A stretch of DNA of 54,654 bases from Intrasporangium chromatireducens Q5-1 (GTDB lineage: Bacteria; Actinomycetota; Actinomycetes; Actinomycetales; Dermatophilaceae), in the NCBI RefSeq assembly GCF_000576575.1, contig NZ_AWQS01000007.1:1-54654 (forward strand), read 5' to 3'. This document shows, in pieces, positions 1 through 54,654 of this stretch. Under the pieces are notes generated by a model. It had not been told where the DNA came from. It saw only the letters and a list, made by a program, of their open reading frames with translations, and searched no databases. Position numbers and translations under genes: made by a program. The first letter of the stretch is position 1. Every line of letters begins with the position of its first letter.

Positions 1-191
1 CGTCGACTGAGCGCAAACTCCGGCCCGCGGCTGGCGCCGCCCGAGTGCCCTTTGGCTACTGAAGGTAAATAGTTGTTAAAGGATTCTTCTCTCCGGCCCT
101 GCCCCCGGTTACGGTTCCCGCAGGCGTGGGGCGGCGGGAGCCTCTTCGCGCCTGTGCTCGGGGGAGCGCAGATACCCGTGACAGGAGACTC

Positions 192-3100
192 ATGAACCGC
201 AGGATGCTCGGCGCGCTGACCGCGTTGCCGCTCGCAGTGACTGCGTTCGGGACCGCGTCGGCACACGCAGCCGGCCCGAAGCTCGAATCGCAGTACACGG
301 ATGGCATATACGTCGTCCAGATGGCCGACCTGCCCGTCGTCGCGTATGACGGCCGGGTCCAGGGCTTCGCAGCCACCAAGCCCGGCAAGGGCAAGAAGAT
401 CGACCCGGCGTCGCAGAACGTTGCCCGCTACGTCGACCACCTCAAGGGCAAGCACCTCGGCGCCCTCAAGCAGGCTGGCGCCTCCAACAAGCTCTACGAC
501 TACGCCTACACCTACAACGGCTTCGCCGCCCAGCTCAAGGGTGACCAGGCGGCGGCCCTCGCCAAGCAGCCCGGCGTCCTCGCCGTCTCCAAGCAGCAGA
601 CCTACACGATCAACACCGCCACGACGCCGAGCTTCCTCGAGCTCGACAAGCCGGACGGCATCTGGGACCAGCTGGGTGGCCCGAAGGGCGCCGGCGAGGA
701 TGTCGTCATCGGTGTGATCGACTCCGGCATCTGGCCCGAGGCGCTGTCCTTCTCCGACCGCGTCGACGCGGCGGGCAGGCCCGTCGCTGCCCCGAAGGGG
801 CGGGTGGTCTACTCGTCTCCAAAGCTGCCAAAGGTCGACAAGCTGAATAGGGCCTGCGTCAACGGTGAGCGGTGGAGCGAGCAGGACTGCAACAACAAGC
901 TCCCCATCGCGCGTTACTTCAATGAAGGTCAGGGTGGAAACCCGGGGATCCAGAAGGCCAAGCCGTGGGAGTTCAACTCCCCGCGTGACTACAACGGTCA
1001 TGGCACCCACACCGCAAGCACCGCTGGGGGCAACTACGCCACTCCGGTGACCGGCCAGACGTCCGTCCTCGCGCCGAAGGGCATCAGCGGTATGGCGCCG
1101 CGCGCGCGGATCGCGGCGTACAAGGCCCTCTGGTCCACCGAGGACGGCAGCACGGCCGGCGGCACGACGAGTGACCTCGTCGCGGCCATCGACGCCGCGG
1201 TCGCCGACGGCGTCGATGTCATCAACTACTCGATCAGCGGTTCGCAGACGAACTTCGCCGACCCGGCCGAGATCGCCTTCCTCTTCGCCGCCGACGCCGG
1301 TGTCTTCGTCGCCGCGTCGGCTGGCAACAGCGGTCCGATTCCCTCCACGGTCGCACACCCGTCGCCGTGGATCACCACGGTCGCGGCCGGCACCCACAAC
1401 CGGGCCACAACGACGACGGTCCACCTCGGCAACGGCAAGACCTACACAGGGCCCTCCCTTGCGGACCACCAGGTGAGCGGTGACTTCGTCTACGCGGGCG
1501 ACGTCGCGGCCCCGGGAGTCGACGCCGAGAAGGCGCAGCTCTGCTACTCGAGCGCCGATGGCGGCCTTGCCCTCGACCCGGCCAAGGTCAAGGGCAAGAT
1601 CGTCCTCTGTGACCGGGGCGCCACGGCCCGCGTCAACAAGAGCCTCGCGGTCAAGGAGGCCGGCGGTGTCGGCATGGTGCTCGTCAACCTGAAGGACGAA
1701 GACGGTCTCAACGCTGACTTCCACGCGGTCCCTTCAGTGCATCTGCCAGCCACGGCCAGTGCTGCCCTGCACTCCTACGCGGAGACTTCCGGCGCGACGG
1801 CCACGATCGACAAGTTCACGTTGTCGACCGACGCTCCGGCGCCGTTCACGGCAAGCTTCTCCTCGCGCGGCCCGCTCCTCGCGGGTGGCGGTGACCTCCT
1901 CAAGCCGGACATCATCGCGCCCGGCCAGGACGTCCTCGCGGCGGTCTCCCCGGCGTCGAACAACGGTGACGGCTTCAACCTCTACAGCGGCACCTCGATG
2001 TCGAGCCCGCACATCGCCGGCATCGCGGCCCTCTTCAAGGACCGCCACCCGGACTGGTCGCCGATGGCGATCAAGAGCGCGCTCATGACGACGGCCGACG
2101 ACGTCAAGGATAAGACCGACGCCGCAAGCAAGGCGTTCAGTCAGGGCGCTGGCCACGTCGACCCCAATAAGGCCGTCAACCCGGGTCTCGTCTACGACTC
2201 GAACAGGAACGACTGGCTCGCCTTCCTCTGCGGCTCGACCGAGGCTGTCGGACCGGACTCCTGCGAGAAGCTCACGAAGGCCGGCTACAGCACCGACGCG
2301 AGCGACATGAACGTCCCGTCGATCGCGATCGGTGACCTCGCCGGCTCGCAGACGGTGACCCGCAAGGTCACCAACGTCTCGGGCAAGACCGCCACCTTCA
2401 CGGCCGCAGCATCCGTCGAGGGCTTCGATGTCACGGTTTCCCCGGCGACGCTCACGCTCAAGGCCGGCGAGACGGCGAAGTTCACCGTGACGATCAAAAC
2501 CGGTTCGGCGGCAGTCAACGAGTACACCGCAGGCACGCTGACCTGGACAAGCGGTAAGACCACCGTTCGCTCCCCGATCGTGGTCCGCCCCGTTGCCCTT
2601 GCGGCCCCGGCTCAGGTCACCGCCAAGGCCGACGGCTCGACGAGCTACGACGTCACCTTCGGCTACACCGGTAACTTTGCCGCCACGCCCCGTGGGCTCG
2701 TCAAGTCGACCGAGTTGCCTGGCCAGGTCGCGGACGACCCAACGGACGACTTCAACACCGCTCCGAAGGAATCGCTCGCTCAGTTCCCGGTGACGATCGA
2801 CGAGGGCACCACCTACGTTCGGTGGTCGCTCTTTGGTGCGGGAAACCCTGGAGACGACCTCGACCTCTACCTGTTCAAGGAGACTGAAAAGGGCTACCAG
2901 AACATCGCCCTGAGCGGTAACGGTGGCTCCAACGAGGAGGTGAGCCTCACCGACCCGGATGCAGGGAACTACATCATGGTCGTGCACGGTTGGGGCGTCG
3001 TGAGCGGGACCACCCCGACCGATTTCACTCTCCACCGTTGGGTGCTCGACGGCACCGATGCGGACAACATGAAGGTCACGGCTCCGACGGCTGTCACAGC

Positions 3101-3227
3101 CGGCGACAAGGGCACGGTCACGCTCGACGTCTCGAAGCTCGATGCCGGCAAGTGGCTCGGGTCGGTCGCCTACAGCGGCGCGAAGGGCATGCCCAACCCG
3201 ACCATCGTGCGGGTCGACGTGCCGTAA
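192..3227 (+). CDS. Secreted subtilisin-like S8 serine protease
   Basis: Predicted extracellular endopeptidase. The ATG at 192 has AGGAG four bases upstream and begins a Sec signal peptide (about residues 1-28, ending near TASAHA). The longer in-frame opening to 126 would bury that signal, so I reject it. An I9-type propeptide (about 35-140) leads into the peptidase with Asp177 (VIDSGIW), His270 (NGHGTH), oxyanion Asn379 (SAGNSG) and Ser602 (SGTSMSSPH). A PA insert lies between Asn and Ser at about 430-540. An Fn3-like domain (about 705-770) and a PPC-like beta-sandwich (about 870-950, GDDLDLYLF) follow. This is the plant-subtilase-like order known in large actinobacterial secreted proteases. 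The gene stands alone; a strong hairpin at 3265-3306 may be its terminator. All catalytic residues are intact. The natural substrate is unknown. Confidence 0.93.
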   Translation: MNRRMLGALTALPLAVTAFGTASAHAAGPKLESQYTDGIYVVQMADLPVVAYDGRVQGFAATKPGKGKKIDPASQNVARYVDHLKGKHLGALKQAGASNKLYDYAYTYNGFAAQLKGDQAAALAKQPGVLAVSKQQTYTINTATTPSFLELDKPDGIWDQLGGPKGAGEDVVIGVIDSGIWPEALSFSDRVDAAGRPVAAPKGRVVYSSPKLPKVDKLNRACVNGERWSEQDCNNKLPIARYFNEGQGGNPGIQKAKPWEFNSPRDYNGHGTHTASTAGGNYATPVTGQTSVLAPKGISGMAPRARIAAYKALWSTEDGSTAGGTTSDLVAAIDAAVADGVDVINYSISGSQTNFADPAEIAFLFAADAGVFVAASAGNSGPIPSTVAHPSPWITTVAAGTHNRATTTTVHLGNGKTYTGPSLADHQVSGDFVYAGDVAAPGVDAEKAQLCYSSADGGLALDPAKVKGKIVLCDRGATARVNKSLAVKEAGGVGMVLVNLKDEDGLNADFHAVPSVHLPATASAALHSYAETSGATATIDKFTLSTDAPAPFTASFSSRGPLLAGGGDLLKPDIIAPGQDVLAAVSPASNNGDGFNLYSGTSMSSPHIAGIAALFKDRHPDWSPMAIKSALMTTADDVKDKTDAASKAFSQGAGHVDPNKAVNPGLVYDSNRNDWLAFLCGSTEAVGPDSCEKLTKAGYSTDASDMNVPSIAIGDLAGSQTVTRKVTNVSGKTATFTAAASVEGFDVTVSPATLTLKAGETAKFTVTIKTGSAAVNEYTAGTLTWTSGKTTVRSPIVVRPVALAAPAQVTAKADGSTSYDVTFGYTGNFAATPRGLVKSTELPGQVADDPTDDFNTAPKESLAQFPVTIDEGTTYVRWSLFGAGNPGDDLDLYLFKETEKGYQNIALSGNGGSNEEVSLTDPDAGNYIMVVHGWGVVSGTTPTDFTLHRWVLDGTDADNMKVTAPTAVTAGDKGTVTLDVSKLDAGKWLGSVAYSGAKGMPNPTIVRVDVP

Positions 3228-3250
3228 CACCGTGAGTCATCCTTGACGGG

Positions 3251-3595
3251 ATGAGCACAGCACCAGGTCAGGGAGGTCGCCGGCGTCGCCGGGACCTCCC
3301 TGACCTGCGTCCGGAGTTCGAACGGCTCCGCCGACTGACGCGCACCAGCGCGACTCGACCAGCTCCCGAGACCGAGGTGAGCGGCATACTGCGTCGTCTG
3401 GAGATCGAGGGCGGCCCACTCGTCCTCGACGGGCTCGACGGGACGACGTACGAGCTGCTCTTCCCACCCGGTTGGACGGTCGAGGCCGAGCCCGGTTCCC
3501 GGGTCACCGTCCGCGGCCGACTAGAGCCAGACACCAAGACGACCACGATGGCAGGACCGGTTCTTCGGGTCAGCGCGCTCGCGCGCCCTCGCTAG
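3251..3595 (+). CDS. Small hypothetical protein, 114 aa
   Basis: I do not recognise this family. The N-terminal third is Arg-rich and probably disordered (GGRRRRRDLPDLRPEFERLRRL). The rest looks like one small beta domain (about 42-110) with alternating hydrophobic residues and motifs such as LEIEGGPLVLDGLDGTTYELLFPPGW, here split as LEIEGGPLVL and DGLDGTTYELLF, resembling an OB-like or ligand-binding fold. There is no signal peptide or membrane segment. It begins 23 bases after the protease stop. Codons 6-18 coincide with a perfect 14-bp inverted repeat, so the true start may be the GTG at 3377 (72 aa). Existence of the gene is likely; function cannot be assigned. Confidence 0.55.
   Translation: MSTAPGQGGRRRRRDLPDLRPEFERLRRLTRTSATRPAPETEVSGILRRLEIEGGPLVLDGLDGTTYELLFPPGWTVEAEPGSRVTVRGRLEPDTKTTTMAGPVLRVSALARPR
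3265..3306. terminator. Strong hairpin after the S8 protease gene
   Basis: A perfect 14-bp inverted repeat (3265-3278 with 3293-3306), whose loop can pair further (3280-3285 with 3287-3292). It begins 38 bases after the protease stop and lacks a U-tract. It overlaps the first codons of the ORF annotated at 3251, so it may be a terminator for the protease, a translational control hairpin, or both. Confidence 0.5.
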
Positions 3596-3646
3596 GCATA
3601 TCAACTCGATATGCCTCCATGCCGAATTCCCGTCTAGCCGCAGCCC

Positions 3647-4699
3647 GTGGATGACGAAAGCCTGTCGAGCGTGTCCACGACCGTCACCACCCGGACCTCC
3701 CTCCGCACCAGCGCAAGACGCCTCACGCCCGGCGTCCTGACAGCGATCCTTGGAGCAGCAGCAGCACTCGTCACCACCCAGCTGACGCGTGTCAGCTCGA
3801 TGCTCGTCGCCATCATCCTCGGCGCAATCCTTGCGAACACCCGGGCGCTGCCCCTTCGGACGGCACCGGGAATCGGCTTCGTGGCCAAGCGAATCCTCCG
3901 TGTTGGCGTGGCACTGCTCGGCCTTCAGCTGGTGGTGGGAGACATCCTCGGGCTCGGGCTCGGGATGGTCGGGGCCATCGTGGTCGTGGTCGTGGTCGGC
4001 ATCGGCGCCACCCTGCTCATCGGCCGCTGGCTCGGCATCGGCCTCACGCAGCGGCTGCTCATCGCGTGCGGATTCTCCATCTGCGGCGCGGCCGCCGTCG
4101 CAGCGGCCGACGGCGTGATCGACGCCGACGAGTCCGAGGCGGCGAGCGCCGTGGGGCTCGTCGTCCTGTTCGGCACGCTGATGATCCCCATCGTTCCGCT
4201 CGCCGGGCGCCTGCTCGGCATGCCGGACCACGAGATCGGGCTCTGGGCCGGCGGCTCGATCCACGAGGTGGCCCAGGTCGTCGCAGCGGGCGGCGCGATC
4301 GGTGGCGGGGCGCTCACGGTCGCCGTCCTGGTCAAGCTCGGCCGGGTGCTTCTCCTCGCACCGGTTCTCGCCGTTGTGTCGTTGTGGATGCGGCGGCGCA
4401 CCGACGTCACGCGGTCGTCCTCGCGGTCCTCGCGCCCGCCGATCGTTCCGCTCTTCGTCGCGGCCTTCCTGGCCCTGGCCCTGCTGCGCTCGACCGGGGT
4501 GGTGCCCACCGGCGTCGTCGATGTCGTCCACGTCGCCCAGACGGTGACGCTGACGATGGCGATGTTCGCCCTCGGCTGCGGAGTGCGGCTGGCGGCCCTG
4601 CGACGTGGCGGCGTCCGTCCGCTCATCCTCGCGGCCCTGTCGACAGCCGTCGTCGCAGCCACCGCCTTGCTCGGCGTCACGCTCCTCGGCACGGCGTGA
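3647..4699 (+). CDS. YeiH/UPF0324-family putative sulfate exporter
   Basis: Polytopic inner-membrane protein of the YeiH family (Cons_hypoth698), about ten hydrophobic segments across 350 residues, the family's normal length. Family hallmarks visible include the small-residue-rich segments around AIILGAILANTRALP and GFSICGAAAVAAADGVI, the repeat-like SIHEVAQVVAAGG, and a C-terminal membrane region. Members are annotated as putative sulfate exporters on the basis of limited evidence, so the substrate is uncertain. The start is a GTG at 3647; the nearby ATG at 3651 is out of frame. A LysR regulator lies immediately downstream on the opposite strand, recalling the enterobacterial yeiE/yeiH pairing, though here the genes converge instead of diverging. 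Confidence 0.82.
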   Translation: MDDESLSSVSTTVTTRTSLRTSARRLTPGVLTAILGAAAALVTTQLTRVSSMLVAIILGAILANTRALPLRTAPGIGFVAKRILRVGVALLGLQLVVGDILGLGLGMVGAIVVVVVVGIGATLLIGRWLGIGLTQRLLIACGFSICGAAAVAAADGVIDADESEAASAVGLVVLFGTLMIPIVPLAGRLLGMPDHEIGLWAGGSIHEVAQVVAAGGAIGGGALTVAVLVKLGRVLLLAPVLAVVSLWMRRRTDVTRSSSRSSRPPIVPLFVAAFLALALLRSTGVVPTGVVDVVHVAQTVTLTMAMFALGCGVRLAALRRGGVRPLILAALSTAVVAATALLGVTLLGTA

Positions 4700-4791
4700 C
4701 GCCCCCGCGGGCAGCCAGCGGGAGCAACCTCGACGAAGGGAGCAGCGAAGGCGCCACGCGCACCAGGCCACGCCAAGCGGTCGTATGCCGC

Positions 4792-5721
4792 TCAGCCGCC
4801 TCCGCGCGCTGGTGCGGCGGGTGCCGGGCGCGCTTGCCGTGCACGGACGACGGCGAGGAACTCGGCCGCCGGCGGTGTCAGGTCACCGCGCCAGACCGCT
4901 CGAAGTCGTCGTGACAGGCGCAGTCCCTCGACGGGGACGGCCACGAGCTCGCCGACCTCGATCGCCTGCGCCACGGCCAGTCGGCTGAGGACGGCCGGAG
5001 CCGCACCACTCGCCGCCATGACCTTCACCGCTGCGTTGCTGCTCAGCTCGACGGCCGGCTCGACGAGTCGGTGGTCGGTGAGGTGGTGCTCGAGGCTGAC
5101 CCGGGTGCCCGACCCGACCTCGCGGACGACAAGCGGAGTCGCGGCGAGCTCCTCGGGGGTGAGTGGTCGTCGCCGGCGGCTCCAGGGATGGGTCGGTGCC
5201 ACGACGACGAGCAGCTCGTCCTGGCCCACGACGGTCCACCGAATCCCCCGTGGCACCGTTGGTGACTCGACGAAACCCAGGTCGCAACCGCCGTGCTGGA
5301 TCCGCTCGAAAACCTCTCGGGAGTTGCAGACCTTCAGGTTGACGCGCACCGGGGGGTCGACAGTGCGGAACTCGGACAGCCAGGTGGGGACGAGGTGTTC
5401 GGCCACCGTCATGCTCGCCGAGACCGCGAGGCTGGCGTTCGCCTCGGCGGAGAGCGCCTTCGCCCCGGCGACGAGTCGCTCAGCCGCCTCGACCACCTCG
5501 CGGGCCCAATGGACGACCACGGCCCCCTGCGGAGTCAGCCGCGAACCGGTTGGGCTGCGGAGGACCAGGCTCAACCCGAGCTGTCGCTCGAGCCGGCGGA
5601 GGGACCGGCTGGCGTTGGGCTGCGCGATCCCCAAGGCCCGTGACGCCGCTCCGAGGCTCTCGTGGTCGGAGATGGCGACGAGGAGCCGAAGGTGCTCGAG
5701 CTCGGGTCGCGCATCACTCAT
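4792..5721 (-). CDS. LysR-family transcriptional regulator
   Basis: Cytoplasmic DNA-binding regulator of 309 aa, the usual LTTR length. The N-terminal winged helix-turn-helix is clear (about residues 7-66: LRLLVAISDHESLGAASRAL and AQPNASRSLRRLERQLG). A type 2 periplasmic-binding-like co-inducer domain covers about 95-300. The start chosen is ATG at 5721, giving the typical short lead before the helix-turn-helix; the frame stays open to 5811 without a better start. It overlaps the end of the preceding TadE-like gene by eight bases and converges on the yeiH-type gene, so it may control that transporter. The ligand is unknown. The 10-mer GTATGCCGCT overlaps its stop codon. Confidence 0.88.
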   Translation of the reverse strand: MSDARPELEHLRLLVAISDHESLGAASRALGIAQPNASRSLRRLERQLGLSLVLRSPTGSRLTPQGAVVVHWAREVVEAAERLVAGAKALSAEANASLAVSASMTVAEHLVPTWLSEFRTVDPPVRVNLKVCNSREVFERIQHGGCDLGFVESPTVPRGIRWTVVGQDELLVVVAPTHPWSRRRRPLTPEELAATPLVVREVGSGTRVSLEHHLTDHRLVEPAVELSSNAAVKVMAASGAAPAVLSRLAVAQAIEVGELVAVPVEGLRLSRRLRAVWRGDLTPPAAEFLAVVRARQARPAPAAPARGGG

Positions 5722-6121
5722 GCGTCGAGGATATGGGCAGCGCCGTGGACAGGTCGGGCCCCGCCCTCGCGCGCGCCACGGCAGGCGCTGGCCAGCGGGT
5801 CGGCGCCACATGAACCGTGACGCTCACGTCCTGGCCGTCCACCACGCACCCGGCCAGTTGCGCACCGTTGCGCATTGCCACCACTGCAGCGGCAGCACAC
5901 GCGTCTGCCCCGTCAACTCCCTGCAGCTGCAGCGCTCCCCCGATGGCAGCCAGGTCGGCAGCCAGCCTCGCTCGGTGACTCGCGGCGACGACGGCGATCA
6001 CGGTCATCGCGCCGGCCGTCAGGAGCAGGAGCGCGGCGACGACTCCGATCACGAGCACACTGGCCGCGCCCCGGTCGCGCTGAACGGCCCGGGGCCGCAT
6101 CACGACGCTCATAGCTGTCAC
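5714..6121 (-). CDS. Rv3654c-like TadE-family secretion-cluster protein
   Basis: Small membrane-anchored pseudopilin-like protein, last gene of the first Tad operon. A short basic N-terminus (RDRGAASVL) precedes one hydrophobic helix (about 20-48) and a small extracytoplasmic domain with two cysteines that could pair (DACAAAA and GCVVDG). The layout matches the Rv3654c family that ends the equivalent mycobacterial cluster. The GTG at 6121 overlaps the upstream stop as GTGA; the ATG at 6112 is the alternative. The C-terminal 25 residues overlap the LysR start and look unstructured. The role is presumed minor pilin or assembly factor. Confidence 0.7.
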   Translation of the reverse strand: MTAMSVVMRPRAVQRDRGAASVLVIGVVAALLLLTAGAMTVIAVVAASHRARLAADLAAIGGALQLQGVDGADACAAAAVVAMRNGAQLAGCVVDGQDVSVTVHVAPTRWPAPAVARARAGPDLSTALPISSTHE

Positions 6122-6474
6122 GAGGCCGCTGCTTCGACCGGTCCGGTCGCCTCTGCCCGGAGCTGCCAGCCGGGCACAAGACCGCCCACCCCGCTCGCTC
6201 GCGCAGTGACAACGACGCGGACCACGCCGCTCCCGCGGTGGATCTCGACGCCCGCTCCGGGTGGTGCTGCCTGGAGGGCAAGCTCACGCGACTGCACGGC
6301 CGGATCCCCTCGGGCGGCCGAGCGTGCGGCGGCTCGCGCCGCATCGATGCAGCGGATCTGGTCGATGCCCGCGGCGATCCCCGCCGCGCAGATGGCCAGG
6401 ACCAGCACGACGACGGGGATGGCGACCGCGAGCTCCGCTGTCACCATCCCCCGGTCGCGCCCAGCGGCACTCAT
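6118..6474 (-). CDS. TadE-like pilus assembly protein
   Basis: 118-aa pseudopilin-like protein with the TadE signature RGMVTAELAVAIPVVVLVLA: a short basic leader, a conserved Glu at the start of the hydrophobic helix, then a small extracytoplasmic domain. The helix spans about 12-35, and the DAARAAARSAARGD stretch after it is typical of TadE proteins. The ATG at 6474 shares one base with the TGA of the DUF4244 gene, which fixes the start. It is presumed to be processed by a prepilin peptidase and to act as a minor pilin in the Tad apparatus of this operon. Confidence 0.8.
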   Translation of the reverse strand: MSAAGRDRGMVTAELAVAIPVVVLVLAICAAGIAAGIDQIRCIDAARAAARSAARGDPAVQSRELALQAAPPGAGVEIHRGSGVVRVVVTARASGVGGLVPGWQLRAEATGPVEAAAS

Positions 6475-6692
6475 CAGCCCGCGAGGCCCAGCGCGTTCTG
6501 CACGATGCCGGTGAGCGCCGAGCGGACGGCATCCGACCGGACGACGCCCAGGAGCACGAGCGCGAATGTGCACGCGGCCATGATGCCGACGGCGTACTCA
6601 GCCGTCGTCATGCCCCGCTCGCCCGTGCGGCTCCCGGCGATGCGGCGCTGCAGTCGGGCGACGTAATGCCGAATCCTCAACAGACGCTTCAC
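6474..6692 (-). CDS. DUF4244 / Flp-like small pilin-type protein
   Basis: 72-aa protein with a basic N-terminal stretch (RLLRIRHYVARLQRRIAGS) and the Flp-type processing region GERGMTTAEYAVGIMAACTF, followed by one hydrophobic helix and a short tail. The Gly-Met-Thr-Thr-Ala-Glu-Tyr segment corresponds to the G/xxxxEY prepilin cleavage site. The same protein type (DUF4244, Rv3656c) holds this place in the mycobacterial cluster. It is probably the major pilin-like subunit of this locus. A 134-base gap separates it from tadC, the only sizeable gap in the operon, so it may have its own expression level. Confidence 0.8.
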   Translation of the reverse strand: MKRLLRIRHYVARLQRRIAGSRTGERGMTTAEYAVGIMAACTFALVLLGVVRSDAVRSALTGIVQNALGLAG

Positions 6693-6826
6693 TTTTCGAC
6701 TCCTTCACTCCTAGAGCGAGTCCCTCTCGCCTCACCTCGATTCGACCGTGATCCGGGCAGGAGCACTACCCGACCTCGCGCGTCTGTGGAGGGTCGAGCG
6801 GGTGCCCGGGGGCTGTGGATCACCGG

Positions 6827-7279
6827 TCAGGCGCCGGCGAGCAGGGCACGGGCCAGCGCCACGACCAAGGGCACCACCGTCGTCAAGCAGAAGGCCGGCA
6901 GCAGAACGAGGCCGAGTGGGGCCACCAGCCGGACGCCGACCTTGGCTGCCGCGACGTCGATGCGCTCCATCCGGTCCGCCGTCACGTCGTCGGCGGCCTT
7001 GAGCAGCAGCGAACCCGGTGCAAGTCCGGCGAGCTGGGCCAGGGCGATGGCGCGTCCGGCCGGCTCCCACGGCTCACCGACGGAGGCCCACGCCTCCTCC
7101 TCTGAAGCGCCCCAGTGGACCGCTGCGGCGACCTGGCGCAGGTCCCGCGCCACGGCCTCCGGCGACTGGGCCGCGACCGCCTCGAGCACTCCGACCGTCG
7201 GCAGCCCAGAGCGGTAGGCGAGCGCCAGCAGCACGAGAGTGCCGGACACATCGGGCTCCGCGGGAGCGCGCCATCTCAT
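6827..7279 (-). CDS. tadC: TadC-like type II secretion F-domain protein
   Basis: 150-aa membrane protein equivalent to the Rv3657c type: a cytoplasmic T2SF-like helical domain (about 10-110) followed by a hydrophobic C-terminal segment (about 118-148, LVAPLGLVLLPAFCLTTVVP). It is roughly half the size of the TadC of the second locus, which is normal for this cluster type. It is predicted to form the inner-membrane platform with TadB. The start ATG at 7279 overlaps the tadB stop as ATGA. A short run of small-residue repeats between the domains is the only oddity. Confidence 0.8.
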   Translation of the reverse strand: MRWRAPAEPDVSGTLVLLALAYRSGLPTVGVLEAVAAQSPEAVARDLRQVAAAVHWGASEEEAWASVGEPWEPAGRAIALAQLAGLAPGSLLLKAADDVTADRMERIDVAAAKVGVRLVAPLGLVLLPAFCLTTVVPLVVALARALLAGA

Positions 7280-8079
7280 CGCGGGTACTCCGCTCGACGG
7301 ACCAGTCGACGGCACCACTGCCGCCCGACCCCCATCAGTCCCAGCCCCGCGCCAAGACAGAGCAAGCCGATGCCATTGCCATAGAGCTCCTGCGGCGACA
7401 CACCGCAGGCGAGGCCGAAGAGCGGTCCCGTCAGCGGCAGGACCGTGAGCACCGTGACGGTGGCCTGGGGGCCGGCCACCGCAGCGCGGACCTTCCGACG
7501 CGTCGCCAGGGCGCTGCGCAGCTGTGCCGCGGCGCGCTCGACCGCCTCCGCAAGAGGGCACCCGGTCGTCTCGGACAGTCCCCATGCCGCCGCCACGGCG
7601 TCCACGACGGGGGACTGCGTGCGTAGGCCGGCCTGACGCCATACGGGCGCCACCGGCAGGCCGGCAGCGCCCGCGGCGACCGCCTCGGCGACGATCTCGA
7701 AGACGCCCGGCGGTGATGATCCGGGCAAGGTGGCGCCGCCCAGCTCGAGGGCCCGGGCCGGCGGCAGCCCGGCACGCAGCGCGGCCGCCGTGCCGTCGAG
7801 GAGGGCGAGCACCGCCCGTTCGAAGGGCTCACCCGCACGCTGACGGCGTCGCCGACGCCACACCTCCACGGGATCCTCGTGCCACAGGGCCGCTAGCCCC
7901 GAAGTCGGCTCTTCGTCCTCACCCGCCGCAGCACCAGGCGCAGCACCAGCCGCCGCACCAGCCGCAGCACCAGTTACCGCGGTGCCCGCCCGGCGAGCCA
8001 GCACGCCGACCCGCGGCCGACGACCCGGCCAGACGAGCACTCCGAGCAGGACCGCCAGGGCAACGTCCAGCGCGATCAT
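7276..8079 (-). CDS. tadB: TadB-like type II secretion F-domain protein
   Basis: 267-aa inner-membrane platform protein. A single hydrophobic N-terminal segment (about 1-18), an Ala/Gly-rich low-complexity linker (about 36-52), a T2SF domain (about 85-200) and one or two C-terminal membrane segments are visible. The linker is coded by a near-repetitive GCAGCACCAGC-type tract at about 7928-7975 and may vary in length between strains. ATG at 8079 overlaps the tadA stop (ATGA). It is predicted to partner the TadC-like protein and the TadA ATPase in building a pilus or secreting a pilin. Confidence 0.8.
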   Translation of the reverse strand: MIALDVALAVLLGVLVWPGRRPRVGVLARRAGTAVTGAAAGAAAGAAPGAAAGEDEEPTSGLAALWHEDPVEVWRRRRRQRAGEPFERAVLALLDGTAAALRAGLPPARALELGGATLPGSSPPGVFEIVAEAVAAGAAGLPVAPVWRQAGLRTQSPVVDAVAAAWGLSETTGCPLAEAVERAAAQLRSALATRRKVRAAVAGPQATVTVLTVLPLTGPLFGLACGVSPQELYGNGIGLLCLGAGLGLMGVGRQWCRRLVRRAEYPR

Positions 8080-9218
8080 GTCGGCTCCCACCCGACCAGT
8101 CCGAGCCGCCGCTGCAGCAGGGGCCAGCCATCGCCCAAAAGGCAAGACGCGCCGTCCCACCCGAGCGCCGTGCGGACGACCGGCTCGGCATTGGAGCGGT
8201 CCACGACCCCCACGGTCGCCAGCCGCCGCACGCCGTCGACTCTCGCGCAGTGGAGCACGACCGCGATGGCGGCACCGAGCTGCACCCGCACCGCCTCGGG
8301 GCTGAGCCCGGCGAGAGCGCCCAGCGCCTCGAACCGCGCAACGACGTCCTCGGCGGCGTTCGCGTGCACCGTGCCGCACCCGCCTTCATGCCCGGTGTTC
8401 AGGGCAGCGAGCAGCTCCCGCACCTCAGCACCTCGCACCTCCCCCACGACGATCCGGTCGGGGCGCATCCGAAGTGCTTGGCGCACCAACGTCGTCAGGG
8501 TCACCTCACCCGTCCCCTCGACGTTCGGCGGCCGAGCCTCGAGCCGGACGACATGGGGATGGGCGACGTGCAGCTCACGCACGTCCTCCACGACGAGCAG
8601 CCGCTCCTGAGGCTCGACCACCCCGAGGAGCGCGGCGAGCAAGGTGGTCTTGCCCGCACCCGTCCCGCCCGAGACGACGAAGGCGAGCCGGGCCGTGACG
8701 AGTCGCCGCAGCACCGCGCCCACCGACTCCTGAAACATGCCCGCGTCCTCGAGGTCGCCGAGCGCGAGGTGTCGACGGGCCGGCACCCGGATCGTGATGT
8801 GGGCACCACCGGCGACCAACGGCGGCAGCACGGCATGCAGGCGAGCACCGGAGGGCAGCTGTCCGTCGACCCACGGGCTCGCGTCATCGAGCCGGCGACC
8901 CGCCACGCCAGCCAGCCGGACCGCGAGCGCCCGCACCACCTCCGCCTCGAGCGGCGCCCCCACCCACTCCGGCCCACCACCACGGTCGACCCAGACGCGC
9001 CCGTCGCCGTTGACTCCCACGTCGGTGACATCGGGATCGGCCAGCCAGGGGTCGAGCGGTCCCGCCCCGAGCACCCGCGATGACAGCTCGCCGGCGGAGG
9101 CCGCCACCCTGGTGAGGCCGAGCGCACCGACCTCCTCACGGGCCACGTCGACGACGCGATCCGGGTCAGGCAGCTGCCCCGCCCGGGCCTGCTCCCACAT
9201 CGCGGGGCTGAGGCTCAC
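8076..9218 (-). CDS. tadA: TadA/CpaF-family secretion ATPase
   Basis: Cytoplasmic ATPase that powers pilin assembly. The N-terminal domain (about 40-170, DVTDVGVNGDGRVWVDRGGG) is typical of CpaF/TadA. The RecA-like domain has Walker A GGTGAGKTT (Lys190), an Asp box near VVEDVREL, Walker B-like [13 protein letters not shown] and the His box GHEGGCGTVHAN. The length of 380 aa is normal. The start is a GTG at 9218 overlapping the stop of the Ssd gene as GTGA. It is the Rv3659c counterpart. All nucleotide-binding residues are intact, so the machine should be functional if the pilin is made. Confidence 0.92.
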   Translation of the reverse strand: MSLSPAMWEQARAGQLPDPDRVVDVAREEVGALGLTRVAASAGELSSRVLGAGPLDPWLADPDVTDVGVNGDGRVWVDRGGGPEWVGAPLEAEVVRALAVRLAGVAGRRLDDASPWVDGQLPSGARLHAVLPPLVAGGAHITIRVPARRHLALGDLEDAGMFQESVGAVLRRLVTARLAFVVSGGTGAGKTTLLAALLGVVEPQERLLVVEDVRELHVAHPHVVRLEARPPNVEGTGEVTLTTLVRQALRMRPDRIVVGEVRGAEVRELLAALNTGHEGGCGTVHANAAEDVVARFEALGALAGLSPEAVRVQLGAAIAVVLHCARVDGVRRLATVGVVDRSNAEPVVRTALGWDGASCLLGDGWPLLQRRLGLVGWEPT

Positions 9219-9961
9219 GCGGTCCTCCCGAGCTCAGCGACGGTCACGAGGCGCAGCAGCAGCCGGTCAGCGAGCGCCACGACCGGCCCGCGGCCCCGGT
9301 GCCCGGGCGGGACGCCCTCGGCCACCTCGCCGGCCAGCTTGCCGTCCTCGCCGAGGACGCCCACCACCTCGACGTCGAGCTCGTCGATGATGATGTCCTC
9401 CAGCTCACCGGCGCCCGGCCCACGCAGGACGACCCACGGGTCCGCGCCGAGCGCCTGCAGTGCCGGCAACACGGCTGCGGCGGCTGCCAGCTCGGGCGTC
9501 CGTGTGCCGACCACCACGACGACGGCGTCGGCCTCGGCGACGACGACCTGCAGCACCCGCTCGTCGCGACAGGCGTCGACAACCGTGACGTCATGCGCAT
9601 CGGCGAGGCCTGCGAGCACGTCGGGCACGCGCTCGACCCACGCGGTTGGATTGAGCTGCGCGTCCGTCCCGACAACACCACCGGGCGTCGGCATGGCGAG
9701 AACGGGCACCCCGAGCACCGACGGCAGTCGCGCCGCCAGCCGCTCGCCGTCGACGATCCCCGAAGCCTCGCGCAGCTGGTCCCACCGCCACCCCGGCTCC
9801 TGCTCGAGCCCGAAGGTGACGTCCAACCCGCCCGACCACGGATCGAGGTCGACGGCCACCGCGCTGCGCCCGGCAGCGCAGGCCCGCACTGCGAGGGCCG
9901 CGCCCAGTGACGTGGCGCCGACGCCGCCCGAGGCGGGGACCACGGCGATGATCTGTCCCAT
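9215..9961 (-). CDS. ssd: Ssd-like septum-site/CpaE-type ATPase
   Basis: 248-aa MinD/ParA-superfamily protein, counterpart of mycobacterial Rv3660c (Ssd), first gene of the operon. The P-loop region PASGGVGATSLGAALA lacks the canonical Lys of the deviant Walker A (GGVGKT is here GGVGAT), as is common in this family, so ATP hydrolysis is doubtful. The DLDPWSGGLDVTFG switch-like motif is kept. The start is ATG at 9961. The family is proposed to place the Tad apparatus or influence septation. The 6C RNA lies about 110 bases upstream on the same strand. Confidence 0.8.
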   Translation of the reverse strand: MGQIIAVVPASGGVGATSLGAALAVRACAAGRSAVAVDLDPWSGGLDVTFGLEQEPGWRWDQLREASGIVDGERLAARLPSVLGVPVLAMPTPGGVVGTDAQLNPTAWVERVPDVLAGLADAHDVTVVDACRDERVLQVVVAEADAVVVVVGTRTPELAAAAAVLPALQALGADPWVVLRGPGAGELEDIIIDELDVEVVGVLGEDGKLAGEVAEGVPPGHRGRGPVVALADRLLLRLVTVAELGRTA

Positions 9962-10065
9962 GCCCCGACCCTGCCGCCCACCGGCCGACACGACGACTCC
10001 GCAGCGTCGTTCGGTGGACAACCCGCGCCGCCCCCCCGGGGATGTGGACGCAGAACCCAGCGGAG

Positions 10066-10145
10066 AAAGGCGGTGGCCCCGGTCGGGGGGGTCGACCGGG
10101 GCCACCTCACGCTTCTGGCGCCGGGGGGGGAGGCTCCAGCCGCGC
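10066..10145 (-). ncRNA. 6C RNA (two C-loop hairpins), upstream of ssd
   Basis: Read on the minus strand there are two consecutive hairpins with C-only loops. The first is at 10139-10115 (8-bp stem with one A/G mismatch, loop U plus eight C). The second is at 10106-10072 (perfect 14-bp stem, loop ACCCCCC). Two hairpins each with at least six loop cytosines define the actinobacterial 6C RNA. The mycobacterial 6C RNA (B11) lies between Rv3660c and Rv3661, that is, beside the same ssd gene, which supports both identity and strand. A CCCC-UUC-GGGG hairpin at 10155-10165 lies just upstream. The ends are approximate. It is known as a conserved small RNA with growth-related effects in mycobacteria; its targets here are unknown. 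Confidence 0.85.
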
Positions 10146-10165
10146 GGCACTCAACCCCGAAGGGG

Positions 10166-10591
10166 AGCGCTATGACCATCGTGTTACTCCGCACGGCCAA
10201 ATGCAAACCGGCGCGCGTGTCATCGACGTCATGTCCAATTGCGGCCCGGCCCGCCGCTGTCGCGCACGTTCCAGCGGCACGATGGAGGCCCCGCGACTGC
10301 TGTCGCGGGGCCTCCCCGAGCGATCCGGCTACCATGCGTGCGATTCGTCTGTCGCCCCGGTTGTGTCCCCGGGGGTGGACGGTTCAAAGTGAACTGCTCT
10401 CGCGTGGGTACCTGGTCTCACCTCGGTCTTGTCACTTCTTGCCGTGGACCCGGCCGACGCCTCTCGGCGTTGTGGTTCCTGTTCCCTTTCTACCCCACGC
10501 GATTGGGGCGGGCTAGGGTTTGGCGGCCCCGCCCGGAAGTTCTGTCCCTCACGTCAGACAGCACCGTATGCCGCTCACTCCCGGCCGCTGC
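10166..10591. other. Gene-poor interval with one strong hairpin
   Basis: About 425 bases without a convincing gene. The frame open from 10073 to 10516 crosses the 6C RNA, has no ribosome site and reads as random Arg/Pro-rich sequence. The interval contains the perfect hairpin at 10282-10313 and the 10-mer GTATGCCGCT at 10566-10575, just beyond the stop of the Fic-like gene. Confidence 0.5.
10282..10313. terminator. GC-rich hairpin, possible terminator
   Basis: Perfect 13-bp stem (10282-10294 with 10301-10313) and six-base loop CTGCTG, no U-tract on either side. It could end transcripts of the Fic-like gene (minus strand) before they reach the 6C RNA. Confidence 0.5.
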
Positions 10592-11449
10592 TCAGCGCGG
10601 CAGGCGACCCGCCCGGACGCTGTCGCAGATCCGCATCCCCTCCGCGACGCCGGCCAGCATCGCATCGGCTGCGTGCACCAGCCAGAGGGTCACGCCCTCG
10701 GCGCTGCCCTGCGCATAGCCGGCGAGCGCGCCGCCATACACATGGGTCCGCTGCGAGAGGTGGCCCATCTCGGGGACGGCGACGCCGGTCGGGTCGAGGC
10801 CGGTCGCCTGGACCAACGCACGCTCCATCGCCCGGGCGACGATCCCGTTGCCGTAGACGAACGGCCGGACGGCGACGATCTCGGCATGGACAAGGGACGC
10901 GACGATGAGCCCCGGCACCTGCCCGGTCGCGGCCGCCCGGACGAGCCCGGTCAGCCCGGCGAGCCGTGCCACGACGATGTCCGCGGACGGAGCCGGCCCA
11001 GCATCGGCGAACTCCTCGCACGTCTCGTCGCCGACCCTCGGCCGGCCGAGGGCGGCGGCGTCGATGACCTGCCCGAAGCCGGCAACGTGCAGCCGCGCGA
11101 GCGCCTGCAACGGCGCGGTGCGCACAAGCCCGACGACCCGCTCGCTCTCGGCGGTGGCCTGCACGGCGGCACGCACGTCGGCGACGCCGGGGTCTGGGTT
11201 CTCCGGCCAGGGCCGGGCGCCGCTGATCAGCTCGCGCACCGTGTCGACGGGAAGCTGCGCCCCGCCGAGCTCCGCACTGGCCGCCGCTCCGCGGACGCGC
11301 GACTCGGCGGCCGCCTCGGGGATCCGGCGTCGGAGCGCCTCGTGGAACCGCAGGCGGGTGCACGCCTCGCGGACCGCCTCGGCCTTGTCCGCGACGCCGG
11401 GCAGGCCGGTCAGAGAGGAGATCTGGGCGATGAGCTGGGCGTCGGGCAC
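10592..11449 (-). CDS. Fic-like protein with degenerate active site
   Basis: 285-aa helical protein with a recognisable Fic core at residues 194-206, VRPFVYGNGIVAR. The family motif is HPFxx(D/E)GNGRxxR: here the catalytic His is Arg195 and the Arg of GNGR is Ile203. AMP transfer by the normal mechanism is therefore unlikely, and similar actinobacterial proteins are often labelled only as Fic-family or oxidoreductase. The GTG at 11449 gives a sensible N-terminus; the frame stays open antisense through trpS to 12382 but that part is shadow. It diverges from the trpS leader with only 26 bases between starts, so the promoters overlap. Confidence 0.7.
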   Translation of the reverse strand: MPDAQLIAQISSLTGLPGVADKAEAVREACTRLRFHEALRRRIPEAAAESRVRGAAASAELGGAQLPVDTVRELISGARPWPENPDPGVADVRAAVQATAESERVVGLVRTAPLQALARLHVAGFGQVIDAAALGRPRVGDETCEEFADAGPAPSADIVVARLAGLTGLVRAAATGQVPGLIVASLVHAEIVAVRPFVYGNGIVARAMERALVQATGLDPTGVAVPEMGHLSQRTHVYGGALAGYAQGSAEGVTLWLVHAADAMLAGVAEGMRICDSVRAGRLPR

Positions 11450-11475
11450 CCCATCACTGTAGGTACACTCGGTCT

Positions 11476-11517
11476 GTGACTTCGACCGCCCTGCGCGCGT
11501 GGTGGCTGCCCCTCTGA
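11476..11517 (+). CDS. trpS leader peptide with tandem Trp codons
   Basis: A 13-codon reading frame, GTG to TGA, encoding MTSTALRAWWLPL, with two adjacent TGG codons. Trp is otherwise rare, and the position 85 bases before trpS with a terminator-type hairpin in between makes this a classic attenuation leader. A TACACT -10-like hexamer at 11464-11469 would place the transcription start at or next to the GTG, so the leader may be translated leaderless. When charged tRNA-Trp is scarce, ribosomes should stall at the Trp pair and favour the antiterminator. Confidence 0.82.
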   Translation: MTSTALRAWWLPL

Positions 11518-11519
11518 GA

Positions 11520-11570
11520 GGCGGCCCTGTCGAGCATACCCATCCGAGCCGCCCACGGGCGGCTCGTTGC
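11520..11570 (+). promoter_or_regulatory. trpS attenuator: antiterminator and terminator
   Basis: The terminator-type stem is CGAGCCGCC (11545-11553) with GGCGGCTCG (11558-11566), loop CACG, followed by TTGCATGT. An upstream GGCGGC (11520-11525), directly after the leader stop, can pair with GCCGCC (11548-11553) inside the terminator arm and so act as antiterminator. The arrangement allows Trp-dependent choice between read-through and termination before trpS. Confidence 0.75.
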
Positions 11571-11602
11571 ATGTCACCCGTGGGTCCACCCCGAGGAGTG
11601 AC

Positions 11603-12685
11603 ATGACCATCACGACCGAACGCGACACGTATGCCGCTGCGCTGGCTTCCAGCGCTCTGCTCGACGCGCTCATCGACGAGCGCGCGGCGCAGGACCCGAC
11701 CCGGTTCCGGATGCTGACGGGCGACCGACCGACGGGGCCGCTGCACATCGGGCACTACCTGGCGAGCCTGCGCAACCGGGTTCGTCTGCAGGAGAAGGGA
11801 GTCGAGTCGTTCGTCGTGATCGCCGACTACCAGGTCATCACCGACCGCGACTCCGTCGGGGCGATCGGCGACAACGTGCGCGGCCTCGTGCTCGACTACC
11901 TCGCGGCCGGGCTGGACCCGGCGCGGACGACGATCTTCACGCACAGCGCGGTGCCGGCGCTGAACCAGCTGATGCTGCCGTTCCTGTCCCTCGTCACCGA
12001 CGCCGAGCTGCGCCGCAACCCGACCGTCAAGGACGAGCTGGCGCTGTCGGGCGGCCGGCCGCTCTCCGGGCTGCTGCTCACCTATCCCGTGCACCAGGCC
12101 GCCGACATCCTCTTCTGCCAGGCACGGGTCGTGCCGGTCGGCCGCGACCAGCTGCCGCACCTCGAGCTGACACGGACCATCGCACGCCGCTTCAACGGCC
12201 GGTATGCCGCTGGGCACAGTGTGTTCGCCGAGCCGGAGGCCCTGCTCGGTGATGTCCCGCTCCTCATGGGCCTGGACGGCACGAAGATGAGCAAGTCCAA
12301 GGGCAACGTCATCAACCTCGGCGACACGGCAGACGAGACGGCGGCGCGGATCCGGTCGGCGAGGACGGATCCGGAGCGGCACATCACCTACGACCCGGAG
12401 GCGCGTCCGGAGGTGGCGAACCTGCTGACCATCGCGGCGCTCTTCCGCGGGGAGTCACCGGCCGACGTCGCGGAGGCCGTCGGCGACGGCGGCGCGCGAC
12501 GGCTCAAGGAGGTCGTGACCGAGGCGGTCAACGAGGGGCTCGCCACCCACCGGGAGCGCCGGGCTGAGCTGGCCCGCGACCCGGGCTACGTGACACAAGT
12601 GCTGCACGAGGGCAACGCCCGCGCGAACGAGGTGGCCGACCGCACCCTCGCCACTGTGCGGGCAGTCATGGGCATGGGCTACTGA
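11603..12685 (+). CDS. trpS: Tryptophanyl-tRNA synthetase
   Basis: Cytoplasmic class I aminoacyl-tRNA synthetase that charges tRNA-Trp. Both class I signatures are present: HIGH at 48-51 (GPLHIGHYLASLRN) and KMSKS at 228-232 (GTKMSKSKGN). The length of 360 aa is slightly above the usual 330-340 because of about 30 extra residues before the Rossmann fold. The ATG at 11603 has GAGGAG five to ten bases upstream; the in-frame extension to 11567 would consume the attenuator and is rejected. Expression is probably set by the leader and attenuator at 11476-11570. Two copies of the 10-mer GTATGCCGCT lie inside the gene, both reading Tyr-Ala-Ala. Confidence 0.96.
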   Translation: MTITTERDTYAAALASSALLDALIDERAAQDPTRFRMLTGDRPTGPLHIGHYLASLRNRVRLQEKGVESFVVIADYQVITDRDSVGAIGDNVRGLVLDYLAAGLDPARTTIFTHSAVPALNQLMLPFLSLVTDAELRRNPTVKDELALSGGRPLSGLLLTYPVHQAADILFCQARVVPVGRDQLPHLELTRTIARRFNGRYAAGHSVFAEPEALLGDVPLLMGLDGTKMSKSKGNVINLGDTADETAARIRSARTDPERHITYDPEARPEVANLLTIAALFRGESPADVAEAVGDGGARRLKEVVTEAVNEGLATHRERRAELARDPGYVTQVLHEGNARANEVADRTLATVRAVMGMGY

Positions 12686-12720
12686 CCCGCGCCCCCCTCC
12701 CCCTGCCTCCCCTCACCGGG

Positions 12721-12762
12721 TCGATGTATTGCCGAGGCGCATAGGCCTCGGCAATACATCGA
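12721..12762. repeat. 42-bp palindromic element, copy A1
   Basis: Perfect 18-bp inverted repeat around the loop GCATAG. Arms begin TCGATGTATT and end AATACATCGA. It starts 35 bases after the trpS stop and precedes the convergent lipoprotein gene. It is the most regular of four gap-free alignable copies (others at 40041, 41147 and, inverted, 53849). Confidence 0.9.
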
Positions 12763-12780
12763 ATCGGTGATGTGGGGGAA

Positions 12781-13341
12781 TCAGGCGGTGGTGCAGTGGA
12801 ACTCGATCGACACGGCATCCTCGCCGACGCGACCGCTCACCGTCCCCTCGAGCCGGTCGCCCGTGAGCCGAGCCGTCGCCGTGGCGGCCGCCACCTGCTG
12901 CCGCTTGCCGCCGACCGTGACCTCGAGGCCGGCCAGCCGCACCTTCGCGGGCGACGCCCCGGCGCCCGGCACGCCACCGAGCAGCAGTCCGACGTACTGG
13001 CCCTGCGCCGCCTCGTCGTTGGAGTAGTTGGTGCCGAAGTTGGCCGTCACGAACTCTCCGCGCTGGCGGCACTCGGCGCCCTCAGCGTCATACGAGCCAC
13101 CGGGCACGGTGACGCGCGCCGCGCCGGCCCCGCAGTAGCGCACGACCTCCTGCCCGCCGTCGACGACACTGAGCCCGCACTCGAGGGCGAGCGGCTCCGC
13201 GGACGGTGGGCCCGTCGGCTCGCCGCCCTCCGCTCCGGGCGATCCGGGGGTGCTGCCCGCGCAGCCCGCGAGCAGCACCCCCAGCCCCAGTGCGACCCAC
13301 CGGGTGGGAGCCGGACGACCTAGCCGGAGCCGTCCGGTCAC
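12781..13341 (-). CDS. Predicted lipoprotein, 186 aa
   Basis: Exported lipoprotein of unknown function. The N-terminus is basic, then hydrophobic, and ends in the lipobox LLAGC, predicting lipidation at the Cys near residue 27. A Gly/Pro/Ser-rich spacer follows, then a soluble domain (about 50-186) with several Cys residues (ECGLS, RYCGAG, AECRQ, FHCTT) that could form disulfides. The GTG at 13341 is preceded by GAGAGG. It starts three bases after the stop of the LVIVD-type gene, so the two are probably co-transcribed and may act together at the cell surface. Confidence 0.75.
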   Translation of the reverse strand: MTGRLRLGRPAPTRWVALGLGVLLAGCAGSTPGSPGAEGGEPTGPPSAEPLALECGLSVVDGGQEVVRYCGAGAARVTVPGGSYDAEGAECRQRGEFVTANFGTNYSNDEAAQGQYVGLLLGGVPGAGASPAKVRLAGLEVTVGGKRQQVAAATATARLTGDRLEGTVSGRVGEDAVSIEFHCTTA

Positions 13342-13344
13342 CTC

Positions 13345-14763
13345 TCAGCCGACCTTGGCCATGGTCGGACGGATGATGTCGACGCCGCGGCGCCCGTCGG
13401 CGACATAGACGACGTCGCCATTGAAGTAGGGAGCCGCCGACGACCCGCCGTCGGGCCGGTAGTAGCCGACCTGCTTCGGGTGTGCCGGGTCGGAGACGTC
13501 GATGAAGCGGGTCCCGTTGCCATAGAAGGACTGCACCACGAGGTCGCCCTGCAGCTGGAAGTAGTGGGCCGAGCAGCCCGTCGTGGGGTCGCTGCCCTCC
13601 TGCCCCCAGGGGCTGAACTCGCCGACGATCTTGAGCCGGTACGGGTTCTCGGGCGTCGAGCGCCAGCCCTGGCCGTCGCGGCTGTCACCGAGCGAGACGA
13701 ACAGCAGGTTGCCGTCGGTCTCGCACGAGTCGCTGAAGTTCTCGATCGTCACGAGGGCGAGGTCCCCGGCCGGGTGCCCACCCATCGACCGCGTCGGCCG
13801 CAGCGCGTTGTGCGCGAACGAGCCACCGGGGAAGCCGACGTCGGGCTGCTGGACGAACTTGCCGCCGGCATAGGGCACCGGGTCGGAGGCCGTCGCGACG
13901 CGGTAGACCTTCTGCACGGGGTCCCAGTGCCGCCCCTTGGTCCAGTAGCCGCGCAGGCCGCCACGGCCGGACGCCCACGCCACCCCGTCCTCGTCGACCT
14001 GCACGTCGTGGACGTAGTCCGTGACGCCGTCGTTGCGCCCGAGGTCCACCGGGTCGGGATAGACCTTGGGCCGCTTCGGGTCGCGGATGTCGGTGACGAA
14101 GATCGGCCGGCCCTGCCAGTCCTCGGGCTGGTCGTCGGCCTTCATCGGGCCGCCGGTCCACAGGTACTTGCAGTCGTTGATGCACGTCGTCGTGTGGCCT
14201 GCCGGGACGTGCGCGAAGCTGAGGATCTCGAGGTTCGCGGGGTCGCGGGCCGAGACGATGTAGACCCCGGACTCTCCTGATGACTGGGGCTGCCCGAACG
14301 CGCGCGGGTCCTGCGAGAGGAAGACGAGCTTGCGGCTCGGGTCGACGTCCATGTCCTCGTTCTCCCAGAAGCCGGGCATGTCGATCGAGTCGAGCAGCCG
14401 TGGCTTCTCGGGGTTCGTGACGTCATACGACTTGAGCCCGAACCGGCCGGTGACGAACATGGCGCGCTGCTTGGCGCCGTAGTCGAGGAAGTTGATCGCC
14501 GTGGCCCCGACCGCCTCGGGCAGGTTGCCGACGAACTCGACGGAGCCGTAGTCGCCGGACGGAGCGACCGCGTCCAGCTGCCCGGCGGCGACCGCACGAG
14601 CCGTATGGGGCGAGGCCGGGGCGGTCTCGGCGGTGGCCTGTTGCTCGCCGTCGTCGCACGCCCAGGCGACGACAGGGCTCAGGGTCAGCCCGAGCGAGGC
14701 GGCGACCGCGACGGTGGCGCGACGCAGGAGACGGTGAGGAGGATGGGTTCGGCGACGGGACAT
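13345..14763 (-). CDS. Secreted LVIVD-repeat beta-propeller protein
   Basis: 472-aa exported protein. ATG at 14763 has AAAGGA upstream and starts a Sec signal peptide (about 1-35, ending near VVAWA). The mature part is a run of propeller-like blades with recurring hydrophobic-Asp-hydrophobic phrases: GLKSYDVTNPEKPRLL (about 108), FVTDIRDPKRPKVY, GTRFIDVSDPAHPKQVGYY. This Asp-(x)n-Pro pattern marks LVIVD-type repeats found on cell surfaces. Cys residues are few. The partner is probably the following lipoprotein. The function of the family is not established; a structural or binding role is more likely than catalysis. Confidence 0.8.
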   Translation of the reverse strand: MSRRRTHPPHRLLRRATVAVAASLGLTLSPVVAWACDDGEQQATAETAPASPHTARAVAAGQLDAVAPSGDYGSVEFVGNLPEAVGATAINFLDYGAKQRAMFVTGRFGLKSYDVTNPEKPRLLDSIDMPGFWENEDMDVDPSRKLVFLSQDPRAFGQPQSSGESGVYIVSARDPANLEILSFAHVPAGHTTTCINDCKYLWTGGPMKADDQPEDWQGRPIFVTDIRDPKRPKVYPDPVDLGRNDGVTDYVHDVQVDEDGVAWASGRGGLRGYWTKGRHWDPVQKVYRVATASDPVPYAGGKFVQQPDVGFPGGSFAHNALRPTRSMGGHPAGDLALVTIENFSDSCETDGNLLFVSLGDSRDGQGWRSTPENPYRLKIVGEFSPWGQEGSDPTTGCSAHYFQLQGDLVVQSFYGNGTRFIDVSDPAHPKQVGYYRPDGGSSAAPYFNGDVVYVADGRRGVDIIRPTMAKVG

Positions 14764-15037
14764 GCCAGTCCTTTCAGGGAGCTGCAGAAACGGACATATC
14801 GGATATTTCGACCCCTGTGACCCGCAGCCTCTCCTGCCCACCGCACTCCCGCAACCGGAAGCATCCCCGCCGACCACCCAGGTGAGGTGGCAGCGGGACC
14901 AAGGTGAGCGGCATACCGCGGACCGTCTGTCGACCAAATCGGACCGCTCAGCGGTCGGCTCCCACGCGCCCCTTGTAGCGTGGCAAACGGTCCACTTGAG
15001 TGGACCCCGATCAATGACGATGCGAAAGGTGGATGCC

Positions 15038-17023
<1,986 letters not shown>

Positions 17024-17042
17024 CCACCCCCTCCGCACGGGG

Positions 17043-17084
17043 TCGAGGTATTCCGCAGTCACCGGTGACCGCGGAATACCTCGA
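17043..17084. repeat. 42-bp palindromic element, copy B1
   Basis: Inverted repeat starting 19 bases after the acsA stop: arms TCGAGGTATTCCGC and GCGGAATACCTCGA, with a second small palindrome GTCACCGGTGAC in the centre. It has the same length and arm pattern as the A copies but G for T at the fifth arm position and a different centre, so I treat it as subfamily B. Confidence 0.85.
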
Positions 17085-17104
17085 CTCGACAACCGAATTC
17101 AGCC

Positions 17105-17143
17105 GTATGCCGCTCACTTTCCTTCGCGGGAAGTGAGCGGCAT
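17105..17143. terminator. Hairpin built from GTATGCCGCTCA, end of acsA
   Basis: 13-bp perfect stem (17107-17119 with 17131-17143), 11-base loop. The left arm contains the 10-mer GTATGCCGCT and the right arm its near-perfect complement. It stands between the convergent acsA and antitoxin genes and can serve both directions. Confidence 0.65.
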
Positions 17144-17191
17144 CGCTGTTGCCGGCTCCCGTCGAGTCAGCGTTCGGCGCCACCGCCTGTC

Positions 17192-17545
17192 TCAGTGAGC
17201 GGCAACCCACTCCTCGAGAACGGCCACTCGGGCCGCCAAGGAGGCCTCATACGGCGAGGGCGGCGGCTCCATGAGGCCCTGCAGGATCAGTCCCCTCGCC
17301 ATGGTTGAGGGACCAACGCCCGACCGGGCAGCGAGGAGGAGGAGCTCTTCATACTCGTCTTCGCTCAGGCGAACGGAGAGCACCTTGGCACGCTCCATCC
17401 CCGGCCTCGTCACCCTGGTGCTACTCGTTACTGGCGCATTGGCATTCGCCTCCGCCGCCGCGCCCTCCGCATCCAGAAGGGCGTCCAACTTCGTCACCTG
17501 CGAGCGCCCTCGTACAGCCTTCTGTCGTGCCTGTTGGCGGCCCAT
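17192..17545 (-). CDS. Ribbon-helix-helix antitoxin-type protein
   Basis: 117-aa protein with a CopG/RHH-like core at about 53-95: KVLSVRLSEDEYEELLLLAARSGVG then STMARGLILQGL, the strand-helix-helix pattern of RHH repressors. A basic, flexible N-terminus precedes it. The gene follows a BrnT-like toxin gene on the same strand and overlaps it by 52 bases if the ATG at 17545 (GGAG nine bases upstream) is used. The GTG at 17497, forming a GTGA junction with the toxin stop, would give 101 aa. It is predicted to bind the toxin and repress the shared promoter. Confidence 0.72.
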   Translation of the reverse strand: MGRQQARQKAVRGRSQVTKLDALLDAEGAAAEANANAPVTSSTRVTRPGMERAKVLSVRLSEDEYEELLLLAARSGVGPSTMARGLILQGLMEPPPSPYEASLAARVAVLEEWVAAH

Positions 17546-17799
17546 CCGTTCACTCCATAGACGATTCCTTGGTCCTCAACGGTGATAACCGTCAGGACTC
17601 TACGTACCGAGGCAGACCAGCCGATCGTTCGAACACTCCGGCCAGAGGTGCTCGCCGGGTCTGGCTCGAGGACCAACCGGTTGGCGTCCCGCAACGCCTC
17701 ATCGGCCCATTCCGGGCGGACGCCATGCCTGTTCCACATGTACAGGCCCCGCTTGCTCCAGTCCACCTCCTGCATCGACTCAACGTATGCCATTGTCAT
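17494..17799 (-). CDS. BrnT-like type II toxin
   Basis: 101-aa protein resembling BrnT ribonuclease toxins. The order of conserved features fits: EVDWSKRGLYMWNRHGVRPE near the N-terminus (the W-x-x-x-K..N..KHGV region of BrnT), a central VRTIGWSASVRRVLTVITV strand pair, and the terminal RHDRRLYEGA, matching the R..R..Y of the family. Toxin first, antitoxin second is the usual BrnT-BrnA order. The ATG at 17799 is chosen; the ATG at 17793 and an internal GTG next to CAGGAGG are alternatives. RNase activity is inferred from family only. It diverges from the NYN-domain gene. Confidence 0.62.
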   Translation of the reverse strand: MTMAYVESMQEVDWSKRGLYMWNRHGVRPEWADEALRDANRLVLEPDPASTSGRSVRTIGWSASVRRVLTVITVEDQGIVYGVNGWAANRHDRRLYEGARR

Positions 17800-17855
17800 A
17801 CGCAGCCTCGCTTTTGTCCACAGGCGGCGTACCCTCAACCCGGACCGCTCCCCGT

Positions 17856-17897
17856 TCGAGGTAATAGCCGGACGCCGGTGGCGGCCCAATACCTCGA
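17856..17897. repeat. 42-bp palindromic element, copy B2
   Basis: Imperfect copy, best aligned in reverse orientation with B1: outer arms TCGAGGTA/TACCTCGA and a CACCGG-type centre. It lies between the divergent toxin and NYN genes. It could have been recruited as the toxin-antitoxin operator, but the match to the gene-end copies argues for a dispersed element. Confidence 0.6.
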
Positions 17898-17921
17898 ACC
17901 AGCGGAGGAGTGCGGCAGAGT

Positions 17922-18797
17922 GTGCCCATGCCCGCAACACCGCAGTGGAACGACTCCAGCAACGCGCAGCTCGCCGTCCTCATCGACGCCGACAACGCCG
18001 ACCCCTCCATCGTCGAGGGTCTCCTGGCCGAGGTGAGCCGCTTCGGGGTCGCCAGCGTCAAGCGGATCTACGGCGACTGGACCCGGCCGAACCTCGGCAA
18101 GTGGAAGGAGACGCTGCTCGACTACTCGATCCAGCCGATCCAGCAGTTCGCCTACACCTCGGGCAAGAACGCCACCGACAGCGCGATGATCATCGACGCA
18201 ATGGACCTGCTCTACACCGACACCTTCGACGGCTTCTGCATCGTCTCGAGTGACAGCGACTTCACCCGGCTTGCCTCCCGCATCAGGGAGTCGGGCAAGC
18301 GGGTCATCGGCTTCGGCGAGGAGAAGACCCCGCGCCCCTTCGTCATCGCCTGCGACCAGTTCATCTACACCGAGATCTTCAAGGACAAGGGCGCCGACGT
18401 CGCGACCCCCAGTCGAGAACAACAGTCCAGCGAGCAGCTACGGGGCAACACCAAGTTGGTCAACCTCTTCCGCGCGGCGATCGACGCGGCCTCCGGCGAG
18501 GACGGCTGGGCACACCTCAGCGTCGTCGGCGGGCTCATCCAGAAGCAGGCGCCCGACTTCGACTCCCGGCGCTACGGCTACCAGAAGCTGAGCGACCTCG
18601 CCGAGGCGATCGGCCTGTTCACCGTCGTCCGTAACGGCGGCCCGGTTGTCATTTCCGACCACAAGCCCAAGTCAGGCAGCCATCAGACTGCGAAGGCCAA
18701 GCCCTCCGCATCGAAGACAGTCGCCAAGAGCGGAGCCGTCAAGAAGGCAGTCGCGAAGAAGCCGACCGTGAAGAAGGCCCCGAAACCGCTCGGCTGA
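17922..18797 (+). CDS. NYN (PIN-like) plus OST-HTH domain protein
   Basis: Predicted RNA-processing protein of the LabA/DUF88 type. The NYN nuclease fold covers about residues 15-150, with the acidic set LIDADNAD, NATDSAMIIDAMD and VSSDSDFTRLA that would bind metal. An OST-HTH/LOTUS domain, likely RNA binding, follows at about 170-245. The C-terminus (about 250-291) is a Lys/Ala/Pro-rich basic tail with repeated KKAVAKKPTVKK-like units. GTG at 17922 has GGAGGAG 11 bases upstream; the ATG at 17928 is the alternative. The terminator at 18816 follows. Substrate unknown. Confidence 0.82.
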   Translation: MPMPATPQWNDSSNAQLAVLIDADNADPSIVEGLLAEVSRFGVASVKRIYGDWTRPNLGKWKETLLDYSIQPIQQFAYTSGKNATDSAMIIDAMDLLYTDTFDGFCIVSSDSDFTRLASRIRESGKRVIGFGEEKTPRPFVIACDQFIYTEIFKDKGADVATPSREQQSSEQLRGNTKLVNLFRAAIDAASGEDGWAHLSVVGGLIQKQAPDFDSRRYGYQKLSDLAEAIGLFTVVRNGGPVVISDHKPKSGSHQTAKAKPSASKTVAKSGAVKKAVAKKPTVKKAPKPLG

Positions 18798-18815
18798 GGA
18801 CAACCGCAGACGTAT

Positions 18816-18849
18816 GCCGCCCACCTCCGAGCGCTCGGAGGTGGGCGGC
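18816..18849. terminator. Perfect 34-bp palindrome, bidirectional terminator
   Basis: Fully self-complementary over 34 bases (17 + 17), forming a stem of about 15 bp with a four-base loop. It sits between the convergent NYN gene and the repetitive secreted-protein gene. The sequence directly before and including its edge is GTATGCCGCC, one mismatch from the abundant 10-mer. Confidence 0.75.
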
Positions 18850-18869
18850 CTACGTGGCGGGCTGTGCGG

Positions 18870-19385
18870 TCAGCGGCCGCTGTGGCCGCGCTCGCTCTTC
18901 TCGTGCTTGCCCTGCTTGGCGCCCTTGGCCTTGTGCTCACCGGCGCGGTGGTCGACGTTGCCGCCGCCACGGACGTCAGCGTGGCTGTCGTCCTGGCCAC
19001 GGCCGTCGTTGTGGTTCGCGATGGCCCGGGGGTTGGGCGTGAAGGCGGGCTTGGGCGACTCCGTCTCGGTCTCGGTCGGCTCGGCCGTCTCGGTCGGCTC
19101 GGCCGTCTCGGTCGGCTCGGCCGTCTCGGTCGGCTCCGCGGCCTCGGTCTCCGCCGGCTCCGCGGTCTCGGTCTCCGTCGGCTCCGCCGTCTCGGTCTCG
19201 GTCGGCTCAGTCGTGGTCGTCTCCGTGCTCGTCGGCTCCGACTGGTCGGCCGGTGCAACGATCGGGGACGGCGAGGGGGTGTCGTCGGCGGAGGCCAGGG
19301 CGCCGCCCAGCGTGGCAAGTGCTGCGACGCTGCCGGCAGCGACCGCGGTGCGCAGCGCGCTCCTGCGAATGCGGATGGTCTTCAC
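18870..19385 (-). CDS. Secreted protein with Glu-Thr-Ala-Glu-Pro-Thr repeats
   Basis: 171-aa exported protein with no recognised domain. A basic start and hydrophobic segment (about 1-33, ending in ALASA) form a Sec signal. The middle (about 50-112) is an almost perfect ET-AEPT repeat of roughly a dozen units, coded by 12- and 18-bp tandem repeats. The tail (about 120-171) is His/Asp/Lys-rich and hydrophilic (NHNDGRGQDDSHADVRGGGN). No LPXTG-type anchor is seen, so it is probably released or loosely held. Start is GTG at 19385 with GGAAGAG upstream. A spacer-like or cation-binding wall protein is conceivable. Repeat number is likely to vary between strains. Confidence 0.7.
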   Translation of the reverse strand: MKTIRIRRSALRTAVAAGSVAALATLGGALASADDTPSPSPIVAPADQSEPTSTETTTTEPTETETAEPTETETAEPAETEAAEPTETAEPTETAEPTETAEPTETETESPKPAFTPNPRAIANHNDGRGQDDSHADVRGGGNVDHRAGEHKAKGAKQGKHEKSERGHSGR

Positions 19386-19561
19386 GATTTCTCTTCCTTT
19401 GGTCGGACTGGTTCTCTGCTGGCCCGAGAAGGTTCGCTTCGTGACCGCTACAAACGATATCGCCCGGATGTCCCGTTTGTCCCCTCGACTGGCCTCGTTT
19501 GAGGTACTGCGGCACTCACCGCCCGGATTACCTCATCCCCGAGGGAGGGAGGGCGCGGGGG

Positions 19562-20692
19562 TCAGGCGTCCTGGCCGGCCGTGAGCCGGACCGCTTCCTC
19601 GACGACGTCAACCAGCCGGCCGGTGCCCTCCATGGTCCGCCGCTGCCGGGAGGCGCCGGCCCCCCGGGTCCAGAGCCGCTCCGCGCCCCGGTCGACGACG
19701 AGCCGGTCACCGCACTCGTCGAGGGCCGCTGCGACATACGACACGAGCGACGCGACGACGTCCCGAGCGGGCGCCCGCCGCATCGTCAGGGGGTCGATGA
19801 GGTCACCGTCAACGCCATACCTTGCGGCCTGCCACGTCGCCACCCGCAGCAGGGACGTCGGCACGTCAGGCGCCGGCTCGCCGCGCCGCCAGTCCCGGGC
19901 GGCACTCTCCACGAGGCCGCGGCACAAGGCGGCGACGAACACCGTGTCGGCGACGTCGAGGCACACGTCCGCCGACCGGATCTCGACCGTGGGATAGCGG
20001 GCCGACAGCCGCATGTCCCAATAGATCATTCCCTCGTCGAGCAGCGCCCCGCTGTCGAGCATGATCGACACGAGCCGGTGGTACGCCGCGGCGCTGCCGA
20101 ACCGCTCGGGCGGCCCGAACGACGGCCAGAGGGTCAGGGCCTGGGTGCGATAGCTGGCATAGCCGGTGTCCTCGCCCTGCCAATAGGGCGAGTTCGCGCT
20201 GACGGCGAGGAGGACGGGCAGCCACACCCGCACCCGGTCCATCACCGCGACGCCCTCCTCATCCGACTCGACGTTGACGTGGACGTGGCACGCGCAGGTG
20301 AGGTGCTGCCGGGCGGTAAGCCCCAGCAGGTCACGGATCTCCTGATACCGCGGAGAGGGCACGGACCGCGGCGCGAACGCCATCGGCGACGTCCCGAGGG
20401 CGACGAGCCCGGCACCGACCGACTCGGCCAGCTCGATGGCGAGACCGCGCCAGTGCCGCAGCTCGGCATCGAGATCGGCGAGGTCGACGACCGGGGACGT
20501 GTGGATCTCGAGCTGCTGTTGCTGGAACTCCCCCTCGACGGCGCCCCGCGGCACGATCCCGACCTTCGCGGCCGGGTCCTGCCCGAGCGACTGGGTCGCC
20601 TTCGCGAGGACGGCCCCGGAGACCGACAGCGGCCGGCCCGTGCCGAGGTCGACGAGGATCATCTCCTCCTCGACCCCCACGGTCCGCGTCAT
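19562..20692 (-). CDS. YbdK-type carboxylate-amine ligase (GCS2 family)
   Basis: 376-aa enzyme of the glutamate-cysteine ligase 2 family. The N-terminal VGVEEEMILVD signature carries the Glu residues that bind metal-ATP, followed by EGEFQQQQLEIHTSP and the CACHVHVNVES region typical of YbdK. YbdK proteins have weak gamma-glutamylcysteine ligase activity in vitro, and the physiological substrate is unclear; in actinobacteria a role in a thiol or ergothioneine-type pathway is possible but no such genes lie nearby. The start ATG at 20692 precedes the signature by five codons. It is 27 bases downstream of the SDR gene on the same strand, so co-expression is likely. Confidence 0.85.
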   Translation of the reverse strand: MTRTVGVEEEMILVDLGTGRPLSVSGAVLAKATQSLGQDPAAKVGIVPRGAVEGEFQQQQLEIHTSPVVDLADLDAELRHWRGLAIELAESVGAGLVALGTSPMAFAPRSVPSPRYQEIRDLLGLTARQHLTCACHVHVNVESDEEGVAVMDRVRVWLPVLLAVSANSPYWQGEDTGYASYRTQALTLWPSFGPPERFGSAAAYHRLVSIMLDSGALLDEGMIYWDMRLSARYPTVEIRSADVCLDVADTVFVAALCRGLVESAARDWRRGEPAPDVPTSLLRVATWQAARYGVDGDLIDPLTMRRAPARDVVASLVSYVAAALDECGDRLVVDRGAERLWTRGAGASRQRRTMEGTGRLVDVVEEAVRLTAGQDA

Positions 20693-20719
20693 GCACCAAC
20701 GGTAGTGGCGCCAAGCGGG

Positions 20720-21622
20720 CTAGAAGACGGATTCGCCACCTGTCACACCGAGGACCGTCCCGGACACATAGCTCGCGTCGGACGGCGACGCGAGGAAGAC
20801 GTAGGCGGGAGCCACCTCGGCCGGCTGGCCGGCGCGACCGAGCGGGGTGTTCGCCCCGAACGTCTCGATCTTCTCCTCCGGACGGGTGGCCGGCTGCAGC
20901 GGCGTCCAGATCGGCCCGGGGGCGACGGCGTTGACGCGAATCCCTTTCGGCCCCAGCTCCTTTGCCAGGTTGACCGTGAAGTTCGTCAGTGCCGCCTTGG
21001 TCGCGGCATAGTCGAGCAGCGTCGGTGAAGGCTCGTAGGCCTGCACCGAGGTGGTGTTGATGATGGCGCCGCCGGACTGCATGTTCTCGACCGCCGCCTG
21101 GGTCACGTAGAAGGTACCGTGCAGGTTGGTCCGGAAGACCCGCTCGACGTGCTCCGCGGCCATGTGCGCGATGCCGGGCTCGCTCTTGTCCCAGTGGAAG
21201 CCGGCGTTGTTGACGAGGATGTCGAGACCGCCGAGCTGCTCGACCGCCTCGGCGACGATCTGCTCGCACGTCGCGCGGTCGCGGATGTCGCCGGGCACCT
21301 TGACGCCCTTGCGGCCGGCCCTCTCGATCCAGTCGATCGTGTCGCTGGCGTCGGACTCCTCGGGCTCGAGGTAGTTGATCGCGACGTCGGCCCCCTCACG
21401 CGCGAAGGCGATGGCGACGGCTCGCCCGATGCCGGAGTCGCCGCCGGTGATGAGCGCCTTCATCCCCGTGAGCCGGCCGTGCCCCTGATAGGTCTCCTCG
21501 CCATGGTCGGGGACCGGGTCCATCACCTGGAACGAGCCCGGCGGCTCCTGGGTCTGGGCGGGGAAGCCGCCCTTGTCGTCCTTGCGCACCATCGACTGGG
21601 CGCGCTGCGCGATGTCGGCCAT
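20720..21622 (-). CDS. Stress-type short-chain dehydrogenase
   Basis: 300-aa NAD(P)-dependent oxidoreductase of the YghA/YdaD (general stress protein 39) subgroup, recognised by the 50-residue N-terminal extension with PPGSFQVMDPVPDHGE before the Rossmann fold. Cofactor motif TGGDSGIG (59-66), NNAG (about 138-141), catalytic Ser192, Tyr205 and Lys209 (YAATK) are intact. The ATG at 21622 has a near-perfect AAGGAGG upstream, predicting strong translation; the upstream in-frame extension to 21772 lacks this. The divergent neighbour encodes a SigB-like sigma factor, so this is a likely member of its regulon. Substrate unknown. Confidence 0.88.
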   Translation of the reverse strand: MADIAQRAQSMVRKDDKGGFPAQTQEPPGSFQVMDPVPDHGEETYQGHGRLTGMKALITGGDSGIGRAVAIAFAREGADVAINYLEPEESDASDTIDWIERAGRKGVKVPGDIRDRATCEQIVAEAVEQLGGLDILVNNAGFHWDKSEPGIAHMAAEHVERVFRTNLHGTFYVTQAAVENMQSGGAIINTTSVQAYEPSPTLLDYAATKAALTNFTVNLAKELGPKGIRVNAVAPGPIWTPLQPATRPEEKIETFGANTPLGRAGQPAEVAPAYVFLASPSDASYVSGTVLGVTGGESVF

Positions 21623-21697
21623 GGTCGACCTACCTCCTTGGCTGGGTTGCGCTCGGGACGTACCCATGAGGTCGGCGCCGTCACCACCACCCACGAG

Positions 21698-21761
21698 GTA
21701 TGCCGCTGAGCCCGCCCGCGCGGAAGGTGACCTTCCGCTGAACGCCGGCTGAGCGGCATAC
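21698..21761. promoter_or_regulatory. Nested palindrome with two inverted 10-mers
   Basis: GTATGCCGCT at 21698-21707 and its exact complement AGCGGCATAC at 21752-21761 form the outer arms. Inside sits an independent 19-bp palindrome (21720-21738, arms GCGGAAGGT and ACCTTCCGC). The whole lies 75-140 bases upstream of the SDR start and 175 bases before the sigma gene, so an operator role for either gene is plausible. Confidence 0.5.
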
Positions 21762-21780
21762 AGATGACGCACGTCACAGT

Positions 21781-21804
21781 GTTAACACTTCGCTGCAGGG
21801 GTAG
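21781..21804 (+). promoter_or_regulatory. Possible SigB-type promoter for the sigma gene
   Basis: GTTA, 14 bases, GGGTAG resembles the GTTT-N14-16-GGGTAT/C pattern of SigB/SigF-class promoters in actinobacteria, 134 bases before the sigma start. One mismatch in each box. It would imply autoactivation. Confidence 0.3.
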
Positions 21805-21937
21805 TCACGAGCCGTCTCCTTTCGCATGCCGGGTTGCACTTGGTCGTAACTCGTGGCACGGTCGAAGGACCGAGACCGGGTCAAACCACGCGCCCGCTCA
21901 GTTTCACCGCACTATGCAATGAACGGAGCCCAGCGCG

Positions 21938-22882
21938 ATGTCTTCTGCGACTTCAACCTTCGCCCGTACCACCTCGAAGCTCTCCACCGCCCGCACCGAC
22001 CGTAACGACCGTGACCAGCGCACGGAGGCGTGCTTCGAGAAGATGCAAGATGCGACTCCCGCCGAGCGGGAGGCCCTCGAGAGCGAGATCATCAGCCTCA
22101 ACATCGACTTCGCGGACCGGATTTCACTGCGGTTCCAGCGGCGTGGCGTCGATCGTGAGGATCTCGTCCAGATCGGGCGCGCTGCCCTCGTGGCAGCGAT
22201 GCGCCGTTACCGTCCCGGCTCCGGCCGGAACTTCACGTCCTTCGCGGGTCCGACGATCCGCGGCGAGCTCAAGCACTACTTCCGGGATGCGACGTGGTCC
22301 GTCCGCCCGCCCCGGAGGCTGCAGGAGCTGCGCGCCGACGTCCGTGAGAGCCGGGAACGGCTCGAGCAGGACCTCGGCAGGACCGTCACCCACGCCGACG
22401 TCGCGGCCGACCTCGACCTGCCGGAGACGGCAGTGCGCGAGTGCGTCTGCGCGGAGGCGGCCTACCACTCCCGTTCGCTCGACGCACCGACGCGTGACGC
22501 CGAGGCGGGGTCCGCTCCCCTCTCCGACATGATCGCCGCCGACGGGGACGAGTTCGCCCGCATTGACGACATGCTCAGCGTGCAGTCGGCCATGGCCCAC
22601 CTCGACGACCGCGAGCGCCAGATCCTCTGGTGGCGCTACGTCGAAGGCTGCACCCAGGCCGAGATCGGCGAGCGGCTCGGCGTGAGCCAGATGCAGGTCT
22701 CCCGCCTGCACCGGGCGATCCTCGAGCGGTTGCGCGAGCATCTCGAGCACGAGCCGGAGGCCGCTCCGAAGCCGGCCACCACTCCCCGCCGGCGCCGCAG
22801 TGGCGTCCGTCGGGCGAAGGCCGCCTCGCTGCTGCGCGGCGAGCACCGGCTGAATGCACAGCCGAGGCTGCGCGCAGTCTGA
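21938..22882 (+). CDS. SigB/SigF/SigG-type alternative sigma factor
   Basis: 314-aa sigma-70 family factor. Region 2 (about 45-115) contains FADRISLRFQRRGVDREDLVQIG and FTSFAGPTIRGELKHYFRDATWSVRPPRRLQEL, the hallmark of the SigB/F/G group. Region 3 lies at about 118-165 and region 4 helix-turn-helix at about 215-265 (QAEIGERLGVSQMQVSRLHRAI). An extra basic, Pro/Arg-rich C-terminal tail of about 45 residues is unusual. No anti-sigma or anti-anti-sigma gene adjoins it, unlike many members. It is divergent from the stress-type SDR. The ATG at 21938 has ACGGAG upstream. Confidence 0.9.
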   Translation: MSSATSTFARTTSKLSTARTDRNDRDQRTEACFEKMQDATPAEREALESEIISLNIDFADRISLRFQRRGVDREDLVQIGRAALVAAMRRYRPGSGRNFTSFAGPTIRGELKHYFRDATWSVRPPRRLQELRADVRESRERLEQDLGRTVTHADVAADLDLPETAVRECVCAEAAYHSRSLDAPTRDAEAGSAPLSDMIAADGDEFARIDDMLSVQSAMAHLDDRERQILWWRYVEGCTQAEIGERLGVSQMQVSRLHRAILERLREHLEHEPEAAPKPATTPRRRRSGVRRAKAASLLRGEHRLNAQPRLRAV

Positions 22883-22901
22883 CCCTCAGCGGGAACCACG
22901 A

Positions 22902-22932
22902 TGGTGGCGTGCGCGAATTGCGCACGCCACCA
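22902..22932. terminator. Bidirectional terminator hairpin
   Basis: Perfect 13-bp stem (22902-22914 with 22920-22932) and GAATT loop, between the convergent sigma and membrane-protein genes. On the plus strand CCGTCTTT follows. Confidence 0.75.
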
Positions 22933-22950
22933 CCGTCTTTGGTGCTCGGG

Positions 22951-24387
22951 TCAGGTCCGGCTTCCGGCCGCAGGTGCACGAAGCAGGAGGTAGTCGTCGC
23001 CCGCCGCGACCCGCTGCCACTTCGACAGCCTGAGCACCTCTACGGCTGCTGAGTCCTTGCCGAAGAGGGCGTAGCGGCACCCGGTCTCGTCCACGTACTG
23101 CTGCCACCCCGGCTGGCCCTGCAGGAGCTTGCCGTAGCCCTCGATGTGATCAGTCGAGTAGATCTCGGCCCGAGGGTCGATCGTCACGCGGACGTTGGGG
23201 TGTTTGTAGATGAGCCACCCACCGTCGGCCCAGTCGTTGCACACGATCGTTCCGCTCGGCAGCGCCGCCAGCTGGGGGTCAAGGGCGTTGGGCCCCGTTC
23301 CCGGCAGCCGTAGTGCCGGGACCATGAGCGTCATGGCGAGCACGAGCACGCCCGGAACAGCAAAGAGCGCAAGGCGCTCCCGCCGATTCACCGGTTCTCG
23401 GGACATTCCCGTCAGCTCCTGGAGGGCTACAGATGCGAGAGGTGCCAGCATGGCCCCAGCAACAGCGATCGTGCGGCCGTACCGGAACATCAGGAAGGTG
23501 GCCGCGAGCGCGAGTAGGACGGTGGTCCACCGCCGCCCGACTCGGGTGCGGCCCGCGCTCAGCACAACGAGGCAGACCAGGACGAGTGCGGCGATGAAGG
23601 GGGGATAGCTGGTCTCGACCGGCTGCCACTCCTGGATGTACCCGGTGACCTCGTTGACCTGGAACGGGGAGACGAGGATCGCCCAGCCGGCTGGCGTGAG
23701 CGCAGCGGCTGCCAGAGACCCGATGGGTATGAGCAGGAGTCGAACGAGCCTCGTCGCCGATCTGGGGCGCTCCAGCGCCATGCCCAGGATCACGAGCAGC
23801 GCCACTCCCGGGCCGAGGAACCACATCCCGTGGCTGCAGGCCCACAGCCAGTTCAGGGGGACGAGCCACCAGCGTGCCCGCCGGTCGTCGGCAGTCCGGA
23901 GCCACGCGTCCACGGTGAGCGCCATGAACAGGAAGGTCAGGACCTGCGGTCGGGGCGACAGGCTGCCGATCGTCGCGCAGAGGGCCAAGGCCGTGATGAC
24001 GACCGCGACGAGCGAAGAGCCCCGGCGCCGGCAGGAAACCCAGATCGCTCCAACCAAGAGGATCAGGACGAGATCGTAGAGCCACACCACAGCGCCCAAC
24101 CCGCCCAGTCGGTCCGCCCAGCTCATGAGCACTTCCGGGAGCCACTGGTTCAGCACCCAAGGCTTCGTGGCAGAGGCGCCGAAGGGGTCCGGCCCCACGA
24201 AGTTCCCGTGGGCCAGCACGTAGTCCCCGGTGCTGATGTGCCAGAACGTGTCCGGGTCCACGACGGGACCTGTCATCCGGACGAGGAGGAGCCCGATGGC
24301 GCTGCCGGCGAGCCAGGGGACGACCCTGCGGGGCAACGTGAGCCGGGGTTCGGCAGTGCCCCGCGTCGGAGAGAGAGTTGCGGTCAT
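22951..24387 (-). CDS. Polytopic GT-C-like membrane protein
   Basis: 478-aa protein with about ten hydrophobic segments and a soluble C-terminal domain (about 385-478). The first periplasmic loop has DPDTFWHISTGDYVLAHG, an acidic motif in the place where GT-C lipid-linked glycosyltransferases carry catalytic Asp, and the C-terminal NDWADGGWLIY is distinctive. It resembles the 34401-35774 product in the first loop and membrane layout, so the two are probably paralogues. It is the last gene of the second Tad operon, 18 bases after tadC, suggesting a role in pilus or surface glycan assembly. Enzyme activity is unproven. Confidence 0.7.
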   Translation of the reverse strand: MTATLSPTRGTAEPRLTLPRRVVPWLAGSAIGLLLVRMTGPVVDPDTFWHISTGDYVLAHGNFVGPDPFGASATKPWVLNQWLPEVLMSWADRLGGLGAVVWLYDLVLILLVGAIWVSCRRRGSSLVAVVITALALCATIGSLSPRPQVLTFLFMALTVDAWLRTADDRRARWWLVPLNWLWACSHGMWFLGPGVALLVILGMALERPRSATRLVRLLLIPIGSLAAAALTPAGWAILVSPFQVNEVTGYIQEWQPVETSYPPFIAALVLVCLVVLSAGRTRVGRRWTTVLLALAATFLMFRYGRTIAVAGAMLAPLASVALQELTGMSREPVNRRERLALFAVPGVLVLAMTLMVPALRLPGTGPNALDPQLAALPSGTIVCNDWADGGWLIYKHPNVRVTIDPRAEIYSTDHIEGYGKLLQGQPGWQQYVDETGCRYALFGKDSAAVEVLRLSKWQRVAAGDDYLLLRAPAAGSRT

Positions 24388-24405
24388 GGGATGAGCAACA
24401 GCGCC

Positions 24406-25332
24406 CTAGAGGCCGCCGCTGAACAGCGTGTCCATCATGCGGATCGCACCTGGCCCGATGATGACGATGAAGAGCGCCGGAAAAATGCAGAGCAGCATCG
24501 GGAAGAGGATCTTGACGGTGACCTTCTGGGCCTTCTCCTCCGCCCTCTGGCGGCGCGTCAGCCGCATGACGCTCGTCTGCTCCCGAAGGACGGCGGCGAT
24601 CGGCAGGCCGAGGCGGTCGGCCTGGACGATTGCGGAGACGAAGTTCTTGATGTCCGGCAGCGTCACTCGATCGCCCAGCGCCGCGAAGGCCTCGCCCCGG
24701 GACTTGCCGATCTGGATCTCCGAGATCACGCGCGCGAACTCCCCCGCAATGGGGCCCTCGGCGTTCTTGGCGACCCGCATGAGGGCCGAGTCGAAGCCCT
24801 GGCCCGCCTCGACGCAAATGGTGAGCATGTCGAGGGCCTCGGCCAACCCCTTAGCCACGACTTCCTGCCGCTTCAACGCTAGGTTGTAGATGAGGAGGTC
24901 CGGCAGATAGAAGAAGCCCGCGGCAAGCCCAACGGAGACGACGATGCCCGCGAGGGTGAGGCCGCCACCGTAGAGGAAACCGAGGACGGCGCCGATGATG
25001 AGCGCGGTCCCCTTGACACCCATGATCCGTTCCACGGTCCACGGGGAGGGATTACCGGCTCTGTCGAGACTCCTCGTGAGGCGCTCCGTGGTCCCACTCG
25101 GGGAAAGGGCCAGCGCCAGGGCCCGAGTGCGCTCGAAGAGGGGTGTGACGAGGCGGTCCTTCGTGGCAAGCTCGGTCTTGAGGGCCGTGCGCTGGCTCAC
25201 CGACCCTTCAATTAGGGCCAGGGACTTCGCCACCCCGGTCGGGCCCCCCGAGGTCACACCGAGGGCGAGGCTGAGAGCCAGAGCGAAGATCCCCAGTGCC
25301 AGCAGGCCCACTCCGATGTACAAGGTGATCAC
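24406..25332 (-). CDS. tadC: TadC pilus assembly membrane protein
   Basis: 308-aa inner-membrane platform protein with a T2SF domain at about 165-290 (EALDMLTICVEAGQGFDSALMRVA and FVSAIVQADRLGLPIAAVLREQ). Membrane segments lie at about 3-25, 105-145 and 275-300. Full-length family size, unlike the shorter TadC of the first locus. The GTG at 25332 begins two bases from the VWA-TadB stop. It is predicted to dimerise with the TadB portion of the preceding gene product and engage TadA. Confidence 0.92.
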   Translation of the reverse strand: MITLYIGVGLLALGIFALALSLALGVTSGGPTGVAKSLALIEGSVSQRTALKTELATKDRLVTPLFERTRALALALSPSGTTERLTRSLDRAGNPSPWTVERIMGVKGTALIIGAVLGFLYGGGLTLAGIVVSVGLAAGFFYLPDLLIYNLALKRQEVVAKGLAEALDMLTICVEAGQGFDSALMRVAKNAEGPIAGEFARVISEIQIGKSRGEAFAALGDRVTLPDIKNFVSAIVQADRLGLPIAAVLREQTSVMRLTRRQRAEEKAQKVTVKILFPMLLCIFPALFIVIIGPGAIRMMDTLFSGGL

Positions 25333-25334
25333 GA

Positions 25335-27287
25335 TCAGACCTCGATCCGCACGACTTTACGCATCCATACGATCCCAAGGCCCAACATGATGATGCCTCC
25401 CGCCAGCATCCCGAGGCCGATGCCGGTGGTCCACAGCAGGGACACATAGCCGTAGTTGACGCCCAGCATGTAGAAGAAGAGTCCAATGGGCAGGCCGATG
25501 AGAATGTACGAGGAGAGACGTCCCTCCGCGGACAGCGTTCGGACCTGACGGTAGAGGGCCTCGCGCTCACGCAACGTATGGGCCGTCGTCTCGAGGGTCT
25601 CGGCCAGGTTGCCGCCGACCTCGCGCTGGATACGGATGGCCATGACCGCCATGGACATGGCCTTGCTGCCCATCCGTTCGGTGACGTGGTCCAGCGCATC
25701 GGCGATATCGGTGCCGATGCGAGTCTCGGCAAGGGCACGCGAGACTTCCTTGGCCACCGGCTCTGCCCCGTCCCGGGACAGCGAGTCGAGAGCCTGGGGC
25801 AGGCCGAAGCCGCTCTTCAGTCCGGTCGAGACGAGGAGGAGAGACTGTGGCAGGACGCGTTCGAAGGCGGATGCCCTGCGGCTCGCCAGGATTCGCAGCG
25901 TCAGCTGGGGCAGCACCGCGCCCAGGATTGCGCCCAAGGGCAGGCCCAGGGCGGGCGTACCGGCGAGAATGGCACCGAGGGCCGCCCCGACCACGACGGC
26001 GATGACCGTGAGGACGAACCACTCGCCCGCCTTCAGCGGTAGGTCCGCCCTGTTGATGAGCTCAAGGGTGCGGGCGGTGGACTTGCGCCCCTTCATGGCG
26101 CGCTCGCCGAGGTCGACGAGCTGTTCGCTCAGGGGGGCGGGGTGTCCCTTGGTCTCCGATCGCGACATGACCGGGATCGGTGCGACGTAGGCTTCGATCG
26201 TCGCCAGCCGTCGCTCGCGCCGGGTCTGCAGCTTGGGCGTCAAGATGCCGAACGCCAGCAGGAAGATCGCGACTCCGAGGATGGAGCTGGCGATCCACGG
26301 CATCCGGGACGGGGCCATCGCGAGGTTCGACGGTGGTGACGCAACGCTGGGCGAGCCCCGAGGTGTCTGCGGCGTGGGAACTGCCGCGGCTGCTCCGAAG
26401 TCGACCTTCTGCGAGATGGAGAACGGCTGGCCCTGCACGGTGCCGCTCAGCCTGATCGCATGCGCACCACCCAGCGGCGCAGGCAGCTGGATCTGGAAGG
26501 CGGCCTGCGACTTGAGCGCTCGAGCCGCCGTCTGGAAGGCGGCCCCCACCGCCTCCGCATTGTCGGCCGCGATGACGGATCCGCCGCTTGCCCCTGCGAA
26601 CTGGCTCAGAGCCGCACTTGCATCAGGGTCATTGGTCCGAAAGCGGACGACGTCGACGCGGATACCCGCCTTTCGCACGGCTTCCGTGGTCCTGCCGAGC
26701 TCCGCCTGACGGTTCTTGCTGACCGTGTCCCCGCCATCGCTCAGCAGCACGATGCTGCGGTCGCCCTCCGTGCCGAGTGCAGCGACGGCGTCCTGGACTG
26801 CCGCATAGAGGCTCGTGTCGCCGCGGGAGGCGAGCCCGTTCACGACGCGCTGGACGGCCGACCGGTTCTCAGTCGGTTTGAGGTCGACGCCCGCGGTGTC
26901 GGCGAACGTGACGACGCCGATGCGCACATCCGCTGGGGCCTCCTGCAGGTACGACTTGGTGGCTGCGCGCACGGTCGCCATTCCAGGGGCCCCCATGGAT
27001 CCGCTCGTGTCGATGACCAACATGGCCGTGCGGTCGATGTGCGTGGCCTTGGTGATGGAGGCAGGCGTCGCCTTGCCATCTATCGCCGCGACGAAGGTTC
27101 CCTCGTCCACCTGCACGACGCCGGCGCTTCGGAACGTGAGGACTCCCTGGACCGTCGACCCGCTCGTCTTCACGTCGCTGATGGACACGATGGGAGCGCT
27201 GTCTGCCGAGGCCGCCGAGGCCGTGCCCAGGAGCAGGCCCGCGGAGGCGCCGACAGCCAGCAAGAGGCTGGGGAGCCTTCGTGTCAC
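25335..27287 (-). CDS. tadB: VWA-TadB fusion pilus assembly protein
   Basis: 650-aa fusion. A Sec signal (about 1-28) leads to an extracytoplasmic von Willebrand A domain (about 85-255) with an intact MIDAS: Asp93-x-Ser95-x-Ser97 (VIDTSGSMG), a Thr in DTSLY and Asp in SDGGDT. A Pro/Ser-rich linker and a membrane helix at about 330-350 join it to a standard TadB with T2SF domain (about 475-600) and two C-terminal membrane segments. The VWA half would lie outside the membrane and could bind a pilin or surface ligand through a metal ion. The GTG at 27287 overlaps the tadA stop. Confidence 0.9.
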   Translation of the reverse strand: MTRRLPSLLLAVGASAGLLLGTASAASADSAPIVSISDVKTSGSTVQGVLTFRSAGVVQVDEGTFVAAIDGKATPASITKATHIDRTAMLVIDTSGSMGAPGMATVRAATKSYLQEAPADVRIGVVTFADTAGVDLKPTENRSAVQRVVNGLASRGDTSLYAAVQDAVAALGTEGDRSIVLLSDGGDTVSKNRQAELGRTTEAVRKAGIRVDVVRFRTNDPDASAALSQFAGASGGSVIAADNAEAVGAAFQTAARALKSQAAFQIQLPAPLGGAHAIRLSGTVQGQPFSISQKVDFGAAAAVPTPQTPRGSPSVASPPSNLAMAPSRMPWIASSILGVAIFLLAFGILTPKLQTRRERRLATIEAYVAPIPVMSRSETKGHPAPLSEQLVDLGERAMKGRKSTARTLELINRADLPLKAGEWFVLTVIAVVVGAALGAILAGTPALGLPLGAILGAVLPQLTLRILASRRASAFERVLPQSLLLVSTGLKSGFGLPQALDSLSRDGAEPVAKEVSRALAETRIGTDIADALDHVTERMGSKAMSMAVMAIRIQREVGGNLAETLETTAHTLREREALYRQVRTLSAEGRLSSYILIGLPIGLFFYMLGVNYGYVSLLWTTGIGLGMLAGGIIMLGLGIVWMRKVVRIEV

Positions 27288-28678
27288 AGCCCCACCCGGG
27301 AGAAGAGGGTGAAGGGCAGCTCGACTCCCAGGTCGGCGAGCTCCTGAGTGAACTTCGGGCGAATTCCCGTGGGCACCAACTGTCCTCGGAACCGCCCACT
27401 CTCGTCCCGGCCCGCCGAGTAGTCGAAGGTGAAGATGTCCTGCAGGGTGACGACCTCGCCCTCCATGCCGACCACCTCGGTGATCGCCACGATCCTGCGG
27501 GAACCGTCCTTGAGCCGCGTCTGCTGGATGATGAGGTCGACCGCGCCGGCGACCTGTTCCCGAATGGCTCGCACGGGCAGGTCGACGCCGGCCATCAGCA
27601 CCATGGTCTCGAGACGCGACAGGCTGTCTCGAGGCGTGTTGGCGTGGACCGTCGTGAGCGACCCGTCGTGACCGGTGTTCATCGCCTGCAGCATGTCGAG
27701 GGCAGCACCGTCGCGCACCTCACCCACCACGATGCGGTCAGGCCGCATACGGAGCGAGTTGCGGACCAGCTCGCGAATCGGGATCGCGCCCCTGCCCTCG
27801 ATGTTTGACGGCCGGGACTCAAGCCGGAGCACGTGGTCCTGGCGCAGCTGAAGCTCGGCGGCATCCTCGATCGTGACGATGCGCTCGTCCTCTGGGATGA
27901 AGGAGCTGATCACGTTGAGGGTTGTCGTCTTTCCGGACCCGGTGCCGCCCGAGATGATGATGTTGCGGCGCCCCAGCACGCAGGCCTGGAGGAAGTCGCG
28001 AACCGCGACCGAGAACGTTCCAAAAGAAATGAGATCCCGGTCGGTGAACGGATCGGCGGAGAACTTACGGATCGTCAAGAGGGATCCGTCCAAGGCGATC
28101 GGCGGGACCACTGCGTTGACACGTGAGCCGTCGGGCAGGCGGGCATCCACGAGTGGACTGGACTCATCGACGCGCCTACCGACTCGACTCACGATCTTGT
28201 CAATCGTCCGACGCAGGTGGGCATCATCCGCGAACTGAGCGTCGACCGGATACAGCTTGCCCGAGCGCTCGATGTAGATGGAGTGCGGACCATTGACCAT
28301 GATCTCGCTGACCTCGGTGTCACGCAGGTACGGCTCGAGCGGTCCGTGCCCCAGGATGTCGTCCGAGATGTCCTGCGAGATCTTGATCCGGTCGGCGTGC
28401 GACAGCGGAGTCTGTTCGGCATCGATGACTTGCTGCAGGGTCGCGCGAACCTGAGCGGCCAACTCCGACTCAGGCAGGTGCGGGTCATAGAGCCGCGGGC
28501 CGAGTGAGTCCATCAGCTCTTGGTGCACGCGTTCCTTGACGGCCGCAAAGGGGTCGACGGGGCGCTTGGCGGTGCCCTGGGAGCTGAGCGCCTGAGGCTC
28601 CCGCATCTGAACAGGCGACTGCCCGAAGGCGCCTTGGACCTGGCGGGCGCGGTCGAGTCGCTCGGCAAGGTTCGTCAT
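27284..28678 (-). CDS. tadA: TadA/CpaF-family pilus ATPase
   Basis: 464-aa cytoplasmic ATPase. N-terminal CpaF domain about 45-215 with [21 protein letters not shown]. Walker [11 protein letters not shown] (Lys250), [11 protein letters not shown], Walker B-like [15 protein letters not shown] and His box [14 protein letters not shown] are intact. The extra 50-residue N-terminus compared with the first locus is normal for Flp systems. ATG at 28678 overlaps the TadZ stop (ATGA). It drives extension of the Flp pilus formed by the two pilins at the head of this operon. Confidence 0.95.
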
Positions 28679-29841
28679 CTCTTGCTCCTCAGCAGGGTGA
28701 AGCTGCGCTTAGCGCCGTTCTGGATCGTCTCTCCGAAGCGCTGGCGCACCTCGTGGTCCACGAAGTGGCGCATCGCGAGGGAAACCGCGCTGCGGGGCTC
28801 CTCGAGGACAAGGGGCACACCGCGGTTCACGGCGGCAGGAACGGACAGACTGAAGGGAACCTCTGCGACGACCGGCACCTTGAGGGCCGCCTCCACATCA
28901 CTGGAGGCCAAGCCGACCTTGAGGTCCGCTCGGTTGAGCAGGACGGTCCGCGTCTCCTTGGGCGCCCCCAGGACGTCGAGTGTGTGCAGCGCAATGCGCA
29001 GGTTCTTCAGCGCAGGGATGTCCAGGGTGGCGACGAGGACCGTCAGGTCGCTCACATCGAAGGCGGCAAGGACATGCTCGGTGAAGGACGGCGGGGTGTC
29101 CACGACGACGTAGTCGTAGTGGTTCCGAGCCACTCGGAGCAGCTCCGTGATGACGTCGCCCCCGATCCGCTCCGCGTCGCCGGGGTCCGAGGGCGCCGCC
29201 AGGACGTCCAGTCCACTTGGCTCGTGGCGCGTGACGACCGACTTGAGCCCTTCCAGGTCGATATTGCCTGACATGGCGACGACGTCCATGACGGACCCCG
29301 TGGGGACGAGCTGCAGGCTGATCGCGACATCCCCGAACATGAGGTCGAGGTCGACGAGGAGGGTGCGCGCGCCCGTTGACGACAGGTAAGCCGACATATT
29401 CGTGGCGAGGGTCGTCTTGCCCACCCCGCCCTTGGCAGAGAACACCGTGACGACCTTGCCCGTAGCCGCCGCGGCCATCGTCGTTCCACCGAGTTGGGCG
29501 GTCAGGGCCTCGCTGCGTCTGACCGCATCGGCCAAGGCAGCCTGGTCATCTGCTTGCACGACTTCTCGTATGCCGCTCCGCAACGCCTGGGCGAGGACTC
29601 CCACTTCGAGCCGGTGGCGCAGGAGGATCACTCCTACCTCCGGATGCGAGACCCGCAGTTGCTCCGCCAGCTCACAGGCAGCGGCGAGTGCCACGTCGGG
29701 CCCAATGACGACGAGGTGCTCCCCGCCCTCCTCGATGCTGCGGCCGACCGCGTGACCGTGCCCGAGGACTTCGACGCTGCCACCGAGAGCGAACCGATAG
29801 CTCTCGGTCGTCGTCGGGTCAAGATCCCAGAGAATGGTCAC
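28675..29841 (-). CDS. tadZ: TadZ/CpaE pilus-localising ATPase
   Basis: 388-aa protein with an N-terminal receiver-like domain lacking full phospho-acceptor features (about 10-115) and a ParA/MinD-type ATPase. The deviant Walker A is intact, AKGGVGKTT (136-144), as are DLDLMFGDVAISL and the VVVDTPPSF switch. Characterised TadZ/CpaE proteins position the pilus machine at a cell pole. The start ATG at 29841 lies one base after the CpaB stop. The 10-mer GTATGCCGCT falls inside this gene in the frame that reads Ser-Gly-Ile on the coding strand, using a rare ATA codon. Confidence 0.92.
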   Translation of the reverse strand: MTILWDLDPTTTESYRFALGGSVEVLGHGHAVGRSIEEGGEHLVVIGPDVALAAACELAEQLRVSHPEVGVILLRHRLEVGVLAQALRSGIREVVQADDQAALADAVRRSEALTAQLGGTTMAAAATGKVVTVFSAKGGVGKTTLATNMSAYLSSTGARTLLVDLDLMFGDVAISLQLVPTGSVMDVVAMSGNIDLEGLKSVVTRHEPSGLDVLAAPSDPGDAERIGGDVITELLRVARNHYDYVVVDTPPSFTEHVLAAFDVSDLTVLVATLDIPALKNLRIALHTLDVLGAPKETRTVLLNRADLKVGLASSDVEAALKVPVVAEVPFSLSVPAAVNRGVPLVLEEPRSAVSLAMRHFVDHEVRQRFGETIQNGAKRSFTLLRSKR

Positions 29842-29842
29842 G

Positions 29843-30643
29843 CTACTGCACCTCCTTCAGCAGGGCCTTGGGGTCGAACTTGAAGAGCGTGGCGTCGTTC
29901 GCCTGCGTGTTGGCGTCCATCTTCACGTCGGGACCGCGCAACCCGGCATAGAGGGTGTAGTTGTTGATGCCGTGGACGAGACGCACCGCGTCGTCGGGTG
30001 ACACCGCGACCGTGACGAGGAAGCCCGGCGTCTTCGCCTGATCCTTCGAGTCCTGGTTAGGGGCGGCGAGAGGGGTGTCGCCCATGGCGATGACTTGGAC
30101 ATCGGGCAGGAGGGGTGACGTGCCGGTGAGGGCGAGGTCGTTCAACGCCTTCACCTCCGGATCCGTTCCGACTGCCTTGATGGTGTGCGTGGCCAAGATC
30201 GCGATGTGCGAGCCGGGGGTGACGAACTTGCCGACGCGAGCCGGGTCAGAGAGCTGCAGGGACACGGCCAGCATGCCGGGCGGAACCTCGATCGCCTTTT
30301 CCCCGACCGGCGTGTTTCCGAAACGGGCCGACATGAGGAACTCACCGGGCTGGATGTCCGAGAGCGCCAGCAGGGTGTTGTTCTCGGGATTGATGTCCTG
30401 AAGGGCGCCCTTGGGAAGTGCTTGCGCCGCAACGTGGGTCTCGGCGATCAGCTGGGTGCGTTGGGCATCCTTGAGGGTCGTTCCGACCGGGATCAGCTTT
30501 TCGGCGACATAGACCTTGACCGGCTGCTGACTCGCAATGGCGCGAGCGTCCGCACTTCGCACGTAGTTGATGACGAGGGCAGTCCCGAGCAACGCAAGCA
30601 GCACGGCCGACAGGATCACGATCAAGCGTCGGTTCATCTTCAT
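29843..30643 (-). CDS. cpaB: CpaB/RcpC pilus assembly protein (SAF domain)
   Basis: 266-aa protein with one N-terminal membrane anchor (about 6-28) and an extracytoplasmic SAF domain (about 42-105, KVYVAEKLIPVGTTLKDAQ) followed by an RcpC-like beta region with PPGMLAVSLQL and PGSHIAIL. CpaB proteins assist the outer parts of Tad machines; in a Gram-positive envelope they probably guide the pilus through the wall. ATG-AAG-ATG at 30643 is the start. A Pro/Gly-poor C-terminal tail ends in KALLKEVQ. Confidence 0.88.
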   Translation of the reverse strand: MKMNRRLIVILSAVLLALLGTALVINYVRSADARAIASQQPVKVYVAEKLIPVGTTLKDAQRTQLIAETHVAAQALPKGALQDINPENNTLLALSDIQPGEFLMSARFGNTPVGEKAIEVPPGMLAVSLQLSDPARVGKFVTPGSHIAILATHTIKAVGTDPEVKALNDLALTGTSPLLPDVQVIAMGDTPLAAPNQDSKDQAKTPGFLVTVAVSPDDAVRLVHGINNYTLYAGLRGPDVKMDANTQANDATLFKFDPKALLKEVQ

Positions 30644-30655
30644 GCTCTCTCTCGT

Positions 30656-31936
30656 TCAGCCTGCCGGAACAATGGCGTACGAGCCGTAGTCGCTCGATCC
30701 ATCAGGGGGGAGGATCGCATCCGCTTCCAGCTCGCCCTTGACGAACCAGCCGGAGATGCAGCTCTCGCTGTTGGTGCAGGGATAGCCCTGAGGACTCGTA
30801 TTTGTCGCCGCGATGTAGCTGGGCGACCGCACGCCCGGGAACGAGTATCCGGAGATGTAGAACCTGGCCCAACCTGCGACATGGTAGTTGTACGTGCCCC
30901 CACTGCCGCTTCCGTCGCAGACATCGTTACCGGGCAGTGGGCCGTTGTACGTCGTGTTCAGCTTGTAGAGGCAATCGAATACGGGAATCGAAACGACGGT
31001 GCCCCTCAGGTTGGCAAGGACGGTTTTGCAGTCGCTTGCGATGTTCTCTCCATTGTCGCCCACCAGCCATCCGCCGGTTGACACCGTGGCTTGGCACCCC
31101 GGAGCCTGCACATCGCCGAACCCGCCAGGTCCGTCTCTTCCATCTTTGGTGCAGGGCGCCGACTTGTCGGAGTTGGCCAAGTAGATGACCTGGTCATAGT
31201 TGGCCGATGGCCAAGGCGGCTGGTCGGCGCCTCCATACCCTGGCCTCCCGACGGGCTTGTCCCCATACACGTTCCCGGTCGTAGCCATGAACTCCTGCCA
31301 TTCGCACATGGAGAACGTGACGGGAACCGTACTGGAGTAGCTCTTCGGAGAGCCCCATGCTGCTCGCGCACAGGTGCGGTACGTGTCGCCAGTCGAGGCT
31401 CCCGACAGCGCCTTGCCGAAGATGTTCGGCAGGATGGTGGTCGAGTCCTTCTCGAGGGTGTGTGGTCGCGTCTCGACATACGGAAAGTCGGCCGTGAGCC
31501 AGTCAGGAGCCGGCGGGCAATTCGAGATGTCCACATATTCACCGGCTGGACAGTTCACGCCCGGGAGCGGGACGTCTAAAGTCCCGTGGAAGCAAGCTGG
31601 ATCCCACGATCCTCCACCGTAGCTACCTCCGCTTAGGTCAGCACTGCCGTCCTGAGCATTCCGTCCCGCCAACTCCTGCAGCTTGTTCACCGAAGGGTCG
31701 GCACTGCACCTGACGGAGCCGTCGGCGCAGAAGCTCGCCAGCGCAGCAGCCGCTGCGTCAGCCCCGTTCTGTAGTTGGCTACGCTCGGAGGTGATACGAC
31801 CGACGTCGACACTCACCGCCAAGGCTGCGATGACGATGAAGGCGGTGAAGATCGCCGTGACCACCGCGACCGCGCCACGTTCACGGGTCCGATGGCCCGA
31901 AAATTTGAACTGGCCTCGCCTAGTCATCCTCCGCAT
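30656..31936 (-). CDS. TadG-like pilus assembly protein
   Basis: 426-aa protein with the TadG N-terminal signature RERGAVAVVTAIFTAFIVIAA: a basic leader then one membrane helix (about 20-42), followed by DVGRITSERSQLQNGADAAAAALA as in the Tad domain. The extracytoplasmic part is rich in Cys (about 16, e.g. ADGSVRCSAD and NCPPAPDW) and aromatic residues, predicting several disulfides. Base composition and codon use here look less GC-biased than in neighbouring genes, suggesting fast divergence or separate origin of this surface-exposed domain. ATG at 31936 is used; ATG at 31927, overlapping the TadE stop as ATGA, is the alternative. Confidence 0.8.
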   Translation of the reverse strand: MRRMTRRGQFKFSGHRTRERGAVAVVTAIFTAFIVIAALAVSVDVGRITSERSQLQNGADAAAAALASFCADGSVRCSADPSVNKLQELAGRNAQDGSADLSGGSYGGGSWDPACFHGTLDVPLPGVNCPAGEYVDISNCPPAPDWLTADFPYVETRPHTLEKDSTTILPNIFGKALSGASTGDTYRTCARAAWGSPKSYSSTVPVTFSMCEWQEFMATTGNVYGDKPVGRPGYGGADQPPWPSANYDQVIYLANSDKSAPCTKDGRDGPGGFGDVQAPGCQATVSTGGWLVGDNGENIASDCKTVLANLRGTVVSIPVFDCLYKLNTTYNGPLPGNDVCDGSGSGGTYNYHVAGWARFYISGYSFPGVRSPSYIAATNTSPQGYPCTNSESCISGWFVKGELEADAILPPDGSSDYGSYAIVPAG

Positions 31937-32340
31937 TTCATGACCGCCTTACCTGACAGCGATGTGGGGAGTGCACCGCCGGCGCCGAACATATTCATGA
32001 CGGGCTTGAGCATGATCCAGTCGAACGTCGGAACGGCCGCGACGACCGTCGCATACACGGCCGTGGTCGACGTGCTGGGGCAGGCGATCACCTGAATCGC
32101 CAACGGACTGACACCAGGCGCGGCCGTGCTGGCGCGGACCGATGGCCCTGGTGTCGAAGTAGTGAATATGGCAGCGCGGGCGCCCTCACGGGCCGCGTTG
32201 GTGAGGACCACCTGGGTGAAGAGGGCTCGTCCGAAGTCGACAACGCCAGCAATCACGAGCAGGAAGAGGGGCAGAACCAACGCGAACTCGACCGCCGAAG
32301 CGCCGCGATCGGTGCGTCGCCGAACAAGCATCATTCCCAT
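31924..32340 (-). CDS. TadE-like minor pilin
   Basis: 138-aa pseudopilin with the signature RGASAVEFALVLPLFLLVIAGVVDFGRALF, the conserved Glu at the fifth position after the predicted Gly cleavage site. The extracytoplasmic domain (about 45-138) has two Cys (VIACPS and VMKCGG) that may pair. The TadG neighbour overlaps its end by up to 13 bases. It is presumed to be cleaved by the prepilin peptidase at 37906 and to join the pilus as a minor subunit. ATG at 32340. Confidence 0.88.
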   Translation of the reverse strand: MGMMLVRRRTDRGASAVEFALVLPLFLLVIAGVVDFGRALFTQVVLTNAAREGARAAIFTTSTPGPSVRASTAAPGVSPLAIQVIACPSTSTTAVYATVVAAVPTFDWIMLKPVMNMFGAGGALPTSLSGKAVMKCGG

Positions 32341-32380
32341 CCCTCCCCCAAAGTCAAGCGGCCCCCACCGCCTATATGAA

Positions 32381-32433
32381 TGGTGGCTCCCGGAAGGAGA
32401 GGCTCCGAGGAGCCTCGCTCCCGAGAGCCACCA
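32381..32433 (-). terminator. Intra-operon hairpin between flp and tadE
   Basis: Outer arms 32381-32389 with 32425-32433 (9 bp) enclose an inner stem 32399-32406 with 32409-32416. On the minus strand it follows the pilin stop by about ten bases. Partial termination or mRNA stabilisation here would raise pilin output above that of the downstream assembly genes. Confidence 0.6.
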
Positions 32434-32442
32434 GCGCGGCGG

Positions 32443-32610
32443 TCAGATCGATGTCGCAACCGTGTTGAAGAGGTTGCTGAGGTTGCCGCCCAGAAGGGTC
32501 ACGGCCACGATGATGACGATGGCGATGAGGGCAACCATGAGCCCGTACTCAACGGCGGTGGCGCCCTTCTCGGCGCGGATGGTCTGGAGCTTGGCAGCAA
32601 GCTTGGTCAT
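32443..32610 (-). CDS. flp: Flp-family type IVb pilin
   Basis: 55-aa pilin precursor. Basic leader MTKLAAKLQTIRAEKG ends at the predicted prepilin peptidase site Gly/Ala, followed by ATAVEYGLMVALIAIVIIVA with the conserved Glu-Tyr pair and a single hydrophobic helix, then a short tail. Both the length and the motif are standard for Flp major pilins. ATG at 32610 has GGGAGGAAA upstream, a strong ribosome site. It is probably the main fibre subunit of the second Tad locus. Confidence 0.93.
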   Translation of the reverse strand: MTKLAAKLQTIRAEKGATAVEYGLMVALIAIVIIVAVTLLGGNLSNLFNTVATSI

Positions 32611-32707
32611 CTGAATTTCCTCCCATTGCGGTGGGCCACCCCGTGTGTCCCGAGGCAACCGTATGTGCTCTAATGCTACTTTGTCCTGAAAAAGTGAAGC
32701 GTACCGG

Positions 32708-32887
32708 CTAGAGGCCGTTCGCCATAGACGCGAAGATGGTTTCAAGAGGCGGCCCGATGAGCGCCACGGCTGCCGCGATGACGGCGGCAATGAGAGACGC
32801 CATGATGGCGTACTCCACCGCCGTCGCCCCCGAGTCGTGCCTCCGCCGGCCTCGAAGAGTCCAGTCTTGGATCCAGTGCCACCCCAT
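32708..32887 (-). CDS. Second Flp-family pilin
   Basis: 59-aa pilin precursor heading the operon. The leader (MGWHWIQDWTLRGRRRHDSG) is longer and Trp-rich compared with the other pilin, then ATAVEYAIMASLIAAVIAAAVALIG with the Glu-Tyr pair and one helix, ending GPPLETIFASMANGL. ATG at 32887 has GGGAGGTGG upstream; the further in-frame ATG at 32920 would add an unlikely leader and is rejected. It may be a variant or minor subunit, since the 97-base gap to the next pilin gene leaves room for separate control. Confidence 0.9.
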   Translation of the reverse strand: MGWHWIQDWTLRGRRRHDSGATAVEYAIMASLIAAVIAAAVALIGPPLETIFASMANGL

Positions 32888-33133
32888 GAGATCCACCTCC
32901 CGAGCGAAACGGTAGGGCATCTCTGCTCGACGGGGGACAGAATTGACAAAACCCCCGAAAGTCGTGTTGCCCGCCTTCGACCCACCCTCGGGAGGCAGCC
33001 GAACCAGTTGTGCGGTAGGAGCGGATCACTTGCCGCGAAATGGCACTATCCGGGCAGGCCCCATGGCAGGCTCTGGGCCGTGAGGGGATCATCCAAGGCG
33101 ATCGACGGCACCGCCCAGATCGCACGCGGTGCC

Positions 33134-34381
33134 ATGAGTCAGGAGCGGTCCCGTCGGCACCGCTTGAGGGCGACGATCGCACGCAGCGCCCGTTCCCGGA
33201 GCTTCCGTTGGTGGTTCCCGGTGGCGGCTTTCGGCCTCATCCGGGCCTTCGATGCCCTGATCATCATCCTTGCCTCGCACGACCAAATGGCCCTGACGAG
33301 CGGGAGCAATCCGGGCATGTTTGTCTATCAAGATCTGCCACCGGACCCCGGATACTTTGGTGTCATCATCAACTGGGATGGACAGTGGTACGAGTACATC
33401 GCGGCGGAGGGCTATCCAGGCGCAGGAGCCGCCGGGACGGCAACCGGCTCGAATCCGGATCCCTATTGGGCCTGGGCCTTCCCACCCCTTTTCCCCATGG
33501 CGGTCCGTGCCGTCATGCTGATGTCAGGGCTCTCGATGCCCGTTGCCGCGACAGCCCTGAACCTCCTGTTCGGGGCCGCGGCCATGATCGTGTTCTACCG
33601 ACTCGTGGAGCGAACGGGTGGCGTCGCGCTTGGAGTCAGTGCAGTCCTGCTCACGTCGTGCTTCATCGGAGCCCCGATCCTGCAGATGGCCTACAGCGAA
33701 TCCTTGGCCCTCCTCCTGCTCGTATCGACCCTGTGGGCCATCGAAGGGCGCCACTACCTCTCAGCAGCAAGCCTGACCGCCCTCCTTGCCTTCACCCGCC
33801 TCATCACGGTGCCCCTGACGGTCGTCTGTGCTCTGCTGTTCGCGTCGATCGCTTGGCGCCGAGGGGCGCGGCTCTCCCGACGGGACGCCCTCGGTCTGGC
33901 CGCAGTCGGAGTGATTGGGATCGTCGGCATCTGGCTCTGGTCCGGGATGGCAGCCCACCTCCAGTCGACTTCGGCAGCCGCCTCAAAGCGCACCTCCTCC
34001 GGTTCGATGCTGAACTTGGGTTGGTTCGGCCACTCTGTACGCGACGGCAACTGGCCCTTCGCTGTCACCCTCGCGATCCTGGTGCTCATCCTCTTCGCCA
34101 TCTCTCGGAACCGCTGGACCGATGACTGGCCACACACCCTTCGAAGCTGGTTGTGGGTCTATCCGACCTTCCTGTTGGCTGCCACCGGCATGTCGGGTGG
34201 GATTCTGCGCTACCTGGCCCTGTGCCCGAGCGTCGCCCTCCTGCCGGCAGCGAGTCGAGGCATCTTCACACCCCGCAACCGGGTCCTCGTCGTCACCGCG
34301 GCTTGTGTGCTGGGCCTCGCCCTGCAGGTCTACTACATCGACAAGTTCCTCGTCGTCTCGCCCGGCACCTTCATGCCCTGA
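33134..34381 (+). CDS. PIG-V-like mannosyltransferase
   Basis: 415-aa polytopic membrane protein with about nine hydrophobic segments. The first large outer loop contains INWDGQWYEYIAAEGYP, matching the WDGxWY motif of PIG-V/GPI mannosyltransferase II relatives, where the Asp is essential for transfer from polyprenyl-phosphate-mannose. Actinobacterial members are thought to mannosylate glycolipids or proteins. ATG at 33134 is used; an in-frame GTG at 33080 would add 18 residues and neither has a clear ribosome site. It diverges from the pilin operon, so pilin or TadG glycosylation is a reasonable guess, not shown by sequence. Confidence 0.8.
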   Translation: MSQERSRRHRLRATIARSARSRSFRWWFPVAAFGLIRAFDALIIILASHDQMALTSGSNPGMFVYQDLPPDPGYFGVIINWDGQWYEYIAAEGYPGAGAAGTATGSNPDPYWAWAFPPLFPMAVRAVMLMSGLSMPVAATALNLLFGAAAMIVFYRLVERTGGVALGVSAVLLTSCFIGAPILQMAYSESLALLLLVSTLWAIEGRHYLSAASLTALLAFTRLITVPLTVVCALLFASIAWRRGARLSRRDALGLAAVGVIGIVGIWLWSGMAAHLQSTSAAASKRTSSGSMLNLGWFGHSVRDGNWPFAVTLAILVLILFAISRNRWTDDWPHTLRSWLWVYPTFLLAATGMSGGILRYLALCPSVALLPAASRGIFTPRNRVLVVTAACVLGLALQVYYIDKFLVVSPGTFMP

Positions 34382-34400
34382 GGGGTCTCCGACTCCTGGC

Positions 34401-35774
34401 TCACCGCGGACTGCTGTAGACGACGTATGGGCCGCTCTGCGCCTCCAACCGGTAGCGGGCCCCGATCCACGCTGGAGGCTGTTGCCCCGCAGGCAACACG
34501 ACGACCTGCGGCGCGTGCTCTCTCGTCGTGGCGAATCGAGCTGGGTCGGCCAGAAAGTCGAGGTAGGCCGCCTGTCTGCCCTGCGGCAGGGCGTCGATGG
34601 GGTTCGCTGCCCAGAGGCGGACACCAGCCACCGCCAGCGACTCCGCCAATGGAGACGGGGCGAGCGTGGGACGGTCGCTGCCCGCCTGGGCCGCGAGCCG
34701 TTCCGCGCGATCGGCAGCTGCGGCCACGGCACCGGCTCGCTGTGCGACGCCGGGTAGCGCCCCTCCGAGCGCGACGACGATCACGAGTGTGCCAAGGAGA
34801 GCCCCTGGCGCGGGTCGAGGGACTCGCACGCGTCTTCGGGCCAGCCGGTCGAGGTGACGAGCTGCGTGCGGCACCAGCAGCATCAACAGCCAGACGCCGT
34901 GCCGGGATGTCTGCCCGGTGGCGACGAGCAGGCCGACCACGGCCACGTACTCCCAGACCGGCAGCCGGCCCACGAGGGCGAGGGCGAGCAGCACCAGCCC
35001 AGCAAAGACCAACGCGATGTCGAGAGCGGACCCCAGGCTGAGGGGCGCCCACAACCCCTCTCCTCGCTTGGCCGCCGCGTTGTTGAGCACGTCCCAGTAG
35101 TAGACGTGGGTTCGCAGGCCACCGGGAGTGACCCAGAGCGAGACGCCCATCGCCAGACCCACGGCCATCGCGGTTCGCGGGTCCCGTCGTGCACGGGAGA
35201 AGAGGAGGTGACAACCCGCGACAGCAACGCCCATCAGCACCCCACCGTGCAGGTTCCCCCACACGAGGGTGATGGCGGGCACGAGCCAGATGAGTTTGCT
35301 CGGCCTCATTTGCTCGCGCCGCAGCAGAAGCAGGAGTGCGGCAAAGCACGGCAACGAGAGGGTCTGTGCGCGCACCACTCCGAGGCTGGAGAGGGACCCA
35401 ACCACGAAGAGGAAGAGCACTACGGCGACGGCCCCATCCGCGGCGCCCAGCCTGCTGGCAGTGATCGCCAGAAGCACGAGGGTCACGACGACGAGGAGCA
35501 GTTGAAGGGTCACCAAGCCCCATGCTCCGAGAGCATTTGCTCCTGCCATCACCAGTTCTCCGAGCACCGGAACATTGACCCAGTGGGTGGTGTCTGCGTC
35601 GAGAAACGGGACGCCGACCGGAATAGCCCTATGAGCCGCGATGTCGTTCCCGAGCGCCACGAGCCACATCGTGTCGGAGCCGACCGTGACGCCATACGAC
35701 AGGAGCGCAACCACGAGTCCAATGACCGAGAGGGTCATCACCTGGGCCGCGACGCCTCCTCGTGAAGTTGCCAC
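34401..35774 (-). CDS. Polytopic membrane protein, paralogue of 22951 gene
   Basis: 457-aa membrane protein with about ten hydrophobic segments and a soluble C-terminal part (about 360-457). The first loop VGSDTMWLVALGNDIAAHRAIP and PFLDADTTHWVNVPVLGELVMA aligns in pattern with the equivalent loop of the 22951-24387 product (DPDTFWH..GDYVLAHG). The lack of NDWADGGW near the C-terminus separates the two. GTG at 35774 has GGAG ten bases upstream; ATG at 35738 is an alternative. It converges on the PIG-V-like gene with 19 bases between. A glycosyltransferase-like or lipid-handling role is inferred only from topology. Confidence 0.65.
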   Translation of the reverse strand: MATSRGGVAAQVMTLSVIGLVVALLSYGVTVGSDTMWLVALGNDIAAHRAIPVGVPFLDADTTHWVNVPVLGELVMAGANALGAWGLVTLQLLLVVVTLVLLAITASRLGAADGAVAVVLFLFVVGSLSSLGVVRAQTLSLPCFAALLLLLRREQMRPSKLIWLVPAITLVWGNLHGGVLMGVAVAGCHLLFSRARRDPRTAMAVGLAMGVSLWVTPGGLRTHVYYWDVLNNAAAKRGEGLWAPLSLGSALDIALVFAGLVLLALALVGRLPVWEYVAVVGLLVATGQTSRHGVWLLMLLVPHAARHLDRLARRRVRVPRPAPGALLGTLVIVVALGGALPGVAQRAGAVAAAADRAERLAAQAGSDRPTLAPSPLAESLAVAGVRLWAANPIDALPQGRQAAYLDFLADPARFATTREHAPQVVVLPAGQQPPAWIGARYRLEAQSGPYVVYSSPR

Positions 35775-36026
35775 TCGATCCACACTCCGCAGGTCGTGGT
35801 CCTCGCACCCAGGCTTCCGGACGCCGCCTCGGACGGTATCCCACGAGTGAGCACGCTGCAGGGGAACACCCCATTCAGCAGGTGCAGCTCCGCCAGAGGC
35901 GCGCCCCGTGCTGCGCCCTGGCTGGCCTTCACGCTTGGCAGGATGTCGGCGAGTCAACGACCGTGGTCACAGCCACTCTCCGCCATTCCTCTGCCCGGTA
36001 TATCCGCTTCTGAGAGACTGACCGGC

Positions 36027-36866
36027 ATGGACACCGCCCAACGGGTGGCGCTCGTCGTAGAGGATGACGCCGACATTCGCGAACTGCTGACCCACTCACT
36101 CGCGATGCAAGGCTTCTCGGTTCACTCGACATCTTCGGGCCACCGCGCCCTCGAGATTGTCAGGCAGCGGGCGCCGGACCTCGTGACCCTCGACCTTGGG
36201 CTGCCCGACCTCGATGGCGTTGAGGTGTGCCGCCGGATCCGCCAGGAGTCCGATGCCTACGTGGTCATGATCAGTGCCCGCGTCGACGAGGTCGACCGGC
36301 TCGTAGGGCTCGAGATCGGCGCCGACGACTACCTGACGAAACCCTTCAGCCCGCGCGAGCTCACCGCACGAGTCAACGCGATGTTCCGTCGCCCGCGAGC
36401 CCCGCAGGGATGGATGGAGCAGCCGACAGCGGCCGACGCCGATGCCCCAACGACCGCCCCGGCTTCCGTCTCACCGCCCGAGTCACACGCGCCCATTGAC
36501 GGGGCCGATATCGTCCTCGGTCGGATCAGCGTCGACACCGACAGCCGGACAGCGTCTATCGACGACGACGAGGTCGAGCTGACGCGGACGGAGTTCGACC
36601 TCCTCGCCACGATGATCGCCAAGCCGCGTCGGGTCTGGGGTCGCGACGTGCTGCTGCGCACGATCTGGGGGGACGGCTGGACCGACGACGAACACCTCGT
36701 CGAGGTCCACGTCGGAAACCTTCGCCGCAAGCTGTCCAGGGCCGCCAAGCCGACTGCGCCGCTCCCCTTCATCCGAACCGTTCGCGGCGTCGGCTATCGG
36801 ATGGAGGACCCGGCCCAGCTCGACGGCCAGCGAGCGACGTGCTCACCGGCGCCGCCGGCCTCCTAG
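36027..36866 (+). CDS. OmpR/PhoB-type response regulator
   Basis: 279-aa regulator. Receiver domain at 5-120 with acidic pocket Asp13/Asp14, phospho-acceptor Asp56 (LDLGLPD), Ser83 and Lys105 (LTKPFSP). A Pro/Ala-rich linker (about 125-165) is longer than usual. The winged helix DNA-binding domain lies at about 165-265 (ELTRTEFDLLATMIAKP, VEVHVGNLRRKL, IRTVRGVGYRM). All phosphorylation residues are intact, but no histidine kinase lies in the window, so it is an orphan here. An HPt-like protein is encoded 0.5 kb away. ATG at 36027 follows an AGACTGACC leader with no strong ribosome site. Confidence 0.92.
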   Translation: MDTAQRVALVVEDDADIRELLTHSLAMQGFSVHSTSSGHRALEIVRQRAPDLVTLDLGLPDLDGVEVCRRIRQESDAYVVMISARVDEVDRLVGLEIGADDYLTKPFSPRELTARVNAMFRRPRAPQGWMEQPTAADADAPTTAPASVSPPESHAPIDGADIVLGRISVDTDSRTASIDDDEVELTRTEFDLLATMIAKPRRVWGRDVLLRTIWGDGWTDDEHLVEVHVGNLRRKLSRAAKPTAPLPFIRTVRGVGYRMEDPAQLDGQRATCSPAPPAS

Positions 36867-37094
36867 AGCAAGTCGCCGTGCGCGGATCTGCAGACCGCCG
36901 CCTTTCCCCGATTCGAGACTAGGTGTCGCCTCGACGACATCGACCCTGGTCTCGTCGTTGCCCACGGGTGGTGGCGGCGGCCCGTCGAATCCCCTCACCG
37001 ACTCGGCCTCGAGGAAGTGCTCGGTCCAACCGGCTTCGTCGCGATAGCGGAGCAAGCCGTCGCCGACATAGAACCATCCAGCTTTGTCGTTCAT
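36843..37094 (-). CDS. DUF2510 small protein
   Basis: 83-aa protein with a DUF2510-type core at residues 4-27 (KAGWFYVGDGLLRYRDEAGW, then TEHF), the Gly-Trp ... Leu-Arg-Tyr ... Trp-Thr-Glu-His pattern common in actinobacterial membrane or secretion-associated proteins. The rest is Pro-rich then basic (RARRLALGGRRRR), with no membrane helix. ATG at 37094. Its end overlaps the response regulator's end by 24 bases in convergent arrangement. Function unknown. Confidence 0.68.
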   Translation of the reverse strand: MNDKAGWFYVGDGLLRYRDEAGWTEHFLEAESVRGFDGPPPPPVGNDETRVDVVEATPSLESGKGGGLQIRARRLALGGRRRR

Positions 37095-37258
37095 CAATCC
37101 ACCCCTTGTTGAACAATCCCCGCTACCGACTCTATCGAGGGTCGACATCCGACCCTCCGAGAAACGCCTTTGACGCCAGCCGAATTCGGCCACTTTGTGG
37201 GCGCAATGTCCCGCTATGTCGTACTTGCCGCATATGCGCGTGCCCCAAGGTGCCAAGT

Positions 37259-37298
37259 TTGGAAGGGTGTCGCGCCCCACCTCGCCACACCCTTCCAA
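37259..37298. terminator. Hairpin downstream of the HPt-like gene
   Basis: Perfect 12-bp stem (37259-37270 with 37287-37298), 16-base loop. It lies 31 bases beyond the stop of the minus-strand HPt-like gene and is followed on that strand by AAACTTGG. The 235-base gap 37095-37329 holds nothing else I can identify. Confidence 0.5.
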
Positions 37299-37329
37299 TT
37301 CTGATGACCAGGTCCCCCGACCCAGCCGG

Positions 37330-37722
37330 TCAGCGCCCCCTCCCCGTCGGCCTCCCCAGGCCAAACCCGGTGACGAGCGTGTCCGTCGCCGCCCGCCGCA
37401 GCGCCTCGAGCCGCTTGACTCCCCGGGAGCCGCCCTCCCCCCGGAGCCCACCGTTCCGAAGCCCCCGCTCCACTCGCTCCGCACAGCCCGAGACCGCGGC
37501 CGCTCCCACGGTCGCCGAGGTCACCTTGAGCGTCAGCGCCGTCTCGAGCGCCGCATCAACGTCCCCTGCCTCACACGCCGTGCAGAGCCGGCTCACCCGC
37601 TCCTCGAGCAGCTCCAGATAGATCCGGCCGATCCGCTGAGCCACGCCAAGGCTCCCCAACTCCTCGGCCAACCGTTCGAGGACGGTGGGGTCGATGGCCC
37701 CCCAGTCATGCGACTGACCCAT
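37330..37722 (-). CDS. HPt-like protein without the phospho-histidine
   Basis: 130-aa all-helical protein resembling histidine phosphotransfer domains: LERLAEELGSLGVAQRIGRIYLELLEERVSRLCTACEAGDVDAALETALTLKVTSATVGA follows the HPt helix pattern (quoted in parts: LERLAEELGSLG, IGRIYLELLEE, ALTLKVTSATVGA). In true HPt proteins the last motif is AHxLKGSSxxxG; here the His position is Leu63, while the following Leu-Lys and the small residues are kept. It therefore cannot accept phosphate on this site and may instead bind a receiver. ATG at 37722 with GAGG upstream. The C-terminal 45 residues are Gly/Arg-rich. Confidence 0.65.
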   Translation of the reverse strand: MGQSHDWGAIDPTVLERLAEELGSLGVAQRIGRIYLELLEERVSRLCTACEAGDVDAALETALTLKVTSATVGAAAVSGCAERVERGLRNGGLRGEGGSRGVKRLEALRRAATDTLVTGFGLGRPTGRGR

Positions 37723-37905
37723 CGACCTCGCCTCCCCCCGGCATTCCCCCCGCTCCCGCGTCGCCAGCGGTTCCGCTGACAGGAGTGACTCTGCCGAACG
37801 GATCTCAAGGCTTCCGTGCGATATCTGCAAGAAGGCTGCAAGATCGCGGCTGCCCACTCAGCGGGTTGGCTGCTCCGGGGCAGCCCCGGTGAATACAGTG
37901 CCGGT

Positions 37906-38583
37906 ATGCCGGAGTTGTCGGTCCTGCTCGGCACTGCTCTCGCGGGGGTGGTGGCGGGCGCCGCCATGCAGTCCCAGCTCGTGCACCTGCGCTACCGGCT
38001 CGAGGACGAGCACCACCTGCCGAAGCGCTCGGCCGTGTGGATCATCCCGGTCACCGGTGTCCTCACCATGCTTCTCTGGGCGATCCTCGCGCCGGGTTTC
38101 CCGCCGTTCATCCCGGCCACCTATGTCGTCGCCGGCTGGGTCATGGTCGCGCTGGCCTTCATCGACCTCGACGTCCACCGCCTGCCCGACAAGATCCAGC
38201 TGCCCGCCTACCCGGTCCTCGCCGCGCTCCTTGCCGTGTGCAGCCACCTCACCGGCGACTGGGGTGCACTGCTGCGGGCGGGCATCTGCGGGGCAGCCCT
38301 CTGGCTCTTCTACTTCCTGCTCATCTTCGTGCTTCCCGCCGGGTCGATCGGGTTCGGCGACGTCAAGCTCGCCGGCCTGCTCGGCATGCTGCTCGGCTGG
38401 CTGACCTGGTCGCACATCATCATCGCCACGATGGCGACCTTCCTCATCGGCGGCGTCGTCGCGGCCGCATTGCTCGTCACTCGACGCAAGGGTCGCAAGG
38501 ACGAGTTCGCCTACGGTCCCTCGATGCTGCTCGGAGCCGTCGTCGCCATCGCCTCTCCACTCTTCCTTCGTAGCCTGCTCTGA
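37906..38583 (+). CDS. A24-family prepilin peptidase
   Basis: 225-aa membrane aspartic protease that removes leaders from Flp/TadE-type pilins. Catalytic Asp residues are visible in FIDLDVHRLPDKI (Asp87 or Asp89) and in GFGDVKL (Asp152), the A24 signature. About seven membrane segments; the N-terminal methyltransferase domain of bifunctional PilD enzymes is absent, as in TadV/CpaA-like enzymes, but the protein is longer than TadV. It lies 5 kb from the Flp operon and may serve both Tad loci, as neither contains its own peptidase. ATG at 37906. Confidence 0.92.
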   Translation: MPELSVLLGTALAGVVAGAAMQSQLVHLRYRLEDEHHLPKRSAVWIIPVTGVLTMLLWAILAPGFPPFIPATYVVAGWVMVALAFIDLDVHRLPDKIQLPAYPVLAALLAVCSHLTGDWGALLRAGICGAALWLFYFLLIFVLPAGSIGFGDVKLAGLLGMLLGWLTWSHIIIATMATFLIGGVVAAALLVTRRKGRKDEFAYGPSMLLGAVVAIASPLFLRSLL

Positions 38584-38676
38584 CGCGGTCGGGCAGACCA
38601 CCCGTAGACTGGACGGCGGTGTGCCGGGAAGTCTGGTCGGCGTGACCTGACGCCTACCCATTGAGGACTCCGTCGT

Positions 38677-40026
38677 ATGCCGCCCACTCCCTCCCCGTCG
38701 AAGCCCTCCCTCCCGCGCCGCATCCTCTCCCGCGGGAGCTGGCCCGAGGTCCGCTACGTGCAGGACCTGCTCCGCACCGAGACGGTCGGCGGCGCCGTCC
38801 TGCTCATCGCCGCCCTTGTGGCCCTCGTCTGGGCCAACTCCCCGTGGCGCGACGCCTACACCGGGCTCCGCGACACGACCTTCGGGCCCGGCGGACTGCA
38901 CCTGGACCTCAGCATCGGCGCCTGGGCCGCCGACGGACTGCTCGCCATCTTCTTCCTCGTGGCCGGCATCGAGCTGAAGCGCGAGTTCGTCGCCGGCGAC
39001 CTCGCCGACCGGCGCAAGGCCGCCCTCCCGATCGCCGCCGCGGCCTGCGGCGTCATCCTGCCGGCCGCGCTGTTCGTGATCACCGCGATGTTCACCTCAG
39101 GCGCGAGCGGGAGCGAGCTCAGCGGCATACTCCATGGGTGGGCGATCCCCACCGCGACGGACATCGCATTCGCGCTCGCCGTACTCGCGGTCATCGGCAC
39201 GCACCTGCCGAGCGCGCTGCGGGCCTTCCTGCTCACCCTCGCCGTCGTCGACGACCTCATCGCGATCACCATCATCGCCGTCTTCTACACGCAGGAGCTG
39301 CACCTGCTGTGGCTCGCCCTCGCCGTCGTGCCGCTCGTGGTGTGGCACGTCCTGCTGCGGCGCCGGTTCACGAACCCGGTCGTGCTCGCCGTCATCGCGC
39401 TCGTCACGTGGGGCCTCGTCCACGCGTCCGGCATCCACGCCACCGTCGCCGGCGTGCTGCTCGGGCTGCTCGTGCCCGTCGCGCGGTGGGCCGAGGACGA
39501 CCCGGAGTACCGGTCGATCGCCGAGCGGATGCAGCACCGGCTCCAGCCGTTCTCGGCCGGGGTGGCGGTGCCGGTGTTCGCGTTCTTCGCAGCCGGCGTG
39601 ACCGTCGTCGGCGGCGGCTTCGGGGAGGCGCTGCGCGACCCGGCCGCCATCGGCGTCGTCGTCGGTCTCGTGGCCGGCAAGGCCGTCGGCATCTTCGGCG
39701 GGACGTGGGCGTTCACCCGGTTCACGCGGGCCGAGCTCGACCCGTCGCTCAGCTGGACCGACGTGTTCGGCCTCTCGGTGCTCGGCGGGGTCGGGTTCAC
39801 TGTCGCGCTGCTCGTCGCCGAGCTGTCGTATGGCGCTGGGTCGGCGCAGACGGACCACGTGAAGTTCGCGGTCCTCGTCGGGAGCGTCCTCGCCGCCGTT
39901 CTCGCGACGGTCGTGCTCCGGCGGCGGAACCGGCACTACGCCAGGATCCAGGCCGAGGAGCAGGCCGACTACGACGGCGACGGGGTGCCGGACGCCTACC
40001 AGCAGGACGAGCGCCGCGACATGTGA
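38677..40026 (+). CDS. nhaA: NhaA Na+/H+ antiporter
   Basis: 449-aa inner-membrane antiporter exchanging Na+ for H+ for pH and salt homeostasis. Family motifs: FFLVAGIELKREFV, IPTATDIAFALAVLAVIG (the crossed-helix ATD region) and LTLAVVDDLIAI with the paired Asp residues of the ion site. About eleven membrane segments plus an acidic, Asp/Gly-rich cytoplasmic tail (DYDGDGVPDAYQ) resembling a calcium-binding repeat, not usual for NhaA. The ATG lies inside GTATGCCGCC, one mismatch from the abundant 10-mer, and the exact motif occurs again in the coding region at 39121 using a rare ATA Ile codon. Confidence 0.95.
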   Translation: MPPTPSPSKPSLPRRILSRGSWPEVRYVQDLLRTETVGGAVLLIAALVALVWANSPWRDAYTGLRDTTFGPGGLHLDLSIGAWAADGLLAIFFLVAGIELKREFVAGDLADRRKAALPIAAAACGVILPAALFVITAMFTSGASGSELSGILHGWAIPTATDIAFALAVLAVIGTHLPSALRAFLLTLAVVDDLIAITIIAVFYTQELHLLWLALAVVPLVVWHVLLRRRFTNPVVLAVIALVTWGLVHASGIHATVAGVLLGLLVPVARWAEDDPEYRSIAERMQHRLQPFSAGVAVPVFAFFAAGVTVVGGGFGEALRDPAAIGVVVGLVAGKAVGIFGGTWAFTRFTRAELDPSLSWTDVFGLSVLGGVGFTVALLVAELSYGAGSAQTDHVKFAVLVGSVLAAVLATVVLRRRNRHYARIQAEEQADYDGDGVPDAYQQDERRDM

Positions 40027-40040
40027 ACCTAACCCCCGAT

Positions 40041-40082
40041 TCGATGTATTGGCGCGGCGTATCGGGCTCGGAAATACATCGA
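40041..40082. repeat. 42-bp palindromic element, copy A2
   Basis: Starts 14 bases after the nhaA stop. Outer arms TCGATGTATT and AATACATCGA pair over 10 bp; the centre GGCGCGGCGTATCGGGCTCG is shared with A3 and with the reverse of A4. Forms the left bracket of both the DUF559 gene and the catabolic island. Confidence 0.88.
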
Positions 40083-40194
40083 CTCGGAGGCGGGACGAGG
40101 GCCGCTGTCCACAACGTCGGTGACTCCTCGACGGTTGTCCTCAGGTCGGACGTCGGGCGCTGCCGACGGATCGGCTCGTCGACAGACTCGACCG

Positions 40195-41115
40195 ATGGAT
40201 GGACACCGACGGCGTGCTGTCGCGGCAAACCTGGCCGAGCCCCATGATGGCGTGGTCTCCCGGGCCGAGCTCGCGGCGCATGGCGTGACGCGCCACGACG
40301 TCGCCACAGAGGTTGCCAGTGGCCGTTGGCGACGCGCCGGCCGCCAGACAGTCGCCGTCCACACGGGGCCGGTCACCGAGTTGGCCCGCCGCTGGCAAGC
40401 GATCTGGGAGACCGGTGTGGACATTGCTGCCGTCGACGGTGTGTCGGCCCTGCACCATGCGGGCCTCACCGGCTATGTCGATGGCCGCGTTCACATCTCG
40501 GCGGTGCACAACCACAACACCAGCCGGCTCGAGGGCGCCGTCATCCACAAGGTGATCCGGCGAGTCACCGGAGAGCTCGTGGGCGCCGGTCTCCCACGGG
40601 CACGCCCAGAGGTCGCTGCTATCCGGGCGGCGCACTGGGCGGTCTCCGATCGACAGGCGGCGCTCATCCTGCTGATGACCGTCCAGCAGCGACTCACGAC
40701 ACCGCGGCGCCTTGCCGCAGCACAACGGCTCGTTCGAGGCAGGACCCGCCGAGCCTTCATTCGGGCGGTCGTGCGAGACATCGCGTTCGGCGTCCAGAGC
40801 CTCGGCGAGCTCGACTTCGCCCGGCTCTGTCGCGAGCGCGGCCTCCCCGAGCCGAGCCGTCAGGTGGTCCGAGAGACTGCCGGAGGTCGGATCTACCTCG
40901 ACGTCGGGTGGGAGGAATACGCCTTGGCCGTCGAGATCGACGGGGCCCAGCACCAGGAGAAGCTGGCCGTGATGGAAGACAACCTGCGCCAGAACGACGT
41001 GGTGCTCGAGGGCGACCGAGTGCTCCGCATCAACATCATCGGCCTCCGGCTCGAGACCGACCGCTTCCTCGATCAGGTCGTCCGAGGGCTCACGGACGAG
41101 ATCGTTGCCGCCTGA
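40195..41115 (+). CDS. AbiEi-like plus DUF559-type protein
   Basis: 306-aa two-domain protein. The N-terminus (about 18-65, DGVVSRAELAAHGVTRHDVATEVASGRWRRAG) is the winged-helix type IV antitoxin-like domain. The C-terminus (about 215-300) is DUF559, related to very-short-patch repair endonucleases: LDFARLCRERGLPEP, YLDVGWEEYALAVEIDGAQHQ, with Asp and Glu positioned like the restriction-endonuclease core D-x(n)-ExxG, then VLRINIIGL. Such proteins are abundant in actinobacteria and their role is not established. ATG at 40195. The gene is bracketed by two copies of the 42-bp element, which suggests it moved or was captured as a unit. Confidence 0.75.
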   Translation: MDGHRRRAVAANLAEPHDGVVSRAELAAHGVTRHDVATEVASGRWRRAGRQTVAVHTGPVTELARRWQAIWETGVDIAAVDGVSALHHAGLTGYVDGRVHISAVHNHNTSRLEGAVIHKVIRRVTGELVGAGLPRARPEVAAIRAAHWAVSDRQAALILLMTVQQRLTTPRRLAAAQRLVRGRTRRAFIRAVVRDIAFGVQSLGELDFARLCRERGLPEPSRQVVRETAGGRIYLDVGWEEYALAVEIDGAQHQEKLAVMEDNLRQNDVVLEGDRVLRINIIGLRLETDRFLDQVVRGLTDEIVAA

Positions 41116-41146
41116 GCCTCTCCGTCCCACGCGCCCCCTCTCGCGG

Positions 41147-41188
41147 TCGATGTATCACCGCGGCGTATGCGCCTCGCAGATACATCGA
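41147..41188. repeat. 42-bp palindromic element, copy A3
   Basis: 31 bases after the DUF559 stop. The 12-bp outer stem extends one or two bases beyond the unit (41145-41156 with 41179-41190); centre CCGCGGCGTATGCGCCTCG. Same orientation as A1 and A2. Confidence 0.88.
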
Positions 41189-41330
41189 CCCGGCGTGGGG
41201 GGGTGAGGAGGCAGGGCGGCCGTGGGGGCGACACGCGGGAGAAAGCCGGACGTTTCGGGGCGCGCCGGTGCAGCGGTGTCAGGACGGGGTAGACGATGGC
41301 TCTCTCCTTCCCCCTCCACGGGAGGTCCGT

Positions 41331-41447
41331 ATGTACCTCGTCGGCATGGACGTCATCGCCGCAATCATCACCGGAGTCGTCTGGCTCTCCGCCGGGATGC
41401 TGGCGTGTCTCGGCCTGACCCGTTTCTCCTCCCGTCGGCGCCACTGA
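41331..41447 (+). CDS. Small single-pass membrane protein, 38 aa
   Basis: Short frame with a clear ribosome site (GGGAGG, five bases before the ATG). It codes for a short lead (MYLVGMD), one hydrophobic helix (VIAAIITGVVWLSAGMLACL) and a basic end (RFSSRRRH), giving an outside-in single-span topology. No family recognised. The stretch 41189-41330 before it contains no gene and could be its leader. It precedes, on the opposite strand, the end of the aldolase operon. Probably real but function unknown. Confidence 0.5.
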   Translation: MYLVGMDVIAAIITGVVWLSAGMLACLGLTRFSSRRRH

Positions 41448-41510
41448 CCCGACCCCCTCCGGACCGAGCCGTCGAAGCGGGCCCAAGCCCAGCGGCATAC
41501 GGCCTTAGTG

Positions 41511-42587
41511 TCAGCCGGCCCGCTGCTCGGAGAGCAGGTCGAGGGCGATGTCGACGATCATGTCCTCCTGCCCTCCGACCAGCTTGCGACGGCCCACCTC
41601 GAGCAGGATCGTGCGCACGTCGAGGCCGTACTCGCGCGAGGCGCGCTCGGCGTGCCGAAGGAAGCTCGAGTAGACGCCGGCATAGCCGAGTGTCAGCGTC
41701 TCGCGGTCCACGCGCACCGGGCGGTCCTGCAGCGGGCGGACCAAGTCGTCGGCCGCGTCCTGCAGTGCGAAGAGGTCACAGCGGTGCTTCCACTCCTGCA
41801 GGTTGGCCACCGCGATGAAGGCCTCGATCGGGCAGTTCCCGGCCCCTGCCCCGTGTCCGGCGAGCGAGGCGTCGACCCGACGCACGCCCTCCTCGACCGC
41901 GACGACGGAGTTGGCCACGGAGAGCGAGAGGTTCTCGTGGGCGTGGATGCCGATCTGCGTCCCCTCGTCGAGGACGTCGCGGTAGGCGCGGATCCGGTCG
42001 CGGACACCGTCCATCGTGAGCCGGCCGCCCGAGTCGGTGACATAGACGCAGTGCGCGCCATACGTCTCCATCAGCTTCGCCTGCGCCGCGAGCTCCTTCG
42101 CGGGGGCCATGTGGCTCATCATGAGGAAGCCGGAGACGTCCATCCCGAGCTCGCGGGCGGTGCTGATGTGCTGGGCCGCCACGTCGGCCTCGGTGCAGTG
42201 CGTGGCCACGCGGACGGAGCGGACACCGAGCCGATAGGCGTGCTCGAGCTCGGCGATCGTGCCGATGCCGGGCAGGAGCAGCGTCGTCAGCGTCGCTCGC
42301 TCGATGACGCTGGCGGCCGCCTCGATCCACTCCCAGTCGGTGTTGGACCCCGGGCCGTAGTTGAGCGACCCGCCGGCGAGCCCGTCGCCGTGCGCGACCT
42401 CGATCGCGTCGACGCCTGCTGCGTCGAGCGCGGCGACGATCGTGGCGACGTCCTCCGGCCGGATCCGGTGCCGGACCGCGTGCATGCCGTCGCGGAGCGT
42501 GACGTCCTGGACGTAGAGGTCGACCGGGGCGGTGGCATCCTGCATCGGGGTGGTCCTCACGGGAGTCGCGTGGGTGGTGGCGGTCAT
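41511..42587 (-). CDS. dmpG: 4-Hydroxy-2-oxovalerate aldolase
   Basis: Splits 4-hydroxy-2-oxovalerate into pyruvate and acetaldehyde, last step of meta-cleavage. 358-aa DRE-TIM barrel enzyme with [12 protein letters not shown] (catalytic Arg-Asp and His), SGGRLTMDG and the metal-binding [12 protein letters not shown] motif (His-x-His). C-terminal DmpG/MhpE communication domain at about 285-345 receives the partner dehydrogenase. The ATG at 42587 overlaps the stop of the dmpF gene as ATGA, which suits the physical channelling complex with that enzyme. Closest characterised types are DmpG, BphI and HsaF. Confidence 0.95.
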
Positions 42588-43546
42588 CGGGAGACCCCGG
42601 CGGTCGTGGCGCCGAGCCGGGTGGCGATCGCCTCCGCGGTGCGCAGGGCTGCCGACGTCATGATGTCGAGGTTGCCGGCGTAGGCGGGCAGGTAGTGGGC
42701 GGCCCCTTCGACCTCGAGGAAGACCGACACCTTCGTCGTGACCTCCGCCGCGCCGTCGGCGAGAAGCGTGTGGACCGGCTCGTCGGGCGCAACCGCCGTG
42801 AACTGCACGTCCTGCTTGAGCCGGTAGCCCGGCACGTACTCCGCGACCGTCTCGACCATCTGGGCGACCGAGGCACGGATCGCGTCGTGGTCAGCGTCGC
42901 CGACGAGCGCGAAGACGGTGTCGCGCATGACCAGCGGGGGCTCGGCCGGGTTGAGGACGATGATCGCCTTGCCGCGGCGCGCCCCGCCCACGCTCTTGAT
43001 CGCAGCCGACGTCGTCTCGGTGAACTCGTCGATGTTGGCCCGCGTCCCGGGCCCGGCCGACTTGGACGCGATGGACGCGACGATCTCGGCGTAGGCGACG
43101 GGTGTCACCCTCGAGATGGCGTGGACGACCGGGATCGTCGCCTGGCCGCCGCACGTGACCATGTTGAGGTTGTCCGCGCCCTCGTCGAGGTGCACGTCGA
43201 GGTTGACGGGCGGCACGACATACGGCCCGATCGCCGCCGGCGTGAGGTCGACGAGCTTCTTTCCGTATGGCGCGAGCTTGGCCGCGTTGGCCACGTGGGC
43301 CTTCGCTGAGGTGGCGTCGAAGACGATCGCGATCTCGTCGAAGCCGTCCATGGCGATCAGCCCGTCGACGCCCTGGTCGGTCGTCGGCACCTTGAGCCTT
43401 CGCGCCCGGGCGAGGCCGTCGGAGTCGGGGTCGATGCCGACCATCGCCGCCATCTCGAGGGTCTCCGAGAGCCGGAGCACCTTCATCATGAGGTCGGTCC
43501 CGATGTTGCCGGAGCCGATCACGGCCACCTTGGTCCTGCTCATCAT
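42584..43546 (-). CDS. dmpF: Acetaldehyde dehydrogenase (acylating)
   Basis: Oxidises acetaldehyde to acetyl-CoA with NAD+ and CoA while bound to the aldolase. 320 aa, standard length. NAD site GSGNIGTDL (11-19), catalytic Cys132 in [12 protein letters not shown], and the C-terminal dimer region are intact. MM start at 43546 shares one base with the preceding hydratase stop; GAGGAG lies upstream. A longer frame to 43741 is antisense noise. Paired with dmpG in the same order as in dmp, bph and hsa operons. Confidence 0.95.
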
Positions 43547-44400
43547 CACTCCTCGTTCGCGAAGGTCACGGCCACCGTGCCGAGGCCGGAGATCTCGGCG
43601 CGCACGACGTCGCCCGGCAGGGCCGGCACCATCGGGCCGAGCGCGCCGGAGAGGACGACCTGCCCGGACCGGAGGGGGTCGCCGTGGTTGCGGGCCGTCC
43701 GGGCCAGCCAGAGCAGGGCGGTCAGCGGGTCGCCGAGGCACGCCGCGCCCGTGCCCTCGGACACGAGCTCGTCGTTGCGATAGAGCCGCATCGGCGTGTC
43801 CGCGGGCTCGACCTCCGCGAGCTTGCGGCGCTGGCCCCCGAGGACGAAGAGCCCGCTCGAGGCGTTGTCGGCGACGGTGTCGGTGATCCGGATGTCCCAG
43901 CCCTCCACCCGGCTGTCGACGACCTCGATGGCAGCCACCTCGTGGTCGACCGCCGCCCGCACGATGGCTGGGCCGCGGTCCGGGTCGTCGAGGTCAGGAT
44001 CGTCGAGGTCGGCACCCAGGACGAAGGCGATCTCGGCCTCGACCTTCGGCTGGATGAGGCGCCCCGACGGGACGACTCCGGCACCGCCCTCGCTGCCGGT
44101 CGTGACGTCCATGTCGTCGAAGAGGACGCCGAAGTCCGGCTGGTCGACGCCCAGCTGCTGCTGCACGGCGGGGGACGTCAGGCCGATCTTGTGCCCGACG
44201 ACCCGCGCGCCCGCGGCCAGGCGGCCCCGCGTCAGCTGCTGCTGCACGGCATAGGCGACGGAGACGTCGTCGGTGCCGATCAGGTCCCGGACGGGGGCGC
44301 AGGGCACGCCGCTCTCCGCTGCGGCGGTGAGCCGCTCGACCGCGGCGGTGACGAGGTCGGAGGCCGTTGTCTGCGTGTCTGGCATGGACGACCCGCTCAC
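43546..44400 (-). CDS. dmpE: 2-Oxopent-4-enoate hydratase
   Basis: Adds water to 2-oxopent-4-enoate to give 4-hydroxy-2-oxovalerate. 284-aa FAH-superfamily enzyme with the MhpD/DmpE pattern [24 protein letters not shown], the acidic metal site [11 protein letters not shown], and [24 protein letters not shown]. It is homologous to the decarboxylase encoded at 46116; the HKIGLTSPA and FGVLF residues fit the hydratase better. GTG at 44400 overlaps the dehydrogenase stop (GTGA); ATG at 44385 is the alternative. Confidence 0.92.
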
Positions 44401-45836
44401 GCGCTCTCGTCGATCTGCATGACGACGGCCTTGGGCTCGGTGAAGAACTCGCGGCTGTAGGAGCCCCCCTCACGCCCGACTCCCGAGTCGCCCACCCCGC
44501 CGAAGGGCGCTCGCAGGTCGCGGATGAAGAAGCAGTTGACCCAGACGGTGCCCACGTCGAGCTTCGCTGCGACCCGGTGGGCGCGGGAGAGATTCTCACT
44601 GAAGAGCATCGCGTTGAGGCCGAACGGCGAGTCGTTGACGAGGCCGATGACCTCCGCCTCCGTGTCGAACGGCGACACGGTGACGATGGGGCCGAAGATC
44701 TCCTCGCACTGGTGTCGGGCGTCCTCGGGCATGCCGGTCACGACGGTCGGGTGGATGAAGAGCCCGTCACCGACGGAGCCCGTGACCGCCGTGCCGCCCT
44801 CCTGCTCGATGGTGTCGAAGTAGCGCCGGACCTTCTCGTAGTGGGTCTGCGAGGACAGCGGTCCGATCTGGGTGGCGGGCTGCTTCGGGTCACCGACCAC
44901 CATCGCCTCTGCCGCGGCGACGAACCGCTCGAGGAACGCGTCGAGGATCGACCGGTGGACGTAGAGCCTCGAGCCGGCGAGACACACCTGGCCGGAGTTG
45001 GTGAAGATCGCGCGGATCGACCACGCCACGGCCTTGTCGAGGTCGGCGTCCTCGAAGACGACGTTTGCGCCCTTGCCGCCCAGCTCGAGGCTGACCGGGG
45101 TGAGGTTGGCGGCCGCGGCGGCCGAGATGATCCGTCCGGTCGTGGACTCGCCGGTGAAGGTGATCCGGTCGACGTCCGGATGCCGGGTCAGCGCCTCCCC
45201 GACCGAGTCGGGTCCGTAGCCGTGCACGACGTTGAAGACGCCCGGCGGGATGCCGGCCTCGAGGGCGAGCCGGGCGAGGATCGTGGCCGAGGTGGGAGAG
45301 TCCTCTGCCGGCTTGAGGACGACGGTGTTGCCCCAGGCGAGGGCGGGCGCGACCTTCCAGCTCTCCAGCATCATCGGGAAGTTCCACGGCGCGATCGCGG
45401 CGACGACGCCCGCCGGCTCGTACCTGGTGTAGGCGTGATGCCCGGTGTCCATGGGCAGGGCCTCGGCAGGCGTAAGCAGCGCATGGTCGGCGAAGAACCT
45501 GAAGTTGTCGGCCGTGCGGGGCACGTCGTTGCCGCGGCTCTGCGTGATCGGCTTGCCCATGTCGCGGGTGTCCGCCAGGGCAAGCTCGTCCCCGTGCTCG
45601 AGGATCAGCTCGCAGAACCGGTTGATGATCCGGCGCCGCTCCGCTCGGCCCATCCGCGGCCACGGGCCCTCGTCGAAGGCTCGGCGGGCGGCCGCAACCG
45701 CCCGGTCGACCTCGGCAGTACCTCCGAGCGGCAACTCGGCCCAGGCCTCCCCGGTGTAGGGGTCGATGGACGTGAAGGTCTGGCCGGACTCGGAGAAGAT
45801 CTCCTCGCCGTCGATGACATGTCCGAATGACTCCAC
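44397..45836 (-). CDS. dmpC: 2-Hydroxymuconic semialdehyde dehydrogenase
   Basis: NAD+-dependent oxidation of 2-hydroxymuconic semialdehyde to 2-hydroxymuconate (oxalocrotonate enol), entry to the dehydrogenase branch. 479-aa aldehyde dehydrogenase with catalytic Cys285 (SGQVCLAGSR), general-base Glu251 (LELGGKGAN) and the IAPWNFPMM and FTGESTTG cofactor regions. GTG at 45836 has AAGGAGA five bases upstream, so the longer frame to 45953 is rejected. The absence of a semialdehyde hydrolase in the cluster means all carbon should pass this enzyme. Confidence 0.93.
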   Translation of the reverse strand: MESFGHVIDGEEIFSESGQTFTSIDPYTGEAWAELPLGGTAEVDRAVAAARRAFDEGPWPRMGRAERRRIINRFCELILEHGDELALADTRDMGKPITQSRGNDVPRTADNFRFFADHALLTPAEALPMDTGHHAYTRYEPAGVVAAIAPWNFPMMLESWKVAPALAWGNTVVLKPAEDSPTSATILARLALEAGIPPGVFNVVHGYGPDSVGEALTRHPDVDRITFTGESTTGRIISAAAAANLTPVSLELGGKGANVVFEDADLDKAVAWSIRAIFTNSGQVCLAGSRLYVHRSILDAFLERFVAAAEAMVVGDPKQPATQIGPLSSQTHYEKVRRYFDTIEQEGGTAVTGSVGDGLFIHPTVVTGMPEDARHQCEEIFGPIVTVSPFDTEAEVIGLVNDSPFGLNAMLFSENLSRAHRVAAKLDVGTVWVNCFFIRDLRAPFGGVGDSGVGREGGSYSREFFTEPKAVVMQIDESA

Positions 45837-45837
45837 G

Positions 45838-46113
45838 TCAGTCTCCTTCCTGGGACGGCGGGGCGGTCGTGTGCTCGGTCGTGTGCTCGGTCGAGGGCTC
45901 GGCGGGGGCGGCGGCCGATTGGGCCGCGTCACGCTCGGCCAGGGTCTGGTCACCGGCAGCCCAGTGCGTGCGCGGCACCTCCCGCACGATCACCCGGATG
46001 CTCTGGGGATTGGCACCGAGCGAGGACTCGACCGCGGCGTGGACGCGGTGGATGAGCTCGCGGAGCGCCTCCGGTGCGCGCCCCTCGGTCAGCGTCACCT
46101 CGACAAGTGGCAT
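45838..46113 (-). CDS. 4-Oxalocrotonate tautomerase with C-terminal extension
   Basis: Isomerises 2-hydroxymuconate to 2-oxo-3-hexenedioate. The N-terminus MPLVEVTLTEGRAPEALREL gives the catalytic Pro after Met removal, and RVIVREVPRTHWAAGD supplies the Arg and hydrophobic active-site features. The usual enzyme is about 62 aa; this one is 91, with an added acidic/Thr-rich tail containing the direct repeat TEHTTEHTT, coded by a short tandem repeat at about 45870-45895. The tail is probably disordered and may vary in length. One base separates its stop from the dehydrogenase start codon. Confidence 0.88.
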   Translation of the reverse strand: MPLVEVTLTEGRAPEALRELIHRVHAAVESSLGANPQSIRVIVREVPRTHWAAGDQTLAERDAAQSAAAPAEPSTEHTTEHTTAPPSQEGD

Positions 46114-46115
46114 GG

Positions 46116-46913
46116 TCAGACTCCCTTCACGCTGACGGTGCCGAGGTTGGTGAACCGCACAGTGACGGTGCTCCCCGGGTGGAGGAAGACCGCGTCGGTC
46201 ATCCCCCCGGTCAGGACGACCCATCCGGCCTTCAGCGACCGGCCACGCTGCCCGAGGGCGTTGGCGGCCAGGGCGAGGGCCTCGGCCGGGTGACCCTGCA
46301 CGGCGGCGCCCGTCGCCCGGTCGACCTCGGTGCCGTCGACCTCGACGATGGCCTCCTCGGCGGCAAGGTCGAGCTCGTCCGGTCGCAGCTCGACCGCGCC
46401 CATCCCGAAGCGGGCCGAGGACGCGTTGTCGGCAACGACGTCGGGCAGGGTGAACTTGAAGTCCCGGTAGCGGGAGTCGATGATCTCGTAGCCGCCGTAG
46501 ACGCGGTCGACCGCAGCGAGGGCACGCTCGGCGGTCACACCGGGCCCGGCGAGGTCCTCACCGAGGACGAAGACGATCTCGGGCTCCACGCGAGGATGGA
46601 TCAGCTCGCCCAGGAGGGCCGGCTCGCCGGCGGGGATCGGCATCGCGTCGGTCAGCCAGGCGGTCAAGGGTGCATCGATGCCCATCCGCCGCTGCTTCGC
46701 CTCGGAGGTCAGACCGAGCTTCGCACCGATGAGCTGCTCGCCCGTCGCGAGCTTGCGCTCGACGAGAAGGTCCTGAGCGGCATACGCCGAGGCGAGGTCG
46801 AGCCCGGGGAACTCGTCGGTGATCGGGCCCCGGTCACGGCGCTCCGCCTCGGCGGCCAGGAGCTCGTCGGCGACCCGCTCGAGGGTCCAGCCCGCTTGGG
46901 TCGGGGCCGTCAC
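46116..46913 (-). CDS. dmpH: 4-Oxalocrotonate decarboxylase
   Basis: Mg2+-dependent decarboxylation of 4-oxalocrotonate to 2-oxopent-4-enoate, working in complex with the hydratase. 265-aa FAH-superfamily protein with the XylI/DmpH-type phrases KLGLTSEAKQRRMGIDAP, HPRVEPEIVFVLGEDL and IDSRYRDFKFTLPDVVADNASS, which separate it from the hydratase paralogue. GTG at 46913 overlaps the stop of the solute-binding gene (GTGA), so transporter and pathway are translationally coupled. Confidence 0.92.
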   Translation of the reverse strand: MTAPTQAGWTLERVADELLAAEAERRDRGPITDEFPGLDLASAYAAQDLLVERKLATGEQLIGAKLGLTSEAKQRRMGIDAPLTAWLTDAMPIPAGEPALLGELIHPRVEPEIVFVLGEDLAGPGVTAERALAAVDRVYGGYEIIDSRYRDFKFTLPDVVADNASSARFGMGAVELRPDELDLAAEEAIVEVDGTEVDRATGAAVQGHPAEALALAANALGQRGRSLKAGWVVLTGGMTDAVFLHPGSTVTVRFTNLGTVSVKGV

Positions 46914-47893
46914 TTGGTCAGCACCATGGAGGCGACGTCAACGGGCTTCTTGAGCGCCCCGGTCTGCAGCATCAGGTCGTTGACGCGGGTCAGCTCCTTG
47001 ACGTCAGGCGCTCCCTTGACCCACTTGGGCAGCTCCATCGCCTTCGCCTGCTCCGGAGTGCTCTTCGAGTACTTCGTCACCTCGTTGCGCGCCAGGTTGG
47101 GGTCGTCCGCGATGAGGGCGTTCGCCTTCTCGATCGCCCGCGCGAAGGCGGCAGCCGTGTTCGGGTTGTCCTTGACGAAGTTGGCCGACATCCCCAGTCC
47201 TGAGACCGGAATGCCCTCGGCGATCCCCGAGTAGGAGGCGAGGATCTGGCGACCACCGGCAGCGGCGATCCCCGTCCGGAACGGCTCCACCACCCACGCT
47301 GCGTCGACGCTGCCGCGCTCGAGGGCACCGGCCATGTCAGGGAACGGGAGCTCGATGAACTTGACGCTGTTCGGGTCGACCCCCTTCTCCTTGAGGACCG
47401 CCTTGATCGTGACGTCGCCGGTGTTGTTCAGCGTGTTGACGGCGATCGTCTTGCCGGCGAGCTCCGCGGCGTCCTTCAGTGGCGAGTTCTTCCACACGTA
47501 GACGCCGCCGGTCTTGTCCGTTGCCCGGACGCCCTCGGCGACGATCTTGACGTGGATGCCCTGGGCCTCGGCGAGGAGGAACGACGGGTAGGTGGCGAAG
47601 GCGGCCTGCAGGTCGCCGGACATCATGGCCGGGACGGCGGCGGCGCCACCCTGGAGCGGCCGGGGCTCGACGGTCAGCCCCTCTGCCGTGAAGAGGCCCT
47701 TGTCCTTCGCGACGAAGATGGCGGCGTGGTCGATGACGGGGACGATGCCGACGGTGAGCTTGGAGACCTCGACGCCGCCCTTGCCCTTGGCGTCCGCCGT
47801 GGGCACCTCGTCGCCACCGCACGCGGCCAGCCCGAGGACGAGGGCACCGGCGGCGAGACCCGCGCCAGCACACCGGAAGAAGCGTGTACGCAT
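46910..47893 (-). CDS. ABC importer solute-binding lipoprotein (SsuA/TauA type)
   Basis: 327-aa lipoprotein, signal with lipobox LGLAAC (Cys about 25), then a two-lobed periplasmic-binding fold of the NMT1/SsuA family: LTVGIVPVIDHAAIFVAKDKGLF, MMSGDLQAAFATYPSFLLAEAQG, ERGSVDAAWVVEPFR. This family captures sulfonates, nitrate or small aromatic and heteroaromatic acids. Co-transcription with the catabolic genes suggests an aromatic acid. ATG at 47893 has AGAAGGGA upstream; the AT-rich palindrome at 47937-47956 marks its promoter. The ATPase and permeases lie upstream, separated by the SDR remnant. Confidence 0.88.
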   Translation of the reverse strand: MRTRFFRCAGAGLAAGALVLGLAACGGDEVPTADAKGKGGVEVSKLTVGIVPVIDHAAIFVAKDKGLFTAEGLTVEPRPLQGGAAAVPAMMSGDLQAAFATYPSFLLAEAQGIHVKIVAEGVRATDKTGGVYVWKNSPLKDAAELAGKTIAVNTLNNTGDVTIKAVLKEKGVDPNSVKFIELPFPDMAGALERGSVDAAWVVEPFRTGIAAAGGRQILASYSGIAEGIPVSGLGMSANFVKDNPNTAAAFARAIEKANALIADDPNLARNEVTKYSKSTPEQAKAMELPKWVKGAPDVKELTRVNDLMLQTGALKKPVDVASMVLTK

Positions 47894-47936
47894 TGGACAG
47901 TCCCTTCTGAAGGAGTGATGTGCAGAGTATTGAATA

Positions 47937-47956
47937 CAATCAATACCAGTGTCAAC
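47937..47956. promoter_or_regulatory. Operator-like palindrome before the solute-binding gene
   Basis: GTATTGA-N6-TCAATAC, a perfect inverted repeat in an AT-rich island, 44 bases before the start codon. Probably the binding site of the GntR or PadR regulator of the island, controlling the pathway operon. Confidence 0.6.
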
Positions 47957-47960
47957 GGGG

Positions 47961-48214
47961 TCAGAGAAGATGCGTTGCCATGCCGCCATGGACGGCCACG
48001 ACCGTGCCTGTGATGTGGCCGGCGGGCGGGGAGAGCAGGTCCTGGACGAGCGATGTGACGGCCGGCCGTTCCCCCAGCTCCCTGATCACCGCCTCGTTGC
48101 GGTCCACGCCGAGGACGTTGACGCCCTCACGGGTGAGTGCCTCGACGACCGCACGACCGATGCCGGCGGCGGCACCGGTCACGACGCGCGGCACCCCTCG
48201 AGCCCGAGGTCCAT
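47961..48214 (-). pseudogene. Remnant of a short-chain dehydrogenase gene
   Basis: The ATG at 48214 starts MDLGLEG, a normal SDR opening, but runs into a stop after 11 codons; a single missing base near 48195-48199 (a run of G) would join it to the frame reading PRVVTGAAAGIGRAVVEAL, the NAD(P)-binding motif. After about 25 more residues (VLGVDRNEAVIRELGERPAV) the frame jumps straight to a C-terminal SDR ending, LLSPPAGHITGTVVAVHGG. About 150 residues including Ser, Tyr and Lys of the active site are missing. The gene therefore has both a frameshift and an internal deletion. It may once have been a dihydrodiol dehydrogenase of this pathway; that is a guess from position. Confidence 0.75.
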
Positions 48215-48216
48215 GC

Positions 48217-49011
48217 TCAGCCGGCAGCCGCAGCGACGGGCTCCTGGGCGTCGCGGGGGTGGCGGATGAGCCGTGCCACCTCACCGCGGAGCCGGATGAA
48301 CTCCGGCAGTTCCTTGGTCGAGATCTGGTCGCGCTCGCCGGGAAGGGGCACGTCGAGAATCGTGACCACGCGCGTCGGGGGCTTCGACAGGACGACGACC
48401 CGGTCGGCGAGGTAGACGCTCTCGTCGATGTCGTGGGTGACGAAGATGATCGTCATCGAGAAGCGCTGCTTGACCTCCAGGACGAGGTCCTCGAGGTCCT
48501 CTCGGGTCTGGGCGTCGATGGAGGCGAACGGCTCGTCCATGAGGAGGATCTCGGGGCGGTAGGCGAGTGCGCGCGCGATGGCCACCCGCTGCTGCATACC
48601 GCCGGACAGCTGGCCCGGGTACTTGGCGGCGTGGCCGGTCAGGCCCACGGCGGCGAGCGCCTCGTCGATCCGGGAGCGGAGCTCCTCCTTGGGGAGATGC
48701 AGTCGTCGGAGCGGGAAGCGGACGTTGTCCTCGACCGTGAGCCAGGGGTAGAGCGAGCGGCTGTAGTCCTGGAACACCATGGCGAGACCGGTCGGCACCT
48801 CGACGATCTCGTCACCGTGGAACGTGACGCTGCCGCCGGTGGGCCGCATGAGCCCGGAGAGGGTGCGCAGGAGCGTGGTCTTGCCACAGCCGGAGGGCCC
48901 AACGATGGAGACCAACTCGCCCTGCTCGACGGTGAAGTCGATGTCGGCGAGCGCCGCGTGGGCACCCGCGCCAGAGCCATAGGTGTGGGACAGGTGGTTG
49001 GCAGTCAGCAT
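48217..49011 (-). CDS. ABC importer ATPase (SsuB/TauB type)
   Basis: 264-aa nucleotide-binding subunit. Walker [10 protein letters not shown] (38-46), Q-loop [15 protein letters not shown], signature [15 protein letters not shown], Walker B ILLMDEPF with Asp-loop and switch His in VTHDIDE are all intact. The YSRSLYPW segment after the Q-loop is typical of the sulfonate/nitrate/aromatic importers. ATG at 49011. It energises the two permeases encoded just upstream. Confidence 0.93.
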
Positions 49012-49029
49012 GAGGGGTCCCTCCCGGGC

Positions 49030-49908
49030 TCAGGCGATCTCGCGGTTGGTGGTCCGGTGCCAGGCGAGGACCCGGCGTTCGACGACTGTCAGGACGAGGT
49101 TGAGCAGGTAGCCCAGGACCCCCAGCAGGAGGATCCCTGCCCACATGTCGAGGATCTGGAAGCTGCGCTGCGCTTGGACGATGTGGAAGCCGATGCCGCC
49201 CGTGCTCGCGACCATCTCCGAGATGACCATGAGGATGAGGCCGAGGGCCAACGAGGTGCGCAGCCCGGCGAAGACCTTCTGTGCAGCGCCAGGCAGGACG
49301 ATCCGCACCAGCTTGTCGGCGAACCCGATGCGGAAGATCGACGCGGTCTCGTACTTGATGACGTCGACGCTGCGCACCCCCTCGATCGTGTTGAGCAGGA
49401 CCGGCCACATTGCCCCGAACGCGATGAGGAGCACGCGCATCAGCGCCCCTCGGTCGAACAGGACGAGGAAGATCGGGATGAGCGCCGGGGGCGGGATCGC
49501 CCTCGAGAACTGGATGAGGGGGTCGACATAGTCGCCCAGACGACGGCTGAGCCCGATCGCCACGCCGAGCACGACCGCGACGAGCGAACCGAGGGCGAGC
49601 CCGCCGAACATCCGCGCGAGGCTCGGCAGGACGTCGTTGGCCGTGGCCTCGGTCAGCCAGGTTCCGTCGGCCGGTAGCCACAGCTCGGCCGCGCGCGCCG
49701 CGAACTCACTGGGGGGTGGGAAGTATGGCGACTCCGCTGCCTTCGCGGCGAGCTCCCACCCGATGAAGAGCGCGAACAGGACGACCCACCGCAGCACGAA
49801 CTCCCGCGGACCGCGGGTGCCCAGCCAGCGGAGCATCGGGCCGGACCGCCGGGTCGCCGCCCCCGGGAGGGCCGCCTTGGAGTCGGTTCGCCCGGACACC
49901 GTGCTCAT
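49030..49908 (-). CDS. ABC importer permease 1
   Basis: 292-aa inner-membrane permease of the BPD_transp_1/SsuC type, about six membrane segments. The EAA loop is visible at about 195-215 (SIFRIGFADKLVRIVLPGAAQKVFAGLRTSLALG), the contact point with the ATPase. A 40-residue polar N-terminus precedes the first helix. ATG at 49908 overlaps the second permease stop (ATGA). Two different permeases indicate a heterodimeric channel. Confidence 0.92.
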   Translation of the reverse strand: MSTVSGRTDSKAALPGAATRRSGPMLRWLGTRGPREFVLRWVVLFALFIGWELAAKAAESPYFPPPSEFAARAAELWLPADGTWLTEATANDVLPSLARMFGGLALGSLVAVVLGVAIGLSRRLGDYVDPLIQFSRAIPPPALIPIFLVLFDRGALMRVLLIAFGAMWPVLLNTIEGVRSVDVIKYETASIFRIGFADKLVRIVLPGAAQKVFAGLRTSLALGLILMVISEMVASTGGIGFHIVQAQRSFQILDMWAGILLLGVLGYLLNLVLTVVERRVLAWHRTTNREIA

Positions 49909-50726
49909 GCCGCCCCCACTCCCTCACGCCGCCAACGGAAGAGACGCTGCTCGCCCCGGACGAGGAGCCAGTTCACGACCAGCCCGAGCAGGCCGGCGAA
50001 GATCGTGCCGGCATAGACGAGGGCGAGGTTGGCGCCCCCGCTGCTCATCCGCAGGATCCACGCGCCCAGCCCGTCCGCGGAGCCGGCGAGCAGCTCGGCG
50101 CTGATCGTGACGATGAGCGCGATCGCGGCCGCGACCCGGATGCCCGTCGCGACGAACGGCGCGGCAGACGGAAGCAGCACGTGGGTGAGGACTCGCAGGG
50201 GCGGGATCCGGAAGATCCGAGCCGTCTCCTTGGCAAGCGGCTCCACATCACGCACGCCGTAGATCGTGTTGAAGAAGATCGGCCACACGGAGGCATAGAC
50301 GACGAGCGACACCTTCATCTGCGCGCCCTGGCCGAAGAGGAGGATCGCCAGCGGGATGAGCGCGACGGAGGGAATCGGGCGCAGGAACTCCACCACGGCC
50401 GACGCCGCTTGGTTGAGGAGCCGGAACGACCCGAGGACAAGACCGGCTGGCACGGCGATCGCCGTCGCGATCGCGAGACCGGTCACCGCCGCCTGGATCG
50501 TCGCGAGAACCTCGCGAAGGAAGGACGGGTCGACGAAGAGGTGGCCCGTCGAGCCGAGCACCTCGAACATCGGCGGCAGCGACGTCGGCGAGATGGCGCC
50601 ACTCACGGAGAGCAGCTGCGCTGCGAGGACGGCGACGGCCACCCCGACGATGCCACGGCCGACCCGTCCGCCGGCCCGGCGGCGCCCGGACTGCTTCCTG
50701 ACCATCCTCGACGTGATGGCGCTCAT
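49905..50726 (-). CDS. ABC importer permease 2
   Basis: 273-aa permease, partner of the preceding one, about six membrane segments with EAA loop ARIFRIPPLRVLTHVLLPSAAPFVATGIRVAAAIAL at about 180-212. The start is ATG at 50726, giving a basic cytoplasmic lead (SRMVRKQSGRRRAGG); longer frames are not supported. The operator-like palindrome at 50793-50814 lies 67 bases upstream, so this is the first gene of the transporter operon. Confidence 0.9.
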   Translation of the reverse strand: MSAITSRMVRKQSGRRRAGGRVGRGIVGVAVAVLAAQLLSVSGAISPTSLPPMFEVLGSTGHLFVDPSFLREVLATIQAAVTGLAIATAIAVPAGLVLGSFRLLNQAASAVVEFLRPIPSVALIPLAILLFGQGAQMKVSLVVYASVWPIFFNTIYGVRDVEPLAKETARIFRIPPLRVLTHVLLPSAAPFVATGIRVAAAIALIVTISAELLAGSADGLGAWILRMSSGGANLALVYAGTIFAGLLGLVVNWLLVRGEQRLFRWRREGVGAA

Positions 50727-50792
50727 GCGTGTGCCTGCACTGGCGCGGCGACGTTGCCCACTTGCCCTCCTTGGGATGGCCGTGCGGCCAAC

Positions 50793-50814
50793 TGTAATCA
50801 TTATATTGGTTACA
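50793..50814. promoter_or_regulatory. Operator-like palindrome before the permease operon
   Basis: TGTAATCA-N6-TGGTTACA (one mismatch per arm pair) in an AT-rich spot between the GntR gene and permease 2. The spacing and half-sites fit a GntR-family dimer. Confidence 0.6.
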
Positions 50815-50841
50815 GGGCAAGTCCTCAGGCCGAGCGAGGCG

Positions 50842-51570
50842 TCAGGAGCCCAGCCCTGGCACCATCGCCGACATCGGGCGGTGTGCCTCGGCCGCCGCCA
50901 CCGCGCGGGCCGGGTCCCCGGACGCGATCGCTTCGACGAGGTCCACGTGCAGCTGCCAGTTGTCCCGCCAGGAGGCACGGAACTCCTCGTCGGGGGCGAC
51001 GGTGCGCACGGCGTCGCGGGCGCTGTCGAGGAGCGTCACGTAGATCGTGCGGAGCAGCTCGTTCGGCGAGAGCCGGGCGATGGCCTCGTGCAGCTCCCAG
51101 TTGCGGCGCAGGTACTCGGCCGGGTCCTCGCCCGCCTTCCCCATCCGGTCCACGAGCCGCCGCAGCCGGCTGATGTCGCGAGACCCGGCGCTCTTGGCAG
51201 CATTGACGGCGATGGGCACCTCGAGCGCGTTGCGCACCTCGAACTCGTCGGCCACCGACAGGGCCTCGTCACCGAGGGCAAGGATCAGGTGGCTGAGGCG
51301 GATGTGGGCGGGCGGCGCCGCGACGAAGATGCCGCCGCGCGGCCCGGGCTTCAGGTCGACCAGGCCCCGCGTCTGGAGCAGCCGGATCGCCTCGTTGAGA
51401 GTGCCGGAGGCGACCCCATAGCGCTCCCGGAGCTCATCCTTGGTGCCGAGCCGGTCGCCGGCCTGGACCTGTTTGCCGAGGATCTGCTCGGCCAGGTCAC
51501 TTGCCACGGCTTCAGCCCTCGAGGTTCGAGCGCCCGCGGTAGGCCGGAGCGTCGTTTCACCAGTCGTCAC
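50842..51570 (-). CDS. GntR/FadR-family regulator (FCD domain)
   Basis: 242-aa regulator. N-terminal winged helix at about 15-82 (LAEQILGKQVQAGDRLGTKDELRERYGVASGTLNEAIRLLQTRGLV) and a C-terminal all-helical FCD effector domain (about 98-230) with the metal/ligand residues in ELHEAIARLS and the final AEAHRP. FCD regulators usually sense carboxylic acids, fitting control by an aromatic acid or pathway intermediate. GTG at 51570. Palindromes at 50793 and 51577 flank the gene, suggesting autoregulation and control of the transporter. Confidence 0.9.
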   Translation of the reverse strand: MTTGETTLRPTAGARTSRAEAVASDLAEQILGKQVQAGDRLGTKDELRERYGVASGTLNEAIRLLQTRGLVDLKPGPRGGIFVAAPPAHIRLSHLILALGDEALSVADEFEVRNALEVPIAVNAAKSAGSRDISRLRRLVDRMGKAGEDPAEYLRRNWELHEAIARLSPNELLRTIYVTLLDSARDAVRTVAPDEEFRASWRDNWQLHVDLVEAIASGDPARAVAAAEAHRPMSAMVPGLGS

Positions 51571-51576
51571 GAGCAG

Positions 51577-51594
51577 AAATCATAGTAATGATTT
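51577..51594. promoter_or_regulatory. Operator-like palindrome before the GntR gene
   Basis: AAATCAT-N4-ATGATTT, perfect 7-bp arms, seven bases upstream of the GntR GTG and within the 33-base gap after the PadR gene. Likely autoregulatory site. Confidence 0.5.
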
Positions 51595-51603
51595 GGGCTG
51601 ATG

Positions 51604-52203
51604 TCATCCCGTCGGTGTCGCAACGGAGACGCCGGCGGCAACCAGCTCGAGCGCCTGCTCGGCCCATGCGATCCGGGCCAGCGCCTGCATGGCCTGCCCC
51701 TCGAAGACGTGCGCCTTGAGGGTGGCGATGCGCTCGTGCTCGCCGGCGGGCCGCGAGGCGAGCCGCTCCTTGAGCAACGGCGTGGACCTGCTTGCCAGTG
51801 CGTCCCGGTGGCTCTCCCACTCGGCGAGCTGCCGGCGCTGGTCGTCCAGGTAGGCCCGGAGCACCGTGGCTGCGTCCTCGGGGTCGATCGCGTCGAAGTG
51901 CAGGGCCTGGACTGCGAAAGCGTCGCGATGCGGCGACGGCGGCTGTGGCGTCGAGACCCAGTGGTCGAGCTCGGCCTGCCCCGCAGGGCTCAGCGAGTAG
52001 ACCTTCGTGACCAGCCCGTTCCGGCCCTCCTCGCGGGATGCGTCGATCAGCCCGTCGTCCTCGAGCGACTTGAGTGCGGAGTAGATCTGGCTGCGGGGCG
52101 CGGACCAGACCCAGTTCTGCGAGGCGAGGAAGAAGCGGGCCAGGGAGTAGCCGTTCATCGGCCGGGCGCTCAGCACCCCGAGCAGTGCGTGTCTCAGGGA
52201 CAT
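51604..52203 (-). CDS. PadR-family regulator
   Basis: 199-aa PadR-type repressor, longer C-terminal (Vir-like) class. The winged helix lies at about 1-75 (LRHALLGVLSARPMNGYSLARFF, SQIYSALKSLEDDGLIDAS), then a wing VYSLSPAGQAELDHWV and a coiled C-terminal dimer domain (about 100-195). PadR proteins classically respond to phenolic acids, which suits the island. Divergent from the decarboxylase-dioxygenase pair with 87 bases between starts, so it probably controls that pair. ATG at 52203. Confidence 0.9.
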   Translation of the reverse strand: MSLRHALLGVLSARPMNGYSLARFFLASQNWVWSAPRSQIYSALKSLEDDGLIDASREEGRNGLVTKVYSLSPAGQAELDHWVSTPQPPSPHRDAFAVQALHFDAIDPEDAATVLRAYLDDQRRQLAEWESHRDALASRSTPLLKERLASRPAGEHERIATLKAHVFEGQAMQALARIAWAEQALELVAAGVSVATPTG

Positions 52204-52290
52204 GGGTCGAGCGTAGACGGTATTCCGACTATGGACTATTCCTATTTAGGACGGTAGCGTCTGGCCCATCGTCGTTGACTGGAGGCAAAG

Positions 52291-52947
52291 GTGCCCGATC
52301 ACGCCGCCCTGCTCGTGCAGGCCGGGGCTGCGCTCGCCCGCAGCGGTCTCGTCACGGCGTTCGGGCACGTCTCCGTGCGGACCGGTGACGACAGCTTCGT
52401 CATCTCCCCGCCCGTTCCCCTGAACCGCTTCGGCGCGGGTGACGTCATGGCGGTCTCGCTCGCTGACGCCGGGCTGCCGCCGGGGGTGCCGAAGGAGGCG
52501 TGGATCCATCGCGAGCTCTACGCCAGCCGCCCGGACGTGCAGGCGGTCTGCCGGGCGCAGCCGAAGGTCACGACGGCACTCAGCTCTGCCGAGGTGACCA
52601 TCCGCCCGCTGCACGGCCAGGGCGCCTTCCTCGGCGACTGCGTGCCGGTCCACCCCGACTCGCGCCTCGTGCGCGACCAGCAGAGCGGGCGGGCTCTCGC
52701 GCAGAGCCTCCGGGGCGACGCCGTCATCATGCGCGGCAACGGTGCCGTCACGGTCGGTCCGACCGTGGCACATGCAGTGGCCCTGATGTGGGTGCTCGAG
52801 GCGAGCGCGGAGCTGAACGCCGCCGCTGCGGCCGCGGGGACCCCGACCCCCCTGCCCCCTGACGAGCAGGAGGCCTGGCGCGCCGTCGCCCCCGAGCTGC
52901 TGACTCGTATCTGGCACCACCTCATCGACAAGGAGCACTCACAGTGA
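52291..52947 (+). CDS. Class II aldolase-like protein, probable decarboxylase
   Basis: 218-aa class II aldolase/adducin fold. Family landmarks align (GHVSVRTGDDSFVISP, WIHRELYASRPDVQAVCRAQP, IMRGNGAVTVGPTVAHAVALMWVLE) but the three metal-binding His positions are changed: the HxHP pair reads Arg-Ala-Gln-Pro and the HG of the third ligand reads Asn-Gly. Related proteins next to extradiol dioxygenases (CmtD/DhbB type) decarboxylate the carboxylated ring-cleavage product. That role fits here: its stop overlaps the dioxygenase start (GTGA). GTG at 52291, with GGAGG upstream. Confidence 0.78.
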   Translation: MPDHAALLVQAGAALARSGLVTAFGHVSVRTGDDSFVISPPVPLNRFGAGDVMAVSLADAGLPPGVPKEAWIHRELYASRPDVQAVCRAQPKVTTALSSAEVTIRPLHGQGAFLGDCVPVHPDSRLVRDQQSGRALAQSLRGDAVIMRGNGAVTVGPTVAHAVALMWVLEASAELNAAAAAAGTPTPLPPDEQEAWRAVAPELLTRIWHHLIDKEHSQ

Positions 52948-53840
52948 TCGAGCTCATGGACATCGCCTACGTCCGATCCGGCGCGGCCGACATCACCACC
53001 GCGGTCGAGTTCGCGACGAACATCGTCGGACTCGAGCTGGTCAAGCACGAGGACGGGGTCGCCTACCTGCGCGGCGACCAGCGCCACCACTGCCTCGCCT
53101 TCGTCGAGGGCAGGTCGGGCGTGCTCAGCTCCGGCTTCACGCTCGCCGACCTCGACGCCCTCGAGAACGCCGAGACCGAGCTCGAACAGGCCGGGCTCAT
53201 GGTCAAGCGCGGCTCCAAGGAGGGCGCCCTGAGCCGCCACGTCCACGACTTCATCCAGTTCGAGGACCCCTTCGGCAACCGCATCGACCTCGTCGTTGGT
53301 CAGGTCACCCTGCCGACCCCGGTGAAGTTCAACCGGCCCGCAGGCATCACCGAGTTCGGGCACATGTGCTTCGACGCCCCCGACATCTTCGAGGCCAGCA
53401 AGTTCTGGACGCGGCACTTCAACGCCAAGGTGTCCGACTGGGTCAGCGGTGGCGCCTGCCTCATGCGCATCGACCCCGTGCACCACAAGCTCGCCATCTT
53501 CAAGGGCGAGCGGCCAGGCCTCTGCCACATCAACTTCCAGGTCGAGTCGATCGACGACGTCATGCGCAGCTGGCACTTCCTCGAGGCGAACGGGGTCGAG
53601 ATCGAACAGGGCCCGGGACGCCACCCGCAGTCGACGGCGATCTTCCTCTACTTCAAGGGTCCCGAAGGCCTCACCTACGAGTACTCCTACGGCGTGCGCC
53701 GCATCGAGGACGACGCGAGCTGGACTCCCCGATGGTTCGACCCGAACGAGCCCGGGTCGATCGACATGTGGCTCGGGCCGCACGCCCGCGTGAGCACCCA
53801 GTACCAGGTCGCGTCCGGGGAAGAGAACCCCTGGGACTGA
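52944..53840 (+). CDS. Type I extradiol ring-cleavage dioxygenase
   Basis: 298-aa two-domain VOC (glyoxalase-fold) enzyme, normal length. The Fe(II) triad is His140 (EFGHMCFD), His195 (LCHINFQV) and Glu246 (TYEYSYG). The N-terminal domain is the non-metal half. It is predicted to cleave a catechol ring next to the two hydroxyls. Coupling to a decarboxylase-like protein, and a pathway that continues through 2-hydroxymuconic semialdehyde, point to a carboxylated catechol such as 2,3-dihydroxybenzoate (3,4-cleavage); protocatechuate or a substituted analogue cannot be excluded. No ring-hydroxylating oxygenase is in the window. Confidence 0.88.
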   Translation: MIELMDIAYVRSGAADITTAVEFATNIVGLELVKHEDGVAYLRGDQRHHCLAFVEGRSGVLSSGFTLADLDALENAETELEQAGLMVKRGSKEGALSRHVHDFIQFEDPFGNRIDLVVGQVTLPTPVKFNRPAGITEFGHMCFDAPDIFEASKFWTRHFNAKVSDWVSGGACLMRIDPVHHKLAIFKGERPGLCHINFQVESIDDVMRSWHFLEANGVEIEQGPGRHPQSTAIFLYFKGPEGLTYEYSYGVRRIEDDASWTPRWFDPNEPGSIDMWLGPHARVSTQYQVASGEENPWD

Positions 53841-53848
53841 GCGGCCGG

Positions 53849-53890
53849 TGGATGTGAAACCGAGGCCGATACGCCGCGGTAATACATCGA
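53849..53890. repeat. 42-bp palindromic element, copy A4 (inverted)
   Basis: Eight bases after the dioxygenase stop. Reverse-complemented it aligns without gaps to A1-A3 (centre CCGCGGCGTATCGGCCTCGG) but one arm has decayed (GGATGTGAAA). It closes the island on the side facing the Holin-X gene. The rest of the 53891-54080 gap holds one AGCGGCATAC (53942) and nothing else recognised. Confidence 0.8.
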
Positions 53891-54080
53891 CCCCGCGGTG
53901 GGACGACGCGCCAAAGGCGACGGTCGAGCGGGACCCCGCTCAGCGGCATACCGGCCGACGGGAGCCAGCCCGAGCGTGACGTAACCCGCCGCGTCTGAGC
54001 CCTGCTCGCAGTGGGCACAGTAGGGTGAGAACGGTCAGGCGCCCGGCGGGCGCGCGTCAGCCAGGTGAGGAGTGCAGCCG

Positions 54081-54654
54081 ATGAGCACCATGAAGCCCGG
54101 GCAGGACCGCAACGAGCGAACCCTCGGCCAGCTCGTCGCCTCCGCCACCCAGGACTTCTCGACGATCATCCGCGGGGAGATCGCGCTCGCCAAGGCCGAG
54201 CTCAGCTCGCAGGTCAAGAAGGCCGGCATGGGCGGTGTCCTGCTCGCCGCGGCCGGCGTCATCGCCTTCTACTCCGTCTACTTCATCTTCATCACGATCG
54301 CCGAGGGCATCACCGCGGCCGGCCTGCCGAAGTGGCTCAGCTACCTGATCGTCACCGTGTTCTTCCTCCTCGTGGCCGGCGTCCTGGCGCTCGTCGGCAT
54401 CCGCCGGCTCAAGACCGTGCAGCCGAAGCCGGCCAAGGCCGTCGCCGAGGCCGAGCTGACCGTCGCCGCGCTGAAGCGGGCGACGAGCAACCCGTACGTC
54501 CCGAACGGCTCGCGGGCCGTCCCCGGCGCGGCCGTCGGCAGCCCGGCGGCCGCAGCCCAGACGCCCACTCAGGCCGCACACGCGTCGCCGGTCAGCGCGT
54601 CGAGCGCACCCGGCATCGCGCCCGGCTCGCCGGAGGCCCGGCTCGCTGACGCCC
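54081..54654 (+). CDS. Holin-X family membrane protein (partial)
   Basis: Runs off the window end: 191 complete codons. An amphipathic lead (about 10-48, LGQLVASATQDFSTIIRGEIALAKAELSSQV) precedes two membrane helices (about 50-75 and 85-115), the layout of the actinobacterial Holin-X family (phage holin superfamily III by profile). The tail (from about 150) is Ala/Pro/Ser-rich. Despite the name, these are chromosomal genes that normally sit beside nhaA and acs in actinobacteria, as I recall; function unknown. GAGGAG lies eight bases before ATG 54081. Confidence 0.85.
   Translation, partial: MSTMKPGQDRNERTLGQLVASATQDFSTIIRGEIALAKAELSSQVKKAGMGGVLLAAAGVIAFYSVYFIFITIAEGITAAGLPKWLSYLIVTVFFLLVAGVLALVGIRRLKTVQPKPAKAVAEAELTVAALKRATSNPYVPNGSRAVPGAAVGSPAAAAQTPTQAAHASPVSASSAPGIAPGSPEARLADA

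Follow-up and report, generated by a model that had tools for sequence, protein, structure and literature searches.

Known attenuators

The trp attenuator of Escherichia coli precedes a biosynthetic operon, its leader has a Shine-Dalgarno sequence and its terminator has a strong U tract. The region described here resembles it in the tandem Trp codons and in the logic of arms 1-2, 2-3 and 3-4, and differs from it in these three respects. The indolmycin-resistant tryptophanyl-tRNA synthetase (TrpRS) of Streptomyces coelicolor is reported by Vecchione and Sello in 2010 to be under ribosome-mediated attenuation, and this would be a similar case, a second TrpRS gene with the same type of control. 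Leaderless polycysteine attenuators of mycobacteria are said to have been described by Canestrari et al. in 2020. Judging by the title, the likeness is in the use of a leaderless short ORF as an amino-acid sensor, for cysteine there and for tryptophan here.

The accessible part of Seliverstov et al. 2005 (PMC1262725) contains predictions of attenuators upstream of trpS2 in S. avermitilis and of leuS in two Streptomyces, and mentions pheST in gamma-proteobacteria. The trpS2 case is similar to the present one, as a classical attenuator before an actinobacterial TrpRS gene, and is a prediction there, with no mention of a leaderless start for that leader or of gene duplication in the part in question. 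In the 2021 RNA-seq re-annotation of S. lividans (PMC8079986), the leader gene trpL2 with a leaderless start is placed before trpS. In strain TK24 this region, like ours, has a short Trp leader before trpS and two hairpins. It is reported as leaderless and as lacking a U-rich stretch, the U tract here being weak; the leader MMTRTCTQLWRAA contains one Trp, whereas the leader considered here contains two (PMC8079986). An indolmycin-resistant auxiliary TrpRS is mentioned in a review (PMC9437257).

These precedents, the trpS and leuS predictions in Streptomyces (PMC1262725) and the leaderless trpL2-trpS of S. lividans (PMC8079986), weaken the view of the initial annotation that attenuation of a synthetase gene, not of a biosynthetic operon, is noteworthy. 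Switches of this kind have been described before in Streptomyces, and the locus considered here is a well-supported new example, not a new mechanism. The breadth of the distribution, the link with gene duplication and the presence on two further TrpRS lineages were not found described. Among the titles listed, none pointed to an Actinobacteria-wide survey of leaderless trpS attenuators, in a search that covered the subscription literature thinly and leaves the absence of such a survey unproven.

Structure of the trpS upstream region

The window, that is, the whole analysed stretch of 54,654 nucleotides, is part of the 4.8-Mb draft genome of Intrasporangium chromatireducens Q5-1 (660 contigs). 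The trpS gene (plus strand, 11603-12685, ATG at 11603) has a Shine-Dalgarno box GAGGAG, identified by reading the sequence, at 11593-11598 and encodes a 360-aa TrpRS that scores 253 bits, above the cut-off, with TIGR00233 and also matches PF00579; thus the controlled gene fits the sensed amino acid, tryptophan. The nearest named relative at this locus, L007, is a metagenome-assembled Intrasporangium whose TrpRS is 87% identical. The I. chromatireducens genome contains two TrpRS matches, the second, at C117, having 37% identity to the product of trpS at 11603. Among solved structures, the closest are 1yi8 and a chain named TrpRS II, 2a4m. Nitric oxide synthase, the partner linked with TrpRS II, was considered on account of that name and rejected: none was found in the own genome, while the control matched in 2 of 14 genomes. 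Directly 3' of trpS there is, by eye, a perfect 18-bp inverted repeat (12721-12762), possibly a bidirectional terminator; two microRNA matches from Rfam, both below threshold, coincide with it.

All elements of the upstream region are on the plus strand. A candidate -10 box TACACT (11464-11469) is separated by 6 nt (11470-11475) from the GTG codon at 11476, the G of which is the predicted transcription start. This codon opens an ORF of 13 codons (11476-11517, stop codon TGA at 11515-11517) encoding the candidate leader peptide VTSTALRAWWLPL, and no Shine-Dalgarno word is flagged for it. Tandem Trp codons, the predicted stall site, occupy 11500-11505, and the motif AWWLP is conserved in the leaders of the seven closest named relatives (L007-L013). 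Arm 1, GGCTGCC (11504-11510), and arm 2, GGCGGCC (11520-11526), form a 7-bp pause helix. Positions 11520-11525 of arm 2 may instead pair with the core of arm 3, GCCGCC (11548-11553), forming the antiterminator. The same core lies within the 5' arm of the predicted terminator hairpin CGAGCCGCC(CACG)GGCGGCTCG (11545-11566; 9 bp, 4-nt loop, -19.0 kcal/mol), which is followed by a weak U tail, TTGCATGTCA (11567-11576). The stem is strong and the U tract weak, and the consensus terminator scan gave no intrinsic terminator here. Every element named in the initial annotation, the 13-residue peptide with Trp-Trp, the terminator-type hairpin, the GGCGGC arm and TACACT, is present before trpS; the pause partner GGCTGCC (11504-11510), which that annotation lacks, is present as well.

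A search of Rfam up to E 1 in the stretch 10200-13000 yielded four matches, all far under gathering and none a T-box or an amino-acid leader; a CC0196 match overlapping the leader (18.9 bits vs a gathering score of 35) was taken as chance. In six related loci nothing reached gathering score.

Proposed mechanism

The anatomy of the region, its conservation and covariation, the -10 spacing and the association with a second TrpRS gene are observed. On these grounds we consider it highly likely that an auxiliary trpS gene is controlled here by a ribosome-mediated transcription attenuator whose leader ORF is leaderless. The trpS gene is very probably switched on when charged tryptophan tRNA is short. 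The transcription start, the stalling, the termination and the tryptophan response in this organism are inferred from sequence and would be as follows. Transcription would start at the GTG codon, and the ribosome would initiate directly at the 5' terminus, no Shine-Dalgarno sequence being involved. The stop codon is located 2 nt before arm 2; therefore, when Trp-tRNA is ample, a ribosome terminating at 11515-11517 would cover arm 2 and allow arms 3 and 4 to form the terminator. When Trp-tRNA is scarce, a ribosome stalled on the Trp-Trp pair would cover arm 1, arms 2 and 3 would pair, and transcription would read through into trpS. If there is no translation, arm 1 would pair with arm 2 as the pause hairpin, and the terminator would again result.

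The terminator (-19.0 kcal/mol) is more stable than the antiterminator, which has -9.5 kcal/mol for the six pairs or -11.3 kcal/mol with a flanking stem. Equilibrium folding with the positions of the ribosome masked produced the terminator in all four states tried, and so was rejected as a model of the switch. As the terminator wins at equilibrium and masking does not change this, the switching must be kinetic and occur during transcription.

Conservation of the alternative helices

Alignment A1 contains 42 of the 51 accepted leaders. The terminator helix is paired in 94.9% of cells, and 52 cells, spread over 5 of its 9 pairs, are changed on both sides. The antiterminator helix is paired in 98.4% of cells, 2 of its 6 pairs having changes on both sides, from G-C to A-U. 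In the pause helix 93.9% of cells are paired, and 8 doubly changed cells fall in 2 of 7 pairs. These helices are mutually exclusive, and all three contain such two-sided changes.

Two controls were applied. When the partner was slid by 1-3 columns, pairing fell to 16-67% for all three helices, the structure being taken from this locus, which favours the unslid version. The covariation score and the number of paired cells were reached in none of 500 shuffles for any of the helices. Other single measures are separated less decisively from the shuffles: as many pairs with two-sided changes arose in 110 (antiterminator), 56 (terminator) and 43 (pause) of the 500, and as many further pair types in 485, 38 and 245, respectively; this control, unlike the slide control, is inflated by related sequences. 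The three-helix architecture was found in 36 of the 51 leaders, including the one considered here, vs 75 of 1020 shuffles, and is missed in the other 15.

Candidate leaderless start

In 46 of 54 distinct candidate leaders, whose starts were assigned by a promoter-blind rule, the pattern TANNNT occurs 6 nt (20 cases) or 7 nt (26 cases) before the start codon. The only other gaps within 0-35 nt are 10 and 16, two cases each. A Shine-Dalgarno-like word is flagged in just three of the 54. This set requires the stop codon to be no more than 9 codons away from the Trp codons, and thus leaves out leaders such as those of Flexivirga. Three ORFs (L064, L132 and one of two in L109) were dropped as chance WW ORFs before the remaining 51 leaders were counted, and none of the three has a -10 box at 6-7 nt. 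In all 51 accepted leaders TANNNT is located 6-7 nt before some in-frame start, compared to 12 of 12238 background upstream positions; the rise from 46/54 to 51/51 is due partly to that exclusion and partly to allowing any in-frame start. The -10 box lies at this distance in most candidates and in all accepted leaders, and the leader of I. chromatireducens itself combines a 6-nt gap with the lack of a Shine-Dalgarno word. By this strong, if indirect, evidence the transcript most likely begins at the leader start codon, that is, the leader is leaderless. The suggestion of the initial annotation that TACACT puts the transcript start at GTG agrees with this spacing.

In genomes with a single TrpRS gene and no leader, several trpS genes themselves look leaderless (by eye). 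The same is true of the divergent gene on the minus strand (approximately 10592-11449), with TACAGT at 11461-11456, a gap of 6 nt and GTG at 11449. This gene has no Pfam match, and a guess that it is Fic-like found no support. Its -10 box and that of the leader are two bases apart (region 11447-11469), and therefore both promoters should compete. In L007 the minus-strand arrangement is kept, and the plus-strand promoter is more distant (by eye).

Alternative explanations

The single sequence carries a signal only modestly beyond chance: dinucleotide shuffling recreates the three-helix architecture in 40 of 1000 cases, and two folding tests gave z-scores of -1.73 and -2.01, equally good folds arising in 9 of 200 shuffles each. 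The shuffle count would agree with a coincidence of an ORF and hairpins in GC-rich DNA. However, relatives across many genera of Actinobacteria show conservation, covariation and the -10 spacing, which makes this explanation hardly credible. It is this comparative evidence, not the single sequence, that makes the attenuator more than chance. One could also assume that the transcript starts further upstream and the ribosome initiates internally at the leader, since the consensus scan, which demands a -35 box, gave no sigma-70-like promoter at the locus. On the other hand, the constant position of TANNNT before the 51 leaders and the rarity of Shine-Dalgarno-like words speak against internal initiation, and a start more than approximately 27 nt further upstream would fall inside the divergent gene, so that this variant is quite improbable. 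The -35 box is reported as weakly conserved in C. diphtheriae (PMC5784534).

Another possibility is that control is mainly translational, the leader acting not on transcription but on a hairpin at approximately 11572-11603 that hides the Shine-Dalgarno box of trpS. There is a stem around GAGGAG in the minimum-energy fold, and several relatives have stems over this box. However, at this locus 40% of shuffles pair the Shine-Dalgarno box as well, and over 41 loci, some of them near-identical, its mean pairing is 0.69 vs 0.58 in shuffles. RNAalifold gave no consensus stem for 18 aligned relatives, a weak test, as the alignment is poorly registered. The terminator helix covaries strongly. A hiding hairpin neither clearly exceeding shuffles nor showing a consensus fold in that poorly registered alignment was rejected as the main control; we regard this mode as unlikely, if slightly less so than an upstream start, and retain transcription attenuation. 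The stem at 11572-11603 contains a word similar to CCGTGGGC that is common to many close relatives.

Distribution and link with duplicated TrpRS genes

The attenuator is associated with the presence of two TrpRS genes in a genome. In the family sample, a Trp leader was found in 35 of 35 two-TrpRS genomes examined vs 4 of 14 single-copy ones; L126 and L132, whose WW ORFs were judged spurious, are not counted among the four (6 of 14 if both are included). The 35 genomes are a subset of those with two matches, where a match is a TrpRS-like place and not a proven gene. In 32 of the 35, the leader has the WW pair; L099, L113 and L117 have one Trp codon or two separated ones (by eye), and score 67.5, 37.5 and 29.5 bits, respectively, with the covariance model. 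Together with the covarying exclusive helices in 42 leaders, the presence of a Trp leader in all 35 two-copy family genomes examined supports the initial proposal of ribosome-mediated attenuation of trpS.

Among 50 named genomes the attenuator was found in 11 of 13 two-copy genomes, the two exceptions both being Occultella, vs 6 of 37 single-copy genomes. Fisher tests on these tables use hand counts and ignore shared ancestry, and the family and named samples overlap in some genomes. In 30 of the 80 named loci the covariance model has a match upstream of trpS; 12 of them are outside its training set, some being near-identical to sequences used in building it. Carriers include Streptomyces, Kitasatospora, Nonomuraea, Mangrovihabitans, Nocardioides, Microbacterium, Georgenia, Flexivirga, Austwickia and several Propionibacteriaceae. 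Read on the opposite strand, the same palindromic hairpins score up to 29 bits, and scores below approximately 30 bits prove little. This applies to L053 (23.1), counted for its WW leader and -10 box, to L117, counted for the leader seen by eye, and to L075 (19.3), which is in neither two-by-two table.

Sites upstream of other genes

In the own genome the covariance model gave 66.6 bits at this site, which is one of its 42 members, and 25.5 bits at the next best; no second strong attenuator site was seen among the 150 of 10014 first-look candidates that were scored. A leader before trpE or before the second TrpRS gene of this genome was rejected: within 500 bases upstream of the own-genome matches L006, L136 (trpE) and L137 (a weaker match to the trpE family) there is no WW ORF of up to 40 codons, and the covariance model, applied up to E 0.1, has no match in L006 and L136-L138.

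Scanning of 59 family genomes produced 19 matches of at least 34.9 bits. Seventeen of them are directly before trpS of the type considered here. The other two, L170 and L174, precede TrpRS genes of other lineages (39% and 36% identical, respectively), and in both TANNNT is located 6-7 nt before a WW leader (by eye). This suggests that the switch may have become attached to different synthetase genes. No TrpRS was seen next to three weaker matches that were looked at (L150, L175 and L176).

A repeated decamer

The window contains 14 copies of the decamer GTATGCCGCT (e.g. at 10566-10575, 11629-11638 and 12202-12211), with 0.02 expected. The own genome contains 1107 copies vs 12 of the reversed word. 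In the 59 family genomes, at least 317 copies are found in each of five (G000, G043, G041, G044, G050), and at most 133 in each of the other 54, many of which are near the control count. Some copies form inverted pairs approximately 20 bases apart (by eye). By analogy, the decamer recalls DNA uptake words.

Implications

The observations extend the Streptomyces switch to many other actinobacterial genera. They provide strong evidence at the sequence level for leaderless initiation as the rule in the trpS attenuator, and they tie the attenuator to duplicated TrpRS genes. A more speculative interpretation, which we put forward tentatively and hold to be rather doubtful, is that the leader, the leaderless promoter and the three-helix switch may form a portable cassette that makes an auxiliary TrpRS inducible across Actinobacteria. 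Attached to at least three TrpRS lineages, such a cassette would mark back-up synthetases that come into play when the housekeeping enzyme fails. The attenuator may be of use in finding inducible, possibly inhibitor-tolerant, back-up synthetases, and could serve as a test bed for the coupling of leaderless translation to transcription termination.
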